A stretch of 64,000 bases of DNA from Georgenia subflava (GTDB taxonomy: Bacteria; Actinomycetota; Actinomycetes; Actinomycetales; Actinomycetaceae), in assembly GCF_009193155.1 (NCBI RefSeq), contig NZ_VUKD01000003.1, positions 186,001-250,000 on the forward strand, read 5' to 3'. Below the pieces are notes generated by a model. It saw only the letters and a list, made by a program, of their open reading frames with translations, was not told the origin of the DNA and searched no databases. Position numbers and translations under genes: made by a program. The first letter of the stretch is position 1, and every line of letters starts with the position of its first letter. Shown here in pieces: positions 1 to 64,000 of the stretch.

Positions 1-357
1 GTCTCCTTCGGCTTCAAGTACGGCCTGCCGCTCGACGCCGACCACGTCGTGGACGTGCGCTTCCTGACCAACCCCTACTGGGTGACCGAGCTGCGCCACC
101 TCACCGGCCGCGACGAGCAGGTGCGCGACTACGTCCTCGGCCTCGAGGGGGCCGAGGAGTTCGCCGACCGCTACGTCGACGCCATCGCCCCCGTGCTGGA
201 CGGCTACATCAACGAGCTCAAGCCCTTCGTGACCATCGCGGTGGGCTGCACCGGCGGCAAGCACCGCTCCGTGGCGATGACGGAGGCGATCGCCGAGCGG
301 CTGCGCGACCGCGGCCAGTCGGTGCGCACCCTGCACCGGGACCTGGGGCGCGAATGA
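1..357 (+). CDS. rapZ: RNase adapter / nucleotide-binding protein RapZ, 3' part
   Basis: The first base is already in frame; 118 residues of the C-terminal domain remain and the 5' end lies outside the window. The visible stretch [20 protein letters not shown], then NPYW, the LRHLTGRD helix and [20 protein letters not shown] match the conserved RapZ/YvcJ C-terminal domain, in which the [10 protein letters not shown] loop binds ligand. The N-terminal P-loop domain is not visible. In actinobacteria rapZ is followed by yvcK and whiA, as here, and the stop overlaps the yvcK start by ATGA. The family binds a nucleotide-sugar and RNA in enterobacteria; the substrate in actinobacteria is not known from sequence. 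Confidence 0.93.
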
Positions 358-1382
358 GCGTCCTCGACCCGGGAGGCGTCCCCGACCGCGGCACGGGCCT
401 GCAGCCCGGCGCGCGCGGGCCCGCCGTGGCCGCGCTCGGCGGTGGGCACGGCCTCGCCGCGACCCTGGGGGCGCTGCGCCACATCTCGCAGAACCTCACC
501 GCGGTGGTGACGGTCGCAGACGACGGCGGATCGTCCGGCCGCCTGCGCCACGAGCTGAGTGTGCTCCCGCCGGGGGACCTGCGCATGGCGCTGTCCGCGC
601 TGTGCGACGACGGCGAGTGGGGCCTGACCTGGCGCGACGTGCTCCAGCACCGCTTCGTCTCCGAGGGGCCGCTGAACAACCACGCCGTCGGCAACCTGCT
701 CATCGTCGCGCTCTGGGAGCTCCTCGGCAACGAGGTCGCCGGGCTCGACCTCGTCGGCCGGCTGCTCGGCGTGCGCGGACGCGTGCTGCCGATGGCCGCG
801 GTCCCGCTGGAGATCGAGGCCGACGTGTGCTCCGACGGCGTCGTGCGCACCGTGCGCGGCCAGGCCAACGTCGCCGTCTCCGAGGGGCGGGTCGAGCACG
901 TGCGGCTCGTGCCCGAGGACCCGCCCGCGTGCCCCGAGGCGCTCGAGGCCGTGCGGGCCGCGGACTGGGTCGTCCTCGGCCCCGGCTCCTGGTACACCTC
1001 CGTGATTCCGCACCTGCTCGTGCCCGAGCTCTACCGCGCGCTCCACGAGACGACGGCGCACCGCGCCCTGACCATCAACCTCACCGCCCAGGTGGGGGAG
1101 ACCAGCGGCATGACCGCCGCCGACCACGTGCGCAGCCTCCACGAGCACGCCCCCGACCTGCGGCTGGACGTCATCCTCGCCGACCCCACCGCCGTCGAGG
1201 ACATCGACGACCTCACCGACGCGGCCTCCGGGTGCGGCGCCCGGGTGCTGCTGCGCCAGATCGGCGGCGGGGACGCCCGCGACCGGCACGACCCCCTCCG
1301 GCTGGCGGCGGCCTACCGGGACGCCTTCGAGGGCGTCCTGGGCGACGTCGCGCCGGGCGCGGGAGGAACGTCGGCGCGATGA
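354..1382 (+). CDS. yvcK: Gluconeogenesis factor YvcK (CofD-like)
   Basis: 342 aa. The N-terminal part carries [18 protein letters not shown] and the [14 protein letters not shown] signature of the YvcK/CofD fold, which binds UDP-sugars. [31 protein letters not shown] and the [18 protein letters not shown] segment complete the family pattern. YvcK homologues are needed for growth on gluconeogenic carbon sources and for normal cell-wall synthesis; here it sits directly ahead of whiA and gap. The start ATG overlaps the rapZ stop (ATGA) and the stop overlaps the whiA start (ATGA), so the three are probably translationally coupled. Confidence 0.93.
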
Positions 1383-2380
1383 GTGCGAAGATGACCGGCA
1401 TGTCGTTGACCTCCGCCGTGAAGGATGAGCTCGCCCGTCTCCGGGTGGACAAGGTGTCGGCCCGCAAGGCGGAGGTGGCCGCGACGCTGCGGTTCGCCGG
1501 TGGCCTGCACATCATCTCGGGCCGCATCGTGGTCGAGGCCGAGCTCGACGCCGGCATCGCCGCCCGCCGGCTGCGCCAGACCATGCAGGAGGTCTACGGG
1601 CACTCCTCCGACATCATCGTCGTCTCCGGCGGCGGGCTGCGCCGCGGCAACCGCTACGTCGTCCGCGTCGTCAAGGACGGCGAGTCCCTCGCCCGGCAGA
1701 CCGGGCTGCTCGACAACCGGGGCCGCCCGGTGCGGGGCCTGCCGCCGCAGGTCGTCTCCGCCGGCGTCGCCGAGGCCACCGCAGCGTGGCGCGGCGCCTT
1801 CCTCGCGCACGGCTCGCTCACCGAGCCGGGCCGCTCCAGCTCCCTCGAGGTGACCTGCCCCGGCCCCGAGGCCGCGCTCGCCCTGGTCGGCGCCGCCCGC
1901 CGCATGAACGTCGCCGCCAAGGCCCGCGAGGTCCGCGGCATCGACCGCGTCGTCATCCGCGACGGTGACGCCATCTCGGCGATGCTCACCCGCATGGGCG
2001 CCCACGACGCCGTGCTCGTGTGGGAGGAGCGGCGGATGCGCCGCGAGGTCCGCGGTACGGCCAACCGGCTCGCCAACTTCGACGACGCGAACCTGCGTCG
2101 CTCCGCGCGCGCCGCGGTGGCCGCCGGCGCCCGGGTCGAGCGGGCCTTCGAGATCCTCGGCGACGAGGTGCCCGAGCACCTGATCCAGGCCGGGCGGCTG
2201 CGCCTCGAGCACAAGCAGGCGAGCCTGGAGGAGCTCGGTCAGCTCTCCACGCCGCCGCTGACCAAGGACGCCGTCGCGGGACGCATCCGGCGCCTCCTCG
2301 CGATGGCCGACAAGCGCGCCCACGAGCAGGGGATCCCGGACACGGAGGCCATCCTGACCCCCGACATGCTGGACCTGTGA
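1379..2380 (+). CDS. whiA: DNA-binding protein WhiA (sporulation/cell-division regulator)
   Basis: 333 aa from the ATG at 1379; a second in-frame ATG at 1400 gives [14 protein letters not shown], the usual family N-terminus (326 aa), and may be the real start. Two LAGLIDADG-like modules are visible ([20 protein letters not shown] and [20 protein letters not shown]). The C-terminal region, [20 protein letters not shown] plus [13 protein letters not shown], is the WhiA helix-turn-helix that binds DNA. WhiA cooperates with WhiB in Streptomyces and influences cell division more widely. It closes the rapZ-yvcK-whiA group. Confidence 0.95.
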
Positions 2381-2397
2381 CCAAGCCCTAACCTCGT

Positions 2398-2413
2398 TGT
2401 GAGAGCACTCACA
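2398..2413. promoter_or_regulatory. CRP/GlxR-type operator upstream of gap
   Basis: TGTGAGAGCACTCACA is a perfect match to the TGTGA-N6-TCACA consensus of CRP-family regulators (CRP, actinobacterial GlxR). It lies between the whiA stop and gap, about 185 nt before the gap start. A 12-bp palindrome GGACCATGGTCC (2427-2438) and a weak promoter candidate (TTGGGT at 2439-2444, TAAACT at 2464-2469, 19-nt spacer) follow. If that promoter is real, the operator sits just upstream of its -35. No CRP gene is in the window. The match is seen directly; binding is inferred. Confidence 0.6.
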
Positions 2414-2549
2414 GATGGGGCCCCGCGGACCATGGTCCTTGGGTGGTTTGTCCCAGCGGTGGGTAAACTCGGCAGTGCTGGTCGGGCAGGTCCCCGCCGC
2501 GCACCGCGCGCGGACCGACCCGGTCAGGAGCACCCTTTAGCGGTGCTGA

Positions 2550-3605
<1,056 letters not shown>

Positions 3606-3627
3606 CCGGCTGACCGCCAGACCCCGA

Positions 3628-3673
3628 CGGACGTCCGCGTGCGCAGCTCCTGGCTCGTGCACGCGGACGTCCG
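3628..3673 (+). terminator. Strong hairpin between gap and pgk
   Basis: A perfect 15-bp inverted repeat: CGGACGTCCGCGTGC at 3628-3642 pairs with GCACGCGGACGTCCG at 3659-3673 across a 16-nt loop. There is no T-run. It ends about 15 nt before the pgk ribosome binding site (GAGGAGA, 3688-3694). It could be a partial terminator, an RNA-processing stabiliser at the 3' end of gap mRNA, or an attenuator setting the gap:pgk ratio. Confidence 0.45.
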
Positions 3674-3697
3674 CCTGTGAGCACACCGAGGAGAACC

Positions 3698-4888
3698 ATG
3701 AAGACCATCGAGGACCTGGGCGACCTGCGCGGCAAGCGCGTGCTCGTCCGCTCCGACTTCAACGTCCCGCTCGACGGGACGACGATCACCGACGACGGCC
3801 GGATCCGAGCCGCGCTGCCCACCCTGCAGATGCTCGTCGCCGCCGGCGCGCGCGTCATCGTCACCGCGCACCTGGGCCGGCCCAAGGGCACCCCGGACGA
3901 GAAGTACTCCCTCGCCCCGGTGGCCGACCGCCTGGGCGAGCTGCTCGGCGCGAAGGTCACCCTCGCCAAGGACACCGTCGGCGAGGACGCCAAGGCCGTG
4001 GTCGCGGACCTGTCCGACGGCGAGATCGCCCTCCTGGAGAACATCCGGTTCGACGCCCGCGAGACCTCCAAGGACGACGCCGAGCGCGGCGCGCTGGCCG
4101 ACGAGCTGGCCGCGCTGGCCGACGCCTATGTCTCCGACGGCTTCGGCGTCGTCCACCGCAAGCAGGCCTCGGTCTACGACGTCGCCGAGCGGCTCCCGCA
4201 CGCCGCAGGCAAGCTCGTCCTGAAGGAGATCGAGTCCCTGCGCCGCGCGACCGAGGACCCCGAGCGTCCCTACGTCGTCGTGCTCGGCGGCTCCAAGGTC
4301 TCCGACAAGCTCGGCGTCATCGCCAACCTCCTCGGCAAGGCCGACCGCCTGCTCATCGGCGGCGGCATGGTGTTCACCTTCCTGGCCGCCAAGGGCCTCG
4401 AGGTCGGCTCCTCGCTCCTCGAGGAGGACCAGCTCGACACCGTCCGCGGCTACCTCGACGAGGCCGAGGCCAAGGGCGTCGAGATCGTCCTGCCCACGGA
4501 CATCGTGGTGGCGCCGGAGTTCAAGGCCGAGGCGCCGGCCACCGTGGTGGCCGCCGACGCCATCCCCGCCGACCAGATGGGCCTGGACATCGGCCCGGAG
4601 TCCCAGCAGGCCTTCGCGGCGAAGATCGCCGACGCCAAGACCGTGGTGTGGAACGGCCCGATGGGCGTGTTCGAGTTCGAGGCGTTCGCGGCCGGCACCA
4701 AGGCCGTCGCCCAGGCGATGTCCGACGCCGACGGGTTCACCATCGTCGGCGGGGGCGACTCCGCCGCGGCCGTGCGCACGCTGGGCTTCGACGAGGCCAC
4801 CTTCTCCCACATCTCCACCGGCGGCGGCGCGTCGTTGGAGTACCTCGAGGGCAAGACCCTCCCCGGCATCGCCGTCCTGGAGGACTGA
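3698..4888 (+). CDS. pgk: Phosphoglycerate kinase
   Basis: 396 aa, the normal length. It transfers phosphate from 1,3-bisphosphoglycerate to ADP. The ATG at 3698 is chosen because GAGGAGA stands 3 nt upstream; a GTG 21 nt earlier has no such site. [14 protein letters not shown] is the PGK signature near the N-terminus, followed by [17 protein letters not shown]-type ([13 protein letters not shown]), [12 protein letters not shown] and the nucleotide loop [10 protein letters not shown]. The C-terminal [13 protein letters not shown] and [14 protein letters not shown] are intact. It lies 1 nt ahead of tpiA. Confidence 0.97.
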
Positions 4889-4889
4889 C

Positions 4890-5684
4890 ATGGCAGACCG
4901 CACCCCGCTGATGGCGGGCAACTGGAAGATGAACCTCGACCACCACGAGGCCATCGCGCTGGTCCAGAAGCTCGCGTGGACGCTGAAGGACGCCAAGCAC
5001 GACTACGCCTCCGTCGAAGTCGTCGTCGTGCCGCCGTTCACCGACCTCAGGTCGGTCCAGACCCTGGTCGACGGCGACAAGCTCGACATCCGCTACGGCG
5101 CCCAGGACGTCTCCGCGCACGCCGCCGGCGCGCGCACCGGGGAGATCTCCGCCGCCATGCTGGCCAAGCTGGGCGTGAGCTACGCCGTCGTCGGCCACTC
5201 GGAGCGGCGCGAGTACCACGGCGAGTCCGACGTGCTCGTCGGCGCCAAGGCCAAGGCCGCGCTGGGCGCGGGCATCACGCCGATCGTGTGCGTGGGTGAG
5301 GGGCTGGACGTGCGCCAGGCCGGCGAGCAGGTGACGTACTGCCTCGCGCAGCTCGACGGCGTCTACGCGGAGCTCTCCGCCGAGGAGGCGGCGAAGACCG
5401 TCGTCGCGTACGAGCCCGTGTGGGCCATCGGCACCGGTGAGGTCGCGACCCCGGAGGACGCCCAGGAGGTCTGCCAGGCGGTCCGCGCCCGGCTCGCCGA
5501 GCGGTACGACCAGAGCGTCGCGGACGCCGTGCGCGTGCTCTACGGCGGTTCCGTGAAGTCCTCCAACGTTGCCTCGATCATGGCCAAGGAGGACGTCGAC
5601 GGCGCGCTCGTGGGTGGCGCCAGCCTCAAGGCCGAGGAGTTCGCGGCCATCGTGCGCTACCAGGACCACCAGGTCGGCCTCTGA
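4890..5684 (+). CDS. tpiA: Triosephosphate isomerase
   Basis: 264 aa, interconverting dihydroxyacetone phosphate and glyceraldehyde-3-phosphate. The N-terminal AGNWKMN holds the active-site Asn and Lys, VVGHSERR the electrophilic His, and [11 protein letters not shown] the catalytic Glu and mobile loop 6. YGGSVKSSN and [14 protein letters not shown] form the phosphate-binding end of the barrel. The start is 1 nt after the pgk stop, so translation is probably coupled. Its last codons and stop codon are echoed twice downstream, before a very strong hairpin. Confidence 0.97.
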
Positions 5685-5745
5685 CCCAGGAGCACCGGCT
5701 CGGCCTGTGACCCGGGAGCACCGGGTCGTGACGCAGGATCACCGG
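5666..5745 (+). repeat. Imperfect repeats copying the tpiA stop region
   Basis: The end of tpiA and its stop (TGACCCAGGAGCACCGG, 5682-5698) recurs as TGACCCGGGAGCACCGG at 5708-5724 and more loosely as TGACGCAGGATCACCGG at 5729-5745. The preceding codons (CGGCCT) are also copied once. The second copy contains CCCGG-GAGCA-CCGGG, able to form a small hairpin. Confidence 0.7.
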
Positions 5746-5774
5746 GCCGCGCTGTAACCCCTGGCCCGCCGTGC

Positions 5775-5807
5775 CGTGTGCCGCCGTCGCTCCGACGGCG
5801 GCACACG
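5775..5807 (+). terminator. Terminator-like hairpin after tpiA
   Basis: A perfect 15-bp stem with a 3-nt loop: CGTGTGCCGCCGTCG at 5775-5789 and CGACGGCGGCACACG at 5793-5807. No U-tract follows, which is common for actinobacterial intrinsic terminators. It closes the gap-pgk-tpiA unit; its 3' arm runs into the 14-bp repeat array. Confidence 0.65.
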
Positions 5808-5858
5808 CGTGTCGGCACACGCGTGTCGGCACACGCGTGTCGGCACACGCGTGTCGGC
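5803..5858. repeat. Four tandem copies of a 14-bp palindromic unit
   Basis: ACACGCGTGTCGGC is repeated perfectly four times (5803, 5817, 5831, 5845). Each unit contains the 10-bp palindrome ACACGCGTGT. The array sits between the tpiA hairpin and secG, 111 nt before the secG start, and could be a multi-site operator or a replication-slippage product. Confidence 0.85.
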
Positions 5859-5968
5859 ACGGATGCGACCGGCCCGGGCGGGTTACGGACCTGAGGACGG
5901 TCGGGATCGCTTATCCTTGTCGGGGCGCCGCGGCGCCGGCACAGCTCGAGACGACGAACGGACTTCCC

Positions 5969-6214
5969 TTGGACGCACTGCGGATCGCACTCCAGGTGCT
6001 GCTGATCCTGACCAGCTTCTTCCTGATCCTGACCATCCTCATGCACAAGGGCAAGGGTGGCGGTCTGTCCGACATGTTCGGCGGAGGGATCTCCAGCTCG
6101 GTCGGGTCCTCGGGAGTCGCCGAGCGCAACCTCAACCGGATCACCGTCGCGGTCGCCATCGTGTGGGGCGTCACCGTCGCGCTGATCGGGCTGATCCAGA
6201 AGTTCGAGTTCTGA
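5969..6214 (+). CDS. secG: Preprotein translocase subunit SecG
   Basis: 81 aa from a TTG at 5969. The first helix (ALRIALQVLLILTSFFLILTI-like, residues 3-23), the cytosolic loop HKGKGGGLSDMFGGG with SSSVGSSGVAERNL, and a second helix (VAVAIVWGVTVALIGLI) are typical of SecG, a two-helix accessory of the SecYEG channel in the membrane. An in-frame ATG at 5771 would add about 66 residues translated from the repeat array and is unlikely. The position after tpiA is conserved in many actinobacteria. No strong ribosome binding site is visible, so the exact start is uncertain. Confidence 0.9.
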   Translation: MDALRIALQVLLILTSFFLILTILMHKGKGGGLSDMFGGGISSSVGSSGVAERNLNRITVAVAIVWGVTVALIGLIQKFEF

Positions 6215-6224
6215 GGAGATCGTC

Positions 6225-6572
6225 GTGGCTGGTGGAAGTGCGATCCGCGGCTCGCGCGTCGGTGCGGGCCCCATGGGCGAGGCCGAGCGCGGGGAGGCCG
6301 CACCCAGGGTCTGGGTGAGCTACTGGTGCTCCCAGGGGCACGAGGTACGTCCGAGCTTCGCAAAGGAGCCGGACATCGTCATCCCGGAGACCTGGGACTG
6401 CCCCCGGTGCGGGATGCCCGCCGGGCAGGACCGGGAGAACCCGCCGCTGCCCCCCAAGAACGAGCCGTACAAGACCCACCTGGCCTACGTGAAGGAGCGC
6501 CGCTCCGACGAGGACGGTGCCGCCCTCCTCGACGAGGCGCTGGCCGCGCTGCGCGAGCGCCGCGGCGGCTGA
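6225..6572 (+). CDS. rbpA: RNA polymerase-binding protein RbpA
   Basis: 115 aa from a GTG with GAGGAG (6213-6218) upstream. RbpA is an actinobacterial transcription activator that binds RNA polymerase and group I/II sigma factors and stabilises the open complex. The N-terminal tail MAGGSAIRGSRVGAGPMGE is followed by the core WVSYWCSQGHEVRPSFA and CPRCGMPAG, in which one Cys pattern of the zinc site is kept. The basic linker and the sigma-interaction helix (DEALAALRERR) close the protein. It lies 10 nt after secG. Confidence 0.95.
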   Translation: MAGGSAIRGSRVGAGPMGEAERGEAAPRVWVSYWCSQGHEVRPSFAKEPDIVIPETWDCPRCGMPAGQDRENPPLPPKNEPYKTHLAYVKERRSDEDGAALLDEALAALRERRGG

Positions 6573-6643
6573 CTGCCCAGCGGTCAGACCCGACCGAGGC
6601 TGCGCACCACCACCACGCTCGCCACGCACCTCGCACCGCCGAC

Positions 6644-6772
6644 TGACACGTTCGGCACCGTCCGAGCGCCGTGTGGGCGACGCTTTCGTGTCACTGGGCG
6701 CTAGCGGGCGTCGCGTGACACTTTTGGCACCGTCGGAGTGGCGTACGGGGGACCGGTACGTGTCACTCGGCG
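6644..6772. repeat. Two-copy 72-bp-period repeat with inverted ends
   Basis: Units at 6644-6700 and 6716-6772 share TGACACxTTxGGCACCGTCx at the left (20 of 23 bases) and CGTGTCACTxGGCG at the right, with a constant 43-nt offset. Within each unit TGACAC faces GTGTCA, so each can fold. The pair fills the 237-nt gap between convergent rbpA and opcA and is probably a bidirectional termination region. Confidence 0.75.
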
Positions 6773-6809
6773 ATGAAAGCGCGAGCGAAGGTGCTCCGTC
6801 CCCGGGTTG

Positions 6810-7733
6810 TCAGGCCTGGGAGAGCTCGCGCAGCCCCTTGGTCAGGACCCGGCCATAGGTGACGTCGGGGTCGAGCCGGCGCAGCTCCTCGATGAGCGTG
6901 TTCTCCGTGCTGCGCTTGGGCAGGTTGAGCCGCTGGTCCGGCCGGCCGGGGCGGGAGAGCACCGCCACCGTGGACCCCTCCGGCCGGGTGATGCTCACCG
7001 GTCCCGAGGCGCGCTCGAGCACGACCTTGCTGATCGCGTCGTGGCCCTCGTTGACGACGGTGGCGGGCACACCGAGGCTCACCCGCAGCCAGGCGGCGAG
7101 CAGGTCCACCGAGGGGTGCTCGGCGGACCCCGACACCTGGGCCGAGAGCACCGGCTCCTGCGGCGGCTCGTCCAGCGCCGCGGCGAGCATGCCGCGCCAG
7201 AGGGTCAGCCCTCCCCAGGCGAGGTCGGTGTCGCCGGCGGCGTAGCCGTCGGCCAGGACGTGCAAGGTGGCGACGGGGTCCTCGCAGCGGATCGCCTCGG
7301 TGATCCGCCGCTGGGCCATCGCGCCGATCGGGTCCTCGGACGGGCTCGCCGGCGGCTGGCTCGGCCACCACGCCACGGTCGGGGCGTCGGGCAGGAGCAG
7401 CGGGGTGACCAGGGTGTCCGGGTTGGCGCCGGCGCCGCCACGCGGACGGAGCACGACCACCTCGGAGGCCCCGGCGTCACCGCCGACGCGGATCTCCGCG
7501 TCCAGGCCCGCCGGTGCGGCGTCGTCGTCGGGCAGGACCACGATGACCCGCATGGGGTGCTCGTGGGAGGCGCCGTTCGCCGTGCGGATGGCCCGCTCGG
7601 CGGTGGCGTCGTCGTCCGGCCGGATGATCAGGGTGAGGACGCGACCCAGGGCGACGGCGCCGCCCTCGTCGCGCAGGGAGACCATGCGGGCGCCGACGTC
7701 CGCGGAGGTCGTGGAACGCATCGTGACGATCAT
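6810..7733 (-). CDS. opcA: Glucose-6-phosphate dehydrogenase assembly protein OpcA
   Basis: 307 aa. OpcA is found in cyanobacteria and actinobacteria, where it promotes assembly or activity of G6PDH. Family features are RVLTLIIRP near the N-terminus, TLVTPLLLPDAPTVAWWP (about residues 108-125) and a C-terminal region with GRVLTKGLREL. The start has AAGGAGC 6 nt upstream. It is the last gene of tkt-tal-pgi-zwf-opcA, 25 nt after zwf. Many actinobacteria have pgl (6-phosphogluconolactonase) next; it is absent here. Confidence 0.93.
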   Translation of the reverse strand: MIVTMRSTTSADVGARMVSLRDEGGAVALGRVLTLIIRPDDDATAERAIRTANGASHEHPMRVIVVLPDDDAAPAGLDAEIRVGGDAGASEVVVLRPRGGAGANPDTLVTPLLLPDAPTVAWWPSQPPASPSEDPIGAMAQRRITEAIRCEDPVATLHVLADGYAAGDTDLAWGGLTLWRGMLAAALDEPPQEPVLSAQVSGSAEHPSVDLLAAWLRVSLGVPATVVNEGHDAISKVVLERASGPVSITRPEGSTVAVLSRPGRPDQRLNLPKRSTENTLIEELRRLDPDVTYGRVLTKGLRELSQA

Positions 7734-7758
7734 CGGTGCTCCTTCGTCGTGGTCCGGT

Positions 7759-9288
7759 TCACGGCCGGCGCCAGCTGCGCCCGTCGCGTGCCAGCATCTC
7801 GTCTGCCCCGGCCGGTCCCCAGGTGCCCGGCGCGTACTGCTCGGGCTGGCCGTTCTCGGCCCAGTGCTCCAGGATCGGGTCGAGGATCTTCCAGGACAGC
7901 TCGACCTCCTTCTGCCGCGGGAAGAGCGGCGGGTCGCCCAGCAGGACGTCGAGGATGAGCCGCTCGTAGGCCTCGGGGGAGTCCTGGGTGAAGGCGTGGC
8001 CGTAGCCGAAGTCCATGGTCACGTCCCGCACCTCCATGGCGGTGCCCGGGACCTTGGCGCCGAAGCGGATCGTCACGCCCTCGTCCGGCTGGACCCGGAA
8101 CACCAGGGCGTTGGCGCCCAGCTCCTGGGTGGCGCCGAGGTCGAACGGCAGGTGCGGGGCCCGCTTGAACACCACGGCGATCTCGGTGACGCGCCGGCCC
8201 AGGCGCTTGCCCGCACGCAGGTAGAACGGCACCCCGGCCCAGCGCCGGGTGTCGACGTCGAGCCGGACGGCGGCGTAGGACTCGGTGGCCGAGTCGGCCG
8301 GGATCCCGTCCTCCTGCAGGTAGCCGCGCACCTGGGCGCCGCCCTGCCAGCCCGCGGCGTACTGCCCCCGGGCGGTGGCGGCGTCCAGGTCCGCGGGCAG
8401 CCCGACGGCGGAGAGGACCTTCTCCTTCTCGGCGCGCAGCGCGTCGGCGTCGAAGGAGACCGGCTCCTCCATGGCGGTCAGCGCCAGGAGCTGGAGCAGG
8501 TGGTTCTGGATGACGTCGCGCGCCGCCCCGATACCGTCGTAGTAGCCGGCGCGCGAGCCGATCCCGATGGACTCCGCCATGGTGATCTGCACGTGGTCGA
8601 CGTAGTTGGCGTTCCAGATCGGCTCGAACAGCTGGTTGGCGAAGCGCAGCGCCAGGATGTTCTGGACCGTCTCCTTGCCGAGGTAGTGGTCGATCCGGAA
8701 GACCGAGTCGGGCGGGAAGACCTCGGAGACGACGGCGTCGAGCTCCTGGGCGGAGGTGAGATCGTGACCGAAGGGCTTCTCGATGACCACCCGGCGCCAG
8801 CTGTCCGGCTCCGAGCCGGACAGGCCCGAGCGGGCCAGCTGACGCAGCACCAGGGGGAAGGCGTTGGGCGGGACCGAGAGGTAGAAGGCGTGGTTGCCCC
8901 CGGTGCCGCGCTCGGCGTCGAGCTCCTGGACCGTGGTGGCCAGCCGGTCGAAGGCCTCGTCGTCGTCGAACTCGCCGCGCACGAACCGGAAGCCGGAGGC
9001 GAGCTGCTGCCACGTCCGCTCGTCGAACGGGGTGCGCGCGTTCTCGCGCACCGCGTCGTGCACCACCGCGGCGAAGTCGGCGTCGGACCAGTCGCGCCGG
9101 CCGAACCCGGTCAGCGCGAACGACGGCGGGAGCAGGCCGCGGTTGGCGAGGTCGTACACCGCCGGCATGAGCTTCTTCTTCGCCAGGTCGCCCGTGATCC
9201 CGAAGATCACGAGGGACGACGGTCCGGCGATCCGCGGGAGGCGACGGTCCAGGGGGTCGCGCAGCGGGTTGTTGTTCGTTCCGGTCAT
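7759..9288 (-). CDS. zwf: Glucose-6-phosphate 1-dehydrogenase
   Basis: 509 aa, oxidising glucose-6-phosphate with NADP+ at the entry of the pentose phosphate pathway. The ATG at 9288 overlaps the pgi stop (ATGA) and puts the coenzyme loop FGITGDLAKKKL near residue 30; a start 36 nt further upstream is possible but would lie inside pgi. The active-site motif RIDHYLGKE is at about residue 198, with EKPFGHDL before it and FYLRAGKRL later. Length is normal. Translation is probably coupled to pgi, and OpcA follows as the assembly partner. Confidence 0.96.
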   Translation of the reverse strand: MTGTNNNPLRDPLDRRLPRIAGPSSLVIFGITGDLAKKKLMPAVYDLANRGLLPPSFALTGFGRRDWSDADFAAVVHDAVRENARTPFDERTWQQLASGFRFVRGEFDDDEAFDRLATTVQELDAERGTGGNHAFYLSVPPNAFPLVLRQLARSGLSGSEPDSWRRVVIEKPFGHDLTSAQELDAVVSEVFPPDSVFRIDHYLGKETVQNILALRFANQLFEPIWNANYVDHVQITMAESIGIGSRAGYYDGIGAARDVIQNHLLQLLALTAMEEPVSFDADALRAEKEKVLSAVGLPADLDAATARGQYAAGWQGGAQVRGYLQEDGIPADSATESYAAVRLDVDTRRWAGVPFYLRAGKRLGRRVTEIAVVFKRAPHLPFDLGATQELGANALVFRVQPDEGVTIRFGAKVPGTAMEVRDVTMDFGYGHAFTQDSPEAYERLILDVLLGDPPLFPRQKEVELSWKILDPILEHWAENGQPEQYAPGTWGPAGADEMLARDGRSWRRP

Positions 9289-10970
9289 GACGGTGCGGGT
9301 CCCCCCAGAAGGCCGGCGAGCCACGACAGCGCGTCCGGGCTGGTCACGTGCAGGCGAAGCACCGGCCGGCCGAGCTCGGCGAGCACGCGGGCGTCGCCGG
9401 CGGCCTGCGCCGAGATCAGGGTGGTGAAGTCGAAGTCACGGCCGGGGATGTCCACGTGCGCGCGCGGCGACGCGGTGATCTGCAGGAACACCCCGACGGC
9501 CGGGCCGCCCTTGTGCAGCTGGCCGGTGGAGTGCAGGAAGCGCGGACCCCAGCCGAAGGTGACGGGACGACCCGTGCGCGCGGCCAGGCCGGCGCGGGTG
9601 TCGTCCAGGACGTCCGCCGCGCGGCCCTCGCGGTCGAGGTAGGCCATGACGGCGAGGTAGCCGTCCTCGCCGATCTCGGCGAGGAGCCGCTCGACCGCCT
9701 CGCCCACCGACGAGGCGCCGGTCAGGAGGCCCTTCGAGGCGCGCACCTCGACCCCGGAGTCGGTGAACGCGGGCGGCGGAGGCCCGGGCGTCTCGTCAAG
9801 CAGGGTCCGGGTGGCGGCCTTGGCGGCCTCCACGTCGGGCTGGTCGAACGGGTTGATGCCGAGCAGGCGCCCGGCGACCGCGACGGCGTGCTCCCACAGC
9901 AGCAGGGTGCCGCCGAGCGTGCCCGAGACGGTGACCTCGGTGGTCGCCGCGGCCGCCTCGTCGGCGTCGCTGTCGTCCTCGTCGGCGAGCGGGGTGAGCA
10001 GGACGGGCAGGACGTCCGGCGCCGGGCTGTCGAGCTCGGGCGCCCCGGTCTCGGCGACGACCGGCAGCAGCCCCGTCCCGGCCTTGCCGGTCGACTCGGC
10101 CACGAGCTGCTCGGCCCAGTCGCCGAGGTGGAACAGGCCTGATCCGGCGTCGACGATGACGACCTTGTCCCGCAGCGGCTCGGTGCCCCCCAGGGCCGCG
10201 CCGAGCACGAGGGCGGGGTTCGCCTCGGAGTCCTCGGCGAAGAACGGCGCGACGGCGGCCGCCTCCTCGAGCAGCTCCTCGACGTCCACCCCGGCCAGCG
10301 CGCTCGGCACGAGGCCGAACGCGCTGAGCGCGGAGAACCGTCCGCCGACCGTGGGGTCGGCCTCGAAGACCGCGCGGTAGCCGGCCTCCGCGGCCTGCTG
10401 CTGCAGTGGTGAGCCGGGGTCGGTGACCACGACCATCCGGCGCGCGGCGTCGATCCCGGCCGCGGTGAACGCGGCCTCGAACGTGCGGCGCTGGGAGTCG
10501 GTCTCCAGGGTGGTGCCGGACTTGGACGACACCACGACGACGGTGCTGCGCAGGTCGCCGTCGAGGGCCCGCCGCACCTGGCCGGGGTCGGTCCCGTCGA
10601 GGACGACGAGCTGGGCGCCGTGGGTGCCGGTGATGACCTCCGGCGCGAGGGACGACCCGCCCATGCCGCACAGGACGACCCGGTCGATGCCCTCGGCCAG
10701 CAGCTCGGCGCGCAGCCTCGCCAGCGGCTCGAGCAGCGACCGGGAGGTCTCGTGCAGGGCGGTCCAGCCCAGCCGCACCTCTGCCTCGGCCTGCGCGTCG
10801 GCGCCCCACAGCGTGGCGTCCTGCGCGCTCAGCCGGCTCGCGACCTTGTCGCTGACAAGAGTCGGCAGGTGCGTCCCGACGGCGCGGGCGGCGTCACCGG
10901 TCGCGCTGACCTCGATGACCGCGCCCTCCTCGGGCCCGGCCCACGCGATCGTCGCGGAGGGTGTGGTCAC
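9285..10970 (-). CDS. pgi: Glucose-6-phosphate isomerase
   Basis: 561 aa from a GTG overlapping the tal stop (GTGA). It interconverts glucose-6-phosphate and fructose-6-phosphate, joining glycolysis to the pentose phosphate branch. [12 protein letters not shown] and [10 protein letters not shown] are the sugar-phosphate-binding loops, and the C-terminal part carries [20 protein letters not shown]. This is the diverged actinobacterial PGI type encoded inside the tkt-opcA cluster rather than the long E. coli-type enzyme. Confidence 0.9.
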
Positions 10971-12109
10971 TCGGCCGCCTTCTGCGTGGCGGTATCGCCC
11001 TTGAGCGCGGCGTCGACGGTCTCGACGAGCTCGGCCCAGCTCCTCTCGAACTTCACAACGCCCTCCTGCTCCAGGGTGTCGGTGACGTCGGTGTAGCTCA
11101 CGCCCAGACGCTCGAGGCTGTCGAGGACCTGGCGGGACTCCGCGTACGTGCCGTGCACCGTGTCGCCGCGCAGCTGGGCGTGGTCACCGGCGGCGAGCAG
11201 GGTCTTCTCCGGCATGGTGTTGACCACGCCGTCCACGACCAGCTCGTCGACGTACATCGTGTCCGGGTAGGCGGGGTCCTTGACACCGGTGGAGGCCCAC
11301 AGCGGACGCTGCGGGTGCGCGCCCGCGGCGGCGAGCTCCTCCCAGCGCGGGGTGGAGAAGATCTCCTCGTAGGCCTGGAAGGCCAGGCGGGCGTTGGCGA
11401 TGCCGGCCTTGCCCTTCAGCGCCTTCGCCTCGTCGGTCCCGATGGCGTCGAGCCGCTTGTCCACCTCGGTGTCGACGCGCGAGACGAAGAAGCTCGCCAC
11501 CGAGCGGATGGTGCTCAGGTCGATGCCGGCGCGGTGCGCCAGCTCCAGGCCGTCGAGGTAGGCCGCGGCCACCGCGCGGTAGCGGTCCAGGGAGAAGATC
11601 AGCGTCACGTTGATGCTGATGCCCTCGCTGATCGCCTGGGTGATCGCGGGCAGCCCCTCCATGGTGGCGGGGATCTTCACGAAGGCGTTCGGGCGGTCCA
11701 CGGTCGACCACAGCACCCGGGCCTGCTCGATCGTCTTCTCCGTGCTGTTGGCCAGGCGCGGGTCGACCTCGATGGACACGCGGCCGTCCTCGCCGCCGGT
11801 GGCCTCGTAGACGTCGGTGAACAGGTCGCAGGCGTGGCGGACGTCGTCGGTGGTGACGGTGATGACGGCGTCGTCGATGCTGGTGCCCTGCTCGGCGAGG
11901 TGCGCCATCTGCTTGTCGTAGGCGGAGCCCTCGGCGAGGGCGGCGGCGAAGATGGTGGGGTTGGTGGTCACGCCCACCACGTGGAGCTCCTTCGTGTGGG
12001 ACATGAGCTCCCCGCTGGTCAGGGCCTCGCGGGAGAGGTCGTCCAGCCAGATGGAGACGCCGTGCTCGCTGAGCTCGCGGAGCCGGTCGTTCGTGGTGCT
12101 CTCACTCAT
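10967..12109 (-). CDS. tal: Transaldolase
   Basis: 380 aa, transferring a dihydroxyacetone unit from sedoheptulose-7-phosphate to glyceraldehyde-3-phosphate. Motifs in order: [25 protein letters not shown] (the TNPxI signature, about residues 46-54), FVKIPAT with the Schiff-base Lys, [23 protein letters not shown], and the C-terminal [10 protein letters not shown]. It lies 49 nt downstream of tkt, and its start is preceded by GGAGC. Confidence 0.96.
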
Positions 12110-12158
12110 GGTTGCTGCTCCAGACGTGTCGGAAGGGTGGTGGGCGTGACCGTGGTCG

Positions 12159-14345
12159 TTACTTGGGCAGGTCGCCGGTGCCGGCCTGCGTAGGGACGTC
12201 CGTCGCGCCGGCGCCCCCGTCGTGCCCGGAGGCGGCGGCGATGGAGTCCTTGGCGGCGGCGGCGACGGCCTCGGCGGTGATCCCGAACTTCTCGAAGATC
12301 ACCTTGTAGTCGGCGGAGGCGCCGTAGTGCTCGAGCGAGATCGCCCGGCCGGCGTCTCCGATCAGGTGCTGCCAGCTCATCGCGATGCCGGCCTCGACCG
12401 AGACGCGGGCGCGGACGGCTGCGGGCAGGACCTGCTCGCGGTAGGCCTCGTCCTGCTCGGCGAACCACTCCTGGCTCGGCACGGAGACCACGCGCGCGTT
12501 CACGCCCTCGGCGGCGAGCTGCTCACGGGCCGCGAGGGCCAGCTGCACCTCGGAGCCGGTGGCCATGAGGATGACGTCCGGGGTGCCCCCGGCCGCCTCG
12601 GCGAGGATGTAGGCGCCCTTGAGCGTGCCCTCGGCGGAGGCGAGGGTCTCGCCGTCGGCCGCGCCGGTGCCGCGCTCGGGGTTCGGCACGTCCTGACGGG
12701 TCAGGACGATGCCGGCCGGGCGGTCGGTGCGCTCGAGGATGCCGCGCCAGGCGTAGGCGGTCTCGGCGGCGTCGGCGGGTCGGACGACGTCGAGGCCCGG
12801 GATGGCACGCAGCGCGGTCAGGTGCTCGACGGGCTGGTGCGTCGGGCCGTCCTCGCCGAGGCCGATCGAGTCGTGTGTCCACACGAACGTGGCCGGGGCC
12901 CCCATGATGGCGGCGAGCCGCACGGCGGGGCGCATGTAGTCGGAGAAGGTGAGGAAGGTGCCGCCGTAGGGGCGGGTGAGGCCGTGCAGCGTGATCCCGT
13001 TGAGGATCGAGCCCATGGCGTGCTCACGGATGCCGAAGTGCAGCGTGCGGCCGTACTCGTTGCCCGGGAACATCTTGCTCGAGCGCTCCACCGGCAGGAA
13101 GGAGGGCTCGCCCTTCATCGTCGTGTTGTTCGAGCCGGCGAGGTCGGCGGAGCCGCCCCAGAGCTCGGGCAGGGGGTCGGCCAGCGCGGACAGCACCTCG
13201 CCGGAGGCCTTGCGGGTCGAGACCGCCTTGCCGCCCTCGAAGGTGGGCAGGGACTCCGTCCACCCCTCGGGGAGGGCGCGCTCGCGCAGCCGGTCCAACA
13301 GGGCTGCACCCTCGGGCGAAGCGGTGCGCCACGCGGAGTACGCCTGGTCCCAGCCGTCCCGGGCGGCAGCGGCTCGGGCCTTGGCGTTCTCGCGGGTGTG
13401 GCTGAGGACCTCGTCGGTGATCTCGAAGGTCTTCTCCGGGTCGAAGCCGAGGATCTCCTTGACGGCTCGGACCTCGTCGTCGCCCAGGGCCGAGCCATGG
13501 ATCGCACCGGTGTTCTGCTTGGTGGGCGCGGGCCAGCCGATGATGGTGCGCAGGGAGATGATCGAGGGCTTGCCGGTCTCGGCCTTGGCGGCCTGGATCG
13601 CGGCCCAGAGGGCGTCGACGTCCTCGGAGTACTCGCCGCCGCCGTGGGTCCAGTCCACCCGCTGGGTGTGCCAGCCGTAGGCCTCGTAGCGGGCGAGGAC
13701 GTCCTCGGTGAAGGCGATGTTGGTGTCGTCCTCGATGGAGATCTCGTTGTCGTCGTAGATGACGACGAGGTTCCCCAGCTCCTGGGTGCCGGCGAGCGAG
13801 GAGGCCTCGCCGGAGACGCCCTCCTGCAGGTCGCCGTCGGAGGCGATGACGTAGATGTGGTGGTCGAACGGGCTGGTCCCGGCCGCTGCGTTCGGGTCGA
13901 GCAGTCCGCGCTCCTTACGGGTGGCGTAAGCCATGCCGACGGCGGAGGCGATGCCCTGGCCGAGCGGTCCGGTGGTGACCTCCACGCCGGTGGTGTGGCG
14001 GTACTCCGGGTGCCCGGGGGTCTTCGAGCCCCACGTGCGCAGCGCGGCGATGTCCTCGAGCTCGAGCCCGATGCCCGCGAGGTAGAGCTGGATGTACTGG
14101 GTGAGCGAGGAGTGCCCGGCCGAGAGGACGAACCGGTCGCGGCCCAGCCACTGGTCGTCGGCCGGGTCCAGACGCATGACCTTCTGGTAGAGCATGTATG
14201 CGGCGGGCGCGAGCGACATGGCGGTGCCGGGGTGCCCGTTGCCGACCTTCTGGACGGCGTCGGCGGCAAGCACGCGGACGGTGTCCACCGCGCGCCGGTC
14301 GAGGTCGGACCACTCCAGGGCGGGGGTGGCGGGCGTTGAGTTCAC
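12159..14345 (-). CDS. tkt: Transketolase
   Basis: 728 aa from a GTG at 14345 with CGAGGA upstream; residues before it in the open frame have no family similarity. It transfers two-carbon units with thiamine diphosphate. [13 protein letters not shown] near the N-terminus, [13 protein letters not shown] (the GDG cofactor motif, about residue 165), the [15 protein letters not shown] entry to the pyrimidine domain, [14 protein letters not shown] and [15 protein letters not shown] are all intact. It is the first gene of the minus-strand pentose phosphate operon, divergent from ctaB across 292 nt. Confidence 0.96.
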
Positions 14346-14598
14346 AAGTCCTCGTTTCCGTCCCGGTCCGCCCGGGACAATGTCGACCGTCGGCTCCACC
14401 GGTCGAGGTGACCGCGGGCAGCGCGTAATACTGTGCGACCTTACCGCCGGGCACGCGACCCGGCAGGCGGGGTCCATTTGTTGCCGCGGGCCGGCGATCT
14501 GTAGCCAGGACCACGGCGAGGAGTTCCGTCCGGACGGGCGGGTCCACGTACGATGGAAGGCGGACGGAGCGGCGAATGTTCCGCCCTCCCAGCGGTCC

Positions 14599-14612
14599 GT
14601 GACCGACGTCAC
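14599..14612. promoter_or_regulatory. Candidate CRP/GlxR-like half-conserved palindrome
   Basis: GTGACCGACGTCAC keeps the GTGA-N6-TCAC core of the CRP/GlxR motif but is flanked by C and G rather than T and A. It lies 25 nt before the ctaB start, in the tkt-ctaB divergent region (14346-14637). That region has no gene; a TAATAC stretch (14426-14431) and TACGAT (14549-14554) are the only -10-like hexamers I noticed. Confidence 0.3.
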
Positions 14613-14637
14613 GGGCAGATCAGGAGCGACGATCCAC

Positions 14638-15702
14638 GTGCACAGCGCCCACCCGGCCGCCGACCGGCCGCTCGAGCAGGCCGCCGCCGCCCACCCGCAG
14701 GGGCACCCGGAGCCGGCGCGTGAGGCGGGCAGCGCACGTGCGGCGGAGGCAGCGGGGTCGCTGGACCCGCAGGCGGCCGCGGCCGGGCCGCTGCACCCGC
14801 AGGCGGCGGCGACGCCCACGGCGCGGTCGAAGTTCTGGGCGTATGTGGCACTGACCAAGCCGCGCATCATCGAGCTCCTGCTCGTCACCACCATTCCGAC
14901 GATGATCCTGGCGGCCGACGGGTGGCCCGGCACCTGGCTGCTGCTCGCGACGCTCGTCGGCGGCTCCTTCGCCGCCGGCTCCGCCAACGCGTTCAACATG
15001 TACCTGGACCGGGACATCGACCGGGTGATGAACCGGACCAAGCAGCGGCCGCTGGTGACCGGCGAGCTGCGGGACACCCAGGCGCTCGTCTTCGCCGCCG
15101 TCCTCGGGGCCGTGTCGATCCTGTGGTTCGGCCTTCTCGTCAACTGGGCGTCGGCCGGCCTGACGCTCGCCGCGATCCTGCTCTACGTCGTCTTCTACAC
15201 GATCCTGCTCAAGCGTCGGACCTCCCAGAACATCGTCTGGGGCGGTGCGGCCGGCTGCATGCCGGTGCTCATCGGCTGGTCGGCGGTGACGGGCACCGTC
15301 GGCTGGGCACCGCTCGTGCTCTTCCTCATCATCTTTTTCTGGACGCCGCCCCACTACTGGCCGCTATCGATGAAGTTCAAGAACGACTACGCCCGCGCCG
15401 GGGTGCCGATGCTGCCGGTCGTCGCCGACGACGTGCGCGTCGGCCGGCAGATCCTGGTCTACTCCGCCGCGATGGTCGCGGCCACGCTGGCCCTGGTCCC
15501 GGTGGCCGGCATGGGCTGGCTCTACACGGTCGCGGCCGTCGCCGCCGGCGCGTGGTTCCTCTGGTCCTGCGTGCAGCTCTACCGCCGCGCCCTGCACCCC
15601 GAGCGGGGCAAGCTCGCGGCGATGAAGGTCTTCCACGGCTCGATCACGTACCTGACGGTGGTCTTCGTCGCGGTGGCGGTCGATCCCTTCCTGCCCTTCT
15701 GA
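14638..15702 (+). CDS. ctaB: Protoheme IX farnesyltransferase (heme O synthase)
   Basis: 354 aa from a GTG at 14638 with AGGAG (14622-14626) upstream. It farnesylates heme b to heme O for cytochrome oxidase and is a polytopic UbiA-family membrane enzyme. The first 60 residues are an Ala/His/Pro-rich cytosolic extension with three short QAAA-type repeats. The core starts at [39 protein letters not shown] is the first Asp-rich prenyl-diphosphate site and [20 protein letters not shown] the second conserved region. About eight hydrophobic segments follow. ctaB divergent from tkt is a common actinobacterial arrangement. Confidence 0.95.
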
Positions 15703-15723
15703 GCCGCGGGACACTGATCGACG

Positions 15724-16662
15724 ATGACGTCACGCACGGCGGCCGAACGCGCGCTGGGGGAGTACCTGGCGCACCTGGCGATCGAGCGCGGCGTCAGCGA
15801 GCACACCCTCGCCGCGTACCGGCGCGACCTCGACAGGTACTGCGCCTTCCTCGCCGGCCTGGGGCTGACCGAGCTCGAGCGCGTGGCCGAGGCCGACGTG
15901 CTCGCCTACGTCGAGGCGCTGCGCAGCGGCTCGGACGGGCGCTCGCCGCTCGCCGCCTCGTCCGCGGCGCGCGCCGTCACCGCCGTGCGCGGCTGGCACC
16001 GCTTCGCCCTGGAGGAGGGCACGACGACGGCGGACCCCTCGGCCGCCGTCCGGCCGCCCGCGTCGGCGAAGCGGCTGCCCAAGGCCGTCGCCGTGGAGCG
16101 CGTCGAGGCGCTGCTCGAGGCCGCGTCGCTGGGGGACGGGCCGGTCCCGCTGCGCGACCGCGCCCTGCTGGAGGTCCTGTACGGCACGGGTGCCCGGATC
16201 AGCGAGGCTGTCGGCCTGGCGGTGGACGACCTGGACCTCGACGGCGATGTGGCTGCCGTGCGTCTGTTCGGCAAGGGGCGCAAGGAACGGGTGGTCCCGG
16301 TGGGCCGGTACGCCGTCGAGGCGCTGGAGGCTTATCTCGTGCGCGGCCGGCCCGAGCTCGCCCGGGCCGGGCGCGGCAGCCCGGCCGTCTTCCTCAACAC
16401 GCGCGGCAACCCGCTGAGCCGGCAGAGCGCCTGGGCGGTCCTGCAGGCGGCGGCCGGTCGGGCCGGTCTGAGCGAGCACATCTCGCCGCACACCCTGCGC
16501 CACTCCTTCGCCACCCACCTGCTGGCCGGCGGCGCCGACGTGCGCGTGGTGCAGGAGCTCCTCGGGCATGCGTCCGTGACGACGACGCAGATCTACACCC
16601 AGGTCACGGTCCAGACGATGCGCGAGGTCTACGCCGCCGCGCACCCCCGCGCCCGGGCCTGA
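15724..16662 (+). CDS. xerD: Site-specific tyrosine recombinase XerD
   Basis: 312 aa. It resolves chromosome dimers at dif. The N-terminal SAM-like domain ([20 protein letters not shown]) precedes the catalytic domain with Arg in YGTGARISE (about residue 158), Lys in [20 protein letters not shown] (His-x-x-Arg), the LGHAS histidine and the nucleophile Tyr in QIYTQVT near residue 290. Length and motifs fit XerC/XerD. XerD is preferred because it stands before the ParA-scpA-scpB group, its usual actinobacterial place. I see no sign that it belongs to a mobile element. Confidence 0.93.
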
Positions 16663-16783
16663 GAGCCCCGCGCCTGGCGGGCAGGCGACCGGCCACGGCG
16701 CGCCGGGACCGGCGTCGTGGAGCGCGCGAGGCTGCCCGCGCTGTGCCCGATCCGGTCGAGGGGCGTCGGCCCCGGCGCGGGGG

Positions 16784-16789
16784 TACGGT
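16784..16789 (+). promoter_or_regulatory. -10 hexamer of a probable leaderless promoter
   Basis: TACGGT, then 7 nt, then the ATG at 16797; no Shine-Dalgarno is present. The spacing fits transcription starting at or next to the start codon. Confidence 0.5.
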
Positions 16790-16796
16790 CGGCCAC

Positions 16797-17087
16797 ATGC
16801 CGCCCACCGAGGTGCCGAGCGAGGGACTGGCGCCGGCGCACGACCTCCTTCCCGGGAACGAGCTCGTCTGGCCTGTCGTGGCCGTCATCGCCGTCGCCCT
16901 CGCGGTCGTCGCGCTCGTCCACGTGGGCCGGGAGCGGCAGAAGCTGGGCCCTCTCGCCGTGCTGTGGGTGGTCATCGTCGTCGCGGCGCCGGTCGTCGGT
17001 CCGCTGCTGTACCTCTTCACGCGGCGTCGGGTGCGGCTCGTCCCGCTCGAGGCCGGCCCGGCGACGACGGCGCCCGAGTCCCCGTAG
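16797..17087 (+). CDS. PLDc_N-domain small membrane protein
   Basis: 96 aa. A hydrophobic helix (LVWPVVAVIAVALAVVALVHV, split by few charges), a short basic loop (GRERQKLGP), and a second helix (LAVLWVVIVVAAPVVGPLLYLF) followed by RRRV match the phospholipase D nuclease N-terminal (PLDc_N) domain, which often stands alone in actinobacterial membrane proteins. No enzymatic motif is present. Function unknown. It lies between xerD and the ParA gene and has its own probable leaderless promoter. Confidence 0.75.
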   Translation: MPPTEVPSEGLAPAHDLLPGNELVWPVVAVIAVALAVVALVHVGRERQKLGPLAVLWVVIVVAAPVVGPLLYLFTRRRVRLVPLEAGPATTAPESP

Positions 17088-17146
17088 ACGACGGGCGATC
17101 CTGCGCCACGCAGGGCGATGGTGTTGGGCGGCCGGACGGCGTCGAC

Positions 17147-17152
17147 TAGCGT
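17147..17152 (+). promoter_or_regulatory. Probable leaderless promoter of the ParA-scpAB unit
   Basis: TAGCGT, 6 nt, then GTG at 17159. TTGGGC at 17124-17129 lies 17 nt upstream as a possible -35. No Shine-Dalgarno is seen. Confidence 0.55.
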
Positions 17153-17158
17153 GGCGCC

Positions 17159-18031
17159 GTGAGCACCGAGCAACCAGGCCTGACCCGCGACGCCGCCGTG
17201 GGCACCGTCAGCGACGCGGTCGAGTTCCCGGTCCCCGCCCCGCTCGAGGGTCACGGGCCGGCCCGCATCATCGCCATGTGCAACCAGAAGGGCGGCGTCG
17301 GCAAGACGACGACGACCATCAACCTGGGTGCCGCCCTGGCCGAGTACGGCCGACGCGTGCTCATCGTGGACTTCGACCCGCAGGGCGCCGCCTCGGCGGG
17401 CCTGGGCATCAACGCCCACGAGCTCGACCGGACGATCTACAACCTCCTGATGGAGCCGCGCGGCGACGTGCGCGAGATCATCGAGGAGACGGCCGTCGAG
17501 GGCCTGGACGTCGTGCCCGCAAACATCGACCTCTCCGCCGCCGAGGTGCTGCTCGTCAACGAGGTGGCGCGCGAGCAGGCGCTGGCCCGTGTGCTGCGCC
17601 CTGTCCAGGACGACTACGACGTCATCCTCATCGACTGCCAGCCCTCGCTCGGCCTGCTCACGGTCAACGCCCTCACCGCGGCGCACGGCGTGATCATCCC
17701 GCTCGAGGCCGAGTTCTTCGCCCTGCGCGGCGTCGCCCTGCTCGTCGAGAGCATCGAGCGCGTCCAGGACCGGATCAACCCGCGTCTGCGCATCGACGGG
17801 ATCCTCGCGACCATGATCGACCTGCGCACGCTGCACTCGCGCGAGGTCATCGAGCGTGTGCGGGAGACCTTCGGCGAGAAGGTGTACGACACGATGATCT
17901 CCCGCACGGTGAAGTTCCCCGACGCCTCCGTGGCCACCGAGCCGATCACCACCTACGCGCCCAGCCACCCGGGCGCCGAGGCGTACCGGCGTCTGGCCCG
18001 TGAGCTCGTCGCCCGTGGCGATGCCGCCTGA
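17159..18031 (+). CDS. ParA/Soj-family partition ATPase
   Basis: 290 aa. The deviant Walker A MCNQKGGVGKTTTTINL is at about residues 40-56, with VDFDPQGAAS (Walker A') and the VILIDCQPSLG Walker B further on. The last part, EAYRRLARELV, is typical of chromosomal ParA-like proteins found next to scpA and scpB. No ParB or parS is visible here, so this is probably a second, scp-linked ParA rather than the origin-proximal Soj. It is the first gene of a likely ParA-scpA-scpB-rluB operon; the scpA start overlaps its end. Confidence 0.92.
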   Translation: MSTEQPGLTRDAAVGTVSDAVEFPVPAPLEGHGPARIIAMCNQKGGVGKTTTTINLGAALAEYGRRVLIVDFDPQGAASAGLGINAHELDRTIYNLLMEPRGDVREIIEETAVEGLDVVPANIDLSAAEVLLVNEVAREQALARVLRPVQDDYDVILIDCQPSLGLLTVNALTAAHGVIIPLEAEFFALRGVALLVESIERVQDRINPRLRIDGILATMIDLRTLHSREVIERVRETFGEKVYDTMISRTVKFPDASVATEPITTYAPSHPGAEAYRRLARELVARGDAA

Positions 18032-19121
18032 ACCAACCCTGCCCGCAGCGCCGGCCGCGGACGTCCCCACCCCCGACGGCGCCCCGCTCGACGTCTCGAC
18101 GCCCGACGGCGCACCACGCGACGGTGCGCCAAACGACGGCGCACCAGACGACGCTCGTACGCACGACGGCGCACCGCACGACGCTCGTACGCCCGACGCC
18201 GCCCCGGCCATCGCGCGGACGGGTGCGGGCACCTTCGCCGTCACCCTGACGAACTTCGAGGGTCCTTTCGACCTGCTGCTGTCGCTGATCAGCAAGCACC
18301 GCCTCGACATCACCGAGGTGGCGCTGGCCGAGGTCACCGACGAGTTCATCGCCCACATCTCCGGCCGGCCCGACTGGGACCTCGGCCAGGCGAGCGAGTT
18401 TCTGGTCATCGCCGCCACGCTCCTCGACCTCAAGGCCGCCCGGCTGCTCCCGCGGGGAGCCGTGGAGGACGACGACGACCTCGAGCTGCTCGAGGCCCGG
18501 GACCTCCTCTTCGCCCGGCTGCTGCAGTACCGCGCGTACAAGGAGGTCGCCGCCTACCTCGGGGAGGGGTGGGCGACCAACGCCCGCACCTTCCCGCGCA
18601 GCGTGCCCCTCGAGCCGCACCTCGCCGCGCTGCTGCCCGAGCTCGTGATCCGGGTCGGCCCGGACGAGCTCGCCCGGCTCGCCGCCGGCGCGCTCGCCCC
18701 GCGCCCCGGCGCACCCACCGTCGAGCTCACCCACCTGCACAACCCGGTGGTCCCGGTGCGCGAGCAGGCCGCGCTGCTGGTGGAGAAGCTGCGCCGCACG
18801 CGCAGCGCCACCTTCCGCGCCCTGACGGAGGACGCGACCTCCACCGCCGTCGTCGTCTCCCGGTTCCTGGCCCTGCTCGAGCTCTTCCGCGAGGGGGCGG
18901 TGGCGTTCGAGCAGGCCGAGGCACTCGGTGAGCTCACCATCCGCTGGTCCGGCGCCGAGGAGGGGGAGATCGCCGTCGGCGAGGAGTACGACGGCACCGC
19001 CCCCGTCGAGCCGGGTGCCGACCACGCGGTCGACGACACCGACCACGTGGTCGACGACACCGACCACGTGGTCGACGAGACAGACGCCGCCACCGCCGAG
19101 CACGAGGAGAACGATGACTGA
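18021..19121 (+). CDS. scpA: Segregation and condensation protein A
   Basis: 366 aa from the ATG at 18021; a GTG at 18000 would add 7 residues. ScpA is the kleisin that bridges SMC heads with ScpB. The kleisin N-domain starts at about residue 70 (FAVTLTNFEGPFDLLLSLIS, HRLDITEVAL), then LVIAATLLDLKAARLLP and a C-terminal winged-helix (FLALLELFREGAVAFEQAE). The first 65 residues are low complexity, built from DGAP and DARTPDGAP-like repeats, and the C-terminus carries three TDHVVDD-like acidic repeats; neither is part of the family core. It overlaps the ParA gene and scpB. Confidence 0.93.
   Translation: MPPEPTLPAAPAADVPTPDGAPLDVSTPDGAPRDGAPNDGAPDDARTHDGAPHDARTPDAAPAIARTGAGTFAVTLTNFEGPFDLLLSLISKHRLDITEVALAEVTDEFIAHISGRPDWDLGQASEFLVIAATLLDLKAARLLPRGAVEDDDDLELLEARDLLFARLLQYRAYKEVAAYLGEGWATNARTFPRSVPLEPHLAALLPELVIRVGPDELARLAAGALAPRPGAPTVELTHLHNPVVPVREQAALLVEKLRRTRSATFRALTEDATSTAVVVSRFLALLELFREGAVAFEQAEALGELTIRWSGAEEGEIAVGEEYDGTAPVEPGADHAVDDTDHVVDDTDHVVDETDAATAEHEENDD
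18074..18200 (+). repeat. Degenerate coding repeats in the 5' end of scpA
   Basis: GACGGCGCACC-like blocks recur, and ACGACGCTCGTACGC occurs perfectly at 18148-18162 and 18178-18192, 30 bp apart. The frame is kept, giving the Pro/Asp/Gly-Ala-rich tail of ScpA. Confidence 0.7.
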
Positions 19122-19833
19122 GCCACGCGACGAGGCAGTGGGTGACCACATGGCGTCCGGGCCACTCGACGAGGCGGTGGGCGACGAAATGCAGTCCGGG
19201 CCGCGGGCCGTGGCGGTGGGTGAGGACCTGCACTCCGGACCGCGCTACGAGCCGGTGCCCGACGACGTGCTGCCGGAGCAGCACCTCAGCGCCATCGAGG
19301 CGGTGCTCATGGTCGTCGACGAGCCGGTCCCGGCCACCGACCTCGCGAGCATCCTCGGCCTGCCCACGGGTCAGGTGCTCGAGCTGCTGGCCGAGCTCGC
19401 GGCGGACTACCGCGGCGAGCGCGGCTCCCGCGCACGCGGCTTCGAGCTGCGCGAGGTCGCCGGCGGGTGGCGCGTCTACTCGGCGCCCGTCCATGCCGAC
19501 GTCGTCGGCCGCTTCGTGCTCGACGGGCAGACCGCCCGGCTGACCCAGGCATCCCTGGAGACCCTCGCCGTCATCGCCTACCGCCAGCCGGTCTCACGCG
19601 GACGCATCGCCGCGATCCGCGGTGTCAACGTCGACGGGGTGGTCCGTACCCTGGTGGCGCGGGGCCTGATCGAGGAGGCGGGCCACGACGAGGAGGGTGG
19701 CGCCATGCGCTACCGCACCTCGCCCTACTTCCTCGAGCGGATGGGGCTGTCCTCCCTGGAGGATCTGCCGCCGCTCGCCCCCTACCTGCCCGAGATGGGC
19801 GCACTGGACGACGTCGACGGAGAGCTGAGATGA
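19114..19833 (+). CDS. scpB: Segregation and condensation protein B
   Basis: 239 aa from an ATG preceded by GAGGAGA and overlapping the scpA end by 8 nt. ScpB dimerises through winged helices and binds ScpA in the SMC complex. The first 45 residues contain three short DEAVGDxMxSGP-like repeats that are not part of the family. The core (HLSAIEAVLMVVDEPVPATD, GFELREVAGGWRVYS, LTQASLETLAVIAYRQPVSR, IRGVNVDGVVRTLVARGLI) is complete. The stop overlaps the rluB start (ATGA). Confidence 0.94.
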   Translation: MTEPRDEAVGDHMASGPLDEAVGDEMQSGPRAVAVGEDLHSGPRYEPVPDDVLPEQHLSAIEAVLMVVDEPVPATDLASILGLPTGQVLELLAELAADYRGERGSRARGFELREVAGGWRVYSAPVHADVVGRFVLDGQTARLTQASLETLAVIAYRQPVSRGRIAAIRGVNVDGVVRTLVARGLIEEAGHDEEGGAMRYRTSPYFLERMGLSSLEDLPPLAPYLPEMGALDDVDGELR

Positions 19834-20573
19834 GAGACGAGCACGTGCCCGACGGGGTGCGGCTGCAGAAGGTGCTCGCCGGGGCGGGCCTCGGCTCGCG
19901 CCGCGCCTGCGAGGAGATCATCGCCGCCGGCCGGGTGACCGTGAACGGCGAGAAGGTCCGCGAGCTCGGCACCCGGGTGGACCCGGCGACCGCCGTCATC
20001 CACGTCGACGGGCTGCGGGTGCAGCTCGACGACTCCGTGGTGACGCTCGCGCTGAACAAGCCGGTCGGCGTCGTGTCCACCATGGACGACGACCGCGGCC
20101 GGCCGTCGCTGGCGCAGTACGTCGCGGACCGCCCGGAGCGGCTCTTCCACGTCGGCCGCCTCGACGTCGAGACCTCCGGCCTGCTGCTGCTCACGAACGA
20201 CGGCGAGCTCGCGCACCGGCTCGCCCACCCCTCCTACGAGGTCCTCAAGACCTACGTCGCCGCCGTCGAGGGGCGCGTCCCGCGCGGCCTGGGCCAGCGG
20301 CTCAAGCAGGGCGTCGAGCTGGAGGACGGCCCGGTGAAGGTCGACGCCTTCACCGTCAAGGAGACCAGCCCCGACGCCTCCCTGGTGGAGGTCGTGCTGC
20401 ACGAGGGCCGCAACCACATCGTGCGCCGTCTCATGGCCGAGGTCGGGCACCCGGTCGTCCAGCTCACCCGCACCCGCATCGGCCCGGTCAACCTCGGCAA
20501 CCTGCGCCCGGGCCGCACCCGGGTCATCGGCGGCACCGAGCTCGGCACGCTCATGAAGGCCGTAGACCTGTAG
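19830..20573 (+). CDS. rluB: 23S rRNA pseudouridine synthase RluB-like
   Basis: 247 aa. An N-terminal S4 RNA-binding domain (RLQKVLAGAGLGSRRACEEI, residues 8-27, with GRVTVNGEKV) is followed by the RsuA/RluB/E/F catalytic domain. The catalytic Asp lies in GRLDVETSGLLLLTNDG, and HEGRNHIVRRLMAEVGHPV is the second conserved block. It modifies 23S rRNA in the RluB assignment; RluE/F or RsuA activity cannot be excluded. It is coupled to scpB by ATGA, a pairing conserved in actinobacteria and firmicutes. Confidence 0.92.
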   Translation: MRDEHVPDGVRLQKVLAGAGLGSRRACEEIIAAGRVTVNGEKVRELGTRVDPATAVIHVDGLRVQLDDSVVTLALNKPVGVVSTMDDDRGRPSLAQYVADRPERLFHVGRLDVETSGLLLLTNDGELAHRLAHPSYEVLKTYVAAVEGRVPRGLGQRLKQGVELEDGPVKVDAFTVKETSPDASLVEVVLHEGRNHIVRRLMAEVGHPVVQLTRTRIGPVNLGNLRPGRTRVIGGTELGTLMKAVDL

Positions 20574-20644
20574 GTGAGGCGGTGCCCTCGCGCGCTGTGA
20601 GCGCCCCCACCGCGCCGCGCCCCGGCGGGCCCCTGCCTTGGCGG

Positions 20645-20650
20645 TACCCT
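20645..20650 (+). promoter_or_regulatory. -10 hexamer of a probable leaderless tyrA promoter
   Basis: TACCCT, exactly 6 nt, then GTG at 20657; no Shine-Dalgarno. Confidence 0.5.
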
Positions 20651-20656
20651 CACCTG

Positions 20657-21787
20657 GTGCCCGAGACCCCTCCCGCCACGCACCCGGTCGCCACCTCGGG
20701 ACCGGTGAAGGTCGTCGGCACCGGGCTCCTCGGTGCGAGCCTCGGGCTGGCCCTGCGGGCCGCGGGGGTCCCCGTCCAGCTGGCCGACGCCTCCCCGTCC
20801 GCCCTGGCACTGGCCCGCGACATCGGCGCCGGCAGCCCGGCCGCCGGCACGGACCGCGAACCCGCCCTGGTCGTCGTCGCCACGCCGCCCGACGTCGCGG
20901 CCGTGACGGTGCTGGCCGAGCTCGCCCGGCACCCGGCCGCCGTCGTGACGGACGTCGCGAGCGTCAAGGCCGCGGTCGCGGCCGAGGTCGAGGCCGACGC
21001 GGGGGAGGGCGCCGCCCGGTACGTCGGCTCGCACCCCATGGCAGGCCGGGAACGCTCCGGCGCCGCCGCGGCCGACGCCGACCTCTTCGCCGGCCGCCCC
21101 TGGGTCATCGTCCCCGGCGCCGCCTCCGACGCGGCAGCGGTGCTCGCCGTGCGCTCCCTCGCGGTGGACGTCGGCGCAGCTCCCGTCACCCTCGGGGCGC
21201 AGGAGCACGACGACGCCGTCGCGCTCGTCTCGCACCTGCCCCAGCTCGCCGCCTCGCTCGTCGCCGCCCGGCTGCGCGAGACCCCGGAGGCGGCCCTCGC
21301 CCTGTCCGGCCAGGGACTGCGCGACGTCACCCGCATCGCCGCCTCCGACCCCCAGCTCTGGGCGACGATCCTGGTCGGCAACGCCGCGCCCGTGGCCCGG
21401 GCGCTCCGTGAGGTCCGCACCGACCTCGACACGCTGCTCGCGGCCCTCGACCGCGCCGCCACCGAGGGGCCCGACGCTCCCGGCGCCACCGGCCCGCTCG
21501 CGCAGGTGGTGGCCGCCGGCCGCACCGGGGTGGCCCGGATCCCCGGCAAGCACGGTGGCGCGCCCCGCCGGTACGGGGAGGTCAGCGTCCTGGTGCCGGA
21601 CAGCCCCGGCGAGCTGGGTCGACTCTTCGGCGAGGTCGGCGAGGCGGGCATCAACATCGAGGACCTCCAGCTCGAGCACTCGGCCGGCCAGCGCGTCGGA
21701 CTGGCGATCCTGTCGGTCTTGCCCTCCGCGGTCGCACCGCTGGAGGCGGAGCTGGACCGTCGCGGCTGGCGCGTGGTCGCCCGATGA
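20657..21787 (+). CDS. tyrA: Prephenate dehydrogenase with C-terminal ACT domain
   Basis: 376 aa from a GTG placed 6 nt after a -10-like hexamer. It makes 4-hydroxyphenylpyruvate from prephenate for tyrosine synthesis. The NAD-binding VKVVGTGLLGASLGLAL is near residue 15; TDVASVKAAV, GSHPMAGRERSG and the LSHLPQLAASLVAA-like helix (VSHLPQLAASLVAARL) follow. Residues from about 300 on (VSVLVPDSPGELGRLFGEV, AGINIEDLQLEHS) form an ACT domain, suggesting tyrosine feedback. It overlaps cmk by ATGA, as in related actinobacteria. Confidence 0.92.
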   Translation: MPETPPATHPVATSGPVKVVGTGLLGASLGLALRAAGVPVQLADASPSALALARDIGAGSPAAGTDREPALVVVATPPDVAAVTVLAELARHPAAVVTDVASVKAAVAAEVEADAGEGAARYVGSHPMAGRERSGAAAADADLFAGRPWVIVPGAASDAAAVLAVRSLAVDVGAAPVTLGAQEHDDAVALVSHLPQLAASLVAARLRETPEAALALSGQGLRDVTRIAASDPQLWATILVGNAAPVARALREVRTDLDTLLAALDRAATEGPDAPGATGPLAQVVAAGRTGVARIPGKHGGAPRRYGEVSVLVPDSPGELGRLFGEVGEAGINIEDLQLEHSAGQRVGLAILSVLPSAVAPLEAELDRRGWRVVAR

Positions 21788-22590
21788 CAGCAGCACCCGC
21801 CGGCCGACGGGCCGGGACGACAGGCGCCACGGCGCGGCAGGAGGACACGGTGGAGCAGGCAGCACAGGCAGACGGGGGGCGCGGCGTCGTCGTCGCGATC
21901 GACGGGCCCTCGGGCTCCGGGAAGTCCACCGTCTCCCGGCGGCTGGCCGCCGCGCTCGCGCTCGCCTACCTCGACACCGGTGCGATGTACCGGGCCGCCA
22001 CCTGGTGGTGCCGGCGCCGGGAGATCGACCTCGACGACGCCGCAGGCGTGACGGCCGCCGTCCGCCGCATGCCCCTGGAGATGGTCACCGACCCCGCCGA
22101 GCCACGCGTGGTGTGCGACGGGGTCGACATCACCGCCGCCATCCGCGAGGCGGACATCACCGCCGTGGTGTCCAAGGTCGCCACCAACCTCGACGTGCGC
22201 GCCGAGCTCGCCCGGCTCCAGCGGGAGCTGATCGCCGCCGAGTCCGACCCGACCGTCGCGGGCACACGCTCCGGCGGACGCGGCATCGTCGCCGAGGGCC
22301 GCGACATCACGACCGTCGTCGCCCCGGACGCCGACGTACGGATCCTCCTGATCGCCGACGAGGCCGCCCGCCTGGCCCGCCGCGCGAAGGAACGGCACGG
22401 CACCGCCGACGAGGCGACGCTCGCCGCCACCCATGACGAGGTCGTGCGCCGTGACGCCGACGACTCCACCGTCTCGACCTTCCTCACCGCGGCCGACGGC
22501 GTCGTGACGGTCGACTCCTCGTCCCTGGGGATCGAGGAGACGGTCGAGACGGTGCTCGGGGTAGTGACCGCGGCCCAGGGACGACGCTGA
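21784..22590 (+). CDS. cmk: Cytidylate kinase
   Basis: 268 aa, phosphorylating CMP and dCMP. The P-loop IDGPSGSGKSTVSRRL begins at about residue 40, after a 35-residue low-complexity leader; LAYLDTGAMYRAATW, SKVATNLDVRAEL and GRGIVAEGRDITTVV (the NMP-binding Arg/Asp block) are normal, with the lid RRAKERHG. Because the first 20 residues look dispensable, a later start such as the GTG at 21850 is possible. The stop shares one base with the plsC start. Confidence 0.93.
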   Translation: MTAAPAGRRAGTTGATARQEDTVEQAAQADGGRGVVVAIDGPSGSGKSTVSRRLAAALALAYLDTGAMYRAATWWCRRREIDLDDAAGVTAAVRRMPLEMVTDPAEPRVVCDGVDITAAIREADITAVVSKVATNLDVRAELARLQRELIAAESDPTVAGTRSGGRGIVAEGRDITTVVAPDADVRILLIADEAARLARRAKERHGTADEATLAATHDEVVRRDADDSTVSTFLTAADGVVTVDSSSLGIEETVETVLGVVTAAQGRR

Positions 22591-23348
22591 TGGCCGGCCA
22601 GAGCCGAGGGCAGCGGATCCGCGCCGAGGACATCTACCGGTGGGGCCCGGTCTGGTCCCGGCGCGTCGGCTGGGTCCTGGACCACGTCTGGTGGAACACC
22701 GAGGTCCACGGCGCCGAGAAGGTCCCCGCCACCGGCCCGGTGATCATCGCCTCCAACCACACCGGGGTCATCGACGGGCCGCTGCTGCACGGCGCCCTGC
22801 CGCGCGGCTCGCACGTGCTGGTCAAGCAGGAGTTCTTCGACGCGAAGATCGGCTTCCTCATGACCTGGGCCGGGCAGATCCCGGTGGACCGCAGGGCCGG
22901 CCGCGCCGCCCTCGCCGTGGGGAAGACCATGCTCGAGGAGGGGCGCGTCGTCGGGATCTTCCCCGAGGGCACCCGGGGCCGGGGCGACGTCAGCTCCGTG
23001 CGCGCCGGCGTCGCCTGGCTCGCCGTCCAGTCCGGCGCACCGGTCGTGCCCGCGGCCTGCCTGGGCACGCGCCGCACCGGGGACAGGCGCGGCTACGTGC
23101 CGCCCCCGCGCAGCCGCCTCCACGTCGTCTTCGGCGACCCGATCCACCTCGACATCCCGGCCGGGTCCACCGGTCGTGAGGCCATGGCGACGGCGATGTC
23201 CGCCATCAGCACCGGCCTCACCGCCCACGTGCGCGACGCCGTCGCACTGACCGGCGTCGACCTGCCTGCCGACAGCGGACCCGGGGCACCGCCCGCGGGC
23301 CCGGCGGCCGGGCCTGGTCGTGACGGGACCACCGACAGGGGAGAATGA
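22590..23348 (+). CDS. plsC: 1-acyl-sn-glycerol-3-phosphate acyltransferase (PlsC family)
   Basis: 252 aa. It probably acylates lysophosphatidic acid at the inner face of the membrane. Catalytic NHTGVIDG (HxxxxD) is near residue 55, [11 protein letters not shown] holds the glycerol-phosphate-binding EGTR, and VPVDR-type [12 protein letters not shown] and [10 protein letters not shown] complete the four family blocks. The last 30 residues are Pro/Gly/Ala-rich. The position between cmk and der is conserved in actinobacteria. The 3' end contains the probable der promoter. Confidence 0.9.
23341..23346 (+). promoter_or_regulatory. Possible leaderless promoter of der
   Basis: GAGAAT stands 7 nt before the ATG at 23354. 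There is no Shine-Dalgarno before either candidate der start. Confidence 0.35.
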
Positions 23349-23353
23349 CCCCC

Positions 23354-24907
23354 ATGAGCACCGACCCAGCGCGCGAGCCCGCGGCCGAGACGGACCTGGA
23401 CGCCCCCGCCGAGGAGAACGACGCACGGGCGGAGGCCCTGCGCAGCCCCGAGCACCGCACGGCCGACCCGGTCGAGGAGGAACGCCGCGCCGAGGCGTTG
23501 CGGGCGGGCCTGGCCGACTACGTCCTGGAGGACGAGGACCTCGCCGTCCTGGAGGAGGCCGAGGGCGAGACCGAGGAGCGCGGCCCGTCCGGGCTGCCGG
23601 TCCTGGCCGTCGTCGGCCGCCCCAACGTGGGCAAGTCGACCTTCGTCAACCGCGTGCTCGGCCGTCGCGAGGCGGTCGTCCAGGACACCCCGGGCGTGAC
23701 CCGCGACCGCGTCAGCTACCCGGCCGAGTGGGCGGGGCGCCGCTTCACCCTCGTGGACACCGGCGGCTGGGAGACCGACGTCGCGGGCATCGACGCCTCG
23801 GTGGCGCAGCAGGCCGAGGTCGCCATCGCCATGGCCGACGCGGTGATGTTCGTCGTCGACGCCACCGTGGGACCCACCGACACCGACGAGCAGGTGGTGC
23901 GGCTGCTGCGCCGCTCGGGCAAGCCGGTGGTCCTGGTGGCCAACAAGGTCGACTCACCGGTGCAGGAGGCCGACGCCTCCCTGCTCTGGTCGCTGGGGCT
24001 CGGCGAGCCCTACCCGGTCTCCGCCCTGCACGGCCGCGGCTCGGGCGACGTCCTCGACGCCGCGATGGCCGTGCTGCCCCGGGTCTCCGCCGTCGCCGGC
24101 AGGATCCCCGAGGGCGGCCCGCGGCGGGTGGCCCTCGTGGGACGGCCCAACGTGGGCAAGTCCTCGCTGCTGAACTCCCTCGCCGGCGCCGAGCGCGTGG
24201 TGGTGCACGAGACCGCCGGCACGACCCGTGACCCGGTCGACGAGCTCATCGTGCTCGGCGACAGGCCGTGGTGGTTCGTCGACACCGCCGGCATCCGCCG
24301 GCGGGTGCACCAGACCTCCGGCGCGGACTTCTACGCCTCGCTGCGGACCCAGGCGGCTCTGGAGAAGGCCGAGGTCGCCGTCGTCCTCGTCGACGCGTCC
24401 GTGCCGATGACCGAGCAGGACACCCGGGTCATCCAGCAGGTCATCGACTCCGGCCGGGCGCTGGTGGTGGCGTACAACAAGTGGGACCTCATGGACGAGG
24501 ACCGCCGCCCGTTCCTCGAGCGGGAGATCGAGCTCGACCTGGTGCAGGTCCAGTGGGCGCCGCGCATCAACGTCTCCGCGAGGACCGGCTGGCACACCAA
24601 CCGCCTCGTCAAGGCGCTGGAGACGGCGCTGGACTCCTGGGACACGCGCATCCCCACCGGACGCCTCAACGCGTTCCTCGGCGAGCTCACCGCCGCGCAC
24701 CCCCACCCGGTGCGCGGCGGGAAGCAGCCGCGGATCCTGTTCGCGACGCAGCCGTCCAACCGGCCGCCGCGGTTCGTCATCTTCGCCACCGGCTTCATCG
24801 AGGCCGGCTACCGCCGCTTCATCGAGAACCGGCTGCGCGAGCACTTCGGCTTCGAGGGCAGCCCGATCGAGATCAGCGTGCGGGTCCGGGAGAAGCGGCG
24901 GCGCTGA
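23354..24907 (+). CDS. der: Ribosome biogenesis GTPase Der (EngA)
   Basis: 517 aa from the ATG at 23354 (another ATG at 23345 overlaps plsC). Der has two GTPase domains in tandem and acts in 50S assembly. An acidic N-terminal tail of about 75 residues precedes G domain 1 ([24 protein letters not shown]) and G domain 2 ([31 protein letters not shown]). The C-terminal KH-like domain ([33 protein letters not shown]) is complete. The acidic tail is common in actinobacterial Der. Confidence 0.96.
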
Positions 24908-24909
24908 GG

Positions 24910-25953
24910 GTGGCACCGGTCCGGTCTCCCGCGGAGCGGCCGCACCGGCTGCTGCGCTGGGGGCTGCCGCGCGACCCGCGGGCGTCGGAGCACGTGCTCG
25001 GCTTCGCGGTCACCACCGTGCTCACCATCGCGGTGACCCGCGGCATCCTCCAGCTGTCAGGCTTCCCGCAGATCGGGGGCGACAGCCTCCACGTGGCCCA
25101 CGTGCTGTGGGGCGGGCTGCTGCTGGGCGTCGCGGTGGTGCTGGCGGTGTCCTTCGCCGGCCCGGTGGTGCGGCCGCTCGTCGCGTTCGTCGGTGGCATC
25201 GGCTTCGGCCTGTTCATCGACGAGGTCGGCAAGTTCCTCACGCAGGACAACGACTACTTCTTCCGGCCCGCACCGATGATCATGTACGTCACGCTGGTCG
25301 TGGTGATGATCGCCGCCGACACCCTGCACGGCCGGCGTGCCCACCACCCCACGGAGCACCTCGCCGCGGCGGCCGACCACGCCGTCGCCGGGCTGGCCGG
25401 CGGGCTGAGTGCCGAGCGCCGGGCGGTGGCCGAGGAGCTGCTCGCCAAGGGCGGGCGCGCGCCCGGGGCCGACCAGACCGCGGCGCTGCTGCGGGTGATC
25501 CCCGACGACGACGCCGAGGCGCCCGACCCGCTCGACCTCGCCGGCCGGCGCATCCGCGGCCTGCTGCGCACCATCGTCACCCGGCGGTGGGCGACGCGCA
25601 CGACTGCAGTGCTGCTCGTCGTCGTCCTGGTCGGCACCCTCGCCACCGTCGCGCTCAGCTGGGAGCCGGGGGAGCGCGGCGAGCCGGCGTGGGCGCTCGT
25701 GGGGGCGCTGCTGACGGTGGCGCTGTCCCTGGTGGCCGCCGTGCGCGGGTGGACGCTGCTCGGCAGCGACCGCTTCCGGGCCTTCCAGTGGCTGCGCCGG
25801 GCGGTGCTGGTGAACCTGCTCCTCACCCAGGTGGCGCTGTTCCGGATCGCCCCGTGGCCGGCGACGCTCGGCCTGTTCCTGGCGCTGGCGGCCCTGGGGG
25901 TCATCGGCGTGGAGAAGCTACGGCTCGAGCGGCTGCACGAGGCCGAGGTCTGA
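24910..25953 (+). CDS. Multi-pass membrane protein of unknown function
   Basis: 347 aa from a GTG 2 nt after the der stop. Four hydrophobic segments lie in the first half (VLGFAVTTVLTIAVTRGIL, HVLWGGLLLGVAVVLAVSF, LVAFVGGIGFGLFIDEVGKF, MIMYVTLVVVMIAAD). A cytosolic stretch of about 90 residues follows, then four more (TTAVLLVVVLVGTLATVALS, WALVGALLTVALSLVAAV, LVNLLLTQVALFRI, LGLFLALAALGVIGV). The conserved-looking GFGLFIDEVGKFLTQDNDYF loop may be functional. I do not recognise the family. It is probably cotranscribed with der; its stop abuts a repeat shared with the end of the next gene. Confidence 0.75.
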   Translation: MAPVRSPAERPHRLLRWGLPRDPRASEHVLGFAVTTVLTIAVTRGILQLSGFPQIGGDSLHVAHVLWGGLLLGVAVVLAVSFAGPVVRPLVAFVGGIGFGLFIDEVGKFLTQDNDYFFRPAPMIMYVTLVVVMIAADTLHGRRAHHPTEHLAAAADHAVAGLAGGLSAERRAVAEELLAKGGRAPGADQTAALLRVIPDDDAEAPDPLDLAGRRIRGLLRTIVTRRWATRTTAVLLVVVLVGTLATVALSWEPGERGEPAWALVGALLTVALSLVAAVRGWTLLGSDRFRAFQWLRRAVLVNLLLTQVALFRIAPWPATLGLFLALAALGVIGVEKLRLERLHEAEV

Positions 25954-26040
25954 CGCGGTCAGCTCGTCGCCGGCCGGGCCGCGTGACGCTCGCTCAGGTC
26001 GTCGCCCACGGGCGGCGTGACGCTCGCTCAGGTCGTCGCC
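25954..26040. repeat. Three copies of the LAL-regulator 3' end with stop codon
   Basis: On the minus strand the gene ends ACGACCTGA (stop at 26028-26030). The 26 bp around it (26015-26040) are copied perfectly at 25981-26006. A third, imperfect copy (GCGACGAGCTGA) has its TGA complement at 25959-25961, adjoining the stop of the plus-strand membrane gene. Periods are 34 and 35 bp. Confidence 0.85.
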
Positions 26041-28973
26041 GGCCGGCCCGCGCGACGTCGCGCCACGCTTGCCAGCTCGACCCGGCTCGCGGTGCCGGTC
26101 TTGCGGAGCAGGTTGGAGACGTGCACGCTCACGGTCTTCTCGCTGATGAAGAGCGCCTGTGCGATCTCGGCATAGGTGCGGCCCGCCACCACCTGCGCCA
26201 GCACCTCCCGCTCGCGCGGGGTGAGGTGGGGCAGCCCCGACGTCGTGATGGTCTCCTCCGGTCCCGGCGGCTGGTCGCCGGGCGACGAGCCGCCGGGCGG
26301 AGCCAGCGGCAGCCGGGCGCTGCGTGCCAGCGCTTCGAGGTCCGCGAGCAGCGGCTCGGCGCCGAGCTCGGTCGCGAGGGCATACGCGCGGCGCAGGAGC
26401 GATGCGCCGCCCCGTCGCCCCGAGCGGTGGCCGAGGAAGGACTCGGCCGCCCGGACGGACGCATAGGCCTCCGCCCACGGCATCATGGCGGCACGGCACC
26501 CCTCGGTGGCCTGTACCCACGCCTCACGGACGGCTGTGTGATCGGTGCCCTCGGGTGGGACGGCACCGAGACCGGACCGGAGGCTCTCGGCCCGGAAGAG
26601 CGAGAGCGTGGCACGTGTCTTGACGGCCTCGTGCGCGGTCCCCGTCCTGGGCCACGCGAGCGGCTCGGCGTGCTGCGACTTCATCGTGGTCAGCTCGCTG
26701 CGTAGTAGGCCGAGCTCGTGGCTGTCGGTGCGGGACTCGGCCAGGTCGGCGACCGCCCGGGCGGCCAACGGGAGCAGGGACCTGAGTCGGTCCCGATCAC
26801 CCTCGCCGGTGTCCAAGCCGTCGCGGGCGGCTCGCAGGGCGCGCTCGGGGTCGCTCTCCGCGAGCGCGACCAGTGCCCGTACCTCGTCGAACGGCAGCGC
26901 CAGGAACCTGGACTGCTCGGCGAAGATCTCCTCGGCACGGTGCAGATGGGCGCGGCCCTCCGCCGGGCGGCCCTGCAGCGCGGCGAGCCGCGCTGCCGTC
27001 AGCCTGGCGTTGACCTCCGTCATCGGCGATGTGCTCGTGCCGAGCGCCACCCGGAGCAGGGCGTCGCACTGCTCCGCCCGGCCGAGCTCCAGGCTCAGGT
27101 CCGCCTCCCAGGCGCTGAGGAGCCCGACGTAGGTGTGCGGGGCTCCCGAGGAGCTCAGCTCGCGACGGCGCCGTTCGAAGTAGTCGAGCGCGCGGTCGGG
27201 GGAGTCCAGCAGGAGTGCGTTCGTCACCCAGGCGGTGGCGCTGGTGTAGGTGTACAGGTCGCCGGCCGTGCGTGCTGCGGCGACCGCCTCGTCCGCGAGA
27301 TCGGCGCCACCCGGCCGGTCCTGCAGGGTCCACGCCATCGAGGCGGCCACGAGCGCCGGGCCGAGGGCTCGGGAGTCTCCGGAAGCTCGTGCCAGCTGCA
27401 GCACGAGCCGCGCACGGTCGGCCGCGCCGGGAACACCGTGCCAGAGCTCGTTCCCGGCGAGGTCGGCGAGCGACCTGAGGTGCTGCCAGCTGTCGGGGCG
27501 GTCGGCCGTGATGCGTACCGCCTCGGCGACGTCGTCGATCTCCCGGAAGCCGCGCCCGGTCGCGTGCCGCAGGAGCATCCGTCGCAGGAGCAGCTCGGAG
27601 ACCGCGAGGGCGTCGGCGTGGGACAGCTCGGCCAGGAGGTCCTCGACCAGCGAGAGCTCTGCCTCGTGGTCGCCCGACCGCTCTGCCGCGGCACGGGCTG
27701 TCCGCAGCAGCTCTACCCGGGACTCCGGTGCGTCCACGGAGACCCGCAGGGCGATCGCCCGGCGCAGCAGGCGGAGCTGCTCGGACCGTCCGGAGACCTC
27801 GCCCACGGCCGTGGCAGCGACCAGCGCGGCCCGGTAGGCCTCGTCGAGGTCGCCCGCCCGGGCGTGGTGGTCGGCCAGCGCCACGAGCTGGGAGACGGTG
27901 CGAGCCTCCGGGGTCGTGCGGCCCGCCAGCCGGCGCGCGTGGGCACGGTGCCACAGCTGGCGCTCGTACGGCGGGGTGACGGCCTCGAGGACCTCGGCCT
28001 GCAGCGGGTGGTGGAACCAGTACGGGCCAGACGCGTCCATCTCCAGGACCCCGCCGCGGAGGGCCTCGTGGAGCAGGTCGACGACAGGCAGCGACAGGCC
28101 GAGCGTGCCTGCGACCGCAACGAGCTCGTCCGTGTCGACGGGGTGCCCGCCGACCGCGATGAGCCGGGTGAGTGTGCGTGCCCCGCTCGACAGGCCGTGC
28201 CAGGAACGCAGCAGCGCCTCCCGGAGGGTTGCGGGGAGCTCCTTGGGAAGCTTGGCAGCGTCTGGCGGGAGACCGTCGAGCAGGAGCCGGTTGAGGTACG
28301 GGTTGCCATGGGTGTGGGCGAAGACGTCATCCACCAGCGACTCCCGTGCCGGGCCACCGAGGAGGTTTGCGATCTGCTCGGACGTGGCTGTCCGGTCGAG
28401 CGGCCTCAGCGGGATCGTGGTGAACCCCGGCATGCGGGCGGCGTCGGCGAGCCACCGGTGCAGCCGGTGTCCCTCGGTCACCTCCGTGGACCGGACGGTG
28501 AGGAGGATGGCGAGGTGCCGGTCGGCCCGGCCCGCGAGGAGGTAGGTCAGCACGTCCAGGGTGGACTGGTCTGCCCAGTGCAGGTCGTCGATCACGAGCA
28601 GGACGGCGCGCTCGGCGGTCCGGCTGTCCAGCCACTCCTCGAAGACCTCGGGCAGGCGGTCGTAGTCGCTCCGGGAGAGGGCCGGTCCAGGTTCGCCGTG
28701 CGCGTTCTGCCACGCCCGCAGCGCAGCCCGAAGGGGGAGGAACGGGAGGGAGAGGGAGCTCAAGGGCAGGCAGGCCCCGAAGAGCTGGTCCGTCCTCTCG
28801 GCCGTCCGGGCGCAGATCTCGCCGACCAGCGAGGTCTTGCCCACGCCCGGCTCGCCAGGGAGGAGCGACATCGCGAAGTGGCCCGCGACCGCTTCCTCTA
28901 TCACTCGGAGAAGGCGGCCGAGCTCGGCCTCACGCCCGGCAAGCAGGGACCGTGGGGGGACCCCGTCGTCCAC
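26028..28973 (-). CDS. LAL-type (MalT-like) LuxR-family transcriptional regulator
   Basis: 981 aa from a GTG; CACACT lies 6 nt upstream, so the transcript may be leaderless. The AAA/STAND ATPase domain is N-terminal: Walker A GEPGVGKTSLVGE near residue 40 and Walker B AVLLVIDDLHWADQSTLD near 125. The middle 600 residues are helical TPR-like repeats. The C-terminal LuxR HTH (LTPREREVLAQVVAGRTYAE, ISEKTVSVHVSNLLRKTG, about residues 908-962) binds DNA. Such regulators sense a ligand through the helical region and activate nearby genes. The only divergent neighbour is the small secreted peptide gene at 29131, a reasonable candidate target or signal. Codon third positions are less extreme than in housekeeping neighbours. 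Confidence 0.92.
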   Translation of the reverse strand: MDDGVPPRSLLAGREAELGRLLRVIEEAVAGHFAMSLLPGEPGVGKTSLVGEICARTAERTDQLFGACLPLSSLSLPFLPLRAALRAWQNAHGEPGPALSRSDYDRLPEVFEEWLDSRTAERAVLLVIDDLHWADQSTLDVLTYLLAGRADRHLAILLTVRSTEVTEGHRLHRWLADAARMPGFTTIPLRPLDRTATSEQIANLLGGPARESLVDDVFAHTHGNPYLNRLLLDGLPPDAAKLPKELPATLREALLRSWHGLSSGARTLTRLIAVGGHPVDTDELVAVAGTLGLSLPVVDLLHEALRGGVLEMDASGPYWFHHPLQAEVLEAVTPPYERQLWHRAHARRLAGRTTPEARTVSQLVALADHHARAGDLDEAYRAALVAATAVGEVSGRSEQLRLLRRAIALRVSVDAPESRVELLRTARAAAERSGDHEAELSLVEDLLAELSHADALAVSELLLRRMLLRHATGRGFREIDDVAEAVRITADRPDSWQHLRSLADLAGNELWHGVPGAADRARLVLQLARASGDSRALGPALVAASMAWTLQDRPGGADLADEAVAAARTAGDLYTYTSATAWVTNALLLDSPDRALDYFERRRRELSSSGAPHTYVGLLSAWEADLSLELGRAEQCDALLRVALGTSTSPMTEVNARLTAARLAALQGRPAEGRAHLHRAEEIFAEQSRFLALPFDEVRALVALAESDPERALRAARDGLDTGEGDRDRLRSLLPLAARAVADLAESRTDSHELGLLRSELTTMKSQHAEPLAWPRTGTAHEAVKTRATLSLFRAESLRSGLGAVPPEGTDHTAVREAWVQATEGCRAAMMPWAEAYASVRAAESFLGHRSGRRGGASLLRRAYALATELGAEPLLADLEALARSARLPLAPPGGSSPGDQPPGPEETITTSGLPHLTPREREVLAQVVAGRTYAEIAQALFISEKTVSVHVSNLLRKTGTASRVELASVARRRAGRPATT

Positions 28974-29130
28974 CCGTCGAGTGTGACACCGCGACTCCTG
29001 AGGGAGAAGTGCATAAGAGGCTCGGGCGCCTGCGTTGCGGGGAAGCGAAATCTGAGGGTGGGCACCTGATGTGACTAAGGGGTACGCGGCCGGAGGGTGA
29101 ACCCATCAGAACCTGTTGGAGGTGCTCATC

Positions 29131-29385
29131 ATGAATCCGCGCAAGAACCTCGCCCGCCGCCTCGCGGCGGTCGCACTGGCAGGCATGACGGCGCTGGCAC
29201 TGGCGCCGGCGGCCATGGCGAGCCCCGACGACGCCTCGCTCGGCGACCTCACCGGCGTCGAGCGGCCGTGCCCGCTCACTCGGCTCGATGACCAGTACAT
29301 GCGGTGCGACAACTACACCGGTGGCGGTGTCAGTGCGCCGTCCTACGTGCCCCAAGGAGCAGCGATCACGACGATGTCGCGCTGA
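29131..29385 (+). CDS. Small secreted peptide precursor with two cysteines
   Basis: 84 aa from the ATG at 29131; GGAGG (29118-29122) lies 8 nt upstream, a clear ribosome binding site. Residues 1-31 are a classical Sec signal peptide: basic MNPRKNLARR, hydrophobic LAAVALAGMTALALAPA, cleavage after AMA. The mature part of about 53 residues starts SPDDASLGDL and has two Cys, 12 residues apart in CPLTRLDDQYMRC, which could form one disulfide loop; the tail is Gly/Ser/Pro-rich. I recognise no family. It is divergent from the LAL regulator. Coding status rests on the ribosome binding site, signal peptide and codon bias. Confidence 0.7.
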   Translation: MNPRKNLARRLAAVALAGMTALALAPAAMASPDDASLGDLTGVERPCPLTRLDDQYMRCDNYTGGGVSAPSYVPQGAAITTMSR

Positions 29386-29428
29386 CCCGCCGCGTCGTCA
29401 GGCTGATTCGGCTGCGTCCATCCGGACC

Positions 29429-29695
29429 TCAAGGCTGCGGGGAGGGTGCTTGCTGCGCCTCGGCGTACCTCCGCAGCCCCTCCGCCTCACCCCGGCTCGG
29501 CGTGCGCCGCAGACCGCAGAAGGTGCAGTCGATCGTGTGCTTGGTCGACACGGCGAAGAGCGGGACGAAGAACAGCGTGAACTTGTTGACCATCCGGACA
29601 AGGCGGTGCGCTGCCGGGTTGTGGCACTGCGGGCAGACCAGCGTGGGTGTCGCGAGCAGCGTCGTGTAGGGCTTGAGCCCGAACAGGATGATCAT
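29429..29695 (-). CDS. Zinc-ribbon domain protein
   Basis: 88 aa. Two CxxC knuckles, CPQCHN near residue 21 and CTFCGL near residue 57, separated by AAHRLVRMVNKFTLFFVPLF, match a small actinobacterial zinc-ribbon family. MIILFGLKPYTTLL is a hydrophobic N-terminus and the LFFVPLF segment may sit at the membrane surface. Function is unknown. It ends 43 nt from the peptide gene stop (convergent) and is 22 nt downstream of the PH-like gene on the same strand. Confidence 0.8.
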   Translation of the reverse strand: MIILFGLKPYTTLLATPTLVCPQCHNPAAHRLVRMVNKFTLFFVPLFAVSTKHTIDCTFCGLRRTPSRGEAEGLRRYAEAQQAPSPQP

Positions 29696-29717
29696 CCGAC
29701 CAGCCTACGGAGTTCGG

Positions 29718-30398
29718 TCAGGACGCCGGCGGGCCGGGCATGAACCGGGTGTGGTCCACGGAGTCCGTGCCCTCGTCGCCCGGCCCGTCGGTCGGCGGGG
29801 CTGACGGACCGGGTGCCGCCGGTGACTCGGGGCCGCTGGAGGTTTGCTGACCGACGGCATGCCAGACCTGCGCGAGCGCCCGCTGGTGGACCGACACGAG
29901 CCACACGGTCAGCTCACGCCTGTCAGCCTTGAGCTGGGCAGGCAGCGCGACGGACGGTCCCTGGGTGAGCCTGCTGTTGGCCCTGTCGAGGAGCCGGGTG
30001 AGCGGGCCGTACTGCTGCTGGACGGCGACGGCGCCCTCGTCGGTCAGGCGCAGGACGGCGAACGTCTGGCCGCTGATCGCGCCGTACTCCACACGGAGCA
30101 CCTGGTTCCACGGGACCGTGGCGTTCCTCAGCCGTACCTCGGTAGGCGTGACGACGACGTCGCGAGGGCGGAAGAGCTGCACGACCAATGCCGGAATCCC
30201 GATGACGCCGAAGAAGACCACCGCGGCGTACCCGACGATGGTCCGGACCACCGAGGAGTCCGCACCGATGAGGGCCAGCCCCACGACGGCGAAGGCCAGG
30301 CAGCCCAGCAGCGCGAGGACGTTCTTGCCGTGGTTCGTGCGCAGCCGCACCTGACCGGTGCCGGCCAGCTCGGACTCCCAGAGCTCTGTATCAGACAC
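29718..30398 (-). CDS. PH-like domain membrane protein of unknown function
   Basis: 226 aa from a GTG at 30398 with GGGAGGA just upstream. Two adjacent transmembrane helices (VLALLGCLAFAVVGLALIG, IVGYAAVVFFGVIGIPALVV) are followed by a beta-rich stretch (VVVTPTEVRLRNATVPWNQV, LRVEYGAISGQTFAVLRLT) resembling bacterial PH-like (STM3941-type) domains. The last 40 residues are Pro/Ser/Gly-rich. Likely a membrane-anchored protein with a cytosolic PH-like module; no enzymatic residues are evident. The 181 nt between it and tRNA-Pro hold no gene. Confidence 0.75.
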   Translation of the reverse strand: MSDTELWESELAGTGQVRLRTNHGKNVLALLGCLAFAVVGLALIGADSSVVRTIVGYAAVVFFGVIGIPALVVQLFRPRDVVVTPTEVRLRNATVPWNQVLRVEYGAISGQTFAVLRLTDEGAVAVQQQYGPLTRLLDRANSRLTQGPSVALPAQLKADRRELTVWLVSVHQRALAQVWHAVGQQTSSGPESPAAPGPSAPPTDGPGDEGTDSVDHTRFMPGPPAS

Positions 30399-30579
30399 GT
30401 TCCTCCCGTTTCGTCGCATCCCGGGGTGACGGTATCGGCCCAGCGGCGGACCTCGGCCGAAGGGCCGGCCGTGGGATCTGTCGCAAGGGTCACACTGACG
30501 CGCTGCGCGACGGATTCGGAGACGGTCCCGCCGCTGGGGTAGCATCGTCCAGTCCCGATCGGCCTGTGCTGGACGGCGA

Positions 30580-30653
30580 CGGGCTGTGGCGCAGCTTGGT
30601 AGCGCACCTGACTGGGGGTCAGGGGGTCGCAGGTTCAAATCCTGTCAGCCCGA
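30580..30653 (+). tRNA. tRNA-Pro (anticodon GGG)
   Basis: The acceptor arms CGGGCTG (30580-30586) and CAGCCCG (30646-30652) pair perfectly. The D-arm contains GCGCAGCTTGGTAGCGC, the anticodon stem CCTGA/TCAGG encloses CTGGGGG (anticodon GGG), and the T-arm GCAGGTTCAAATCCTGT carries the canonical TTCAAAT loop. The discriminator is A; CCA is not encoded. A 12-bp hairpin follows 6 nt later. Confidence 0.97.
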
Positions 30654-30659
30654 CACAAG

Positions 30660-30692
30660 AGCCGTGGTGAGACAGCGAATCTCACCACGGCT
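30660..30692. terminator. Hairpin terminator, probably bidirectional
   Basis: AGCCGTGGTGAG (30660-30671) and CTCACCACGGCT (30681-30692) form a perfect 12-bp stem with a 9-nt loop, 6 nt after tRNA-Pro. The complement of the stop codon of the convergent membrane gene (30682-30684) lies in the 3' arm, so one hairpin may serve both units. Confidence 0.75.
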
Positions 30693-31587
30693 TCGTCATG
30701 CTCGGGTCCGGCCCGGTGTCTGCGCGCCTCAGACGGTCGGACACGGTCGCCAGACCCCTCATGGTCACCCGCCCCACCCACCTGAGCGGAGGCGGTAGCA
30801 GCCTCGATCGACCTTCCGGTGAGATCAACGTCAGCGCCACGGCCGCCGCCGCGACGGTGACGGCCGTGCACCGGAAGAACCCCTCCAGCGGCGAGGAGTC
30901 GTGGGACGGCCACATCATCAGCGTGATGAAGTACTCGGGGAAGGGCTGGGTCGCCGTCATCGCCGCCCAGAACACCGCGAGCTGCCGCCCGTCACGCGCC
31001 GTGCCCGGCTTCCGGACCGCGGCGTCAGCCTCGCCGCGCCGCCGGGCAAGAACGGCAAGGCCGATAGTGACCCACGGCATGAGCCAGATCAGCGGCGCCA
31101 GGGGGACCGTGAGGTCTGCCTCGACCGGCTCGCCGGCCTGCCCGCTGAGCAGCGTCGACAACCCGGTCACCACCCACATGGTGCCGAGAGCTCCGCCGGC
31201 GGCCACGGTGAGCAGCCAGATGTACCAGCGGTCCACCACCGTGAGGGAGACGAGCACGACCACCGCACCCAGTGCCAGCAGACTAACCCCCTCCCGCTGC
31301 GCCGCGTCGGCGATCGGCACCCACGGGTCCGACGGCAGGGTGTAGTCGTACAGGTGGTCCTGCAGGTAGAGACACCAGTCCGCCGCCCGGTCCGCGGGCA
31401 GTCCGTCCACCGGCGGATCGCCACCGACGAAGCACACCGCCCAACGGGACCATGCCGCCTGAGAGCCGGCCACGGCCGAGACCACCAGCAGCAGCACGGC
31501 CACGACGCGCAGAACCACGATGACCACGTCGGCGAGCGCGCGGGCCCCCGCAGCGCGCCTGGTGAGCGAAGGGGCACCGGTGACCAT
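30682..31587 (-). CDS. Five-helix membrane protein of unknown function
   Basis: 301 aa from the ATG at 31587, which has AAGGAGC upstream; the open frame extends further but without such a site. Hydrophobic segments: VVIVVLRVVAVLLLVVSAVA, GVSLLALGAVVVLVSLTVV, WLLTVAAGGALGTMWVVTGL, LAPLIWLMPWVTIGLAVLA and FFRCTAVTVAAAAVALTLI. The loop after helix 1 contains two Cys (AVCFVGGD and DWCLYLQDHL), probably extracytoplasmic. I do not recognise a family. Its 3' end is shared with the tRNA terminator. Confidence 0.7.
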   Translation of the reverse strand: MVTGAPSLTRRAAGARALADVVIVVLRVVAVLLLVVSAVAGSQAAWSRWAVCFVGGDPPVDGLPADRAADWCLYLQDHLYDYTLPSDPWVPIADAAQREGVSLLALGAVVVLVSLTVVDRWYIWLLTVAAGGALGTMWVVTGLSTLLSGQAGEPVEADLTVPLAPLIWLMPWVTIGLAVLARRRGEADAAVRKPGTARDGRQLAVFWAAMTATQPFPEYFITLMMWPSHDSSPLEGFFRCTAVTVAAAAVALTLISPEGRSRLLPPPLRWVGRVTMRGLATVSDRLRRADTGPDPSMTKPW

Positions 31588-31668
31588 CGTCGCTCCTTCG
31601 AGGTGGAGGAACTCACATCGTGCCCGCTGCAGCGACGTCGCGCCGGCAAACGGGACACCTGATGCGGC

Positions 31669-31732
31669 TTGTCGAGGACGCGGCCCCGACCTCGCGTGCG
31701 TTGTCGAGGACGCCACCCCGACCTCGCGTGCG
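31669..31732. repeat. Two tandem 32-bp copies
   Basis: 31669-31700 and 31701-31732 each read TTGTCGAGGACGC, two or three variable bases, then CCCCGACCTCGCGTGCG; two mismatches in 32. They lie in the 234-nt region between the start of the membrane gene and the stop of the YrdC-domain gene, both on the minus strand. No gene is visible there. Confidence 0.8.
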
Positions 31733-31821
31733 CCGGTCCCGGTGCCGCGGACTGCCTCCGGCTCGACGCCGTGCCGGCCGGTGCCGCAGCGCGCTCCGTG
31801 CGGGTCGGGCCGTTCACGGCT

Positions 31822-32637
31822 TCAGTAGTGACGCTGCTGCTGGCGCCTGCGGCCGCCCGGCGCGACCTTCAGGTCGATGCCCAGACGCCGCGTGACCGCG
31901 CGCACCTCGTCGAGCGGAAGAGAGCCGAGCCGCTCGAGGACCACCGTCGGGCGCGAGGTTCCGGCCTGGTGCGTCCCGATGCCGAGGACCGTGACCGACA
32001 TCGGCGCATGTCTTGGATAGGCGCGCAGCGCCGCCTCCTCGTCGGCGTGCTCGAGCACCACCAGGCGCGGCTCGTCGGCGAAGGCGGCCCTGATCTCAGC
32101 GGCACGGTAGTGCGCTGGCTCTTCCGGTGCGCCGGTCGCATGGTGCGACGGGTTCGCCGAGGTGATGTGGAGGTGATCGGTGCCGCACAGGTGCAGGCAC
32201 TGTGCGAGGAAGGCGTTCGAGGGGCACCGGTATCCCGGGACGATCGCCTGCACCCACCGATCACCTGCAGCGTCCCGGACGGTCAGGTGGTCGGGGAGGT
32301 GCTCGGCTGCTGGGCCGCGGAAGCCCACCGGACCGAGACACAGGAACTCGTCGATGAGGCCCAGCACGTCGGCGGCGCGGAGTCCTCCGCCCAGTCGGCC
32401 CAGGTCGAACAGCCCGCTCAGCCGGGCCGGCGCCGTCGTCACGCTTCCTACCTGCGCCGTCGGGCGACCCTTGAACAGGTTCGCCGCGCGCACGCTCGGA
32501 GCGTCGCCGCGCGTCGTGAACGCATAGACGTTGGCGAACGCGTGGACGACGAAGGCACCGTGGGCGAGGGCGGTGGCTGCGGCGGTCACGTCGGCGGGAT
32601 CCGAGACCCGCAAGCTCCGCACTCCGATACCGACCAT
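31822..32637 (-). CDS. Divergent Sua5/YciO/YrdC-domain protein
   Basis: 271 aa. The YrdC fold binds ATP and RNA; bona fide Sua5/TsaC makes threonylcarbamoyl-AMP for tRNA t6A37. Here FVVHAFANVYAFTTRGD takes the place of the usual PTETVYGLG strand, NLFKGRPTAQ provides the KxR-like site, and LHITSANPSHHATG the SANPS loop. The N-terminal strand has lost the canonical Thr-Glu-Thr, so substrate or activity may differ from TsaC. The C-terminus is basic and Gln/Arg-rich (GGRRRQQQRHY). It is divergent from recQ. Function uncertain. Confidence 0.75.
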   Translation of the reverse strand: MVGIGVRSLRVSDPADVTAAATALAHGAFVVHAFANVYAFTTRGDAPSVRAANLFKGRPTAQVGSVTTAPARLSGLFDLGRLGGGLRAADVLGLIDEFLCLGPVGFRGPAAEHLPDHLTVRDAAGDRWVQAIVPGYRCPSNAFLAQCLHLCGTDHLHITSANPSHHATGAPEEPAHYRAAEIRAAFADEPRLVVLEHADEEAALRAYPRHAPMSVTVLGIGTHQAGTSRPTVVLERLGSLPLDEVRAVTRRLGIDLKVAPGGRRRQQQRHY

Positions 32638-32761
32638 GGCGTCCCCCCGCGAACGGCATACGGCGACACGCTCGATTCTCCGCCCGGAGGGCCGGCCGCG
32701 TCTCAGGATCCTGGTGCCTCGCCGTCATGCCGCGGCCGATCCCGCGCGAGCCGCTCGCACG

Positions 32762-32767
32762 TAGGCT
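32762..32767 (+). promoter_or_regulatory. -10 hexamer of a probable leaderless recQ promoter
   Basis: TAGGCT, exactly 6 nt, then GTG at 32774; no Shine-Dalgarno. Confidence 0.5.
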
Positions 32768-32773
32768 GGTGAG

Positions 32774-34735
<1,962 letters not shown>

Positions 34736-34836
34736 GGGCCGGCGATCTTCCGGTGGCTGGACCGGACCGGGATCGCTGGTGAGCCAACGCCGCCGTCGAC
34801 ATCGAGCCGACGACGGCGAGCCGACGACGTGCGGCC

Positions 34837-34874
34837 GACGCCGGTCTCTCGAGGGTGCGCGGCCGACCGGCGTC
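34837..34874. terminator. Hairpin between convergent recQ and the histidine kinase gene
   Basis: GACGCCGGT (34837-34845) pairs with ACCGGCGTC (34866-34874) across 20 nt. The 3' arm overlaps the kinase stop codon. Two GAGCCGACGAC direct repeats lie just upstream (from 34804). Confidence 0.45.
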
Positions 34875-36300
34875 AGGCTGGGGGTGCGATCGGCAGGCTC
34901 ACCCGGAAGACCGTGCGCCCGGGCTCGGACTCCGCCGAGATCGTGCCCGCGTGCTCCTTCGTGACGATGCGCCAGGCGACGTCGAGGCCGAGACCGGTGC
35001 CCTGGCCCTGCGGCTTGGACGTGAAGAACGGCTCGAAGATCCGCCTGAGCGACTCGGCCGGGATCCCGACGCCGTCGTCCTCGATCTCGACGACGGCGCG
35101 CCCGTCCTCCGACCGGGTGGTGATGGCGATCCGGCCCTTGCCCCCGACGGCGTCGATCGCGTTGTCGAGGATGTTCGTCCACACCTGGTTGAGGGTGTTG
35201 CCGTACACCCGCAGCGGCGGCAGCGAACGGTCGTACCGCTTCGCCACGTCGACGTCCTTCAGGCGGTGCGCGAGGATCACCAGGGTCTGGTCCAGGCCGT
35301 CGTGGATGTCCGTGTCGCGCTCGGTGGCACGGTCCATGTGCGAGTAGCCCTTGATGGCCTGCACGAGCTCGTCGATGCGCCGGGTGCCCTGGGCGATGGT
35401 CTCGGCCGACTCGTTCAGGGCAAGCGTGCCGGAGGTCCAGTCAATCGCGTCCGCGAGCACCGGGGCGGGGACGCAGGCCGCGATCCGCTCGAGGTCGGCG
35501 ACGGCGAAGCCTGCCTCCGAGAGCGTCGCGGCGTGCTCCCACGCCCGGTCCACGCCGCGGGACTCGAGCCAGGACTCGATCGCCTCCTCGGCCTCGCCCA
35601 CGGCCACCGGGTCCGCCGGCCCCGCCGCCGCCGACGCCTGCACCTCGTCGAGGACCTCCGTCAGGAGCCGCCAGCCCTCGGCGGTCAGGCCGGCGTCGGT
35701 GAGACGCTGCAGCGTGCGGTCCCGACGCTCGATGGTCTCCCGCAGACCCGCGTTGGCGCGCTGCACCGCGGCGGCCGGGTTGTTCAGCTCGTGGGCAAGA
35801 CCGGCCGCGAGCTTGCCGAGGGCCGCCATCTTCTCGAGGTACATCGCCCGCTCGTCGCGCTCGAGGCGGGCGTTGCGCTCCTCCAGCTCCTGCGCGTGCA
35901 GCCGCTCGGTGATGTCACGGATGAAGGTGTGCGTCGCGACCACCTCGTCACCGACCAGCCGGGAGGTCGCGTTGCCCTCGACCGGCACGGCGCGGCCGTC
36001 CTTGGTGACGAACGTGGCGGTGAAGTACTCCAGCGGCTGTCCGCCGATGGCCTTGCTGAACTCGACGCGGCAGTGGTCGAGGGAGTCGGGGTGGATGATG
36101 TCCCACACCGTCATGCCGGCGACGTCGTCGGCCGTGTAGCCCAACGTGTCTGCCCACGAACGGTTGACGAACTCGAAGGTGCCGTCCGGTCGCACGCTCT
36201 GAATCATGTCCGAGGCGTTCTCGATCACCGCCTGGTAGCGCTGCTCGCTCTCCAGCAGGCGCAGGTCGGCCGGGTCCTTCTCGACCATCAGGGACTCCAT
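34873..36300 (-). CDS. PAS-domain sensor histidine kinase
   Basis: 475 aa from the ATG at 36300; an ATG at 36288 has GGAG 8 nt before it and may be preferred. There are no transmembrane helices, so a cytosolic sensor. A PAS domain (about residues 15-135: AVIENASDMIQSVRPDGTFE, VNRSWADTLGYTADDV, FVTKDGRAVPVEGNATSR) is followed by a short coiled coil. The H-box LAAGLAHELNNPAAAVQRAN has the phospho-acceptor His near residue 170. A long helical insert of about 130 residues precedes the N-box WTNILDNAIDAV, G1 DDGVGIP and G2 GTGLGLDVAWRI. It is divergent, across 167 nt, from the REC/thioredoxin-reductase-like fusion, its likely partner. Confidence 0.93.
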   Translation of the reverse strand: MESLMVEKDPADLRLLESEQRYQAVIENASDMIQSVRPDGTFEFVNRSWADTLGYTADDVAGMTVWDIIHPDSLDHCRVEFSKAIGGQPLEYFTATFVTKDGRAVPVEGNATSRLVGDEVVATHTFIRDITERLHAQELEERNARLERDERAMYLEKMAALGKLAAGLAHELNNPAAAVQRANAGLRETIERRDRTLQRLTDAGLTAEGWRLLTEVLDEVQASAAAGPADPVAVGEAEEAIESWLESRGVDRAWEHAATLSEAGFAVADLERIAACVPAPVLADAIDWTSGTLALNESAETIAQGTRRIDELVQAIKGYSHMDRATERDTDIHDGLDQTLVILAHRLKDVDVAKRYDRSLPPLRVYGNTLNQVWTNILDNAIDAVGGKGRIAITTRSEDGRAVVEIEDDGVGIPAESLRRIFEPFFTSKPQGQGTGLGLDVAWRIVTKEHAGTISAESEPGRTVFRVSLPIAPPA

Positions 36301-36467
36301 CCTTGGCTGGGCCGAAGCCTGTGCAGAACAGGGGTTGAGCGGAGGTCCGTCCCTGTAGTGTGGCACCAGATCCCGGGCAGGTCGTGGAAAGTGCGCCCGC
36401 CGTGTGTACCCGCCCGTCCCGACGTGGGGACGTGGCAGCCGTGGCACCGGTTCGATAGGAGAGCGAC

Positions 36468-38135
36468 GTGGCCACGAAGCCGATCATCCTGACGGTCGAC
36501 GACGACACGCAGGTGCTCCAGGCGATCGCACGGGACGTCCGGCACGGTTTCGGTGAGCACTTCCGGGTGATCCGCGCCGAGTCGGGGCAGCGGGCCCTGG
36601 ACGTGCTCGAGCGCCTGCGGGTCGCCGACGAGACCGTCGCCCTCATGCTCGTCGACCAGCGCATGCCAGGCATGTCCGGCCTCGAGCTGCTCACCGCGGC
36701 GAGGCGTCTCTTCCCCGAGGCGAAGCGGGCCCTGCTCACCGCGTACGCGGACACCGACGCCGCCATCACGGCGATCAACGAGGTACGGCTGGACCACTAC
36801 CTGGTCAAGCCCTGGGACCCGCCCGAGCAGCGGCTGTTCCCCATGCTCGACGAGATGCTGGACGACTGGCTCGCCGACCACCCCCCGGAGTACCGCGGCA
36901 TCCGGGTCATCGGTCACCGGTGGTCGCAGGAGTCGCACGCCGTCCGGGAGTTCCTCGCGCGCAACCTGGTCCCGTACCGGTGGATCGACCTCGACTCCGA
37001 CGCCGAGGCCCCCGAGCTGCTCCGGCTCACCGGCGGCGCCGACCGCGACTTCCCGCTCCTGCTGTTCCCCGACGGCGCGGTCCTCGAGCGCCCGACGACC
37101 CAGGAGGTCGCCGAGAAGGCGTCGCTGCGCGGCCGCGCCGAGGTGCCGCTGTACGACCTCATCGTGGTCGGCGCCGGTCCGGCCGGCCTCGCGGCGGCGG
37201 TCTACGGGGCGTCGGAGGGCCTGCGCACGCTGATCATCGAGCGCGACGCCGCCGGCGGGCAGGCGGGGCAGAGCTCGCGCATCGAGAACTACCTCGGCTT
37301 CCCGAGCGGGCTCTCCGGTGCCGACCTCGCCAGGCGTGCGACGGCGCAGGCCCGGCGCTTCGGCGCGGAGTTCCTGCTCACGGACGAGGTGGTGGCGATC
37401 GACGGCCACGCCGGCGTCATCGGTGTCTCGCTCGGCAACGGCACCGAGCTGCGGGCGCACTCGGTCGTCGTCGCCACCGGGGTCGACTACCGGCGGCTGG
37501 ACGTGCCGGGGGCGGACCGGCTGACCGGGCGTGGGGTCTACTACGGCGCCGCCGTCTCCGAGACGTCGTCCGTGCGGGGGGAGGTGGTCCACCTCGTCGG
37601 GGCCGCCAACTCGGCCGGACAGGCGGCCCTCCACTTCGCCGCCGCCGCGGAGCGGGTGACGATCCTCGTGCGGGGCGCCGACCTCTCGGCGAGCATGTCG
37701 CACTACCTCGTCCAGCGCATCGCGGCGACGCCGAACATCGAGGTCCGCTACAGCACGGCTGTCGAGGAGGTGCGCGGGCGGGACCGCCTGGAGGAGATCG
37801 TGCTGCGCGACACCGCTGACGGGCACCTCACCACCGAACCGGCGAACGCGCTCTTCGTGCTCATCGGAGCGGTGCCGCGCACCGACTGGCTCGACGGCGG
37901 TATCGCCCGCGACGACCGCGGCTTCGTCCTCAGCGGGCCGACGGTCCGTAGGGCGGGCGCGGGACGCAGCTGGCCGCTGGAGCGGGACCCCTACCTCATG
38001 GAGACGAACGTGCCGGGGGTGTTCGCCGCGGGGGACGTGCGACTCGGCTCCGGCAAGCGGGTGGCGACAGCCGTGGGCGAGGGCGCGACGGCTGTGATGT
38101 CCGTCTGGCAGTACCGGGCCGGGACGGGTCTGTGA
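36468..38135 (+). CDS. Fused response regulator / thioredoxin reductase-like flavoprotein
   Basis: 555 aa, three modules. Residues 1-125 are a receiver domain: acidic DDD near residue 11, phospho-acceptor Asp63 in LVDQRMPG, Lys114 in LVKPW. Residues 140-210 (GIRVIGHRWSQESHAVREFL, LLLFPDGAVLERP) resemble a glutaredoxin/thioredoxin-like fold without a CxxC. Residues 225-555 are a pyridine-nucleotide flavoprotein: FAD site VVGAGPAGLAAAVYGASEG near 233, NADPH site VGAANSAGQAALHF near 376, and C-terminal GVFAAGDVR. The redox CxxC of thioredoxin reductase is replaced by VYYGAAVSE. Likely output is NAD(P)H-dependent flavin redox chemistry gated by phosphorylation from the divergent kinase; the substrate is unknown. 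Confidence 0.9.
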   Translation: MATKPIILTVDDDTQVLQAIARDVRHGFGEHFRVIRAESGQRALDVLERLRVADETVALMLVDQRMPGMSGLELLTAARRLFPEAKRALLTAYADTDAAITAINEVRLDHYLVKPWDPPEQRLFPMLDEMLDDWLADHPPEYRGIRVIGHRWSQESHAVREFLARNLVPYRWIDLDSDAEAPELLRLTGGADRDFPLLLFPDGAVLERPTTQEVAEKASLRGRAEVPLYDLIVVGAGPAGLAAAVYGASEGLRTLIIERDAAGGQAGQSSRIENYLGFPSGLSGADLARRATAQARRFGAEFLLTDEVVAIDGHAGVIGVSLGNGTELRAHSVVVATGVDYRRLDVPGADRLTGRGVYYGAAVSETSSVRGEVVHLVGAANSAGQAALHFAAAAERVTILVRGADLSASMSHYLVQRIAATPNIEVRYSTAVEEVRGRDRLEEIVLRDTADGHLTTEPANALFVLIGAVPRTDWLDGGIARDDRGFVLSGPTVRRAGAGRSWPLERDPYLMETNVPGVFAAGDVRLGSGKRVATAVGEGATAVMSVWQYRAGTGL

Positions 38136-38156
38136 GGCGGAGACCGGCACAGGCGG

Positions 38157-38412
38157 TAGCATGGTCGTGCACCGACGGATCGGCTCGCCCCGACGGCGGC
38201 CCGTCCGCTCGGTGATCGGCCCTCGAGGGTCGGTCGTTCCTGGGTAGCAAGCGGGACCGTTCGAGTCCGACGCGTCGATCCGTAGGTCCGCGAGGCCGGC
38301 TCAGCCCCGGTGCGGTCGTCACGGCCGCTCCACCCGGCCTGTCGCCCCGTCCGCGGGGCTGTGTCCGCGTCTCCCTCGGGGGGTGCGGTCGGAAACACAA
38401 GAGGAGGACTCT
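38157..38412 (+). promoter_or_regulatory. Long structured leader of the SNF2 helicase gene
   Basis: TAGCAT (38157-38162) is a good -10 hexamer, about 250 nt before the GTG at 38413. The intervening non-coding region can fold: GATCGGCCC/GGGTCGGTC (38214-38222 with 38227-38235, TCGA loop, with G-U pairs) and GCCCCG/CGGGGC (38344-38349 with 38354-38359), plus the palindrome CGACGCGTCG (38268-38277). No open frame with coding character is seen. It could be a regulatory leader or contain a small RNA; I match it to no known family. Confidence 0.4.
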
Positions 38413-40548
38413 GTGGCTCGAGGAGCCCAGCGCCAGTCGGGCGCGCGCCGGACCGCTCCGGAGAACGGACGACGGCCCCGCAACCGCGACGAGGAGGGCA
38501 TCATCCCGGTGCTCGCGAAGGTCGTGCGCGAGGTCGAGGCGGCCGTGCAGCGCGGCCGCGTGTCACCGTCGGTCCGGACCAGGTTCCAGGTCGTCGCCCT
38601 GCTGGTGCGCGAGGAGCGCTCCCGGCAGAAGGCGGACACGACCATCACCGAGGCCCGGCGCGCCGAGCAGCTCAAGCGCCTCGACGGCATCGCCGTCATC
38701 CTCGCCAAGACCGCCGCCCGGGACACCTCCCTCCTCAGGCTGCTCGACACCGACGTCGTGCCCTCCGACGCGGCCCGCGACCTGCGCCGCAAGCTCCTCG
38801 AGGACGCCGGCATCGAGGTGCCCCCCGAGGAGCCCCCGGAGCCGGAACCGGCGGCCGCCGCCGCGCCCGCCCAGCGGCAGGTCGTGCCGCAGTCGGTCGT
38901 GTCGCGGCAGCTCGCCAACCCGTTCCTCGCGCCGGACTACTCGGCCGCGGAGAAGCGGCGGGTCCAGCCGCGCCGGCTCGCCGGCTGGGAGCTGCTCGGT
39001 CCGCTGTTCCGGTCGTTCGAGCTCGGCGGGGCCTCGTCCTGCATGGACCTGCCGGCCCCGTCCTCGTTCCACGCGCAGACCGACCTCGAGCTGATGCCGC
39101 ACCAGGCGCGGATGGTCGCCGCGGCCGCAGCCGGTCACCGCACCTTCCTGCTCGCGGACGAGCCGGGGCTGGGCAAGACGGCGCAGGCGCTGCTCGCCGC
39201 GCAGGCCGCGAACGCCTACCCGCTGCTCGTCGTCGTGCCGAACGTGGTCAAGATGAACTGGGCGCGCGAGGTCGGCCTGTGGACCCCGAACCGCCGCGCG
39301 ACGGTGGTGCACGGCGACGGCGACACGGTCGACGCCTTCGCCGACATCGTCATCGTCAACTATGAGATCCTCGACCGCCACGTCGGCTGGATCAGCGACC
39401 TCGGGTTCCGCGGCATGGTCGTCGACGAGGCGCACTACATCAAGAACAAGAAGTCCCAGCGCTCGCAGCACGTCCTGCAGATCTCCGAGCAGATCCGCCT
39501 GCGCACCGGCAGCCCGCTGCTCATGGCGCTCACCGGCACGCCGCTGATCAACGACATAGAGGACTTCCGCGCCATCTGGCAGTTCCTCGGCTGGATCGAC
39601 GAGAAGAAGCCGCTCGGCGCGCTCATGGAGGATCTCGAGGAGATCGGCCTGACGCCGGCCGACCGCGGCTTCTACCCGGCGGCTCGTTCCGCCGTCATCG
39701 AGCAGGGGATCGTCCGGCGTCGCAAGATCGACGTCGCCGCCGACATCCCGGCCCGCCGCGTGGCGGACCTGCCGGTGGAGCTCGACGACGACGCCGGCCG
39801 GTCGATCCGCGCGTCGGAGCAGGCGCTGACCCGGCGTCTGGTCTCGCGGTACGAGCGGGCGCTCGAGGCCCGCGGCCCCGACGTCCCCGAGGGGATCGAC
39901 CACGAGCTCGTCCGCCAGATCGCCAGGTCGGAGCTGTCCGGCAAGACCGCGGCGAAGTCCGAGGAGAACGTCTTCTCCATGATGCGACGCATCGGGCAGG
40001 CGAAGGCCGGCCCCGCGGCGGACTACGCGGCGCAGCTCGTGCGCAGCGTCGGCAAGGTCGTCCTGTTCGCCAAGCACGTCGACGTCATGGACGCCGCCGA
40101 GGAGACCTTCGCCGGGCGCGGGATCCAGTACGTGTCGATCCGCGGCGAGCAGTCGACGACGGCACGGCAGAAGGCGATCGACGCGTTCACGAACGACGCC
40201 GACGTCGCCGTCGCCGTCTGCTCGCTGACCGCCGCCGGGGTGGGGCTGAACCTGCAGGCCGCCTCCAACATGGTGCTCGCCGAGCTCTCGTGGACGGACG
40301 CGGAGCAGACCCAGGCGATCGACCGGATCCACCGGATCGGCCAGAAGGAGCCGGTCACGGCCTGGCGGATCATCGCCGCGCAGACCCTCGACGCGCGGAT
40401 CGCGGAGCTGATCGACAGCAAGGCCGGTCTCGCGGCCCGGGCGCTCGACGGCTCGGACGAGGAGATCTCCGCCTCGGGCGACGTGCAGCTGGAGGCGCTG
40501 GTCGCGCTCATCACCGACGCGCTCACGGAGCTGGCGGTCACCGCGTAG
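38413..40548 (+). CDS. SNF2-family DEAD/DEAH-box helicase
   Basis: 711 aa from a GTG with GAGGAGG (38401-38407) 5 nt upstream. Residues 1-180 are a charged, helical N-terminal extension. The SNF2 core has motif I LADEPGLGKTAQALLAAQ near residue 249, motif Ia VVVPNVVKMNW, motif II VVDEAHYIKN near 336, motif III ALTGTPL, then the second RecA lobe with VVLFAKHVDVMDAA, SLTAAGVGLNLQAA and QAIDRIHRIGQ. It is a dsDNA translocase in the family; no nuclease, methylase or zinc domain is attached and no restriction genes are adjacent. The stop is 13 nt from the convergent GH65 stop. Confidence 0.92.
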   Translation: MARGAQRQSGARRTAPENGRRPRNRDEEGIIPVLAKVVREVEAAVQRGRVSPSVRTRFQVVALLVREERSRQKADTTITEARRAEQLKRLDGIAVILAKTAARDTSLLRLLDTDVVPSDAARDLRRKLLEDAGIEVPPEEPPEPEPAAAAAPAQRQVVPQSVVSRQLANPFLAPDYSAAEKRRVQPRRLAGWELLGPLFRSFELGGASSCMDLPAPSSFHAQTDLELMPHQARMVAAAAAGHRTFLLADEPGLGKTAQALLAAQAANAYPLLVVVPNVVKMNWAREVGLWTPNRRATVVHGDGDTVDAFADIVIVNYEILDRHVGWISDLGFRGMVVDEAHYIKNKKSQRSQHVLQISEQIRLRTGSPLLMALTGTPLINDIEDFRAIWQFLGWIDEKKPLGALMEDLEEIGLTPADRGFYPAARSAVIEQGIVRRRKIDVAADIPARRVADLPVELDDDAGRSIRASEQALTRRLVSRYERALEARGPDVPEGIDHELVRQIARSELSGKTAAKSEENVFSMMRRIGQAKAGPAADYAAQLVRSVGKVVLFAKHVDVMDAAEETFAGRGIQYVSIRGEQSTTARQKAIDAFTNDADVAVAVCSLTAAGVGLNLQAASNMVLAELSWTDAEQTQAIDRIHRIGQKEPVTAWRIIAAQTLDARIAELIDSKAGLAARALDGSDEEISASGDVQLEALVALITDALTELAVTA

Positions 40549-40561
40549 CGGCGGGTGCGCT

Positions 40562-42895
40562 CTACGTCCGCGGCTCGCGCCCGGCGGGCTGCGTCGGCTC
40601 GGCCAGCAGCGGCGCCGGCTCGCGCAGCGGCACGTGCACCGGGCGGCCCGGGCCGACGTCGTACGCCGCGCCGTCGACGGTGACGGCGAGCGGCCCGTCG
40701 CCGCGCCGGAGCGTGATCGTCGTGCCCTCGCGGGTCGTCTCGACGTGCAGCAGCGCCCCGCGCCAGGTGACGTGGTAGGCGGTGCGGGTGATCGTCGAGG
40801 GCAGCAGCGGGGAGAGCTCGAGGGTGGCCTGGTCCTCGCGCAGCCCGCCCAGGCCGGCGACCAGGGCGAGCCACGCACCGGCGACCGAGGCCAGGTGCAG
40901 CCCCTCGGCCGTGTCGCCCTGGACGTCCAGCAGGTCCACCAGCGCGCTCTCGCGCAGGTAGCGCAGCGCCAGGTCGGGGTGGTCGGCCTGCGCGCAGACG
41001 ACCGCCTGGATCGCGGCCGAGAGCGAGGAGTCGCGCACCGTCCGCGCCTCGTAGTAGTCGAGGTCGCGGGCGACCTCCTCGGCGGTGAAGTCCTCGCGGC
41101 ACCACCACAGCGCCTGCACCAGGTCGGCCTGCTTGACCACCTGACGCCGGTAGAACTTCGCGTAGTGCTGGTGCTCCTGCACGGGGTAGGAGTGGCGCTT
41201 GTCCTCGAACCGCCACTCGCGGTAGGTGGTGAAGCTCTGGTTCGCCGGGTGGACCCGCAGGCCCTCGTCCCACGGCACATAGACCGCCGCGGCGGCGGCG
41301 CGCCACCGGGCCGTCTCTGTGTGGTCCACCCCCAGCTCTGCCGCGTCCGACCGTTGGGCCTCGCAGGCCTCGGCGGCGCGGATCAGGTTGCGCCGCGCCA
41401 TGAGGTTGGTGAAGACGTTGTCGTCGACGACGCCCGTGTACTCGTCCGGCCCGGTCATGCCGAACAGGTGCCAGCCGCCGGCCGCGTCCTCGTGGCCCAT
41501 CGACATCCACAGCCGCGCCGTCTCCACCAGGACCGCCAGCCCGCCGACGGCGTCCAGGGACTCGCCCGTGACGTTGCCCCAGAGCCAGAACGCCCGGGAG
41601 ACGTCCGCGTTGACGTGCATCGCCGCCGTGCTGGCCGGCCAGTAGGCGGAGACCTCGTGCCCGTCGATCGTGCGCCACGCGAAGGACGCGCCCTGCAGGT
41701 TCAGGACACCGGCGCGCTCGCGCGCCATGTCGAGCGTCGAGGCCCGCCACCGCAGCAGACGGGCGGCGGCGTCCGGCGCCAGCAGGGTGAGCGCGGGCAC
41801 GACGAACCCCTCGATGTCCCAGAAGGTGTGGCCGCTGTACCCCGTCCCGGTCAGGCCCTTCGCCCCGACCGGGGCGCCGGAGATGGCCGCGGCGGAGCAG
41901 AACAGCTGGAAGACGTCGTACCGCAGCGCCTGCTGGAGCTGGGGGTCGCCGTCGATCTCGACGTCGGCGGTGGCCCACAGCTCGTCCAGCACCGAGCGCT
42001 GGGCGGCGAGCAGCCCGTCCCAGCCCCTGTCGCGGCCGGACCGCACGGCGGCGCGGGCCTGCGCGAGAAGGCTCTCGGCCTCGGCGTCGCGCGACCACGC
42101 GTACCCCAGCGTCTTGGTCAGCGTGAGGCTCTCCCCGGCGGCCAGGTCCGCGACGACGGTGGTGACGACGGCGTCGTCGTCGAGGTCGGTGCCGATGCGC
42201 GCGGCGCCCTCGACGTCGTGGTCCACCGCCGAGGCGACCGTCAGCCGCGACCCGTGGGTCCGCACCGCCAGCACCCCGCCGCGGGGGTCCGCCGCCCGGG
42301 CGAGGGTCTCGAAGGGGTGGTCCAGCGCCTCGGCGACGCGCGGGTCGTCGTTCTTCACCTCCGGCGGGGTGGCCCCGACCACCAGCTCGGAGCGCAGCAC
42401 CACGTGCGCCGGGCCGTCGAGCGCGCGCACCTCGTAGCGCACGGCGCAGACCGACCGCTCGGCCAGGGACACCAGCCGTCGCGTGCGGACCTCGAGCGTG
42501 GTGCCGGACGGGGCCGTCCAGCGGACCTGCCGGTCGAGCGTGCCCGCGCGCAGGTCGAGCGTGCGCGAGTGCACGTCCGGCTCGGCCTCGCGCACGTCCA
42601 GCGGGCGGCCGTCGACGAGCAGGCGCACCGGCGTGCCGTCGGCGACGGAGATCATCGCCTGCCCCCGCTCGGGGTGCCCGTAGCCGCCTTCCGGGTAGGA
42701 CAGCGGGTGCGTCTCGTAGACGCCGGAGAGGTACGTGCCGCGCGAGACGCACGGCTCCACCTCGTCGAGCGTCCCGCGGATACCGACGTAGCCGTTGGTC
42801 AGGCTGAGCACGGACTCTGCGACGGCGAGGGTCCCGGTGTCCACGTGCGGCTCGGTCAGGAGCCACGGGTCGACGTCGAAGGCCGGTGCGGTCAC
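40562..42895 (-). CDS. Glycoside hydrolase family 65 protein (disaccharide phosphorylase-like)
   Basis: 777 aa. GH65 enzymes mostly phosphorolyse alpha-linked disaccharides (maltose, trehalose, kojibiose, nigerose). The N-terminal beta-sandwich (SLTNGYVGIRGTLDE, GTYLSGVYE) is followed by the (alpha/alpha)6 barrel: TGYSGHTFWDIEGFVVPAL, the general acid Glu near residue 485 in MTGPDEYTG, and VVKQADLVQAL with the Lys-Gln of the phosphate/sugar site. A C-terminal jelly roll (HVTWRGALLHVETTREG) ends the protein. No fused or adjacent beta-phosphoglucomutase is visible, so the specificity and product cannot be assigned. No signal peptide: cytosolic. Confidence 0.88.
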   Translation of the reverse strand: MTAPAFDVDPWLLTEPHVDTGTLAVAESVLSLTNGYVGIRGTLDEVEPCVSRGTYLSGVYETHPLSYPEGGYGHPERGQAMISVADGTPVRLLVDGRPLDVREAEPDVHSRTLDLRAGTLDRQVRWTAPSGTTLEVRTRRLVSLAERSVCAVRYEVRALDGPAHVVLRSELVVGATPPEVKNDDPRVAEALDHPFETLARAADPRGGVLAVRTHGSRLTVASAVDHDVEGAARIGTDLDDDAVVTTVVADLAAGESLTLTKTLGYAWSRDAEAESLLAQARAAVRSGRDRGWDGLLAAQRSVLDELWATADVEIDGDPQLQQALRYDVFQLFCSAAAISGAPVGAKGLTGTGYSGHTFWDIEGFVVPALTLLAPDAAARLLRWRASTLDMARERAGVLNLQGASFAWRTIDGHEVSAYWPASTAAMHVNADVSRAFWLWGNVTGESLDAVGGLAVLVETARLWMSMGHEDAAGGWHLFGMTGPDEYTGVVDDNVFTNLMARRNLIRAAEACEAQRSDAAELGVDHTETARWRAAAAAVYVPWDEGLRVHPANQSFTTYREWRFEDKRHSYPVQEHQHYAKFYRRQVVKQADLVQALWWCREDFTAEEVARDLDYYEARTVRDSSLSAAIQAVVCAQADHPDLALRYLRESALVDLLDVQGDTAEGLHLASVAGAWLALVAGLGGLREDQATLELSPLLPSTITRTAYHVTWRGALLHVETTREGTTITLRRGDGPLAVTVDGAAYDVGPGRPVHVPLREPAPLLAEPTQPAGREPRT

Positions 42896-43107
42896 GGCGG
42901 TCCTCCACAGGTGCGCGGCGGGCGGGGCGCGGCTGCGTCCGCAGCACGCCTCTTCCTACCCCCTGGCGCGCCCGCGCGCGATCCGGGGACGCCGCCCGCC
43001 GCACTGCGGGTTCGCGACGCATCACCGGTCGACGGCCGTTCCCGACCACAACCTTCGATGCATGCGGCCTCAGCCGGACGACCGATGCCACCGGTGCGCC
43101 GCGTTCC

Positions 43108-43113
43108 TAGGGT
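43108..43113 (+). promoter_or_regulatory. -10 hexamer of a probable leaderless promoter
   Basis: TAGGGT, 7 nt, then ATG at 43121; no Shine-Dalgarno. The rest of the 225-nt gap to the divergent GH65 gene shows nothing I can name. Confidence 0.45.
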
Positions 43114-43120
43114 CACCGTC

Positions 43121-43411
43121 ATGGACACCTCGCCACGGAGCACGAACCAGCCCTCCGGGAACGACGATCGCACAGCGCCCATGGCACGCCCACAGCCGGA
43201 TCCCCGCACGCCGGCCGATCGGCCCGGGCGGTGGGCGCCGTGGTGGATCTATCTCGTCGTCCTTCTCGGGGCGAACTACCTCCGCTCCTGGCTGATGCCC
43301 GTCGGGACGGTTCCCGAGGTCGCCGTCGTCGCCATCGGGCTGGCCCAGGCCGCCGTCCTGTTCGTCGTCGTCACGGCGCTGTGGCGGGTCGCCCGTCGCC
43401 CACGGCGCTGA
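43121..43411 (+). CDS. Small two-helix membrane protein
   Basis: 96 aa. The first 38 residues are polar and Pro-rich (MDTSPRSTNQPSGNDDRTAP). Two hydrophobic helices follow: APWWIYLVVLLGANYLRSWL and VAVVAIGLAQAAVLFVVVTAL, with a VGTVPE turn between, and a basic end (RVARRPRR). It could be a truncated form of the membrane region seen before FtsH-type proteases, but there is no ATPase after it. Function unknown. The stop codon lies in the first copy of a 39-bp-period repeat. Confidence 0.6.
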   Translation: MDTSPRSTNQPSGNDDRTAPMARPQPDPRTPADRPGRWAPWWIYLVVLLGANYLRSWLMPVGTVPEVAVVAIGLAQAAVLFVVVTALWRVARRPRR

Positions 43412-43471
43412 TCGGGCCGGCCGCAATCACTCGCTCGCCCACGGCGCTGATCAGGCCGGCCGTGATCACTC
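43397..43471. repeat. Two 36-bp copies spanning both convergent stop codons
   Basis: 43397-43432 and 43436-43471 match at 33 of 36 bases (CGCCCACGGCGCTGATC, one variable base, GGCCGGCCG and so on). The first copy contains the stop of the small membrane gene, the second the stop of the convergent sigma factor gene. The second folds as TGATCAGGCC/GGCC(G)TGATCA (43448-43468). Confidence 0.85.
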
Positions 43472-44389
43472 CGTCTGCCGGCGGGCACGGGTGGCCTCGC
43501 GGACGACCGCCCACGCGTCCGCCACCGGCCCGAGGTGGCCGAGCTTGTCTGGGTTGATCACTGTGCTGATCGTCTGGATCCGGCCCTCGAGGATGTCGAG
43601 GGCCCACGTGTTGACCACCTTGCCGTCGCGGTCACGGAAGATGGCACCCGGCTGGCCGTTCACCACGTGTGGCTCCACGACGCCACCGATCGTGGCGAAC
43701 GACGGGGCGAGCGCCGCGAGCAGCCTGGCCACCTTCTCGACGCCGGCGACGCTCTCGCTCCACTGCGGGGCCTTCCCGCCGCTGTCACCGACCATCTGGA
43801 CGTCGGCGGCGAGCAGCTCGCGCAGAGAGTCGACGTCGCCCTCGCGGAGCGCGTCGAAGAACCGTGCCGTCAGCTCCTCCTGGGCTCGCCGGTCCGCCTC
43901 GAACCGCGGGCGCCCCGCCTCCATGTGGCGGCGTGCGCGCACCGCCAGCTGGCGGCACGCCGCCTCCGAGCGCCCCACGGCCGAGGCGACCTCGGCGAAG
44001 CCGAATCCGAACACCTCCCGCAGCACGAAGACCGCGCGCTCGAGCGGGCTGAGCCGCTCGAGCAGCAGCAGCGCGGCCATCGACACCGAGTCGGCCAGCT
44101 CCGCCGATCGCGCCGGATCCTGGTACGGATCGCTGACGAGCGGCTCGGGCAGCCACTGCCCGACGTACCGCTCGCGCCGGACCCGGGCCGAGCGCAGCAC
44201 GTCGATCGAGATCCGGGTGACCACTGCCGAGAGGAACGCCTTGACCGACGAGGGCCGGGTGGGGGAGGCGTCGAAGCGCAGCCAGGTCTCCTGGACCGCG
44301 TCCTCCGCCTCGCTCACGCTGCCGAGGATGCGGTAGGCGATCGCGAACAGCAGCGGGCGCAGGTCCTCGAACTCCTCCGCCGGGGTCAC
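43466..44389 (-). CDS. ECF41-type RNA polymerase sigma factor (SigJ-like)
   Basis: 307 aa from a GTG that overlaps the epimerase stop (GTGA). Sigma-2 is at residues 5-70 (LRPLLFAIAYRILGSVSEAE, DAVQETWLRFD) and sigma-4 at about 110-170 (LSPLERAVFVLREVFGFGFA, SEAACRQLAVRARRHM). The remaining 130 residues are a SnoaL-like domain carrying DSGGKAP, the ECF41 DGGGK-type motif, and NPDKL near the C-terminus. In this group the fused SnoaL domain, not an anti-sigma factor, controls activity. ECF41 genes are typically next to a carboxymuconolactone decarboxylase, oxidoreductase or epimerase, as here. Confidence 0.92.
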   Translation of the reverse strand: MTPAEEFEDLRPLLFAIAYRILGSVSEAEDAVQETWLRFDASPTRPSSVKAFLSAVVTRISIDVLRSARVRRERYVGQWLPEPLVSDPYQDPARSAELADSVSMAALLLLERLSPLERAVFVLREVFGFGFAEVASAVGRSEAACRQLAVRARRHMEAGRPRFEADRRAQEELTARFFDALREGDVDSLRELLAADVQMVGDSGGKAPQWSESVAGVEKVARLLAALAPSFATIGGVVEPHVVNGQPGAIFRDRDGKVVNTWALDILEGRIQTISTVINPDKLGHLGPVADAWAVVREATRARRQTE

Positions 44390-45303
44390 GCCAGCTCCTC
44401 CCGGAACCCGTGCCGCCACGACGGGTACCGCAGTACCCACCCGAGCTCGCGCTTGGCCTTGGCGTTGGAGAAGCCACGGCCCTCGGTCATCATCGTCACC
44501 ACCCACTCTCCGGCGAGCAGCCGGGCGAGCCACGTCGGGACCCGCATCGGCGGCTTCGCCCCGGCGCGCTCTGCCAGGTACGGCAGCCACTCGCTGACCG
44601 GGGCCGGTTCGTCGTCGACGATGTTGAACACCCCGGTCGCGCGCTGCTCCACTGCCAGCACGGTAGCGCTCGCAGCGTCGTCGAGATGGACCCACGAGGT
44701 GTGGCCGGTGCCGCCGCCGACGAGGGGGAACTGTCGCTTGCGCACGGGGGCGACGAGGGCCTCGGTGGCGCCCGGTCCGTAGAGCCATCCGTACCGCAGG
44801 ACGGCGCCGCCGGCGCTGCCGACCGCGTCCTCGACGTGCCGGATCGCCCGGGCGCCCTCGGGTGCGCTCCTGGGGCCCGGGTCCAGGGGTTCCTCCTCGG
44901 TCTTCACCCAGCCGCCCTCGCGGATCCCGTTCCAGCTGGCGTAGCTCTGCGCGACGACGTGGGCGACGCCGGTCGCCTCCGCCGCCGCCAGCAGGTGGTC
45001 CGTCCCCTCGGTGCGCAGCCGGTTGGTGGTGGCGAACCACCTGTCGGGATGCTTCATGTCGGGTCTGGGCGCGATGGCGGTCATCTGGTGCACGACGACG
45101 TCCGGCCGGGCCGTGGCCACCGCCTCACCGACGGAGTCCGCCTTCAGGCCGTCCATGACCACGCCCTCGGCGCCGAGCCGCTCCAGCAGCCCCAGCTTCG
45201 CCGGGTTGGTCGTCGTCGCGACCACCTGGTGACCGCGGGCGACCAGCTGCGGCACCAGCCGCTGTCCCAGCACTCCCGCACCGCCTGCCACGAACACACG
45301 CAT
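44386..45303 (-). CDS. NAD(P)-dependent epimerase/dehydratase (ECF41 partner)
   Basis: 305 aa from the ATG at 45303 (GGAAGG upstream); a GTG at 45333 overlapping the SDR stop is an alternative. MRVFVAGGAGVLGQRLVPQL is the Rossmann entry. The extended-SDR features continue with VVHQMTAIAPR, an ASWNG segment where many family members have the catalytic YxxxK, LRYGWLYGPGA and GHTSWVHLDDAASATVLAV. Substrate unknown. Tight coupling to the ECF41 sigma gene and the SDR suggests one operon, SDR-epimerase-sigma, possibly autoregulated by that sigma factor. Confidence 0.88.
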   Translation of the reverse strand: MRVFVAGGAGVLGQRLVPQLVARGHQVVATTTNPAKLGLLERLGAEGVVMDGLKADSVGEAVATARPDVVVHQMTAIAPRPDMKHPDRWFATTNRLRTEGTDHLLAAAEATGVAHVVAQSYASWNGIREGGWVKTEEEPLDPGPRSAPEGARAIRHVEDAVGSAGGAVLRYGWLYGPGATEALVAPVRKRQFPLVGGGTGHTSWVHLDDAASATVLAVEQRATGVFNIVDDEPAPVSEWLPYLAERAGAKPPMRVPTWLARLLAGEWVVTMMTEGRGFSNAKAKRELGWVLRYPSWRHGFREELA

Positions 45304-45329
45304 GTCCTTCACCTTCCCTCGGTCCTCGT

Positions 45330-46097
45330 TCACCAGGGCACCGGGCCGTTCTCGTCGAAGAACCCGCCGGTCGGGCCGTCCGGTCCCAGGGTCGCCAGCC
45401 GTACCAGGACGGCGGACCCCTGTGCCGGGGTGAGGTACCCGTCGTGGTTGTTGCTGTCGGTGTCGACGTAGCCGGGGTCGCCGGCGTTGACGAGGATGCC
45501 CTCCTGGCGCAGCTCGTTGGCGTACTGCACCGTCAGCGCGGTGAGCGCGCTCTTGGACGGCGCGTACGCCGCCGACGCGGGCAGCGCCGCCAGTGGGCCC
45601 GCCGGGTCGCCGGCGGCCGTCAGCGACGCGATGCCGCTGCTGACGTTGACGATGCGCGGCGCCCGTGAGCGCCGCAGCAGCGGCAGCATGGCGTTGGTCA
45701 CCGCGATCACCCCGAAGACGTTCGTCTCGAACACCCTCCGGACCATGTCCAGGTCGACCGAGCTGGGGACCTGGTCGAGGGCGTCAGCCGGAGCGACCTG
45801 ACCGGAACCGGTGATGCCGGCGTTGTTGATCAGCACGTCGAGGTGGCCGAAGCGTTCCTCGACCGCCTGTGCTGCCGCCTGGACGGTGGCCGGGTCGGTG
45901 ACGTCCACGGTGATCGCGTGCGCGCCGTGACCCGCGTCGCGCAGCGTCGCTGCGGCGGTCTCGCCGCGTCCGGGGTCCCGGGCGCCGAGCAGGACCGTCA
46001 TGCCCAGTCCGGCAAGCTGCTCGGCGGCCGCGCGGCCGATGCCCTTGTTCGCGCCGGTGACCAGCGCGACCTTCGGCCGTGTGGTGTGCTCGTTCAT
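45330..46097 (-). CDS. SDR-family oxidoreductase
   Basis: 255 aa from the ATG at 46097 (GGGAGC upstream). TGANKGIGRAAAEQLAG (cofactor site), VDVTDPATV, LINNAGITGSGQV, NVSSGIASL with the catalytic Ser, and the YAPSKSA Tyr/Lys pair make it a classical short-chain dehydrogenase of the carbonyl-reductase-like type. NPGYVDTD appears as DPGYVDTDSNNH. Substrate cannot be inferred. It begins the probable SDR-epimerase-ECF41 operon. The open frame runs further upstream only because the 39-bp repeats lack stops. Confidence 0.9.
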   Translation of the reverse strand: MNEHTTRPKVALVTGANKGIGRAAAEQLAGLGMTVLLGARDPGRGETAAATLRDAGHGAHAITVDVTDPATVQAAAQAVEERFGHLDVLINNAGITGSGQVAPADALDQVPSSVDLDMVRRVFETNVFGVIAVTNAMLPLLRRSRAPRIVNVSSGIASLTAAGDPAGPLAALPASAAYAPSKSALTALTVQYANELRQEGILVNAGDPGYVDTDSNNHDGYLTPAQGSAVLVRLATLGPDGPTGGFFDENGPVPW

Positions 46098-46194
46098 GTC
46101 CAGCTCCCTTCTGTCGCGTCGGGGGTTCGTCGCAGAACCTTGCTTCATGACCATGACGAGACAGCCGGGTCGGTCTGTGACATGGGAAGCTCGG

Positions 46195-46321
46195 GCACCG
46201 CACCGTGCGCGGTGGTGCCGCGACCTGGCTCCGGGACCGCACCGTGCGGGGCGGTGCCGCGACCTGGCTCCGGCACCGCACCGTGCGCGGCGGTGCCGCG
46301 AGCCTGGCTCCGGCACCGCTA
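46195..46321. repeat. 39-bp tandem hairpin repeat, three copies plus a partial
   Basis: The unit ACCGCACCGTGCGCGGCGGT plus GCCGCGACCTGGCTCCGGC recurs at 46197, 46236 and 46275, with a degenerate start at 46315. GGCACCGC/GCGGTGCC inside the third unit pairs over 8 bp and the others nearly so. The array sits in the 334-nt gap 46098-46431 between the ATP-grasp stop and the SDR start (both minus strand); the rest of that gap shows shorter TGGTCTGGCGC repeats and no gene. It may end the upstream transcript or regulate the SDR operon. Confidence 0.85.
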
Positions 46322-46431
46322 CGTGGTCTGGCGCAGCCGCAGTCCTGCGCTTCGGCGCGGCGTGGTCTGGCGCTGCGCAGTCTGGACACCGCGGGGCGGG
46401 AGTGTGAGCGGGGATCGGGGCGGAGGGGCTG

Positions 46432-47316
46432 TCAGGACGCCCGGGCGATGACTGCCTCGACCACCCGGTCCAGCGAGCCGGGAGCGACGTCGAGGTAGAG
46501 GTTGGGCTCGACCGCCTCGAGCTCCATCACCACCGGCCTGCCGTCGGGGCCGGCGACGAGGTCGACGCGGGCGTACAGCGGCACGTAGTCGAACCTGTCG
46601 GTGACGTGGTCGAGGACTGCCGTCGCGACCTGCAGCTCGGCGTCCGTCGCGTCGCCGGCGACCACCAGGTCGGGATCGAACATCGCCGCGGCCGCCACGA
46701 CCCCGTTGTCGAGCACCGGGGCGACCTCGTCCGCGCGGAGCACGGCACGCTTGCGCAGGATGTGGCTCGGCGTGCCGTCGATGCAGACCACGGCGGTCTC
46801 GCCCCGGGTGTCGACCGAGGCGAGGTACGGCTGGATCATCGCCGTCCGGCCGCCGGCGTGGATGTGCGCGACGAGGTCGGCGGCGAGGTGGTGCGTGCGG
46901 GGGCTGAAGCGACCGGTGTCGTTGCCGCCCGCCGACACGGCCGGCTTCACGACGATCTCGCCCGTCAACGGCGGCAACGGGTCGCCCGGCAGGACGTAGG
47001 TGGTCGGGACGACGCCGATGCCGGCCTCGGCCAGATCGGCCAGGTAGTGCTTGTCGCTGTTCCAGCGCACCAGAGCGGCGCTGTTGTGCAGGCGCGGCCC
47101 GACGGCGTCGGCCCAGGCGACGAACTCGTCGCGGCGGGTCGAGTAGTCCCAGGTGGAGCGGATGACGACGGCGTCGAACGAGCTCCAGTCGACCCCGTCC
47201 GCGTCCCACGGGACGCGCCGGACCTCGACGCCGCGGCGGCCGAGCGCCTCGGCCAGGCGCTCGTCGTCGCGGAACTCCGGGGGCACGGCCACGATCGTCG
47301 CAATGGCTACTCGCAC
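46432..47316 (-). CDS. ATP-grasp domain protein (RimK/glutathione synthetase-like)
   Basis: 294 aa from a GTG placed 6 nt after TACAGT. The N-terminal pre-ATP-grasp domain (VRVAIATIVAVPPEF, VIRSTWDYSTRRDEFVAWAD) is followed by RWNSDKHYLADLAEAGIGVV, ATP-grasp strands EIVVKPAVSAGGNDTGRF and MIQPYLASVDTRGETAVVCI, and metal-binding YARVDLV...VVMELEAVEPNLYL. Such enzymes ligate a carboxylate to an amine or thiol using ATP; substrate unknown. It is a recurring unannotated family in actinobacteria. No obvious partner gene. Confidence 0.82.
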   Translation of the reverse strand: MRVAIATIVAVPPEFRDDERLAEALGRRGVEVRRVPWDADGVDWSSFDAVVIRSTWDYSTRRDEFVAWADAVGPRLHNSAALVRWNSDKHYLADLAEAGIGVVPTTYVLPGDPLPPLTGEIVVKPAVSAGGNDTGRFSPRTHHLAADLVAHIHAGGRTAMIQPYLASVDTRGETAVVCIDGTPSHILRKRAVLRADEVAPVLDNGVVAAAAMFDPDLVVAGDATDAELQVATAVLDHVTDRFDYVPLYARVDLVAGPDGRPVVMELEAVEPNLYLDVAPGSLDRVVEAVIARAS

Positions 47317-47322
47317 GCCCAG

Positions 47323-47328
47323 ACTGTA
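47323..47328 (-). promoter_or_regulatory. -10 hexamer of a probable leaderless promoter
   Basis: TACAGT on the minus strand, 6 nt, then GTG at 47316; no Shine-Dalgarno. Confidence 0.5.
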
Positions 47329-47425
47329 CGTCGCACCTCGGCCACCGACGGGTCGGCCCGCCGCGGATGGGGCATGCTGGGGACGCTGCGTGCCACCCAG
47401 CCCGTGCTGATCGAAGGAGATCACC

Positions 47426-49594
47426 ATGACCAGCGACACGACCGCGTCAGCCCCGACCGGGCGCCCGTGGAACGACCTGTCCCGCTCCCCGAGGGAACGT
47501 GCCGAGCTCCTGGTGAAGGCCATGACGCTCGAGCAGAAGATCGCCCAGCTGCACGGGTCGATGCAGACGATCGACATCTACTCGCTCACGGCGGACATGG
47601 GCTCGCTCAGCGGCGAGGAGATGGAGCAGCTGGCTGCCCAGATCCGGGTCGAGCGGCACGTCGCGGGGATCGAGGAGCTGGGCATCCCGCGCTTCCGCAT
47701 CACCAACGGACCGGTCGGCGTCGGGATGGGCGACGGGCACCCGAGCCCGCCGGCCACCGCCCTGCCGATGACGATCGGGCTCGCCGCCGGCTTCGACGCC
47801 GCGCTCGCGCACGAGTACGGCTCGGTCATCGGCTCGGAGACCGCCACGCTCGGCCAGCACGTCCTCGAGGGGCCCGGGGTGTGCCTGCACCGCCTGCCGA
47901 CGGCGGGCCGCAACTTCGAGTACTTCTCCGAGGACCCGTACCTCTCCGGCGTGATGGGCGTCGCCGTCACCCGGGCGATCCAGGGCCACGACGTCATCGC
48001 GATGGGCAAGCACTACGTCGTCAACGACCAGGAGTACGAGCGGTTCCGCACCAACGTGGAGGTGGACGAGCGGACCCTGCGCGAGCTGTACCTCCTGCCC
48101 TTCGAGATGCTCGTCAAGGACGCCGGCATCGCCGCAATCATGAGCGCGTACAACCGCGTCCGTGGCACCTACGCCACCGAGAACCGCTACACCCTGCACA
48201 CGATCCTGCGCGAGGAGTGGGGCTTCGAGGGCTACGTCCAGTCCGACTTCTGGTCGACGCGCTCGGCGGCGCCCTCGATCAACGCCGGCCTGGACCACGA
48301 GATGCCGGACGCGAAGTGGCTGGGCGAGGACAACGTCAAGGCGGCGCTGCAGGACACCAGCCTGGAGATCGAGACGGTCGACCGGGCGCTGGTGCGCCGC
48401 TACACGCAGATGATCCGCTTCGGCCAGCTCGAGCGCCCCTACGCCCCCGGGGAGATCGACGCCGAGGCGCACGGCGCCGTCTCCCGGCGCATCGGCGAGC
48501 AGATCGCCGTCCTGCTCAAGAACGAGAACGGGACGCTCCCGCTCGACCCGGGCGTCGGCACCATCGCGGTCATCGGGCAGGCGACGTACGTCGACCAGGC
48601 CTGCCTCGGCGGCGGCGGCAGCTCGAAGGTCGACCCGCTCTACACCGTCCCGCCGGTGCCGGGCCTGCAGGACGTCCTCGACGGCCTCGGCTCCTCGGAC
48701 GTCATCACCAAGGTCACGGTCGCCGACGACCTGTCGAACCTGGCGGAGGCGAGGTCGGCCGCCGAGAGCGCCGACGTCGTCGTCATCATGGCTGGTCTGG
48801 TGGCCACCGAGGGGGCGGACCAGGCGGACGCCAACATGCTGAACGACCAGAACCGGATGATCGCCGAGATCGGGCCGGTCAACCCCAGGACCGTCGTCGT
48901 CCTCAAGGACGGAAACCCGATCCTCATGCCGTGGATCGACGCCGTGCCCGCGGTCCTGGAGGTCTGGAACCAGGGGAGCGAGGACGGGCACGTCGTCGCC
49001 GACCTGCTCCTCGGCGTCGTCAACCCCTCCGGCAAGCTGCCGACGACCTACCCGAGGTCGTGGGACGACACGCCGTTCGCCGGCCACCCGGAGCGGTACC
49101 CCGGCACCGACGAGGGCGCCGGCTACCCGGTGATCCGCTACACCGAGGGCCTGCGGATGGGGTACCGCTGGTACCAGTCGGAGGGCATCGAGCCGCTGTT
49201 CCCGTTCGGGTTCGGGCTGTCCTACTCGACCTTCGACATCTCCGACCTCACGGTCGGGCCGACCGAGACCGACGGCACCGCGCCGCTGAGTGTCGAGGTG
49301 ACCGTCACCAACACCGGTGACCGTGCCGGTGCCGAGGTCGTGCAGGTCTACCTCGAGCTGCCCACGTCCGCGGGCGAGCCGCCCAGGCGCCTCGTCGGCT
49401 TCGCGAAGGTCCGCCTCGAGCCGGGCGCGGCCGAGCGTGCCAGCGTGCGGATCGACCCGGCCGCGACCAACCACCCGCTGTCCGTGTGGGACGACGGCGC
49501 GCACGACTTCGTCGTCGTGCCGGGGGAGTACACCGTCCACGTCGGCACGTCCAGCGCGGACACACCTCTGACGGCGGCCGTGACCGTGCGCTGA
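47426..49594 (+). CDS. Glycoside hydrolase family 3 beta-glucosidase-like
   Basis: 722 aa from an ATG with AAGGAG (47414-47419) upstream. No signal peptide, so intracellular. The N-terminal barrel has RFRITNGPVGVGMGDG, RNFEYFSEDPYLSG, AMGKHYVVNDQEYER and the nucleophile Asp near residue 274 in GYVQSDFWS. The second alpha/beta domain (AVLLKNENGTLPL, NPSGKLPTTYP) and a C-terminal fibronectin III-like domain (VTVTNTGDRAGAEVVQVYLE) are complete. It probably hydrolyses beta-glucosides or related oligosaccharides taken up by the cell. The last codons lie in a 58-bp tandem repeat. Confidence 0.93.
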   Translation: MTSDTTASAPTGRPWNDLSRSPRERAELLVKAMTLEQKIAQLHGSMQTIDIYSLTADMGSLSGEEMEQLAAQIRVERHVAGIEELGIPRFRITNGPVGVGMGDGHPSPPATALPMTIGLAAGFDAALAHEYGSVIGSETATLGQHVLEGPGVCLHRLPTAGRNFEYFSEDPYLSGVMGVAVTRAIQGHDVIAMGKHYVVNDQEYERFRTNVEVDERTLRELYLLPFEMLVKDAGIAAIMSAYNRVRGTYATENRYTLHTILREEWGFEGYVQSDFWSTRSAAPSINAGLDHEMPDAKWLGEDNVKAALQDTSLEIETVDRALVRRYTQMIRFGQLERPYAPGEIDAEAHGAVSRRIGEQIAVLLKNENGTLPLDPGVGTIAVIGQATYVDQACLGGGGSSKVDPLYTVPPVPGLQDVLDGLGSSDVITKVTVADDLSNLAEARSAAESADVVVIMAGLVATEGADQADANMLNDQNRMIAEIGPVNPRTVVVLKDGNPILMPWIDAVPAVLEVWNQGSEDGHVVADLLLGVVNPSGKLPTTYPRSWDDTPFAGHPERYPGTDEGAGYPVIRYTEGLRMGYRWYQSEGIEPLFPFGFGLSYSTFDISDLTVGPTETDGTAPLSVEVTVTNTGDRAGAEVVQVYLELPTSAGEPPRRLVGFAKVRLEPGAAERASVRIDPAATNHPLSVWDDGAHDFVVVPGEYTVHVGTSSADTPLTAAVTVR

Positions 49595-49743
49595 GCACGG
49601 CTGCTGCCGCAGCACGTACCGCCCCCGGACGGCGGCCGTGACGGTGCGCTGAGCGCGGCTGCTGCCGCGGGACGTACCGCCCGCCGACGGCGGCCGTGAC
49701 CGTGCGCCGGGCACCGGCCGCCGTCGCGGCACGTACCGCGCAG
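49570..49743. repeat. 58-bp tandem repeat, three copies, overlapping the GH3 stop
   Basis: Units start at 49570, 49628 and 49686 with GACGGCGGCCGTGACCGTGC. The first encodes the end of the glucosidase (TAAVTVR and TGA); the second repeats the same codons and TGA; the third has CGG in place of TGA. Each holds small palindromes (ACGGCGGCCGT; GCTGC-TGCC-GCAGC in the first). Confidence 0.92.
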
Positions 49744-49765
49744 CAGTCGAACTCCTACCGCCTCG

Positions 49766-50155
49766 TCAGGACGAGGACTCGAGGTTGAGGATGTTGCCGT
49801 CCGGGTCCGTGAACCACACCGCCTTCGCATCCATCCCCGACACTGTCGCGACGCCGTCGTCCCAGGTCATTCCGTCCATCTCGAAGGTCTGGAACTCGAC
49901 GCCGGCGGACCGCAGCGCGGCGACCTCGTCGTCGAACGCGTCGGCGGGGACCTGGAAGGAGACGGCGGTGGCCTTGTTGGTGCCGGCGTAGGCGGAGACA
50001 TAGACCATGAGCTGACCCGCCCCGGCCTTGTACATCAACCCCTCGCCCTCGAAGGTCTCGCCGGCGGCGAACCCCAGGGTGCCCTCGTAGAACTCCCGCG
50101 CGGCGGCGAGGTCCTTCACGGCGAGCGCCGGGACCGGGTTGTAGGTGGAGAGCAT
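49766..50155 (-). CDS. VOC-family (glyoxalase/bleomycin resistance-like) protein
   Basis: 129 aa with GGAGG ahead of the ATG. Two beta-alpha-beta-beta-beta units: PVPALAVKDLAAAREFYEGT and the LGFAAGETFEGEGLMYKAG strand, then FQVPADAFDDEVAALRSAG, and the terminal AVWFTDPDGNILNLE typical of VOC proteins, where the last Glu binds metal. Substrate unknown; such proteins range from lyases to antibiotic-binding proteins. Confidence 0.88.
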   Translation of the reverse strand: MLSTYNPVPALAVKDLAAAREFYEGTLGFAAGETFEGEGLMYKAGAGQLMVYVSAYAGTNKATAVSFQVPADAFDDEVAALRSAGVEFQTFEMDGMTWDDGVATVSGMDAKAVWFTDPDGNILNLESSS

Positions 50156-50260
50156 GACGACCTCCCGCGCGGACCGGGCGACCGTCGACCGGTCGGCACC
50201 TTGACGATAGGTCTCGCCGAGGCGCCGGTCAACGGTCCGTCAGGCACCGATCACCGCGGC

Positions 50261-51532
50261 CTACGCACCCGCGAAGAACGCCGCCACGGCCGCCCCGAGC
50301 GCGACGAGGTCGGCCACGTGCGCGAGCTCGCGCGCCGAGTGCATCGACAGCAGCGGGACCCCGACGTCGACCGTGCGGATGCCCAGCCGGGTGGCCGTCA
50401 GCGGGCCGATCGTGGACCCGCACGGGATCGTGTTGTTGGAGACGAACGGCTGCGACGGGACCCCGGCGCGCTCGCAGGCGCGCGCCCACAGCGCGCTGCC
50501 GTGCGCGTCGGTGGCGTAGCGCTGGTTGGCGTTGATCTTCAGCAGCGGACCCGCTCCGAGGGTGGGGACGGTGACCGGGTCGTGCCGCTCCGCGTAGTTC
50601 GGGTGCACCCCGTGCCCGGCGTCGGCCGAGACGCACCACGAGCCCGCGTAGGCGCGCAGCCGTTCGTCGGCGGTCCCGCCGGAGACGCGGGTGAGGACGT
50701 CGTCCAGGAAGGGCCCGCTCGCGCCGGACCGCGACTGCGAGCCGAGCTCCTCGTGGTCGAAGGCCGCGAGCACGCTGACGTGCCCGGCGTCGTCGGGGGC
50801 GCCGAGCAGGGCCGTGAGCCCGGCGTGCACGGCGGTGAGGTTGTCCATCCGGCCGGCCGCGAAGAGGTGCTCGTCCAGCCCGAAGCGCCGCGGTGGCTGG
50901 GTGTCCGCGGCGAGCACGTCGTGGCCGACCACGTCGTCGGCGCTCAGCCCCGCGGAGGCGGCGAGGCGCTCGAGGACGTCACCGTGGTCGCCGATCCCGA
51001 ACACCGGGTTCAGGTGCCGCTGCCGGTCGAGCTTCAGGCCGTCGTTGACCTGCCGGTCGAGGTGCACGGCCAGCTGGGGGATCCGCAGGTACGGTCCGGT
51101 GCGCACGAGGTGCTCCGCGCCGTCGCGCGTGACGACCCGCCCCGCTAGCTCGATCTCCCGGTCGAGCCAGGAGTTGAGCAGGGGGCCGCCGTACACCTCG
51201 ACGCCGGCCTGCAGCCATCCGTGGCGCGCGTGCGTCGGGTTCGGCTTGAGCTTGAACCCGGGGGAGTCGGTGTGGGCGCCGAGGATCCGGAACGGGGTGG
51301 TGGCCGTGGCGGACGCCGGACGCGCCCAGGCGATGACGGCGCCGTCACGCAGCACGAAGTGCCGCCCGGGGGCCGTGAGGTCCTCGGTCTCCGCCAGCTG
51401 GTCGAACCCGGCGGCGCCCAGGCGACGGGCCACCTCCGCGGCCGCGTGGTACGACGACGGCGAGGCGGTGATGAACGCGGCGAGGTCGTCGGAGTGGGCG
51501 TGGACGTCGGGTGCGGCAGGGTTCTCGGGCAC
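50261..51532 (-). CDS. apeB: M18-family aminopeptidase
   Basis: 423 aa from a GTG at 51532; TTGGAT lies 6 nt upstream and no Shine-Dalgarno is seen. A dinuclear zinc exopeptidase of the aspartyl aminopeptidase group. Metal and catalytic residues: His-Asp in GAHTDSPGFKLKP, Asp in AGRMDNLTAVHAGL, Glu-Glu in AFDHEELGSQSRSGA, Asp in VSADAGHGVHPNY and His in LSMHSARELAHVAD. Length matches the family. Cytosolic, probably involved in peptide turnover. Confidence 0.93.
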   Translation of the reverse strand: MPENPAAPDVHAHSDDLAAFITASPSSYHAAAEVARRLGAAGFDQLAETEDLTAPGRHFVLRDGAVIAWARPASATATTPFRILGAHTDSPGFKLKPNPTHARHGWLQAGVEVYGGPLLNSWLDREIELAGRVVTRDGAEHLVRTGPYLRIPQLAVHLDRQVNDGLKLDRQRHLNPVFGIGDHGDVLERLAASAGLSADDVVGHDVLAADTQPPRRFGLDEHLFAAGRMDNLTAVHAGLTALLGAPDDAGHVSVLAAFDHEELGSQSRSGASGPFLDDVLTRVSGGTADERLRAYAGSWCVSADAGHGVHPNYAERHDPVTVPTLGAGPLLKINANQRYATDAHGSALWARACERAGVPSQPFVSNNTIPCGSTIGPLTATRLGIRTVDVGVPLLSMHSARELAHVADLVALGAAVAAFFAGA

Positions 51533-51697
51533 CGCCCCATCCAAGCATCCCGGGACCACGCCCCTCGACACGACGACCGCCCGGGCCCGCCCCGGGCGCT
51601 GTCGGGCGGTGCGCGGCGGCAGCCCGGTCAGCCTCCGCAGTGTGGGTGCGGGCCGAAGTGCGGGGACGGGGCGGCGTCGACCCGTCCCCGCAGTGGC

Positions 51698-54600
51698 TCA
51701 CGGCCCGGTGATCCTCCCCTCGACCGTCGGCGCCACCGGGGAGCTGGCGGTGATGTGGTCGATCGTGACGAGGAGCAGGTCGTCGCCCGGCTGGAGGACG
51801 TCGGTGCCGCCGGCGAGCGCGGTGTAGCCGTCGCCGCCGGTGAACATGAAGTCGTTCGTGACGAGGCGGACGGTGTCTGTCGGGCCGATCGGCGTCTCCG
51901 GCCCGCCGACGCCCTCGGGCGTGAGCCACATCCCGGTGACCTCCGGCGTCGTGCCGTTGCAGGTGAACGTCAGGCGCAGACCGGAGACCTGCGGGAAGCG
52001 CCCGGTGTGGATCAGGCTGTCGCACACCGGGGAGAAGCCGTTGAGCAGCGCCTCCTCGAGCTGGGCGCCGGTGTACGTGGCGATCACCGTGCGGTTGCTG
52101 AACGGCAGGACGGCGAACATCTCGCCCCAGGTCACCTCGCACGGCGCCTCACCCGCGCTCGGCGGGCTGCACGTGAGATCGGCCCGCAGGCCGCCGGAGT
52201 TCGTCAGGGCGGCGTCGACGTCGGGGTACCTGGCGCGCATGGCGTCCGTCACGAGGTTGCCCATGGCCGACTCGGACAGCCGGTCGGGGTCGCGGAGCAC
52301 GTCGGCCGCCTGCTCGCCGATGACCTGGTTGCGCAGCACCTCGGTCTCGGCGTTGGCCGCGTCGATGATCTCCTGCACGTCGGCCCGCGGGGTGACACCG
52401 ACGGTCTTGGCCACCCGGGTCGCGCCGCCCGCCCACCTGACGTCACCGCCCCTGACCATGAGCTGGAGGACCGAGTAGCTCGCTCCCGCGTTGATGCCCT
52501 CGGTGATGAGGATGCCCTTGTACTCGAGGTTGGAGATGCGGTGGGTGTGCCCGACCACCATCGCGTCGACGGTCGTGCCCTCGAGCGCGTCGGCGATCTC
52601 CAGCACGGGGCCGGCCCACGGCTCGCCCGGCGTGGTCCCGACGGTGTTCGTGCCGGTCGACGTGCCCTCGTGGACGACGACGATCTGGACGCGCACGCCG
52701 TGCCGGCGCAGCCGTTCGGACTCCGCCCGCAGCGCGGGTCCCTCGGGCAGGAACTCCAGACCCTCGGTCGCGCCGGCCGCGACCAGCTCGGGGGTGTCCT
52801 CGAGCCCGGCACCGATGACGCCGACCTTGACGCCGTCGATCCGCAGCACGATCGAGGGGGTGACCCAGTCGGGCCGCTCACCGGTCGCCGCGTCCACGAT
52901 GTTGGTCGCGAGGAACGGGAAGTCGGCCCGCTCCTGGTGGGCGAGGAGACGTTCGACGCCGTAGTCGAACTCGTGGTTGCCGTAGGAGGTGGCGTCCAGC
53001 CCCCACGCGTTCTCGACGTCGATGGCCGGCCGGTCCTCCAGCAGCCCGGAGTTGGCCGGCGAGGCGCCGACGTTGTCCCCGGCGGCCACGATCAGGCCCT
53101 CGCCGGGCAGCGCCGCGAGCTCCTCGTCGAAGAGCGTGGCGAGGAACGCCGCACCACCGACCGGCGCGTTGATCGCGTTGTCGAACGCCATGGTCGTGGG
53201 TTCCAGCTGTCCGTGGAAGTCGTTGATGCCGACGACCGACAGCGGCTTGTAGGAGCTGCCGCCGCGGACGGCGTCGAGGAGCACCGTCCCCTGGCTGTGC
53301 TGGGGCTGGGGGATGTCGAGGAGGAACGCCAGGGTCGGGGCCAGGTCGATCGAGCGGGCGGTGACCTCGCCCCTGGCGATGCCGGTGCCGCCGGCGATGA
53401 AGGTGGCCCGCATGTTGACGTTCGCGTCGAGGTCCTGCACGTCCGGCACGTAGCCGTGCTGACCGAAGAAGTGCGACGGCGACACCAGGGTGCCCGGGGT
53501 GGCGGCGTCGAACTGGTAGGGCGGGGTGGCGAAGACGACGAGGTCGCCCGTGCGGGTCGGGTGCGCCATGTCGGTGGTGGAGTCGGGCCCGTTGGGGATG
53601 TACCGCGCCTCGGCCCGGGTGAAGGCGCGGTCGATGACCGGCCAGTCCTCCGGGGCGCCGTCGTGGGTCCAGTCGTTGGGGTCCGTCAGTGCGAGGAAGG
53701 CCTCCTCGATCGCCGCGACCGTCGCAGCCTCGTCGGCCGCCGCCACCTGCTGGAAGTCTGGGACGTCGTCCGCCGGGTCGGCCGCGGGGTCGCGGCCCTC
53801 GAGGTTGAGGTAGATCTGCACCGTGCCGCCTGCCCAGCAGGCCTTGGCCATGCCGATCGTCTCACCGGTGGCGGGCCGGCAGTTCGAGGTCTGCGGGGTC
53901 GAGAGCAGGCCCAGGTCGACGAGCACCTGGCTGGCGTCGACCGCGAGGAACTGCGGCGCGAAGCCGTGGTCCGAGGCGACGAACGTGGTGGGGTTGCGCC
54001 CGAGGAGGTCCCTGGCGAGCTCCAGGGTCTCGTCGGACTCGGCGTAGGCCTGCCGGATGAAGCCCTCGCGCGCGTCGACGCGGCCGTCCGCGACACCGTC
54101 GAGGTCGACGTCGTCGTAGGCGGGGTTGGGCTCCCCGTTCATCAGCTCGGGGCTGACGAGCCCGAGGAACTGGTGCTGGAACTCGTCGGTGGTCGGCATG
54201 CCGACGAGGAAGAGGTCGGGATCATAGGTGTCGGCGACGTACTCCATCATCGGGTGGTGCGCCGTCGACCAGTACAGGCCCTGCTCGACGTAGGTCTCCT
54301 CGCTGGTGATGCCGGCCTCCAGGATGGCGAAGTCGGCGGCGGTGGACGTGGGGAACTCCGCAGCGAGGAACTCGTCGAACTCGGTGTAGCCCGGCTCGCC
54401 GGGCCAGGTGGGCCAGCTCGCGATCGCCCGGCTGACCGAGGTGTGGAAGAGGCGGACCCGGCTCAGGTCCGCCTCGAGCTCCTCGACCTTGACGAGCATC
54501 CCGGCGGTCGCGCCGTCCAGGTCTCCGCCGTCGACGGTCACCTTGACGTCGGCCCACTCGCCCTCGGCGAGGTCCCCGACGGCGTCCCCGCCGTCCTTGG

Positions 54601-55573
54601 TCCGCGAGAGCAGCACCCGGTCGTAGCCCGTCGTGCCGTCGTCGGTGCTGTCGTAGAGGTAGGCGTTCAGGCCGTACTTGTCGACGCCGCCGTCGAGCAC
54701 CCGCAGCCGCATCTCCATCGCGGGGCTGTGCGACTCGGGCACGTCGGTCCACCCGGTCGCGGTCGTCGGCTCCGCCCCGGGGAACGGGTCCTGCCCGGCG
54801 AAGCCGTCGGGGTGGTCGAACTGCAGCCCGAAGGCGGTGATGAAGCCGACGTCGTCGAACAGGACGTCGCCGGGGCCGCCCGTGAAGTTCGTCGCGACGC
54901 CGCGCCCGGAGAGGAAGGTCCGGAAGTCGATGGTGGGACCGTCGATCGAGGCGTTGCGCCCGCCCGCCCACTCGACCTGCGCCACCTTGAGGCCGCCACG
55001 CTCGGCGGACTGGGCGATCGACTCCGCCTGGAGCACCCCGGGGTCGAAGGCGGCGGTGCGGTTGCCGAACGGGTCGCCGAGCTTGTGGAAGGTGTTGTTG
55101 GTGGAGCCGTGCACGCCCGGCCAGGCGCCGGTGGCGAGGGTGTACCAGCCGGCCCCGGTGTTCGGCGGCGCCTGGGTGAGCAGGCCGCCGTCGGCCGCCC
55201 GGGTGCCGTGGCGGAGCAACGAGCGCATCTCGGGCATGAGCCCGTCACGCGCGTACTCCTCGACCAGGTCCTGCCGCAGCCCGTCCGAGGCGAAGAAGAC
55301 GGCCTTGTCGACGTCGCGGGATCGGTGCTTGTCCCGGTGGTGTCCGTCGCCTCGACGGCGGTGGTCGTGACCGTCGTCCTGTCCTCCGCCGCCGCGGCGG
55401 TCCTCCCGGTCGGTGCGTCGGTCGTCGTCGCCGTCAGCGCGTTGCGCCGTCGCAGCCTTGACCGTGGCCGTGTCGGGACCTGGGGGTGCGGCGGTCGCAG
55501 GTACCGCCAGGAGCGAGAGAGCCGCGGCGAGGGCGGCGGCCGGGACGAGCGCGGGCTTGCGGGGCCTGGACAT
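51698..55573 (-). CDS. Secreted fusion of alkaline-phosphatase-superfamily phosphodiesterase and 5'-nucleotidase
   Basis: 1291 aa from an ATG with AGGAGGA upstream. A signal peptide covers about residues 1-28 ([23 protein letters not shown]). Residues 35-80 are an extreme Asp/Arg/His/Gly linker ([19 protein letters not shown]). Residues 85-770 are a type I phosphodiesterase/nucleotide pyrophosphatase: ASDGLRQD, nucleophile Thr139 in [34 protein letters not shown]. Residues 775-1290 are a UshA-like 5'-nucleotidase: [11 protein letters not shown] near 783, [18 protein letters not shown] near 864, VVVHEG, GHTHRI, then the nucleotide-binding domain ([32 protein letters not shown]). Probably releases phosphate and nucleosides from extracellular nucleotides in one chain. 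Confidence 0.92.
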
Positions 55574-55833
55574 CTGATTCCTCCTGAACGCGCGGGGACG
55601 CACCGTCTGGGGTGGCGGCGTCGGTGCCGCGCGCTGCGGCCCGGGAGAAGGGGCACGCCAGACCAGGATGGTCGGAAGGTAGCCCGGCCCCCAGGGCGTG
55701 CCAAGAGTGCCGGGCACCCGAAAAGTCGGGCCTCACCGGGTGATGCCGCAAAGGACCACCGAGCGCGCGCGGGCCACCCCGGTGGCACGATGCGGGCGAC
55801 GGTCGAACCTACGGACGCGGGGTGGGCAGCACG

Positions 55834-56790
55834 ATGAGCGACCTGACGGACGTCGCCTCGGAGCTCTACGGGCGGCCGCCCGGTGAGTTCACCGCTGCCC
55901 GCAACGACCGGGCGAGGCAGCTCCGGACGGCCGGCGACGCCGAGCTCGCCGCGGCGGTGAAGGCGCTGCCGAAGCCGTCCGCCGCGGCCTGGCTGGTCAA
56001 CACCATGGTCCGGCACCTGGGCGAGCCGGTCGCCGGCCTGCTGGAGCTCGGCGCCACGCTGCGCCAGGCCCAGGACGATCTCGACGCCGCCCGCCTGAAG
56101 CAGCTGAACAAGGACCGCCGGGCCCTGGTGGCCGCGGTGGTCCGGCAGGGGAGCGCGCTCGCCGCCGACCACGGTCAGAAGGTCAGCGCCGCCGTGGCCG
56201 GGCAGGTCGAGGCGACGCTCAACGCGGCGATGACCGACGCCGGTGCGGCGGCCGCCCTGCGCACCGGTCTGCTCGTCGAGGCCATGACCGCGAGCGGCCT
56301 GGGACCGGCCGACCTCGACGGCGTCCTCGCGGTCCCCGAGGCGATGGGCGAGCTCTCGCCGGCGCCCCCGACGAGGCGCAAGAAGGGGAAGAAGAGCGAG
56401 GGGTCGAAGAGGACCACGGGGAAGGCCGCGGGACCGGACGAGGACGAGCGGGCGGCCCGGGACGAGCGGGCGGCCCGGGCCGCGACGGCGAAGGCGCAGG
56501 AGGAGCTGGAGGCCGCCGAGACCCGGGCCGTGCGAGCGGACGACGCGCTGGCGGAGGCCGACGCGGCGGTGCAGGAGCTGGAGGCCAACGAGCTCCGGCT
56601 GCGGTCCGAGCTGGAGGAGCTGCGGCGGCAGATGCACGAACGCGAGCACGAGCTCGACCGCAACGAGCGCGCCCTCACCAAGGCGGAGAAGGAGCGGTCC
56701 ACCGCCCGGCGTCGGGCGGAGGACGCCACGGCCCGGGCCGACGTCGCGCGGGGCGAGCTGGATCGGCTGCGGGGCCCGCGCGCACGGTGA
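55834..56790 (+). CDS. Coiled-coil protein of unknown function
   Basis: 318 aa from the ATG at 55834 (a GTG at 55822 is possible; neither has a good Shine-Dalgarno). Residues 1-165 are helical with LYGRPPGEFTAARNDRARQL and LPKPSAAAWLVNTMVRH, a pattern I have seen in uncharacterised actinobacterial proteins. A Lys-rich linker (TRRKKGKKSEGSKRTTGKA) leads to a coiled coil of about 120 residues rich in Glu/Arg/Ala. No enzymatic motif. The 260 nt before it, divergent from the phosphodiesterase gene, hold no recognisable site. Confidence 0.75.
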   Translation: MSDLTDVASELYGRPPGEFTAARNDRARQLRTAGDAELAAAVKALPKPSAAAWLVNTMVRHLGEPVAGLLELGATLRQAQDDLDAARLKQLNKDRRALVAAVVRQGSALAADHGQKVSAAVAGQVEATLNAAMTDAGAAAALRTGLLVEAMTASGLGPADLDGVLAVPEAMGELSPAPPTRRKKGKKSEGSKRTTGKAAGPDEDERAARDERAARAATAKAQEELEAAETRAVRADDALAEADAAVQELEANELRLRSELEELRRQMHEREHELDRNERALTKAEKERSTARRRAEDATARADVARGELDRLRGPRAR

Positions 56791-56791
56791 C

Positions 56792-56956
56792 GGGCCGTGG
56801 TGCGCGCCGCCCGACCGGCCGCTAGGCGCCGTGCGGATGGGGCCGCGGGCCGTGGTGCGCGCCGCCCGACCGGCCGCTAGGCGCCGTGCGGACGGGGCCG
56901 GGAGCCGTGGTGCACGCCGCTCCGACCGGCCGCGGGCGCCGCGCGGAGGGGGCCGT
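56792..56956. repeat. 55-bp tandem repeat, three copies
   Basis: GCCGTGGTGCGCGCCGCCCG begins each unit at 56794, 56849 and, with changes, 56904. The first two units differ at few positions; the third is more diverged. The array starts 2 nt after the coiled-coil gene stop and ends about 40 nt before hrpB. Confidence 0.88.
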
Positions 56957-56993
56957 CTCGCGGTGCGCCGCCGTCGCCCGGCAGACTGCACGG

Positions 56994-59510
56994 GTGCCCG
57001 ACCCCATCGCGAGACTGCTCGCCGACCCGCCGGACCTGCCGGTCCGCCGCGGCCTGCCCGCGCTGGTCGACGCCGTCCGGGCGCACGGCACGGCGGTGGT
57101 GCACGCGCCGCCCGGCACCGGCAAGACCACGCTCGTCCCACCCGCGCTGGCGGCGACCGTGACGGGGACCGTCGTGGTGACCCAGCCCCGCCGCATCGCC
57201 GCGCGCGCGGCGGCCCGCCGGCTCGCCCAGCTGCTCGGCGAGCCGGTCGGACAGAGCGTCGGCTACTCCGTCCGCGGCGACCGGCGCACCAGCGGCGCCA
57301 CCCGCATCGAGGTGGTGACCACCGGGGTGCTGCTGCGTCGCCTGCAGCGCGACCCGGACCTGCCCGGTGTGGGCGCCGTCGTCCTGGACGAGGTGCACGA
57401 GCGCCACCTCGATGCCGATCTCGCCCTCGCCCTCCTGGTCGACGTCCGGACCAACCTGCGCGAGGACCTGCCGCTGGTCGCGATGTCTGCGACCGTCGAG
57501 GCCGAGCGCACGGCGGCGCTGATCGGCGGGACCCGACCGGCGCCCGTGGTGGCAGTCAAGGGGGCGCTGCACCCGGTGGACCAGGTGTGGTGCCCGCCGC
57601 CCGCGCAGGTGGCCCGCGCAGACGACCGGGGCGTGACCCCCTCGTTCCTCGACCACGTGGCCGCCTGCACGCGCCGCGCGCTGGCCGAGCGGGAGGGCGA
57701 CGTGCTGGTGTTCGTCCCGGGCGCGGGCGAGGTCGCCGGCACGGCCCGCCGCCTCGCCGGGGTCGACGCCGACGTCCGCCCCCTGCACGGCCGCCTGCCC
57801 CACCGTGAGCAGGACCTCGCCCTCACCCCGGGACCCCGGCGCCGCGTGGTCATCGCCACGGCCGTCGCCGAGTCCTCCCTCACGGTGCCCGGGGTCCGGG
57901 TGGTCGTCGACGCCGGGTTCTCCCGCGAGCCGCGCGCCGACCACCGGCGTGGCCTGGCCGGCCTGGTCACCGTCTCGGTCAGCCGGGCCGCCGCCGAGCA
58001 GCGGGCGGGCCGGGCCGGCCGCGAGGCGCCGGGTGCCGTCTACCGCTGCTGGTCCCAGAGCGACCACGCGAAGCTCCGCGCCCACCCGCAGCCGGCGATC
58101 GCCACCGCCGACCTGACTGCCTTCGCCCTCGAGCTCGCCTGCTGGGGCAGCCCGGACGGTACCGGGCTCGCGCTACTCGACCCACCACCGCAGGCCGCGA
58201 TGGACGCGGCCCGCACGACGCTGGTCGGCATCGGGGCGCTCGAGCCCGGCGGCACGGTGACGCCGAGGGGCCGGAAGATCGCCGGCATCGCCACCGACCC
58301 GCGCCTGGCCCGTGCCCTGCTCGACGCCGCGGCCGAGGTGGGGCCGCGACGGGCCGCGGAGGTGGTGGCCCTGCTCTCGGAGGACGTGCGGGCACCGGGC
58401 GGGGACCTGGTGGCCGCGCTGCGGGCGCTGCGCCGGGGCGGGCCGGAGTCGGCCACCTGGTCCGCGCAGACCCGGCGGCTGCGCGAGTCGCTACCCCGCG
58501 ACGAGGGCGCCGGCACGGGCAGCGCGCCCCTGACGGACGACCTCGCCGTCGGCCTCGTGGTCGCGCTCGCGCACCCGGACCGGGTCGCGCGCCTGCGGCC
58601 GGGCGGGAGCACCTACCTGATGGTCTCGGGCACGGGCGCCGTCCTCCCGCCGGGCTCGGCCCTGGCCGGGCTGCCGTGGCTCGCCGTCGCCGAGGCGGAC
58701 CGCGGGGCCGGACGGCGCGACGCGACGATCCGGTCCGCCGCGCCGATCGACGCGGACCTGGCGGTCGAGGCCGCACCCGCGGCGCTGACGGAGGAGGAGC
58801 AGATCGGCTGGGACGACGGACGGGTGGTGGCCCGGCGGACCACGTCGCTCGGGGCCATCGAGCTCTCCTCGACGACGATCGCCGACCCGCCCGCCGGCCT
58901 CGTCGTCGCCGCGGTGCGCGAGGGCCTGGACCGCGAGGGACTGGGGCTGATGCCGTGGACGCCGGCCGCCGTGGGGCTGCGGCAGCGGCTCGCGTTCCTC
59001 CACGCTGCGCTCGGCGCGCCGTGGCCGGACGTCTCGGACGCCGCACTGCTCGCGGACCTGGACGGCTGGCTCGGTCCCGACCTGGCGCGCATCCGCGGGA
59101 CGCGCGACCTGCGCCGCATCGACGTGCTCGCGGCCCTGCGCCGGCTGCTGCCGTGGCCGCAGGCGGGGCGACTGGACGAGCTGGCGCCGGAGCGGTTGCA
59201 GGTCCCCAGCGGCTCGAGCGTCCGCGTGGACTACGACGGCGAGCAGCCCGTGCTCGCCGTGCGCGTGCAGGAGGTCTTCGGCTGGCGAGAGAGCCCCCGC
59301 GTCGCCGACGGCAGGGTGGCACTGCTGCTGCACCTGCTCTCTCCGGCCCGGCGACCGGCGGCGGTCACGGCTGACCTGGAGTCCTTCTGGCGCAGCGGGT
59401 ACCCCGGTGTCCGGGCCGAGCTGCGCGGCCGCTACCCCAAGCACGACTGGCCCGAGGACCCGCTCGCCGCGACGCCGGTCCGCGGGGTCCGCCGTCGCTC
59501 GGGCGGCTGA
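56994..59510 (+). CDS. hrpB: ATP-dependent helicase HrpB
   Basis: 838 aa from a GTG 6 nt after CAGACT, a possible leaderless promoter; the open frame upstream is only repeat sequence. A DEAH-box RNA helicase-like protein: motif I APPGTGKTTLVPPAL (about residues 40-54), Ia TQPRRIAARAAARRLA, II LDEVHERHLDADL, III MSATVE, V IATAVAESSLTVPGV and VI QRAGRAGREAPG. The C-terminal half contains the HrpB-specific RLRPGGSTYLMVSG-type segments and ends with the VRAELRGRYPKHDWPEDPL signature. Its cellular role in actinobacteria is not established. Confidence 0.94.
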   Translation: MPDPIARLLADPPDLPVRRGLPALVDAVRAHGTAVVHAPPGTGKTTLVPPALAATVTGTVVVTQPRRIAARAAARRLAQLLGEPVGQSVGYSVRGDRRTSGATRIEVVTTGVLLRRLQRDPDLPGVGAVVLDEVHERHLDADLALALLVDVRTNLREDLPLVAMSATVEAERTAALIGGTRPAPVVAVKGALHPVDQVWCPPPAQVARADDRGVTPSFLDHVAACTRRALAEREGDVLVFVPGAGEVAGTARRLAGVDADVRPLHGRLPHREQDLALTPGPRRRVVIATAVAESSLTVPGVRVVVDAGFSREPRADHRRGLAGLVTVSVSRAAAEQRAGRAGREAPGAVYRCWSQSDHAKLRAHPQPAIATADLTAFALELACWGSPDGTGLALLDPPPQAAMDAARTTLVGIGALEPGGTVTPRGRKIAGIATDPRLARALLDAAAEVGPRRAAEVVALLSEDVRAPGGDLVAALRALRRGGPESATWSAQTRRLRESLPRDEGAGTGSAPLTDDLAVGLVVALAHPDRVARLRPGGSTYLMVSGTGAVLPPGSALAGLPWLAVAEADRGAGRRDATIRSAAPIDADLAVEAAPAALTEEEQIGWDDGRVVARRTTSLGAIELSSTTIADPPAGLVVAAVREGLDREGLGLMPWTPAAVGLRQRLAFLHAALGAPWPDVSDAALLADLDGWLGPDLARIRGTRDLRRIDVLAALRRLLPWPQAGRLDELAPERLQVPSGSSVRVDYDGEQPVLAVRVQEVFGWRESPRVADGRVALLLHLLSPARRPAAVTADLESFWRSGYPGVRAELRGRYPKHDWPEDPLAATPVRGVRRRSGG

Positions 59511-59530
59511 GAAACGCAGCGCGCCGGCCT

Positions 59531-60454
59531 TCAGACCACGAGCTCGGCGAGGGTGGCGACGACGTCGACGAGGGCACCGCGCCGGTAGAGCGTGACCGGG
59601 AACGGTGCGCCAACGGACGTGCCGAGCATCAGTCGTTGGAGGTCCTGCGCGGTGGTCACCGGTGTGGCGCCCGAGGCGATCACGATGTCGCCGAGGTAGA
59701 TGCCGGCGCGGGCCGCCGGGCTGCCGGGGACCACCTCGGCCACGTGCAGGCCGGTGCGCCGCCCGAGCCGCTCCGCCAGCGCCGGCGGGACCGCCAGGGT
59801 CACGCCGCCGACGCCGAGCCACGCGCGCCGCACCCGCCCGGAGGCGATGAGCTCGGAGACGATCCGCCGGGTCGTGGAGTTCACCGGCACGGCCAGGCCC
59901 AGGCCAAAGCCGGCGACCGCGGTGTTGATGCCGACGACGGTGGCCGACGACTCGGCCAGGGCGCCGCCGCTGTTGCCCGGGTTCAGCGCGGCGTCGGTCT
60001 GGATGACGTCGTCGATGGAGTGCGCGCCCCGCGCGGTCCGTACCGGCAGGGACCGGCCGAGGGCGCTGACCACGCCCGCGGTGACGGAGCCGGCGAGCCC
60101 CATGGGGTTCCCGACGGCGACGACGAGCTGCCCCACGCGCAGGCCGTCGGCGTCGCCGAGCTCGGCCGGCGGGGTGAGGTGGCTGCGGGTGCGCAGGACG
60201 GCGAGCTCGGAGAGCCGGTCCACGCCGAGGACGTCGAACGGCGCCTCCTCGCCGCCGGCGGTGACGACCCCGCCGCCGGTCACGTCGGCCACGACGTGGG
60301 CGCTGGTGAGCAGAGGCCCGTCGTCGGTGAAGGCGACGGCGGAGCCGGCCCCGCTGCCGCGGCGGCTGCGCACGAGGACGGACAGCACGGAGGGCTGCAG
60401 GGCGGCCGCGACCGAGCTGACGACGCTCGAGTAGGCGTCCATCGCCGGGTCCAT
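59531..60454 (-). CDS. HtrA-like serine protease with PDZ domain and altered triad
   Basis: 307 aa, no signal peptide or membrane anchor. A trypsin-like domain has His53 in TSAHVV and Ser162 in LNPGNSGGAL. The usual catalytic Asp of the DLAVL strand is Glu83 here (LSELAVLRT). TDAALNPGNSGG and GINTAVAGFGLGLAVPV are otherwise normal. A PDZ domain spans about residues 210-300 (GLHVAEVVPGSPAARAGIYL, GDIVIASGATPV). It may be a slow protease or a non-proteolytic chaperone. It is convergent with hrpB across 20 nt. Confidence 0.88.
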   Translation of the reverse strand: MDPAMDAYSSVVSSVAAALQPSVLSVLVRSRRGSGAGSAVAFTDDGPLLTSAHVVADVTGGGVVTAGGEEAPFDVLGVDRLSELAVLRTRSHLTPPAELGDADGLRVGQLVVAVGNPMGLAGSVTAGVVSALGRSLPVRTARGAHSIDDVIQTDAALNPGNSGGALAESSATVVGINTAVAGFGLGLAVPVNSTTRRIVSELIASGRVRRAWLGVGGVTLAVPPALAERLGRRTGLHVAEVVPGSPAARAGIYLGDIVIASGATPVTTAQDLQRLMLGTSVGAPFPVTLYRRGALVDVVATLAELVV

Positions 60455-60580
60455 GACGGCACAACGACACGGCCCGGCCCGGGCATGCCCGGTCGGGTTA
60501 CGCCGACGGCGGACGGCACGGGTGCGCCGGCTCGGGCCGAGGACGGGCGGGGGACGGGGCCCGTGCGGCGGCTGACACCC

Positions 60581-60650
60581 CGCCGTTACCTGGCCAGGCC
60601 TCCCGCCGTCACCCGGCCACGCCTCCCTGCCGTCACGCTGCCGGGCTTCC
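60581..60650. repeat. 23-bp tandem repeat, three copies
   Basis: CGCCGTTACCTGGCCAGG and so on at 60581-60603, a close copy at 60604-60626 and a looser one at about 60627-60650. It lies in the 207-nt gap between the HtrA-like gene start and the lipoprotein gene stop (both minus strand), 11 nt after the latter. No gene is seen in the gap. Confidence 0.75.
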
Positions 60651-60661
60651 TGTCGCGGGCG

Positions 60662-61573
60662 CTACGAGACGGAGACCCAGGTGCCGTCGAGGCCCTCGTG
60701 CGCCGGACACCCACCGGAGGCACCGACGGCCTCGGTATCCCAGCTCCACGCCGGTCCCGTCGCCTCTCCGTCCGCCTGCGCCAGCTCCCCGCCCAGGGTG
60801 ACCAGCGCACCCGCTGGGCAGCTCGCCGACCCGGTGCTGGTGAGGGTGACCGTGCCCGCCTCGTCGATGGTGACGGTTCCGACGTCGTCAGGGTCGGTGA
60901 ACAGGTCGCCGTCGTCGTCGAGCGCGTAGCGGGCCGCCTCGGCTGCAGTGTCGTAGCTGATCAGCATCAGGTGCCCGGACTCCTGCTGCCACCATGCGTG
61001 ACTGACGTGGATCAGCTCGGACGGTGCTCGCGGGGCAGGGTCCGACCTGGTCTCGAGCACCAGGGTGGCGACCCCAGGCGCCGGCGACAGCTTTGCCCAC
61101 TCCCACGACTCCCCGTCGGGGCAGTCCTCCACCCCGTCGACGGTGACGCCGTACATCGATCCGTCGGCCCAGATGTCCATCTCCCACGTGCAGAACGGCG
61201 TGCTCATCGTGCCCGACTCCAGCTCGAAGGTCGTGCTCTCGTAGGGTGCACCGTCGTCGGTCGGCAACGGATTGACCCAGGTCACGCTCCCGTCGGCGCT
61301 GAACGACCACAGCCACCCGAACTGGTCCGCTGTCACCCAGGTCCCGACGATGTTCTCGACAGTGATTGGCAGGTACTCCGAGCCGGTGGCCGGCCCGGCC
61401 GAAGAGTCCGGCTCGAGCGGGTCGGGAGAGCTTGCCGTCGGCGGCTCGGTCGGCACAGACGGTGCTGTCGGCACGGATGGTGCTGGGCCCGGATCGCTCG
61501 TGCACGCCACCAGGAGGAGCAGTGTCGCTCCGCAAGCCGCGACCAGGCGTCGCGGCGGTGTCATCGCAGCCAT
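60662..61573 (-). CDS. Putative lipoprotein
   Basis: 303 aa from the ATG at 61573 with AGGAG 6 nt upstream. RRLVAACGATLLLLVACTSD is a lipoprotein signal peptide with lipobox LVAC; Cys24 would be lipidated. A Pro/Ser/Thr linker (about residues 28-62, with a twice-repeated APSVPT) precedes a beta-rich domain with two WxW-type strands (GTWVTADQFGWLWSFSADGS, FCTWEMDIWADGSMYGVTV) and four further Cys. It ends GLDGTWVSVS. The start and end of the mature domain share GTWV, suggesting an internal beta-sheet repeat. No family recognised; surface-anchored binding protein is a guess. Confidence 0.8.
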   Translation of the reverse strand: MAAMTPPRRLVAACGATLLLLVACTSDPGPAPSVPTAPSVPTEPPTASSPDPLEPDSSAGPATGSEYLPITVENIVGTWVTADQFGWLWSFSADGSVTWVNPLPTDDGAPYESTTFELESGTMSTPFCTWEMDIWADGSMYGVTVDGVEDCPDGESWEWAKLSPAPGVATLVLETRSDPAPRAPSELIHVSHAWWQQESGHLMLISYDTAAEAARYALDDDGDLFTDPDDVGTVTIDEAGTVTLTSTGSASCPAGALVTLGGELAQADGEATGPAWSWDTEAVGASGGCPAHEGLDGTWVSVS

Positions 61574-61692
61574 GGCCGGCTCCTGCGACCGTCGGCGATC
61601 ACGGACGACGTGGGTTCGCGGGAGGCGGCCCGAAGTGCCCGGGCGCCATTGGTTCGCGAGTCCCCACCGGTCCCGGCGGCGCTGGTCAGATG

Positions 61693-62730
61693 CTACCGCC
61701 GCCGGTCGACGGCGGGTAGAGGCAGTCGGTTGTCAGCTGGACGGCCGTCGGACCTGCTGGTCGTCGGCGGGCACGATCTCCACGACCCGCTGCCGGGCGG
61801 CGGGCGGTGACGGCTCCGCACCGCAGCTCGCGCCATCTCCGGGGCGTCGGGCCGCTCGGTGTGCACCACCACCCGCCAGGAGGTGCCGTCGTTCGCAGTC
61901 CAGTGCGTCGTGGTGCGGTCCTCGGCGCCGTCGACGGAGTCCAGGCGCAGGCCGGAGGAGCCGCGGATACCGGTATGCCTGCGCAGCGCGATCTCGGCGG
62001 CCTGAGCGGGTTGGGGCAGGGCCGCCCGGCCGCGGAGGGACCGGCTGAGGACCGCGCCCTCGGTGTGCGCCGAGACCAGGGAAGGGACGTCGTCCGGTCC
62101 GAGACGGCCGTAGACCACCCCGTCGGGCAGCACGAGGGCGGAGGCGGCGAGCCGGTGACCGCCCAGGTGGCTGACCTCCCAGGTCCGTCCCGGGTCCCGC
62201 GTGCCGAGCGCCGCCACGAGGGGGCGGCCGAGCTCGCCGCAGCAGGCGTCGCGCCGTGCGTGCGTACACACCAGGTACTGCGTGTCGAGCCGGTCCCACC
62301 CCGCAGGGACCGCACCGCCGAGCAGCCGAGCGAGCAGCTCGGGGAGGTCCCAGGAGAGGATCTCGGAGATGCCGCCGACGGTCGTCCGTGCGCCGTGCCC
62401 GCCGGCGGCGTCGACCGCGACGAGCATGACCGTGGCGGGGAACGGGATGCCGTGCCGCGAGCCGGTGCGTCGGGCCAGGAGGGTGGTGACACCGAGCGGG
62501 GCGAGGACCCGGGCGAGGTGTTCGCCGAGGGCGACAGGCGTGCCGTCGTGGTCTGCGAACGGCGCGTCCCGCAGCACCTTGGCACCCCACGGGCCGCCGT
62601 GCTCGACGACGAGGTAGCCGTTCGCGGTCGAGGCGCTGCCGGCGAGCGGCTCGCCGGCGTCGAGGCTGAGCCGGCTGCAGGCGCTCGGCCGGGTGCTGGT
62701 CATGGCGGCGCGCTCGGTGGGCAGGGGCAC
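61693..62730 (-). CDS. Sucrase/ferredoxin-like protein, probable frameshift near the 3' end
   Basis: 345 aa as read, from a GTG 6 nt after TACACT. The family has a thioredoxin-like [2Fe-2S] fold. CSRLSLDAGEPLAGSASTA is the N-terminal signature, LVCTHARRDACCGELG the Cys cluster (about residues 150-165), and EVSHLGGHRLAASALVLPDG the next conserved block. From about 61810 down, this frame loses sense (WRSCPPTTSRSDGRPADN), while the next frame reads RVVEIVPADDQQVRRPSS and stops at 61733 with near-perfect GC at third positions. The true 3' end is probably 61733 after a one-base frameshift in the C/G-rich tract near 61795-61810. Confidence 0.82.
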   Translation of the reverse strand: MPLPTERAAMTSTRPSACSRLSLDAGEPLAGSASTANGYLVVEHGGPWGAKVLRDAPFADHDGTPVALGEHLARVLAPLGVTTLLARRTGSRHGIPFPATVMLVAVDAAGGHGARTTVGGISEILSWDLPELLARLLGGAVPAGWDRLDTQYLVCTHARRDACCGELGRPLVAALGTRDPGRTWEVSHLGGHRLAASALVLPDGVVYGRLGPDDVPSLVSAHTEGAVLSRSLRGRAALPQPAQAAEIALRRHTGIRGSSGLRLDSVDGAEDRTTTHWTANDGTSWRVVVHTERPDAPEMARAAVRSRHRPPPGSGSWRSCPPTTSRSDGRPADNRLPLPAVDRRR

Positions 62731-62736
62731 GCCCCG

Positions 62737-62742
62737 AGTGTA
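62737..62742 (-). promoter_or_regulatory. -10 hexamer of a probable leaderless promoter
   Basis: TACACT on the minus strand, 6 nt, then GTG at 62730; no Shine-Dalgarno. Confidence 0.5.
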
Positions 62743-62765
62743 GGTGGGGTCCATGCACCTCGCTC

Positions 62766-62815
62766 CGGGCGTCACGCCCCGGGCGTCACGCACCGGGCAG
62801 CGGCGCTCACGCGCC
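62766..62815. repeat. Repeats echoing the transglutaminase stop region
   Basis: On the minus strand the gene ends with a GCGTGA stop (62807-62809), followed by CCCGGTGCGTGACGC and CCGGGGCGTGACGC, whose TGA complements are at 62787-62789 and 62772-62774. On the plus strand GGGCGTCACGCC can fold as GGGCG-TCA-CGCCC. Confidence 0.65.
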
Positions 62816-64000
62816 CGGACGCACCGGCCGGCGCGCACGTCCGAGGTCGGCCACCCGCGTGGCCATCGCCCGGATCTGGTCCCGGCCGCTGCGCGGCCAC
62901 CACCACGCTCGCAGCCGGGCCCGCCACGGCAGCGCCGACCTGACCTTGGCGACGACCAGCCCCACGTCCTGCGCCATGGTGCCGACCTCGGTGGCGCCGG
63001 GGGCGTACCGCGCCCGCTCGAGCCGCGCGGCCGCCCGGCCCATCGCCGTCGCCGGCGCTCCGGAGAGAGCGGCGGCGTCGCGGTAGTGCTCGGCGACCTG
63101 GCGCGGCGTGGCGCCGACCGGCGGGGGCAGGCCGAGGTCGGTGAGCGTCAGGACGAGGCTGCGCCAGTGCCCCTCGACGCGGCCGCCGTCGTCGCGGGCG
63201 GCACGGGTGCCGGCCTCGCGCCGCCAGCGCCCGGCGGACGGGACGACGAGGGCCAGCAGCAGGAGGATGGCGAGCGGCGGGGCGACGTCGGCCAGGAGAC
63301 CGAGCACGTCGTCGAACCAGCTGCTGCCGGTCGACCCGCCCACGGCGTTGTCCATCCGAGGGTCGGTCACAGGCGGCTCGGTGGCCTCGACCGTCGGCTC
63401 GGGGGTGGCCGGGGTCAGGCCGTCCATGTCCGCCTCGGTCAGGTACACCGGCGCAGCGCCGGACCGCCCGCCGGGGGTGGGCTCGAAGCGGGTCCAGCCC
63501 AGACCGTTGATGTAGAGCTCGGGCCACGCGTGCGCGTCGGCCCGGACGATCGTGCGCGACCCGTCCGCCTCCCGGTCGCCCGGGAGGAACCCGACCGCCA
63601 TCCGGGCGGGGATCCCCACCGCGCGCGCCATCATGACCATCGCCGAGGCGAACTGGGTGCAGTAGCCCTGCTTCGTCGTGAGGAAGTGGCTGATCGGGTC
63701 CAGGGTGCGCCCGTCCTCGCCGACGACGGGGTCCGCGAGGGTCAGCGAGTAGAAGAACTCGGGACCGCGCAAGTAGCCCTGGATCGCCCGGGCGGCCTGG
63801 ATCTGGTTCTCGGCTCCGGCGGTCAGCTCGGTGGCGAGGGGCACCACCAGGTCCGAGGAGAGCACGTCGACCTGCAGCAACGGCTCCTCGACGACGTCCG
63901 GCGGCGGTCCCTCGCCGATGCCCTCGGGCAGGGGGCCGGCGGGACGCCACGCGGTGGCCTCGTAGGTCTCGGGACGCTCGCGCACGTAGGCGACGCCGGT
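62807..64000 (-). CDS. Transglutaminase-like (TgpA family) membrane protein, C-terminal part
   Basis: 397 codons are visible; the 5' end and the expected N-terminal membrane helices lie beyond the window. The transglutaminase core has catalytic Cys in KQGYCTQFASAMVMMARAVG, His in VRADAHAWPELY and the GLGWTRFEPTPGG strand. A Thr/Pro/Glu-rich linker follows, then one transmembrane helix (APPLAILLLLALVVPSAGRW) and a cytosolic DUF4129-like tail with helices (ATPRQVAEHYRDAAALSGAP, ERARYAPGATE). In actinobacteria this gene usually follows a MoxR ATPase and a DUF58 protein, which would lie outside. Confidence 0.9.
   Translation of the reverse strand, partial: TGVAYVRERPETYEATAWRPAGPLPEGIGEGPPPDVVEEPLLQVDVLSSDLVVPLATELTAGAENQIQAARAIQGYLRGPEFFYSLTLADPVVGEDGRTLDPISHFLTTKQGYCTQFASAMVMMARAVGIPARMAVGFLPGDREADGSRTIVRADAHAWPELYINGLGWTRFEPTPGGRSGAAPVYLTEADMDGLTPATPEPTVEATEPPVTDPRMDNAVGGSTGSSWFDDVLGLLADVAPPLAILLLLALVVPSAGRWRREAGTRAARDDGGRVEGHWRSLVLTLTDLGLPPPVGATPRQVAEHYRDAAALSGAPATAMGRAAARLERARYAPGATEVGTMAQDVGLVVAKVRSALPWRARLRAWWWPRSGRDQIRAMATRVADLGRARRPVRPGA

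Follow-up and report, generated by a model that had tools for sequence, protein, structure and literature searches.

A divergent gene pair in the window (the whole 64,000-nt stretch of Georgenia subflava DNA that was analysed) encodes a PAS histidine kinase and a flavoprotein that joins a receiver (REC), a degenerate glutaredoxin (Grx)-like module, and a thioredoxin reductase (TrxR)-like flavoenzyme devoid of cysteine (Table 1). Among its relatives, the redox motifs of the Grx-like and TrxR-like modules are both gone throughout one clade, the kinase accompanies the receiver form of the flavoenzyme, and a zf-UBP zinc-finger gene recurs alongside. Judged from these sequence patterns, we lean towards a two-component system whose output would be a redox enzyme that works with NAD(P)H and flavin and needs no thiols, a reading that we rate slightly better than even.

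The kinase-flavoprotein pair

The receiver of the window protein (PF00072: 54.8 bits, cut-off 30.2) had been described from the DNA alone as carrying Asp63 and Lys114; both are present together with D11, D12, and T91, and the domain therefore appears intact in its acidic pair, phospho-Asp site, Thr, and Lys. The following module had likewise been described as thioredoxin/glutaredoxin-like without CxxC, and this held: it has no Pfam match at E<=0.001 in the window protein, but it aligns with the modules of two relatives that match Glutaredoxin PF00462 (L096: 2.1e-12; L061: 3.6e-4, under the family cut-off), and the glutaredoxin CPxC/S active site is absent, with RWSQES where L096 has WCPDC. The Pyr_redox_2 match covers residues 229-539 of the 555 residues (1.8e-33), and sequence comparison supports an intact-looking FAD/NAD(P)H core. 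At its redox site the reported replacement of CxxC by VYYGAAVSE is borne out, since this stretch aligns with CATC of the genome's own TrxB. Because 80 kept relatives from many phyla are 47–78% identical over nearly the full length, the 555-aa ORF is not a chance ORF. Between the two genes, blastn matches to the nearest relative end before the intergenic region on either side.

Table 1 Features of the kinase-flavoprotein pair, with positions in the window
Feature	Position	Strand	Basis
Divergently transcribed partner: 475-aa PAS histidine kinase	34873..36300	-	Pfam PAS, HATPase_c; alignment
HATPase_c, residues 369-472	34885..35196	-	PF02518 2.8e-25
Helical insert between two DHp helices, residues 203-278	35467..35694	-	structure model and alignments
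His170, H-box	35791..35793	-	invariant in 74/74 aligned kinases
PAS domain, residues 20-133	35902..36243	-	Pfam
Divergent intergenic region, 167 bp	36301..36467	.	blastn
REC + degenerate glutaredoxin-like + thiol-free TrxR-like flavoenzyme	36468..38135	+	555 aa, Cys count = 0
Receiver domain, residues 7-120	36486..36827	+	Pfam Response_reg PF00072 1.3e-14
Asp63, candidate phosphoacceptor	36654..36656	+	sequence reading, receiver alignment
Receiver Lys114	36807..36809	+	sequence reading; belongs to receiver filter
Glutaredoxin-like module, residues ~144-218	36897..37121	+	RWSQES vs WCPDC in input-less relative L096
FAD/NAD(P)H reductase module, residues 229-550	37152..38117	+	PF07992 1.8e-33; Foldseek 5mh4
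VYYGAAVSE at CxxC site, residues 357-365	37536..37562	+	alignment
Longer C-terminal segment, residues 484-512, ahead of last FAD motif	37917..38003	+	alignment

The structure model of the window protein matched 5mh4 with a Foldseek TM-score of 0.92 (by target length) and 5mjk, the FO form of the same enzyme, with 0.62. The flavoenzyme is thus modelled in the FR arrangement, a prediction that comes from this single model. AhpF (4o5q) was aligned by Foldseek over about the whole length with an rmsd of 28.8.

For the partner gene, the original prediction of a divergent PAS histidine kinase agrees with the PAS and HATPase_c domains found and with the H-box and N-box residues; H170, N380, D408, G410, G432, and G434 are invariant in 74/74 aligned kinases. 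Its span for the pair (36300-38135) covers the flavoprotein gene and leaves most of the kinase gene outside. The HisKA match reached 21.1 bits, under the Pfam cut-off of 26.9, and the DHp region is interrupted by an insert. This long helical insert between H-box and N-box, also noticed at the outset, is conserved and modelled as four helices over residues 207-276 (ten-residue blocks at pLDDT 92–98, one at 80), and the H- and N-box residues that flank it are conserved in the 74 aligned kinases. Foldseek comparison of the kinase model returned ordinary histidine kinases, with no separate match to the insert among the 50 matches listed. A cNMP_binding domain is present in 69 of the 74 aligned kinases, and the window kinase has PAS.

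Loss of both redox motifs

After rows with identical last 300 residues were dropped, 172 of 208 core matches were retained, and trees of 92 and 97 rows were built with receiver rows thinned to 40 of 113. Alignment of the CxxC position across homologues, proposed as a check in the original prediction, gave no CxxC at the TrxR site in any of the 140 clade members (hereafter, the Cys-free-site clade), and no CxxC/S in their Grx-like modules (0/140). The group nearest to this clade in the tree comprises Grx-TrxR fusions with both redox motifs, which are present in 13/13 fetched examples (L180-L192). A CxxC restored elsewhere, put forward as contrary evidence, was mostly missing: an extra CxxC occurs in the core of four of the 140 members, in two unrelated places. 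Since the Cys column at position 369 (Val in the window protein) is occupied in 96/140 relatives, some clade members may use a single thiol.

Other positions around the altered site are strongly retained. Tyr359 and Glu512 are kept in 140/140 members, Ser411 and Tyr413 are invariant in the clade, and position 365, where Glu365 aligns with the Asp directly after CxxC in TrxR, is acidic in 136/140. As a guide to NADPH versus NADH use, the TrxR HRRxxxR motif was read: its first Arg (R402) is kept in 139/140, and position 403, the second, is Arg in 14/140. The C-terminal segment is 30 residues long in 84/140 members (range 16–66) and 11–12 residues long in 31/32 CxxC proteins, L191 being cut short.

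A dithiol mechanism of disulfide reduction is ruled out for the window protein, which has no Cys in 555 residues. It also scores below the cut-off of the thioredoxin-disulfide reductase model TIGR01292 (221.9 vs 343.45 bits). The window genome encodes two ordinary TrxB, each adjoining a trxA (both copies read).

Input domains, kinase linkage, and neighbouring genes

On one and the same flavoenzyme core, the input may be a live receiver, a dead receiver, or a cNMP-binding domain, or it may be missing (the 'dead receiver' labels, and 'cNMP' for L026 and L092, were set by reading or similarity, not Pfam). A strict receiver filter (D63 plus K114-Pro) passed 113 of the 140 clade members, a looser test having passed 117 before it. 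The residues outside the filter, D11, D12, and T91, are each retained in 112/113 filtered receivers; L087, without D12 and T91, was dropped to leave 112. An input domain in every clade member was rejected, as L215-L217, which lie outside the 140 counted members, have the Cys-free site and no input domain; among the five loci without a receiver that were fetched from the second phylum, they make up three, and they form a separate branch in the tree. Because of these input-less members, the enzyme need not be under signal control in all of its forms.

To quantify kinase linkage, genomes were counted without regard to kinship and a proxy for a live receiver was used (E<=1e-150; the receiver itself was read in 33/37 first-set and 2/28 second-phylum genomes). 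On this basis the kinase is present in 35/37 receiver-form genomes vs 1/259 others (Fisher 6e-42), and in the second phylum in 28/28 vs 0/170, where two of these 28 genomes, G334 and the centre G332, had been identified as positive before the count. Among fetched loci in which the receiver is dead or replaced by cNMP, or which encode an intact Grx-TrxR, 0/18 have the kinase. Judged by these counts the kinase tracks the receiver form with very strong linkage, and the conserved pairing that the original prediction had asked about is thus found; because the linkage is so strong, its proposed refutation by a lack of conserved linkage fails. In the 80 named genomes, a kinase lies within the locus in 67 and the nearest kinase is on the same strand in 62. 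The 13 loci without a kinase were rejected as exceptions, since 11 of these genomes carry the kinase elsewhere. Of the two genomes that lack it altogether, L166 carries Glu in place of Asp63 and Asn in place of D12, and the locus of L113 stops 473 bp beyond the gene.

From gene content, in counts likewise made without regard to kinship, zf-UBP emerges as a recurrent third partner of enzyme and kinase. The gene is present in 48/62 enzyme-bearing genomes and in 21/32 of the second phylum (matches below cut-off in G357 and G465 left uncounted), and it is absent in 14 and 11, respectively, for which reason an obligatory role was rejected. It was matched within 23/80 named loci, Streptomyces fungicidicus offers one gene row with such a partner, and in the window genome its sole match lies away from the pair. 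Nine genomes whose only core match is an intact Grx-TrxR (loci L180-L188, read) were removed from the Cys-free set before this test; zf-UBP was found in 0/9 of them. A trxA gene adjoins 2/42 fetched loci (L084 and L091, both cNMP type) and one annotated cNMP-type flavoprotein, and it lies about 6 kb from one of the 80 receiver-type loci (L108); because of this proximity, these loci may have a tie to thioredoxin.

Proposed mechanism, alternatives, and known systems

We infer the steps of phosphotransfer, gating, catalysis, and electron acceptance from these sequences as follows. The PAS kinase would autophosphorylate on His170 and pass the phosphate to Asp63, and the phosphorylated receiver would act through the degenerate Grx-like module on the FAD/NAD(P)H enzyme by changing access or domain motion. 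NAD(P)H would then give hydride to FAD and, because the internal dithiol relay is lost, electrons would pass straight from the flavin to an external acceptor (a small molecule or partner protein). The original hypothesis, in which phosphorylation would gate an NAD(P)H oxidase or diaphorase, is partly supported: the sequences bear out the receiver, the FAD/NAD(P)H core, the lack of dithiol chemistry, and the kinase linkage, whereas an oxidase or diaphorase would be one putative form of the output. Glu365, Tyr359, Ser411, Tyr413, and Glu512 may shape the new site, and where a genome has one, the zf-UBP protein would be the leading candidate for a partner or target. In a wider scenario, proposed tentatively and with rather more doubt than confidence, a Grx-TrxR fusion would have lost both thiol relays and become a widespread NAD(P)H-flavin switch with interchangeable inputs (phosphorylation and cyclic-nucleotide-type domains) that works with a bacterial ubiquitin-type (UBP) zinc-finger protein, its receiver form providing two-component redox control, not transcription.

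The loss of both catalytic thiol motifs in one clade, the varied inputs on one core, and the recurring small zinc-finger partner would also suit a redox reader, in which a signalling protein takes its conformation from the FAD/NAD(P)H occupancy and acts on the kinase, zf-UBP, or another partner, with turnover incidental. We consider this unlikely, though a serious possibility: the FAD/pyridine-nucleotide motifs and the acid near the old CxxC are strongly conserved, which a dead scaffold does not need, although a redox reader might. TrxR-fold enzymes without CxxC include ferredoxin/flavodoxin-NAD(P)+ reductases (FNR), and the Bacillus cereus FNR 6gar is among the 50 Foldseek matches listed for the window protein; nevertheless its sequence is nearer to TrxR/AhpF than to FNR entries, and a phosphorylation-controlled FNR-like or similar electron-transfer protein is distinctly improbable.

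Three tandem kinases stand beside one receiver protein in L061, L062, L063, and L065, as might be expected of a phosphate sink or kinase-feedback protein whose enzyme part merely carries the receiver. Because the core persists in cNMP, dead-receiver, and input-less forms, without any live receiver, it is not a mere holder, and we rate this explanation very unlikely. Still less credible, to the point of hardly deserving consideration, is a true thioredoxin or other disulfide reductase. Relatives are so labelled (3 of 25 plasmid matches listed are named 'cyclic nucleotide-binding domain-containing thioredoxin-disulfide ...'), trxA adjoins a few cNMP-type loci, and S. coelicolor SCO7298 appears in the available part of PMC9952706 as trxB3, induced by polysulfide; against this stand the motif counts of zero at both sites and the two trxA-linked TrxB of the window genome. 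Because the required cysteines are missing, the protein is probably a signal-switched redox enzyme rather than a thioredoxin reductase, and databases that label such proteins 'thioredoxin reductase' are probably mistaken. If the favoured reading of a thiol-independent redox output is true, many such annotations are wrong, probably including 'trxB3' of Streptomyces, and the activity calls for new chemistry in a TrxR-fold enzyme. The enzyme output seen here occurs across many phyla, in tight association with a single kinase family. The zf-UBP zinc finger is best known from eukaryotes, and its association here links it to bacterial signalling.

Most response regulators bind DNA, and metabolic-type enzyme outputs are rarer. 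As the original prediction had stated, fusions of response regulator and TrxR have been published as a class of domain architecture: in the parts of the sources available, REC-TrxB regulators appear in an archaeal census (PMC5847659), and a class 'TrxB' includes SCO7298 with the kinase SCO7297 listed as its neighbour (PMC9739842). The window protein shares the REC and TrxR-like fusion and the kinase neighbour of the S. coelicolor table, but these available parts give architecture, class, or pairing only, hold nothing on Cys loss, a degenerate Grx, a kinase insert, zf-UBP, or input swapping, and allow SCO7298 to be compared by description, not sequence. No biochemical function of REC-TrxR fusions was found in the literature searched, a scope outside which most subscription journals lie.

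Compared with the other known enzymes, AhpF and bacterial TrxR have their fold in common with the window flavoenzyme, but TrxB has the CxxC that it lacks, and AhpF carries one as well. TrxR-type FNR and YpdA/Bdr have no CxxC, and in them electrons leave the flavin with no dithiol relay inside the enzyme. The window enzyme would resemble them in this respect, but it scores far under the cut-off of the NCBIfam YpdA model TIGR04018 (76.8 vs 339.9 bits). The Grx-TrxR fusions L180-L192 have the same module order as the Grx-TrxR part of the window protein, but keep both motifs and a C-terminal segment of 11–12 residues, whereas in the clade this segment is mostly 30 residues and the motifs are gone. 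New here, relative to these systems, are the clade-wide double motif loss, the swapped inputs, the kinase that tracks the receiver form, and the zf-UBP partner.

Domain architecture and loss of thiols

The original prediction had described a divergent gene pair encoding a PAS histidine kinase and a flavoprotein that joins a receiver, a glutaredoxin (Grx)-like and a thioredoxin reductase (TrxR)-like module, and all of its named features were found, which confirms that observation. The receiver retains D11, D12, D63, T91, and K114, and the 555 residues of the flavoprotein include no cysteine.

Features of the kinase-flavoprotein pair and of the paralogues in the same genome
Feature	Position	Strand	Remarks
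PAS histidine kinase	34873-36300	-	PAS, sub-threshold HisKA, HATPase_c (Pfam); divergent, 167 bp from flavoprotein gene
REC + Grx-like + TrxR-like flavoprotein	36468-38135	+	GTG start, 555 aa
Receiver domain	residues 7-120 of flavoprotein	+	Pfam
Grx-like module	about residues 144-218 of flavoprotein	+	alignment with relatives
TrxR-like FAD/NAD(P)H module	residues 229-550 of flavoprotein	+
Dead-receiver paralogue, locus L006	6815-8536
Dead-receiver paralogue, locus L007	7259-8956

Cores were aligned for 172 non-redundant sequences, 140 of which carry a cysteine-free site in place of the redox CxxC. None of these 140 has CxxC at the TrxR site or C..C/S in the Grx-like module, and four contain a CxxC at another place in the core (three Nostoc sequences, L116-L118, and L146). 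CxxC is kept in 19 TrxB-type rows of the alignment, and all 13 fetched Grx-TrxR fusions lacking an input domain (L180-L192, retrieved by similarity to L096) keep both motifs. On a 92-row tree (motif and segment columns left out; quick search, SH-aLRT only, without bootstrap), the 67 cysteine-free rows form a single branch (SH-aLRT 100) and thiol loss needs one change. Residues invariant in all 140 members include Y359, S411, Y413, and E512, and position 365, which aligns with the Asp after the CxxC of TrxR, is acidic in 136. The segment ahead of the last FAD motif has 30 residues in 84 of the 140 (range 16-66), whereas it has 11-12 in 31 of 32 CxxC proteins. A single cysteine column (position 369; Cys in 96/140 relatives) is absent from the window protein.

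TrxR adopts an FR state, in which NADPH reduces the flavin, and the predicted fusion (pLDDT 88, pTM 0.77) fits this arrangement well: Foldseek gave a TM-score of 0.92 and rmsd 2.0 against 5mh4 (FR), versus 0.62 and 7.9 against 5mjk (FO), a structure of the same enzyme. AhpF ranked first by E-value; its alignment spans roughly the entire protein, though at a large rmsd.

Linkage of the kinase to the live receiver

Judged from the sequence searches, the kinase, which bears a helical insert between H-box and N-box, tracks the live-receiver form of the enzyme. Among fetched loci, picked by us from the matches, it was matched in all 22 receiver loci (two only partly, at contig ends) and in none of the 18 others; the latter include L088, with a PAS-only match, and L087, where D63 and K114 are retained while D12 and T91 are missing. 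In 296 genomes drawn evenly from the first phylum, the kinase occurs in 35 of 37 with a strong flavoprotein match (E<=1e-150) versus 1 of 259 others, and in 198 genomes of a second phylum in 28/28 (including G332 and G334, positives known beforehand) versus 0/170; both comparisons ignore kinship, and the cut-off is a proxy for a live receiver, which was itself read in 33 of the 37 and 2 of the 28 genomes. Both misses lie at contig ends (G209, locus L074, with a short weak match to the kinase start; G247, where the flavoprotein gene begins 406 bp from the end), and the lone positive among the 259 (G167) is a broken fragment, 53% identical. For 80 named genomes, the kinase was found in the locus in 67 and elsewhere in the genome for 11 of the remaining 13. 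One of the two without it (L166; flavoprotein at 8001-9641) carries Glu in place of Asp63 and Asn in place of D12, and its receiver protein may be an always-on or a dead form. That receiver phosphorylation would gate an NAD(P)H oxidase or diaphorase is a plausible reading, which now stands on firmer ground.

Of 74 kinases, including that of the window, 69 carry cNMP_binding, two PAS (the window and L100 kinases), and one a receiver (L101), the last three being identified by sequence. The last, a kinase of the insert-bearing family at 6313-7839 (-), carries a receiver-like N-terminus in place of a sensor domain. The kinase model has a mean pLDDT of only 75, with the PAS part mostly <50 and aligning poorly with cNMP domains. 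It places the insert, folded into four helices, between those of the DHp region, and we guess the insert to be a dedicated docking or sensing element. Three tandem insert-bearing kinases adjoin one flavoprotein in L061, L062, L063, and L065, all three bearing cNMP_binding in L061, and the kinase of L073 (4319-5986, -) has a C-terminally fused zf-UBP-like domain with a second zf-UBP close by.

Interchangeable inputs and the zf-UBP partner

Input domains on the cysteine-free core are interchangeable. A cNMP_binding domain (Pfam) precedes it in L081, L084, L086, L091, L093, and L094, the dead receivers group together on a single branch of the 92-row tree (SH-aLRT 99), and on a second tree all six labels jointly need 5 changes, the minimum possible. 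Second-phylum enzymes with the cysteine-free site but without any input domain (L215, L216, and L217) led us to reject the idea that an input domain always accompanies thiol loss; a zf-UBP gene adjoins L217.

The zf-UBP domain (PF02148) was found in 48 of 62 genomes with a cysteine-free-site enzyme versus 20 of 234 without (p 1e-26), <=8 kb from the enzyme gene in 20 of the 48, and in the second phylum in 21/32 versus 2/166. Because it also accompanies enzyme forms without the kinase (20 of 25 genomes where only non-receiver forms matched), zf-UBP follows the enzyme. None of nine genomes with intact Grx-TrxR only has it, and among the 80 named loci 23 gave a match. Gene rows read FAD-dependent oxidoreductase, ATP-binding protein, UBP-type zinc finger in Streptomyces fungicidicus, and clpB, trxA, UBP, cNMP-type flavoprotein (annotated 'thioredoxin-disulfide reductase') on an S. 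angustmyceticus plasmid (L214); trxA also adjoins L084 and L091. The only match in the G. subflava genome lies away from the pair (C6:166859), and in the Deinococcus aetherius segment viewed, enzyme and kinase are paired but zf-UBP is not among the annotated genes.

Origin and class of the pair

Within the named collection the nearest locus is L100, from a Thermomicrobiales MAG, with a 78% identical flavoprotein and the same divergent kinase layout. Blastn matches to the window (34889-36269 and 36469-38135) correspond to the two genes, and blastn and tblastn found no further genes common to the 17.7-kb L100 locus and the window. Among nine same-genus genomes (own included), only that of the window has the kinase (E<=1e-35) and the live receiver form; both components are present in G021, a genome of the same order. 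The pattern suggests that the two genes were gained as a unit by horizontal transfer. What we take to be a transposase-like fragment (9853-10188) adjoins the L100 unit, and the window pair is flanked by presumed RecQ-type (32774-34735) and SNF2-type (38383-40548) helicase genes. The G. subflava genome encodes two further full-length flavoprotein paralogues (L006, 45% identical; L007, 41%), in which no receiver domain was matched by Pfam and the key receiver residues are gone; genome searches found only one kinase of the insert-bearing family.

In excerpts of published studies, S. coelicolor SCO7297/SCO7298 are entered as a pair of class TrxB (PMC9739842), the class has a count of 1 in thermophilic cyanobacteria, in one of 17 genomes (PMC9953108), and SCO7298, named trxB3, is induced by polysulfide (PMC9952706) and up upon acid shock (PMC2631018). 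By its class and by analogy with Streptomyces loci (e.g., L130 and L136), SCO7298 would lack CxxC. The window enzyme and its kinase are a new, coherent variant inside the already named REC-TrxB class.
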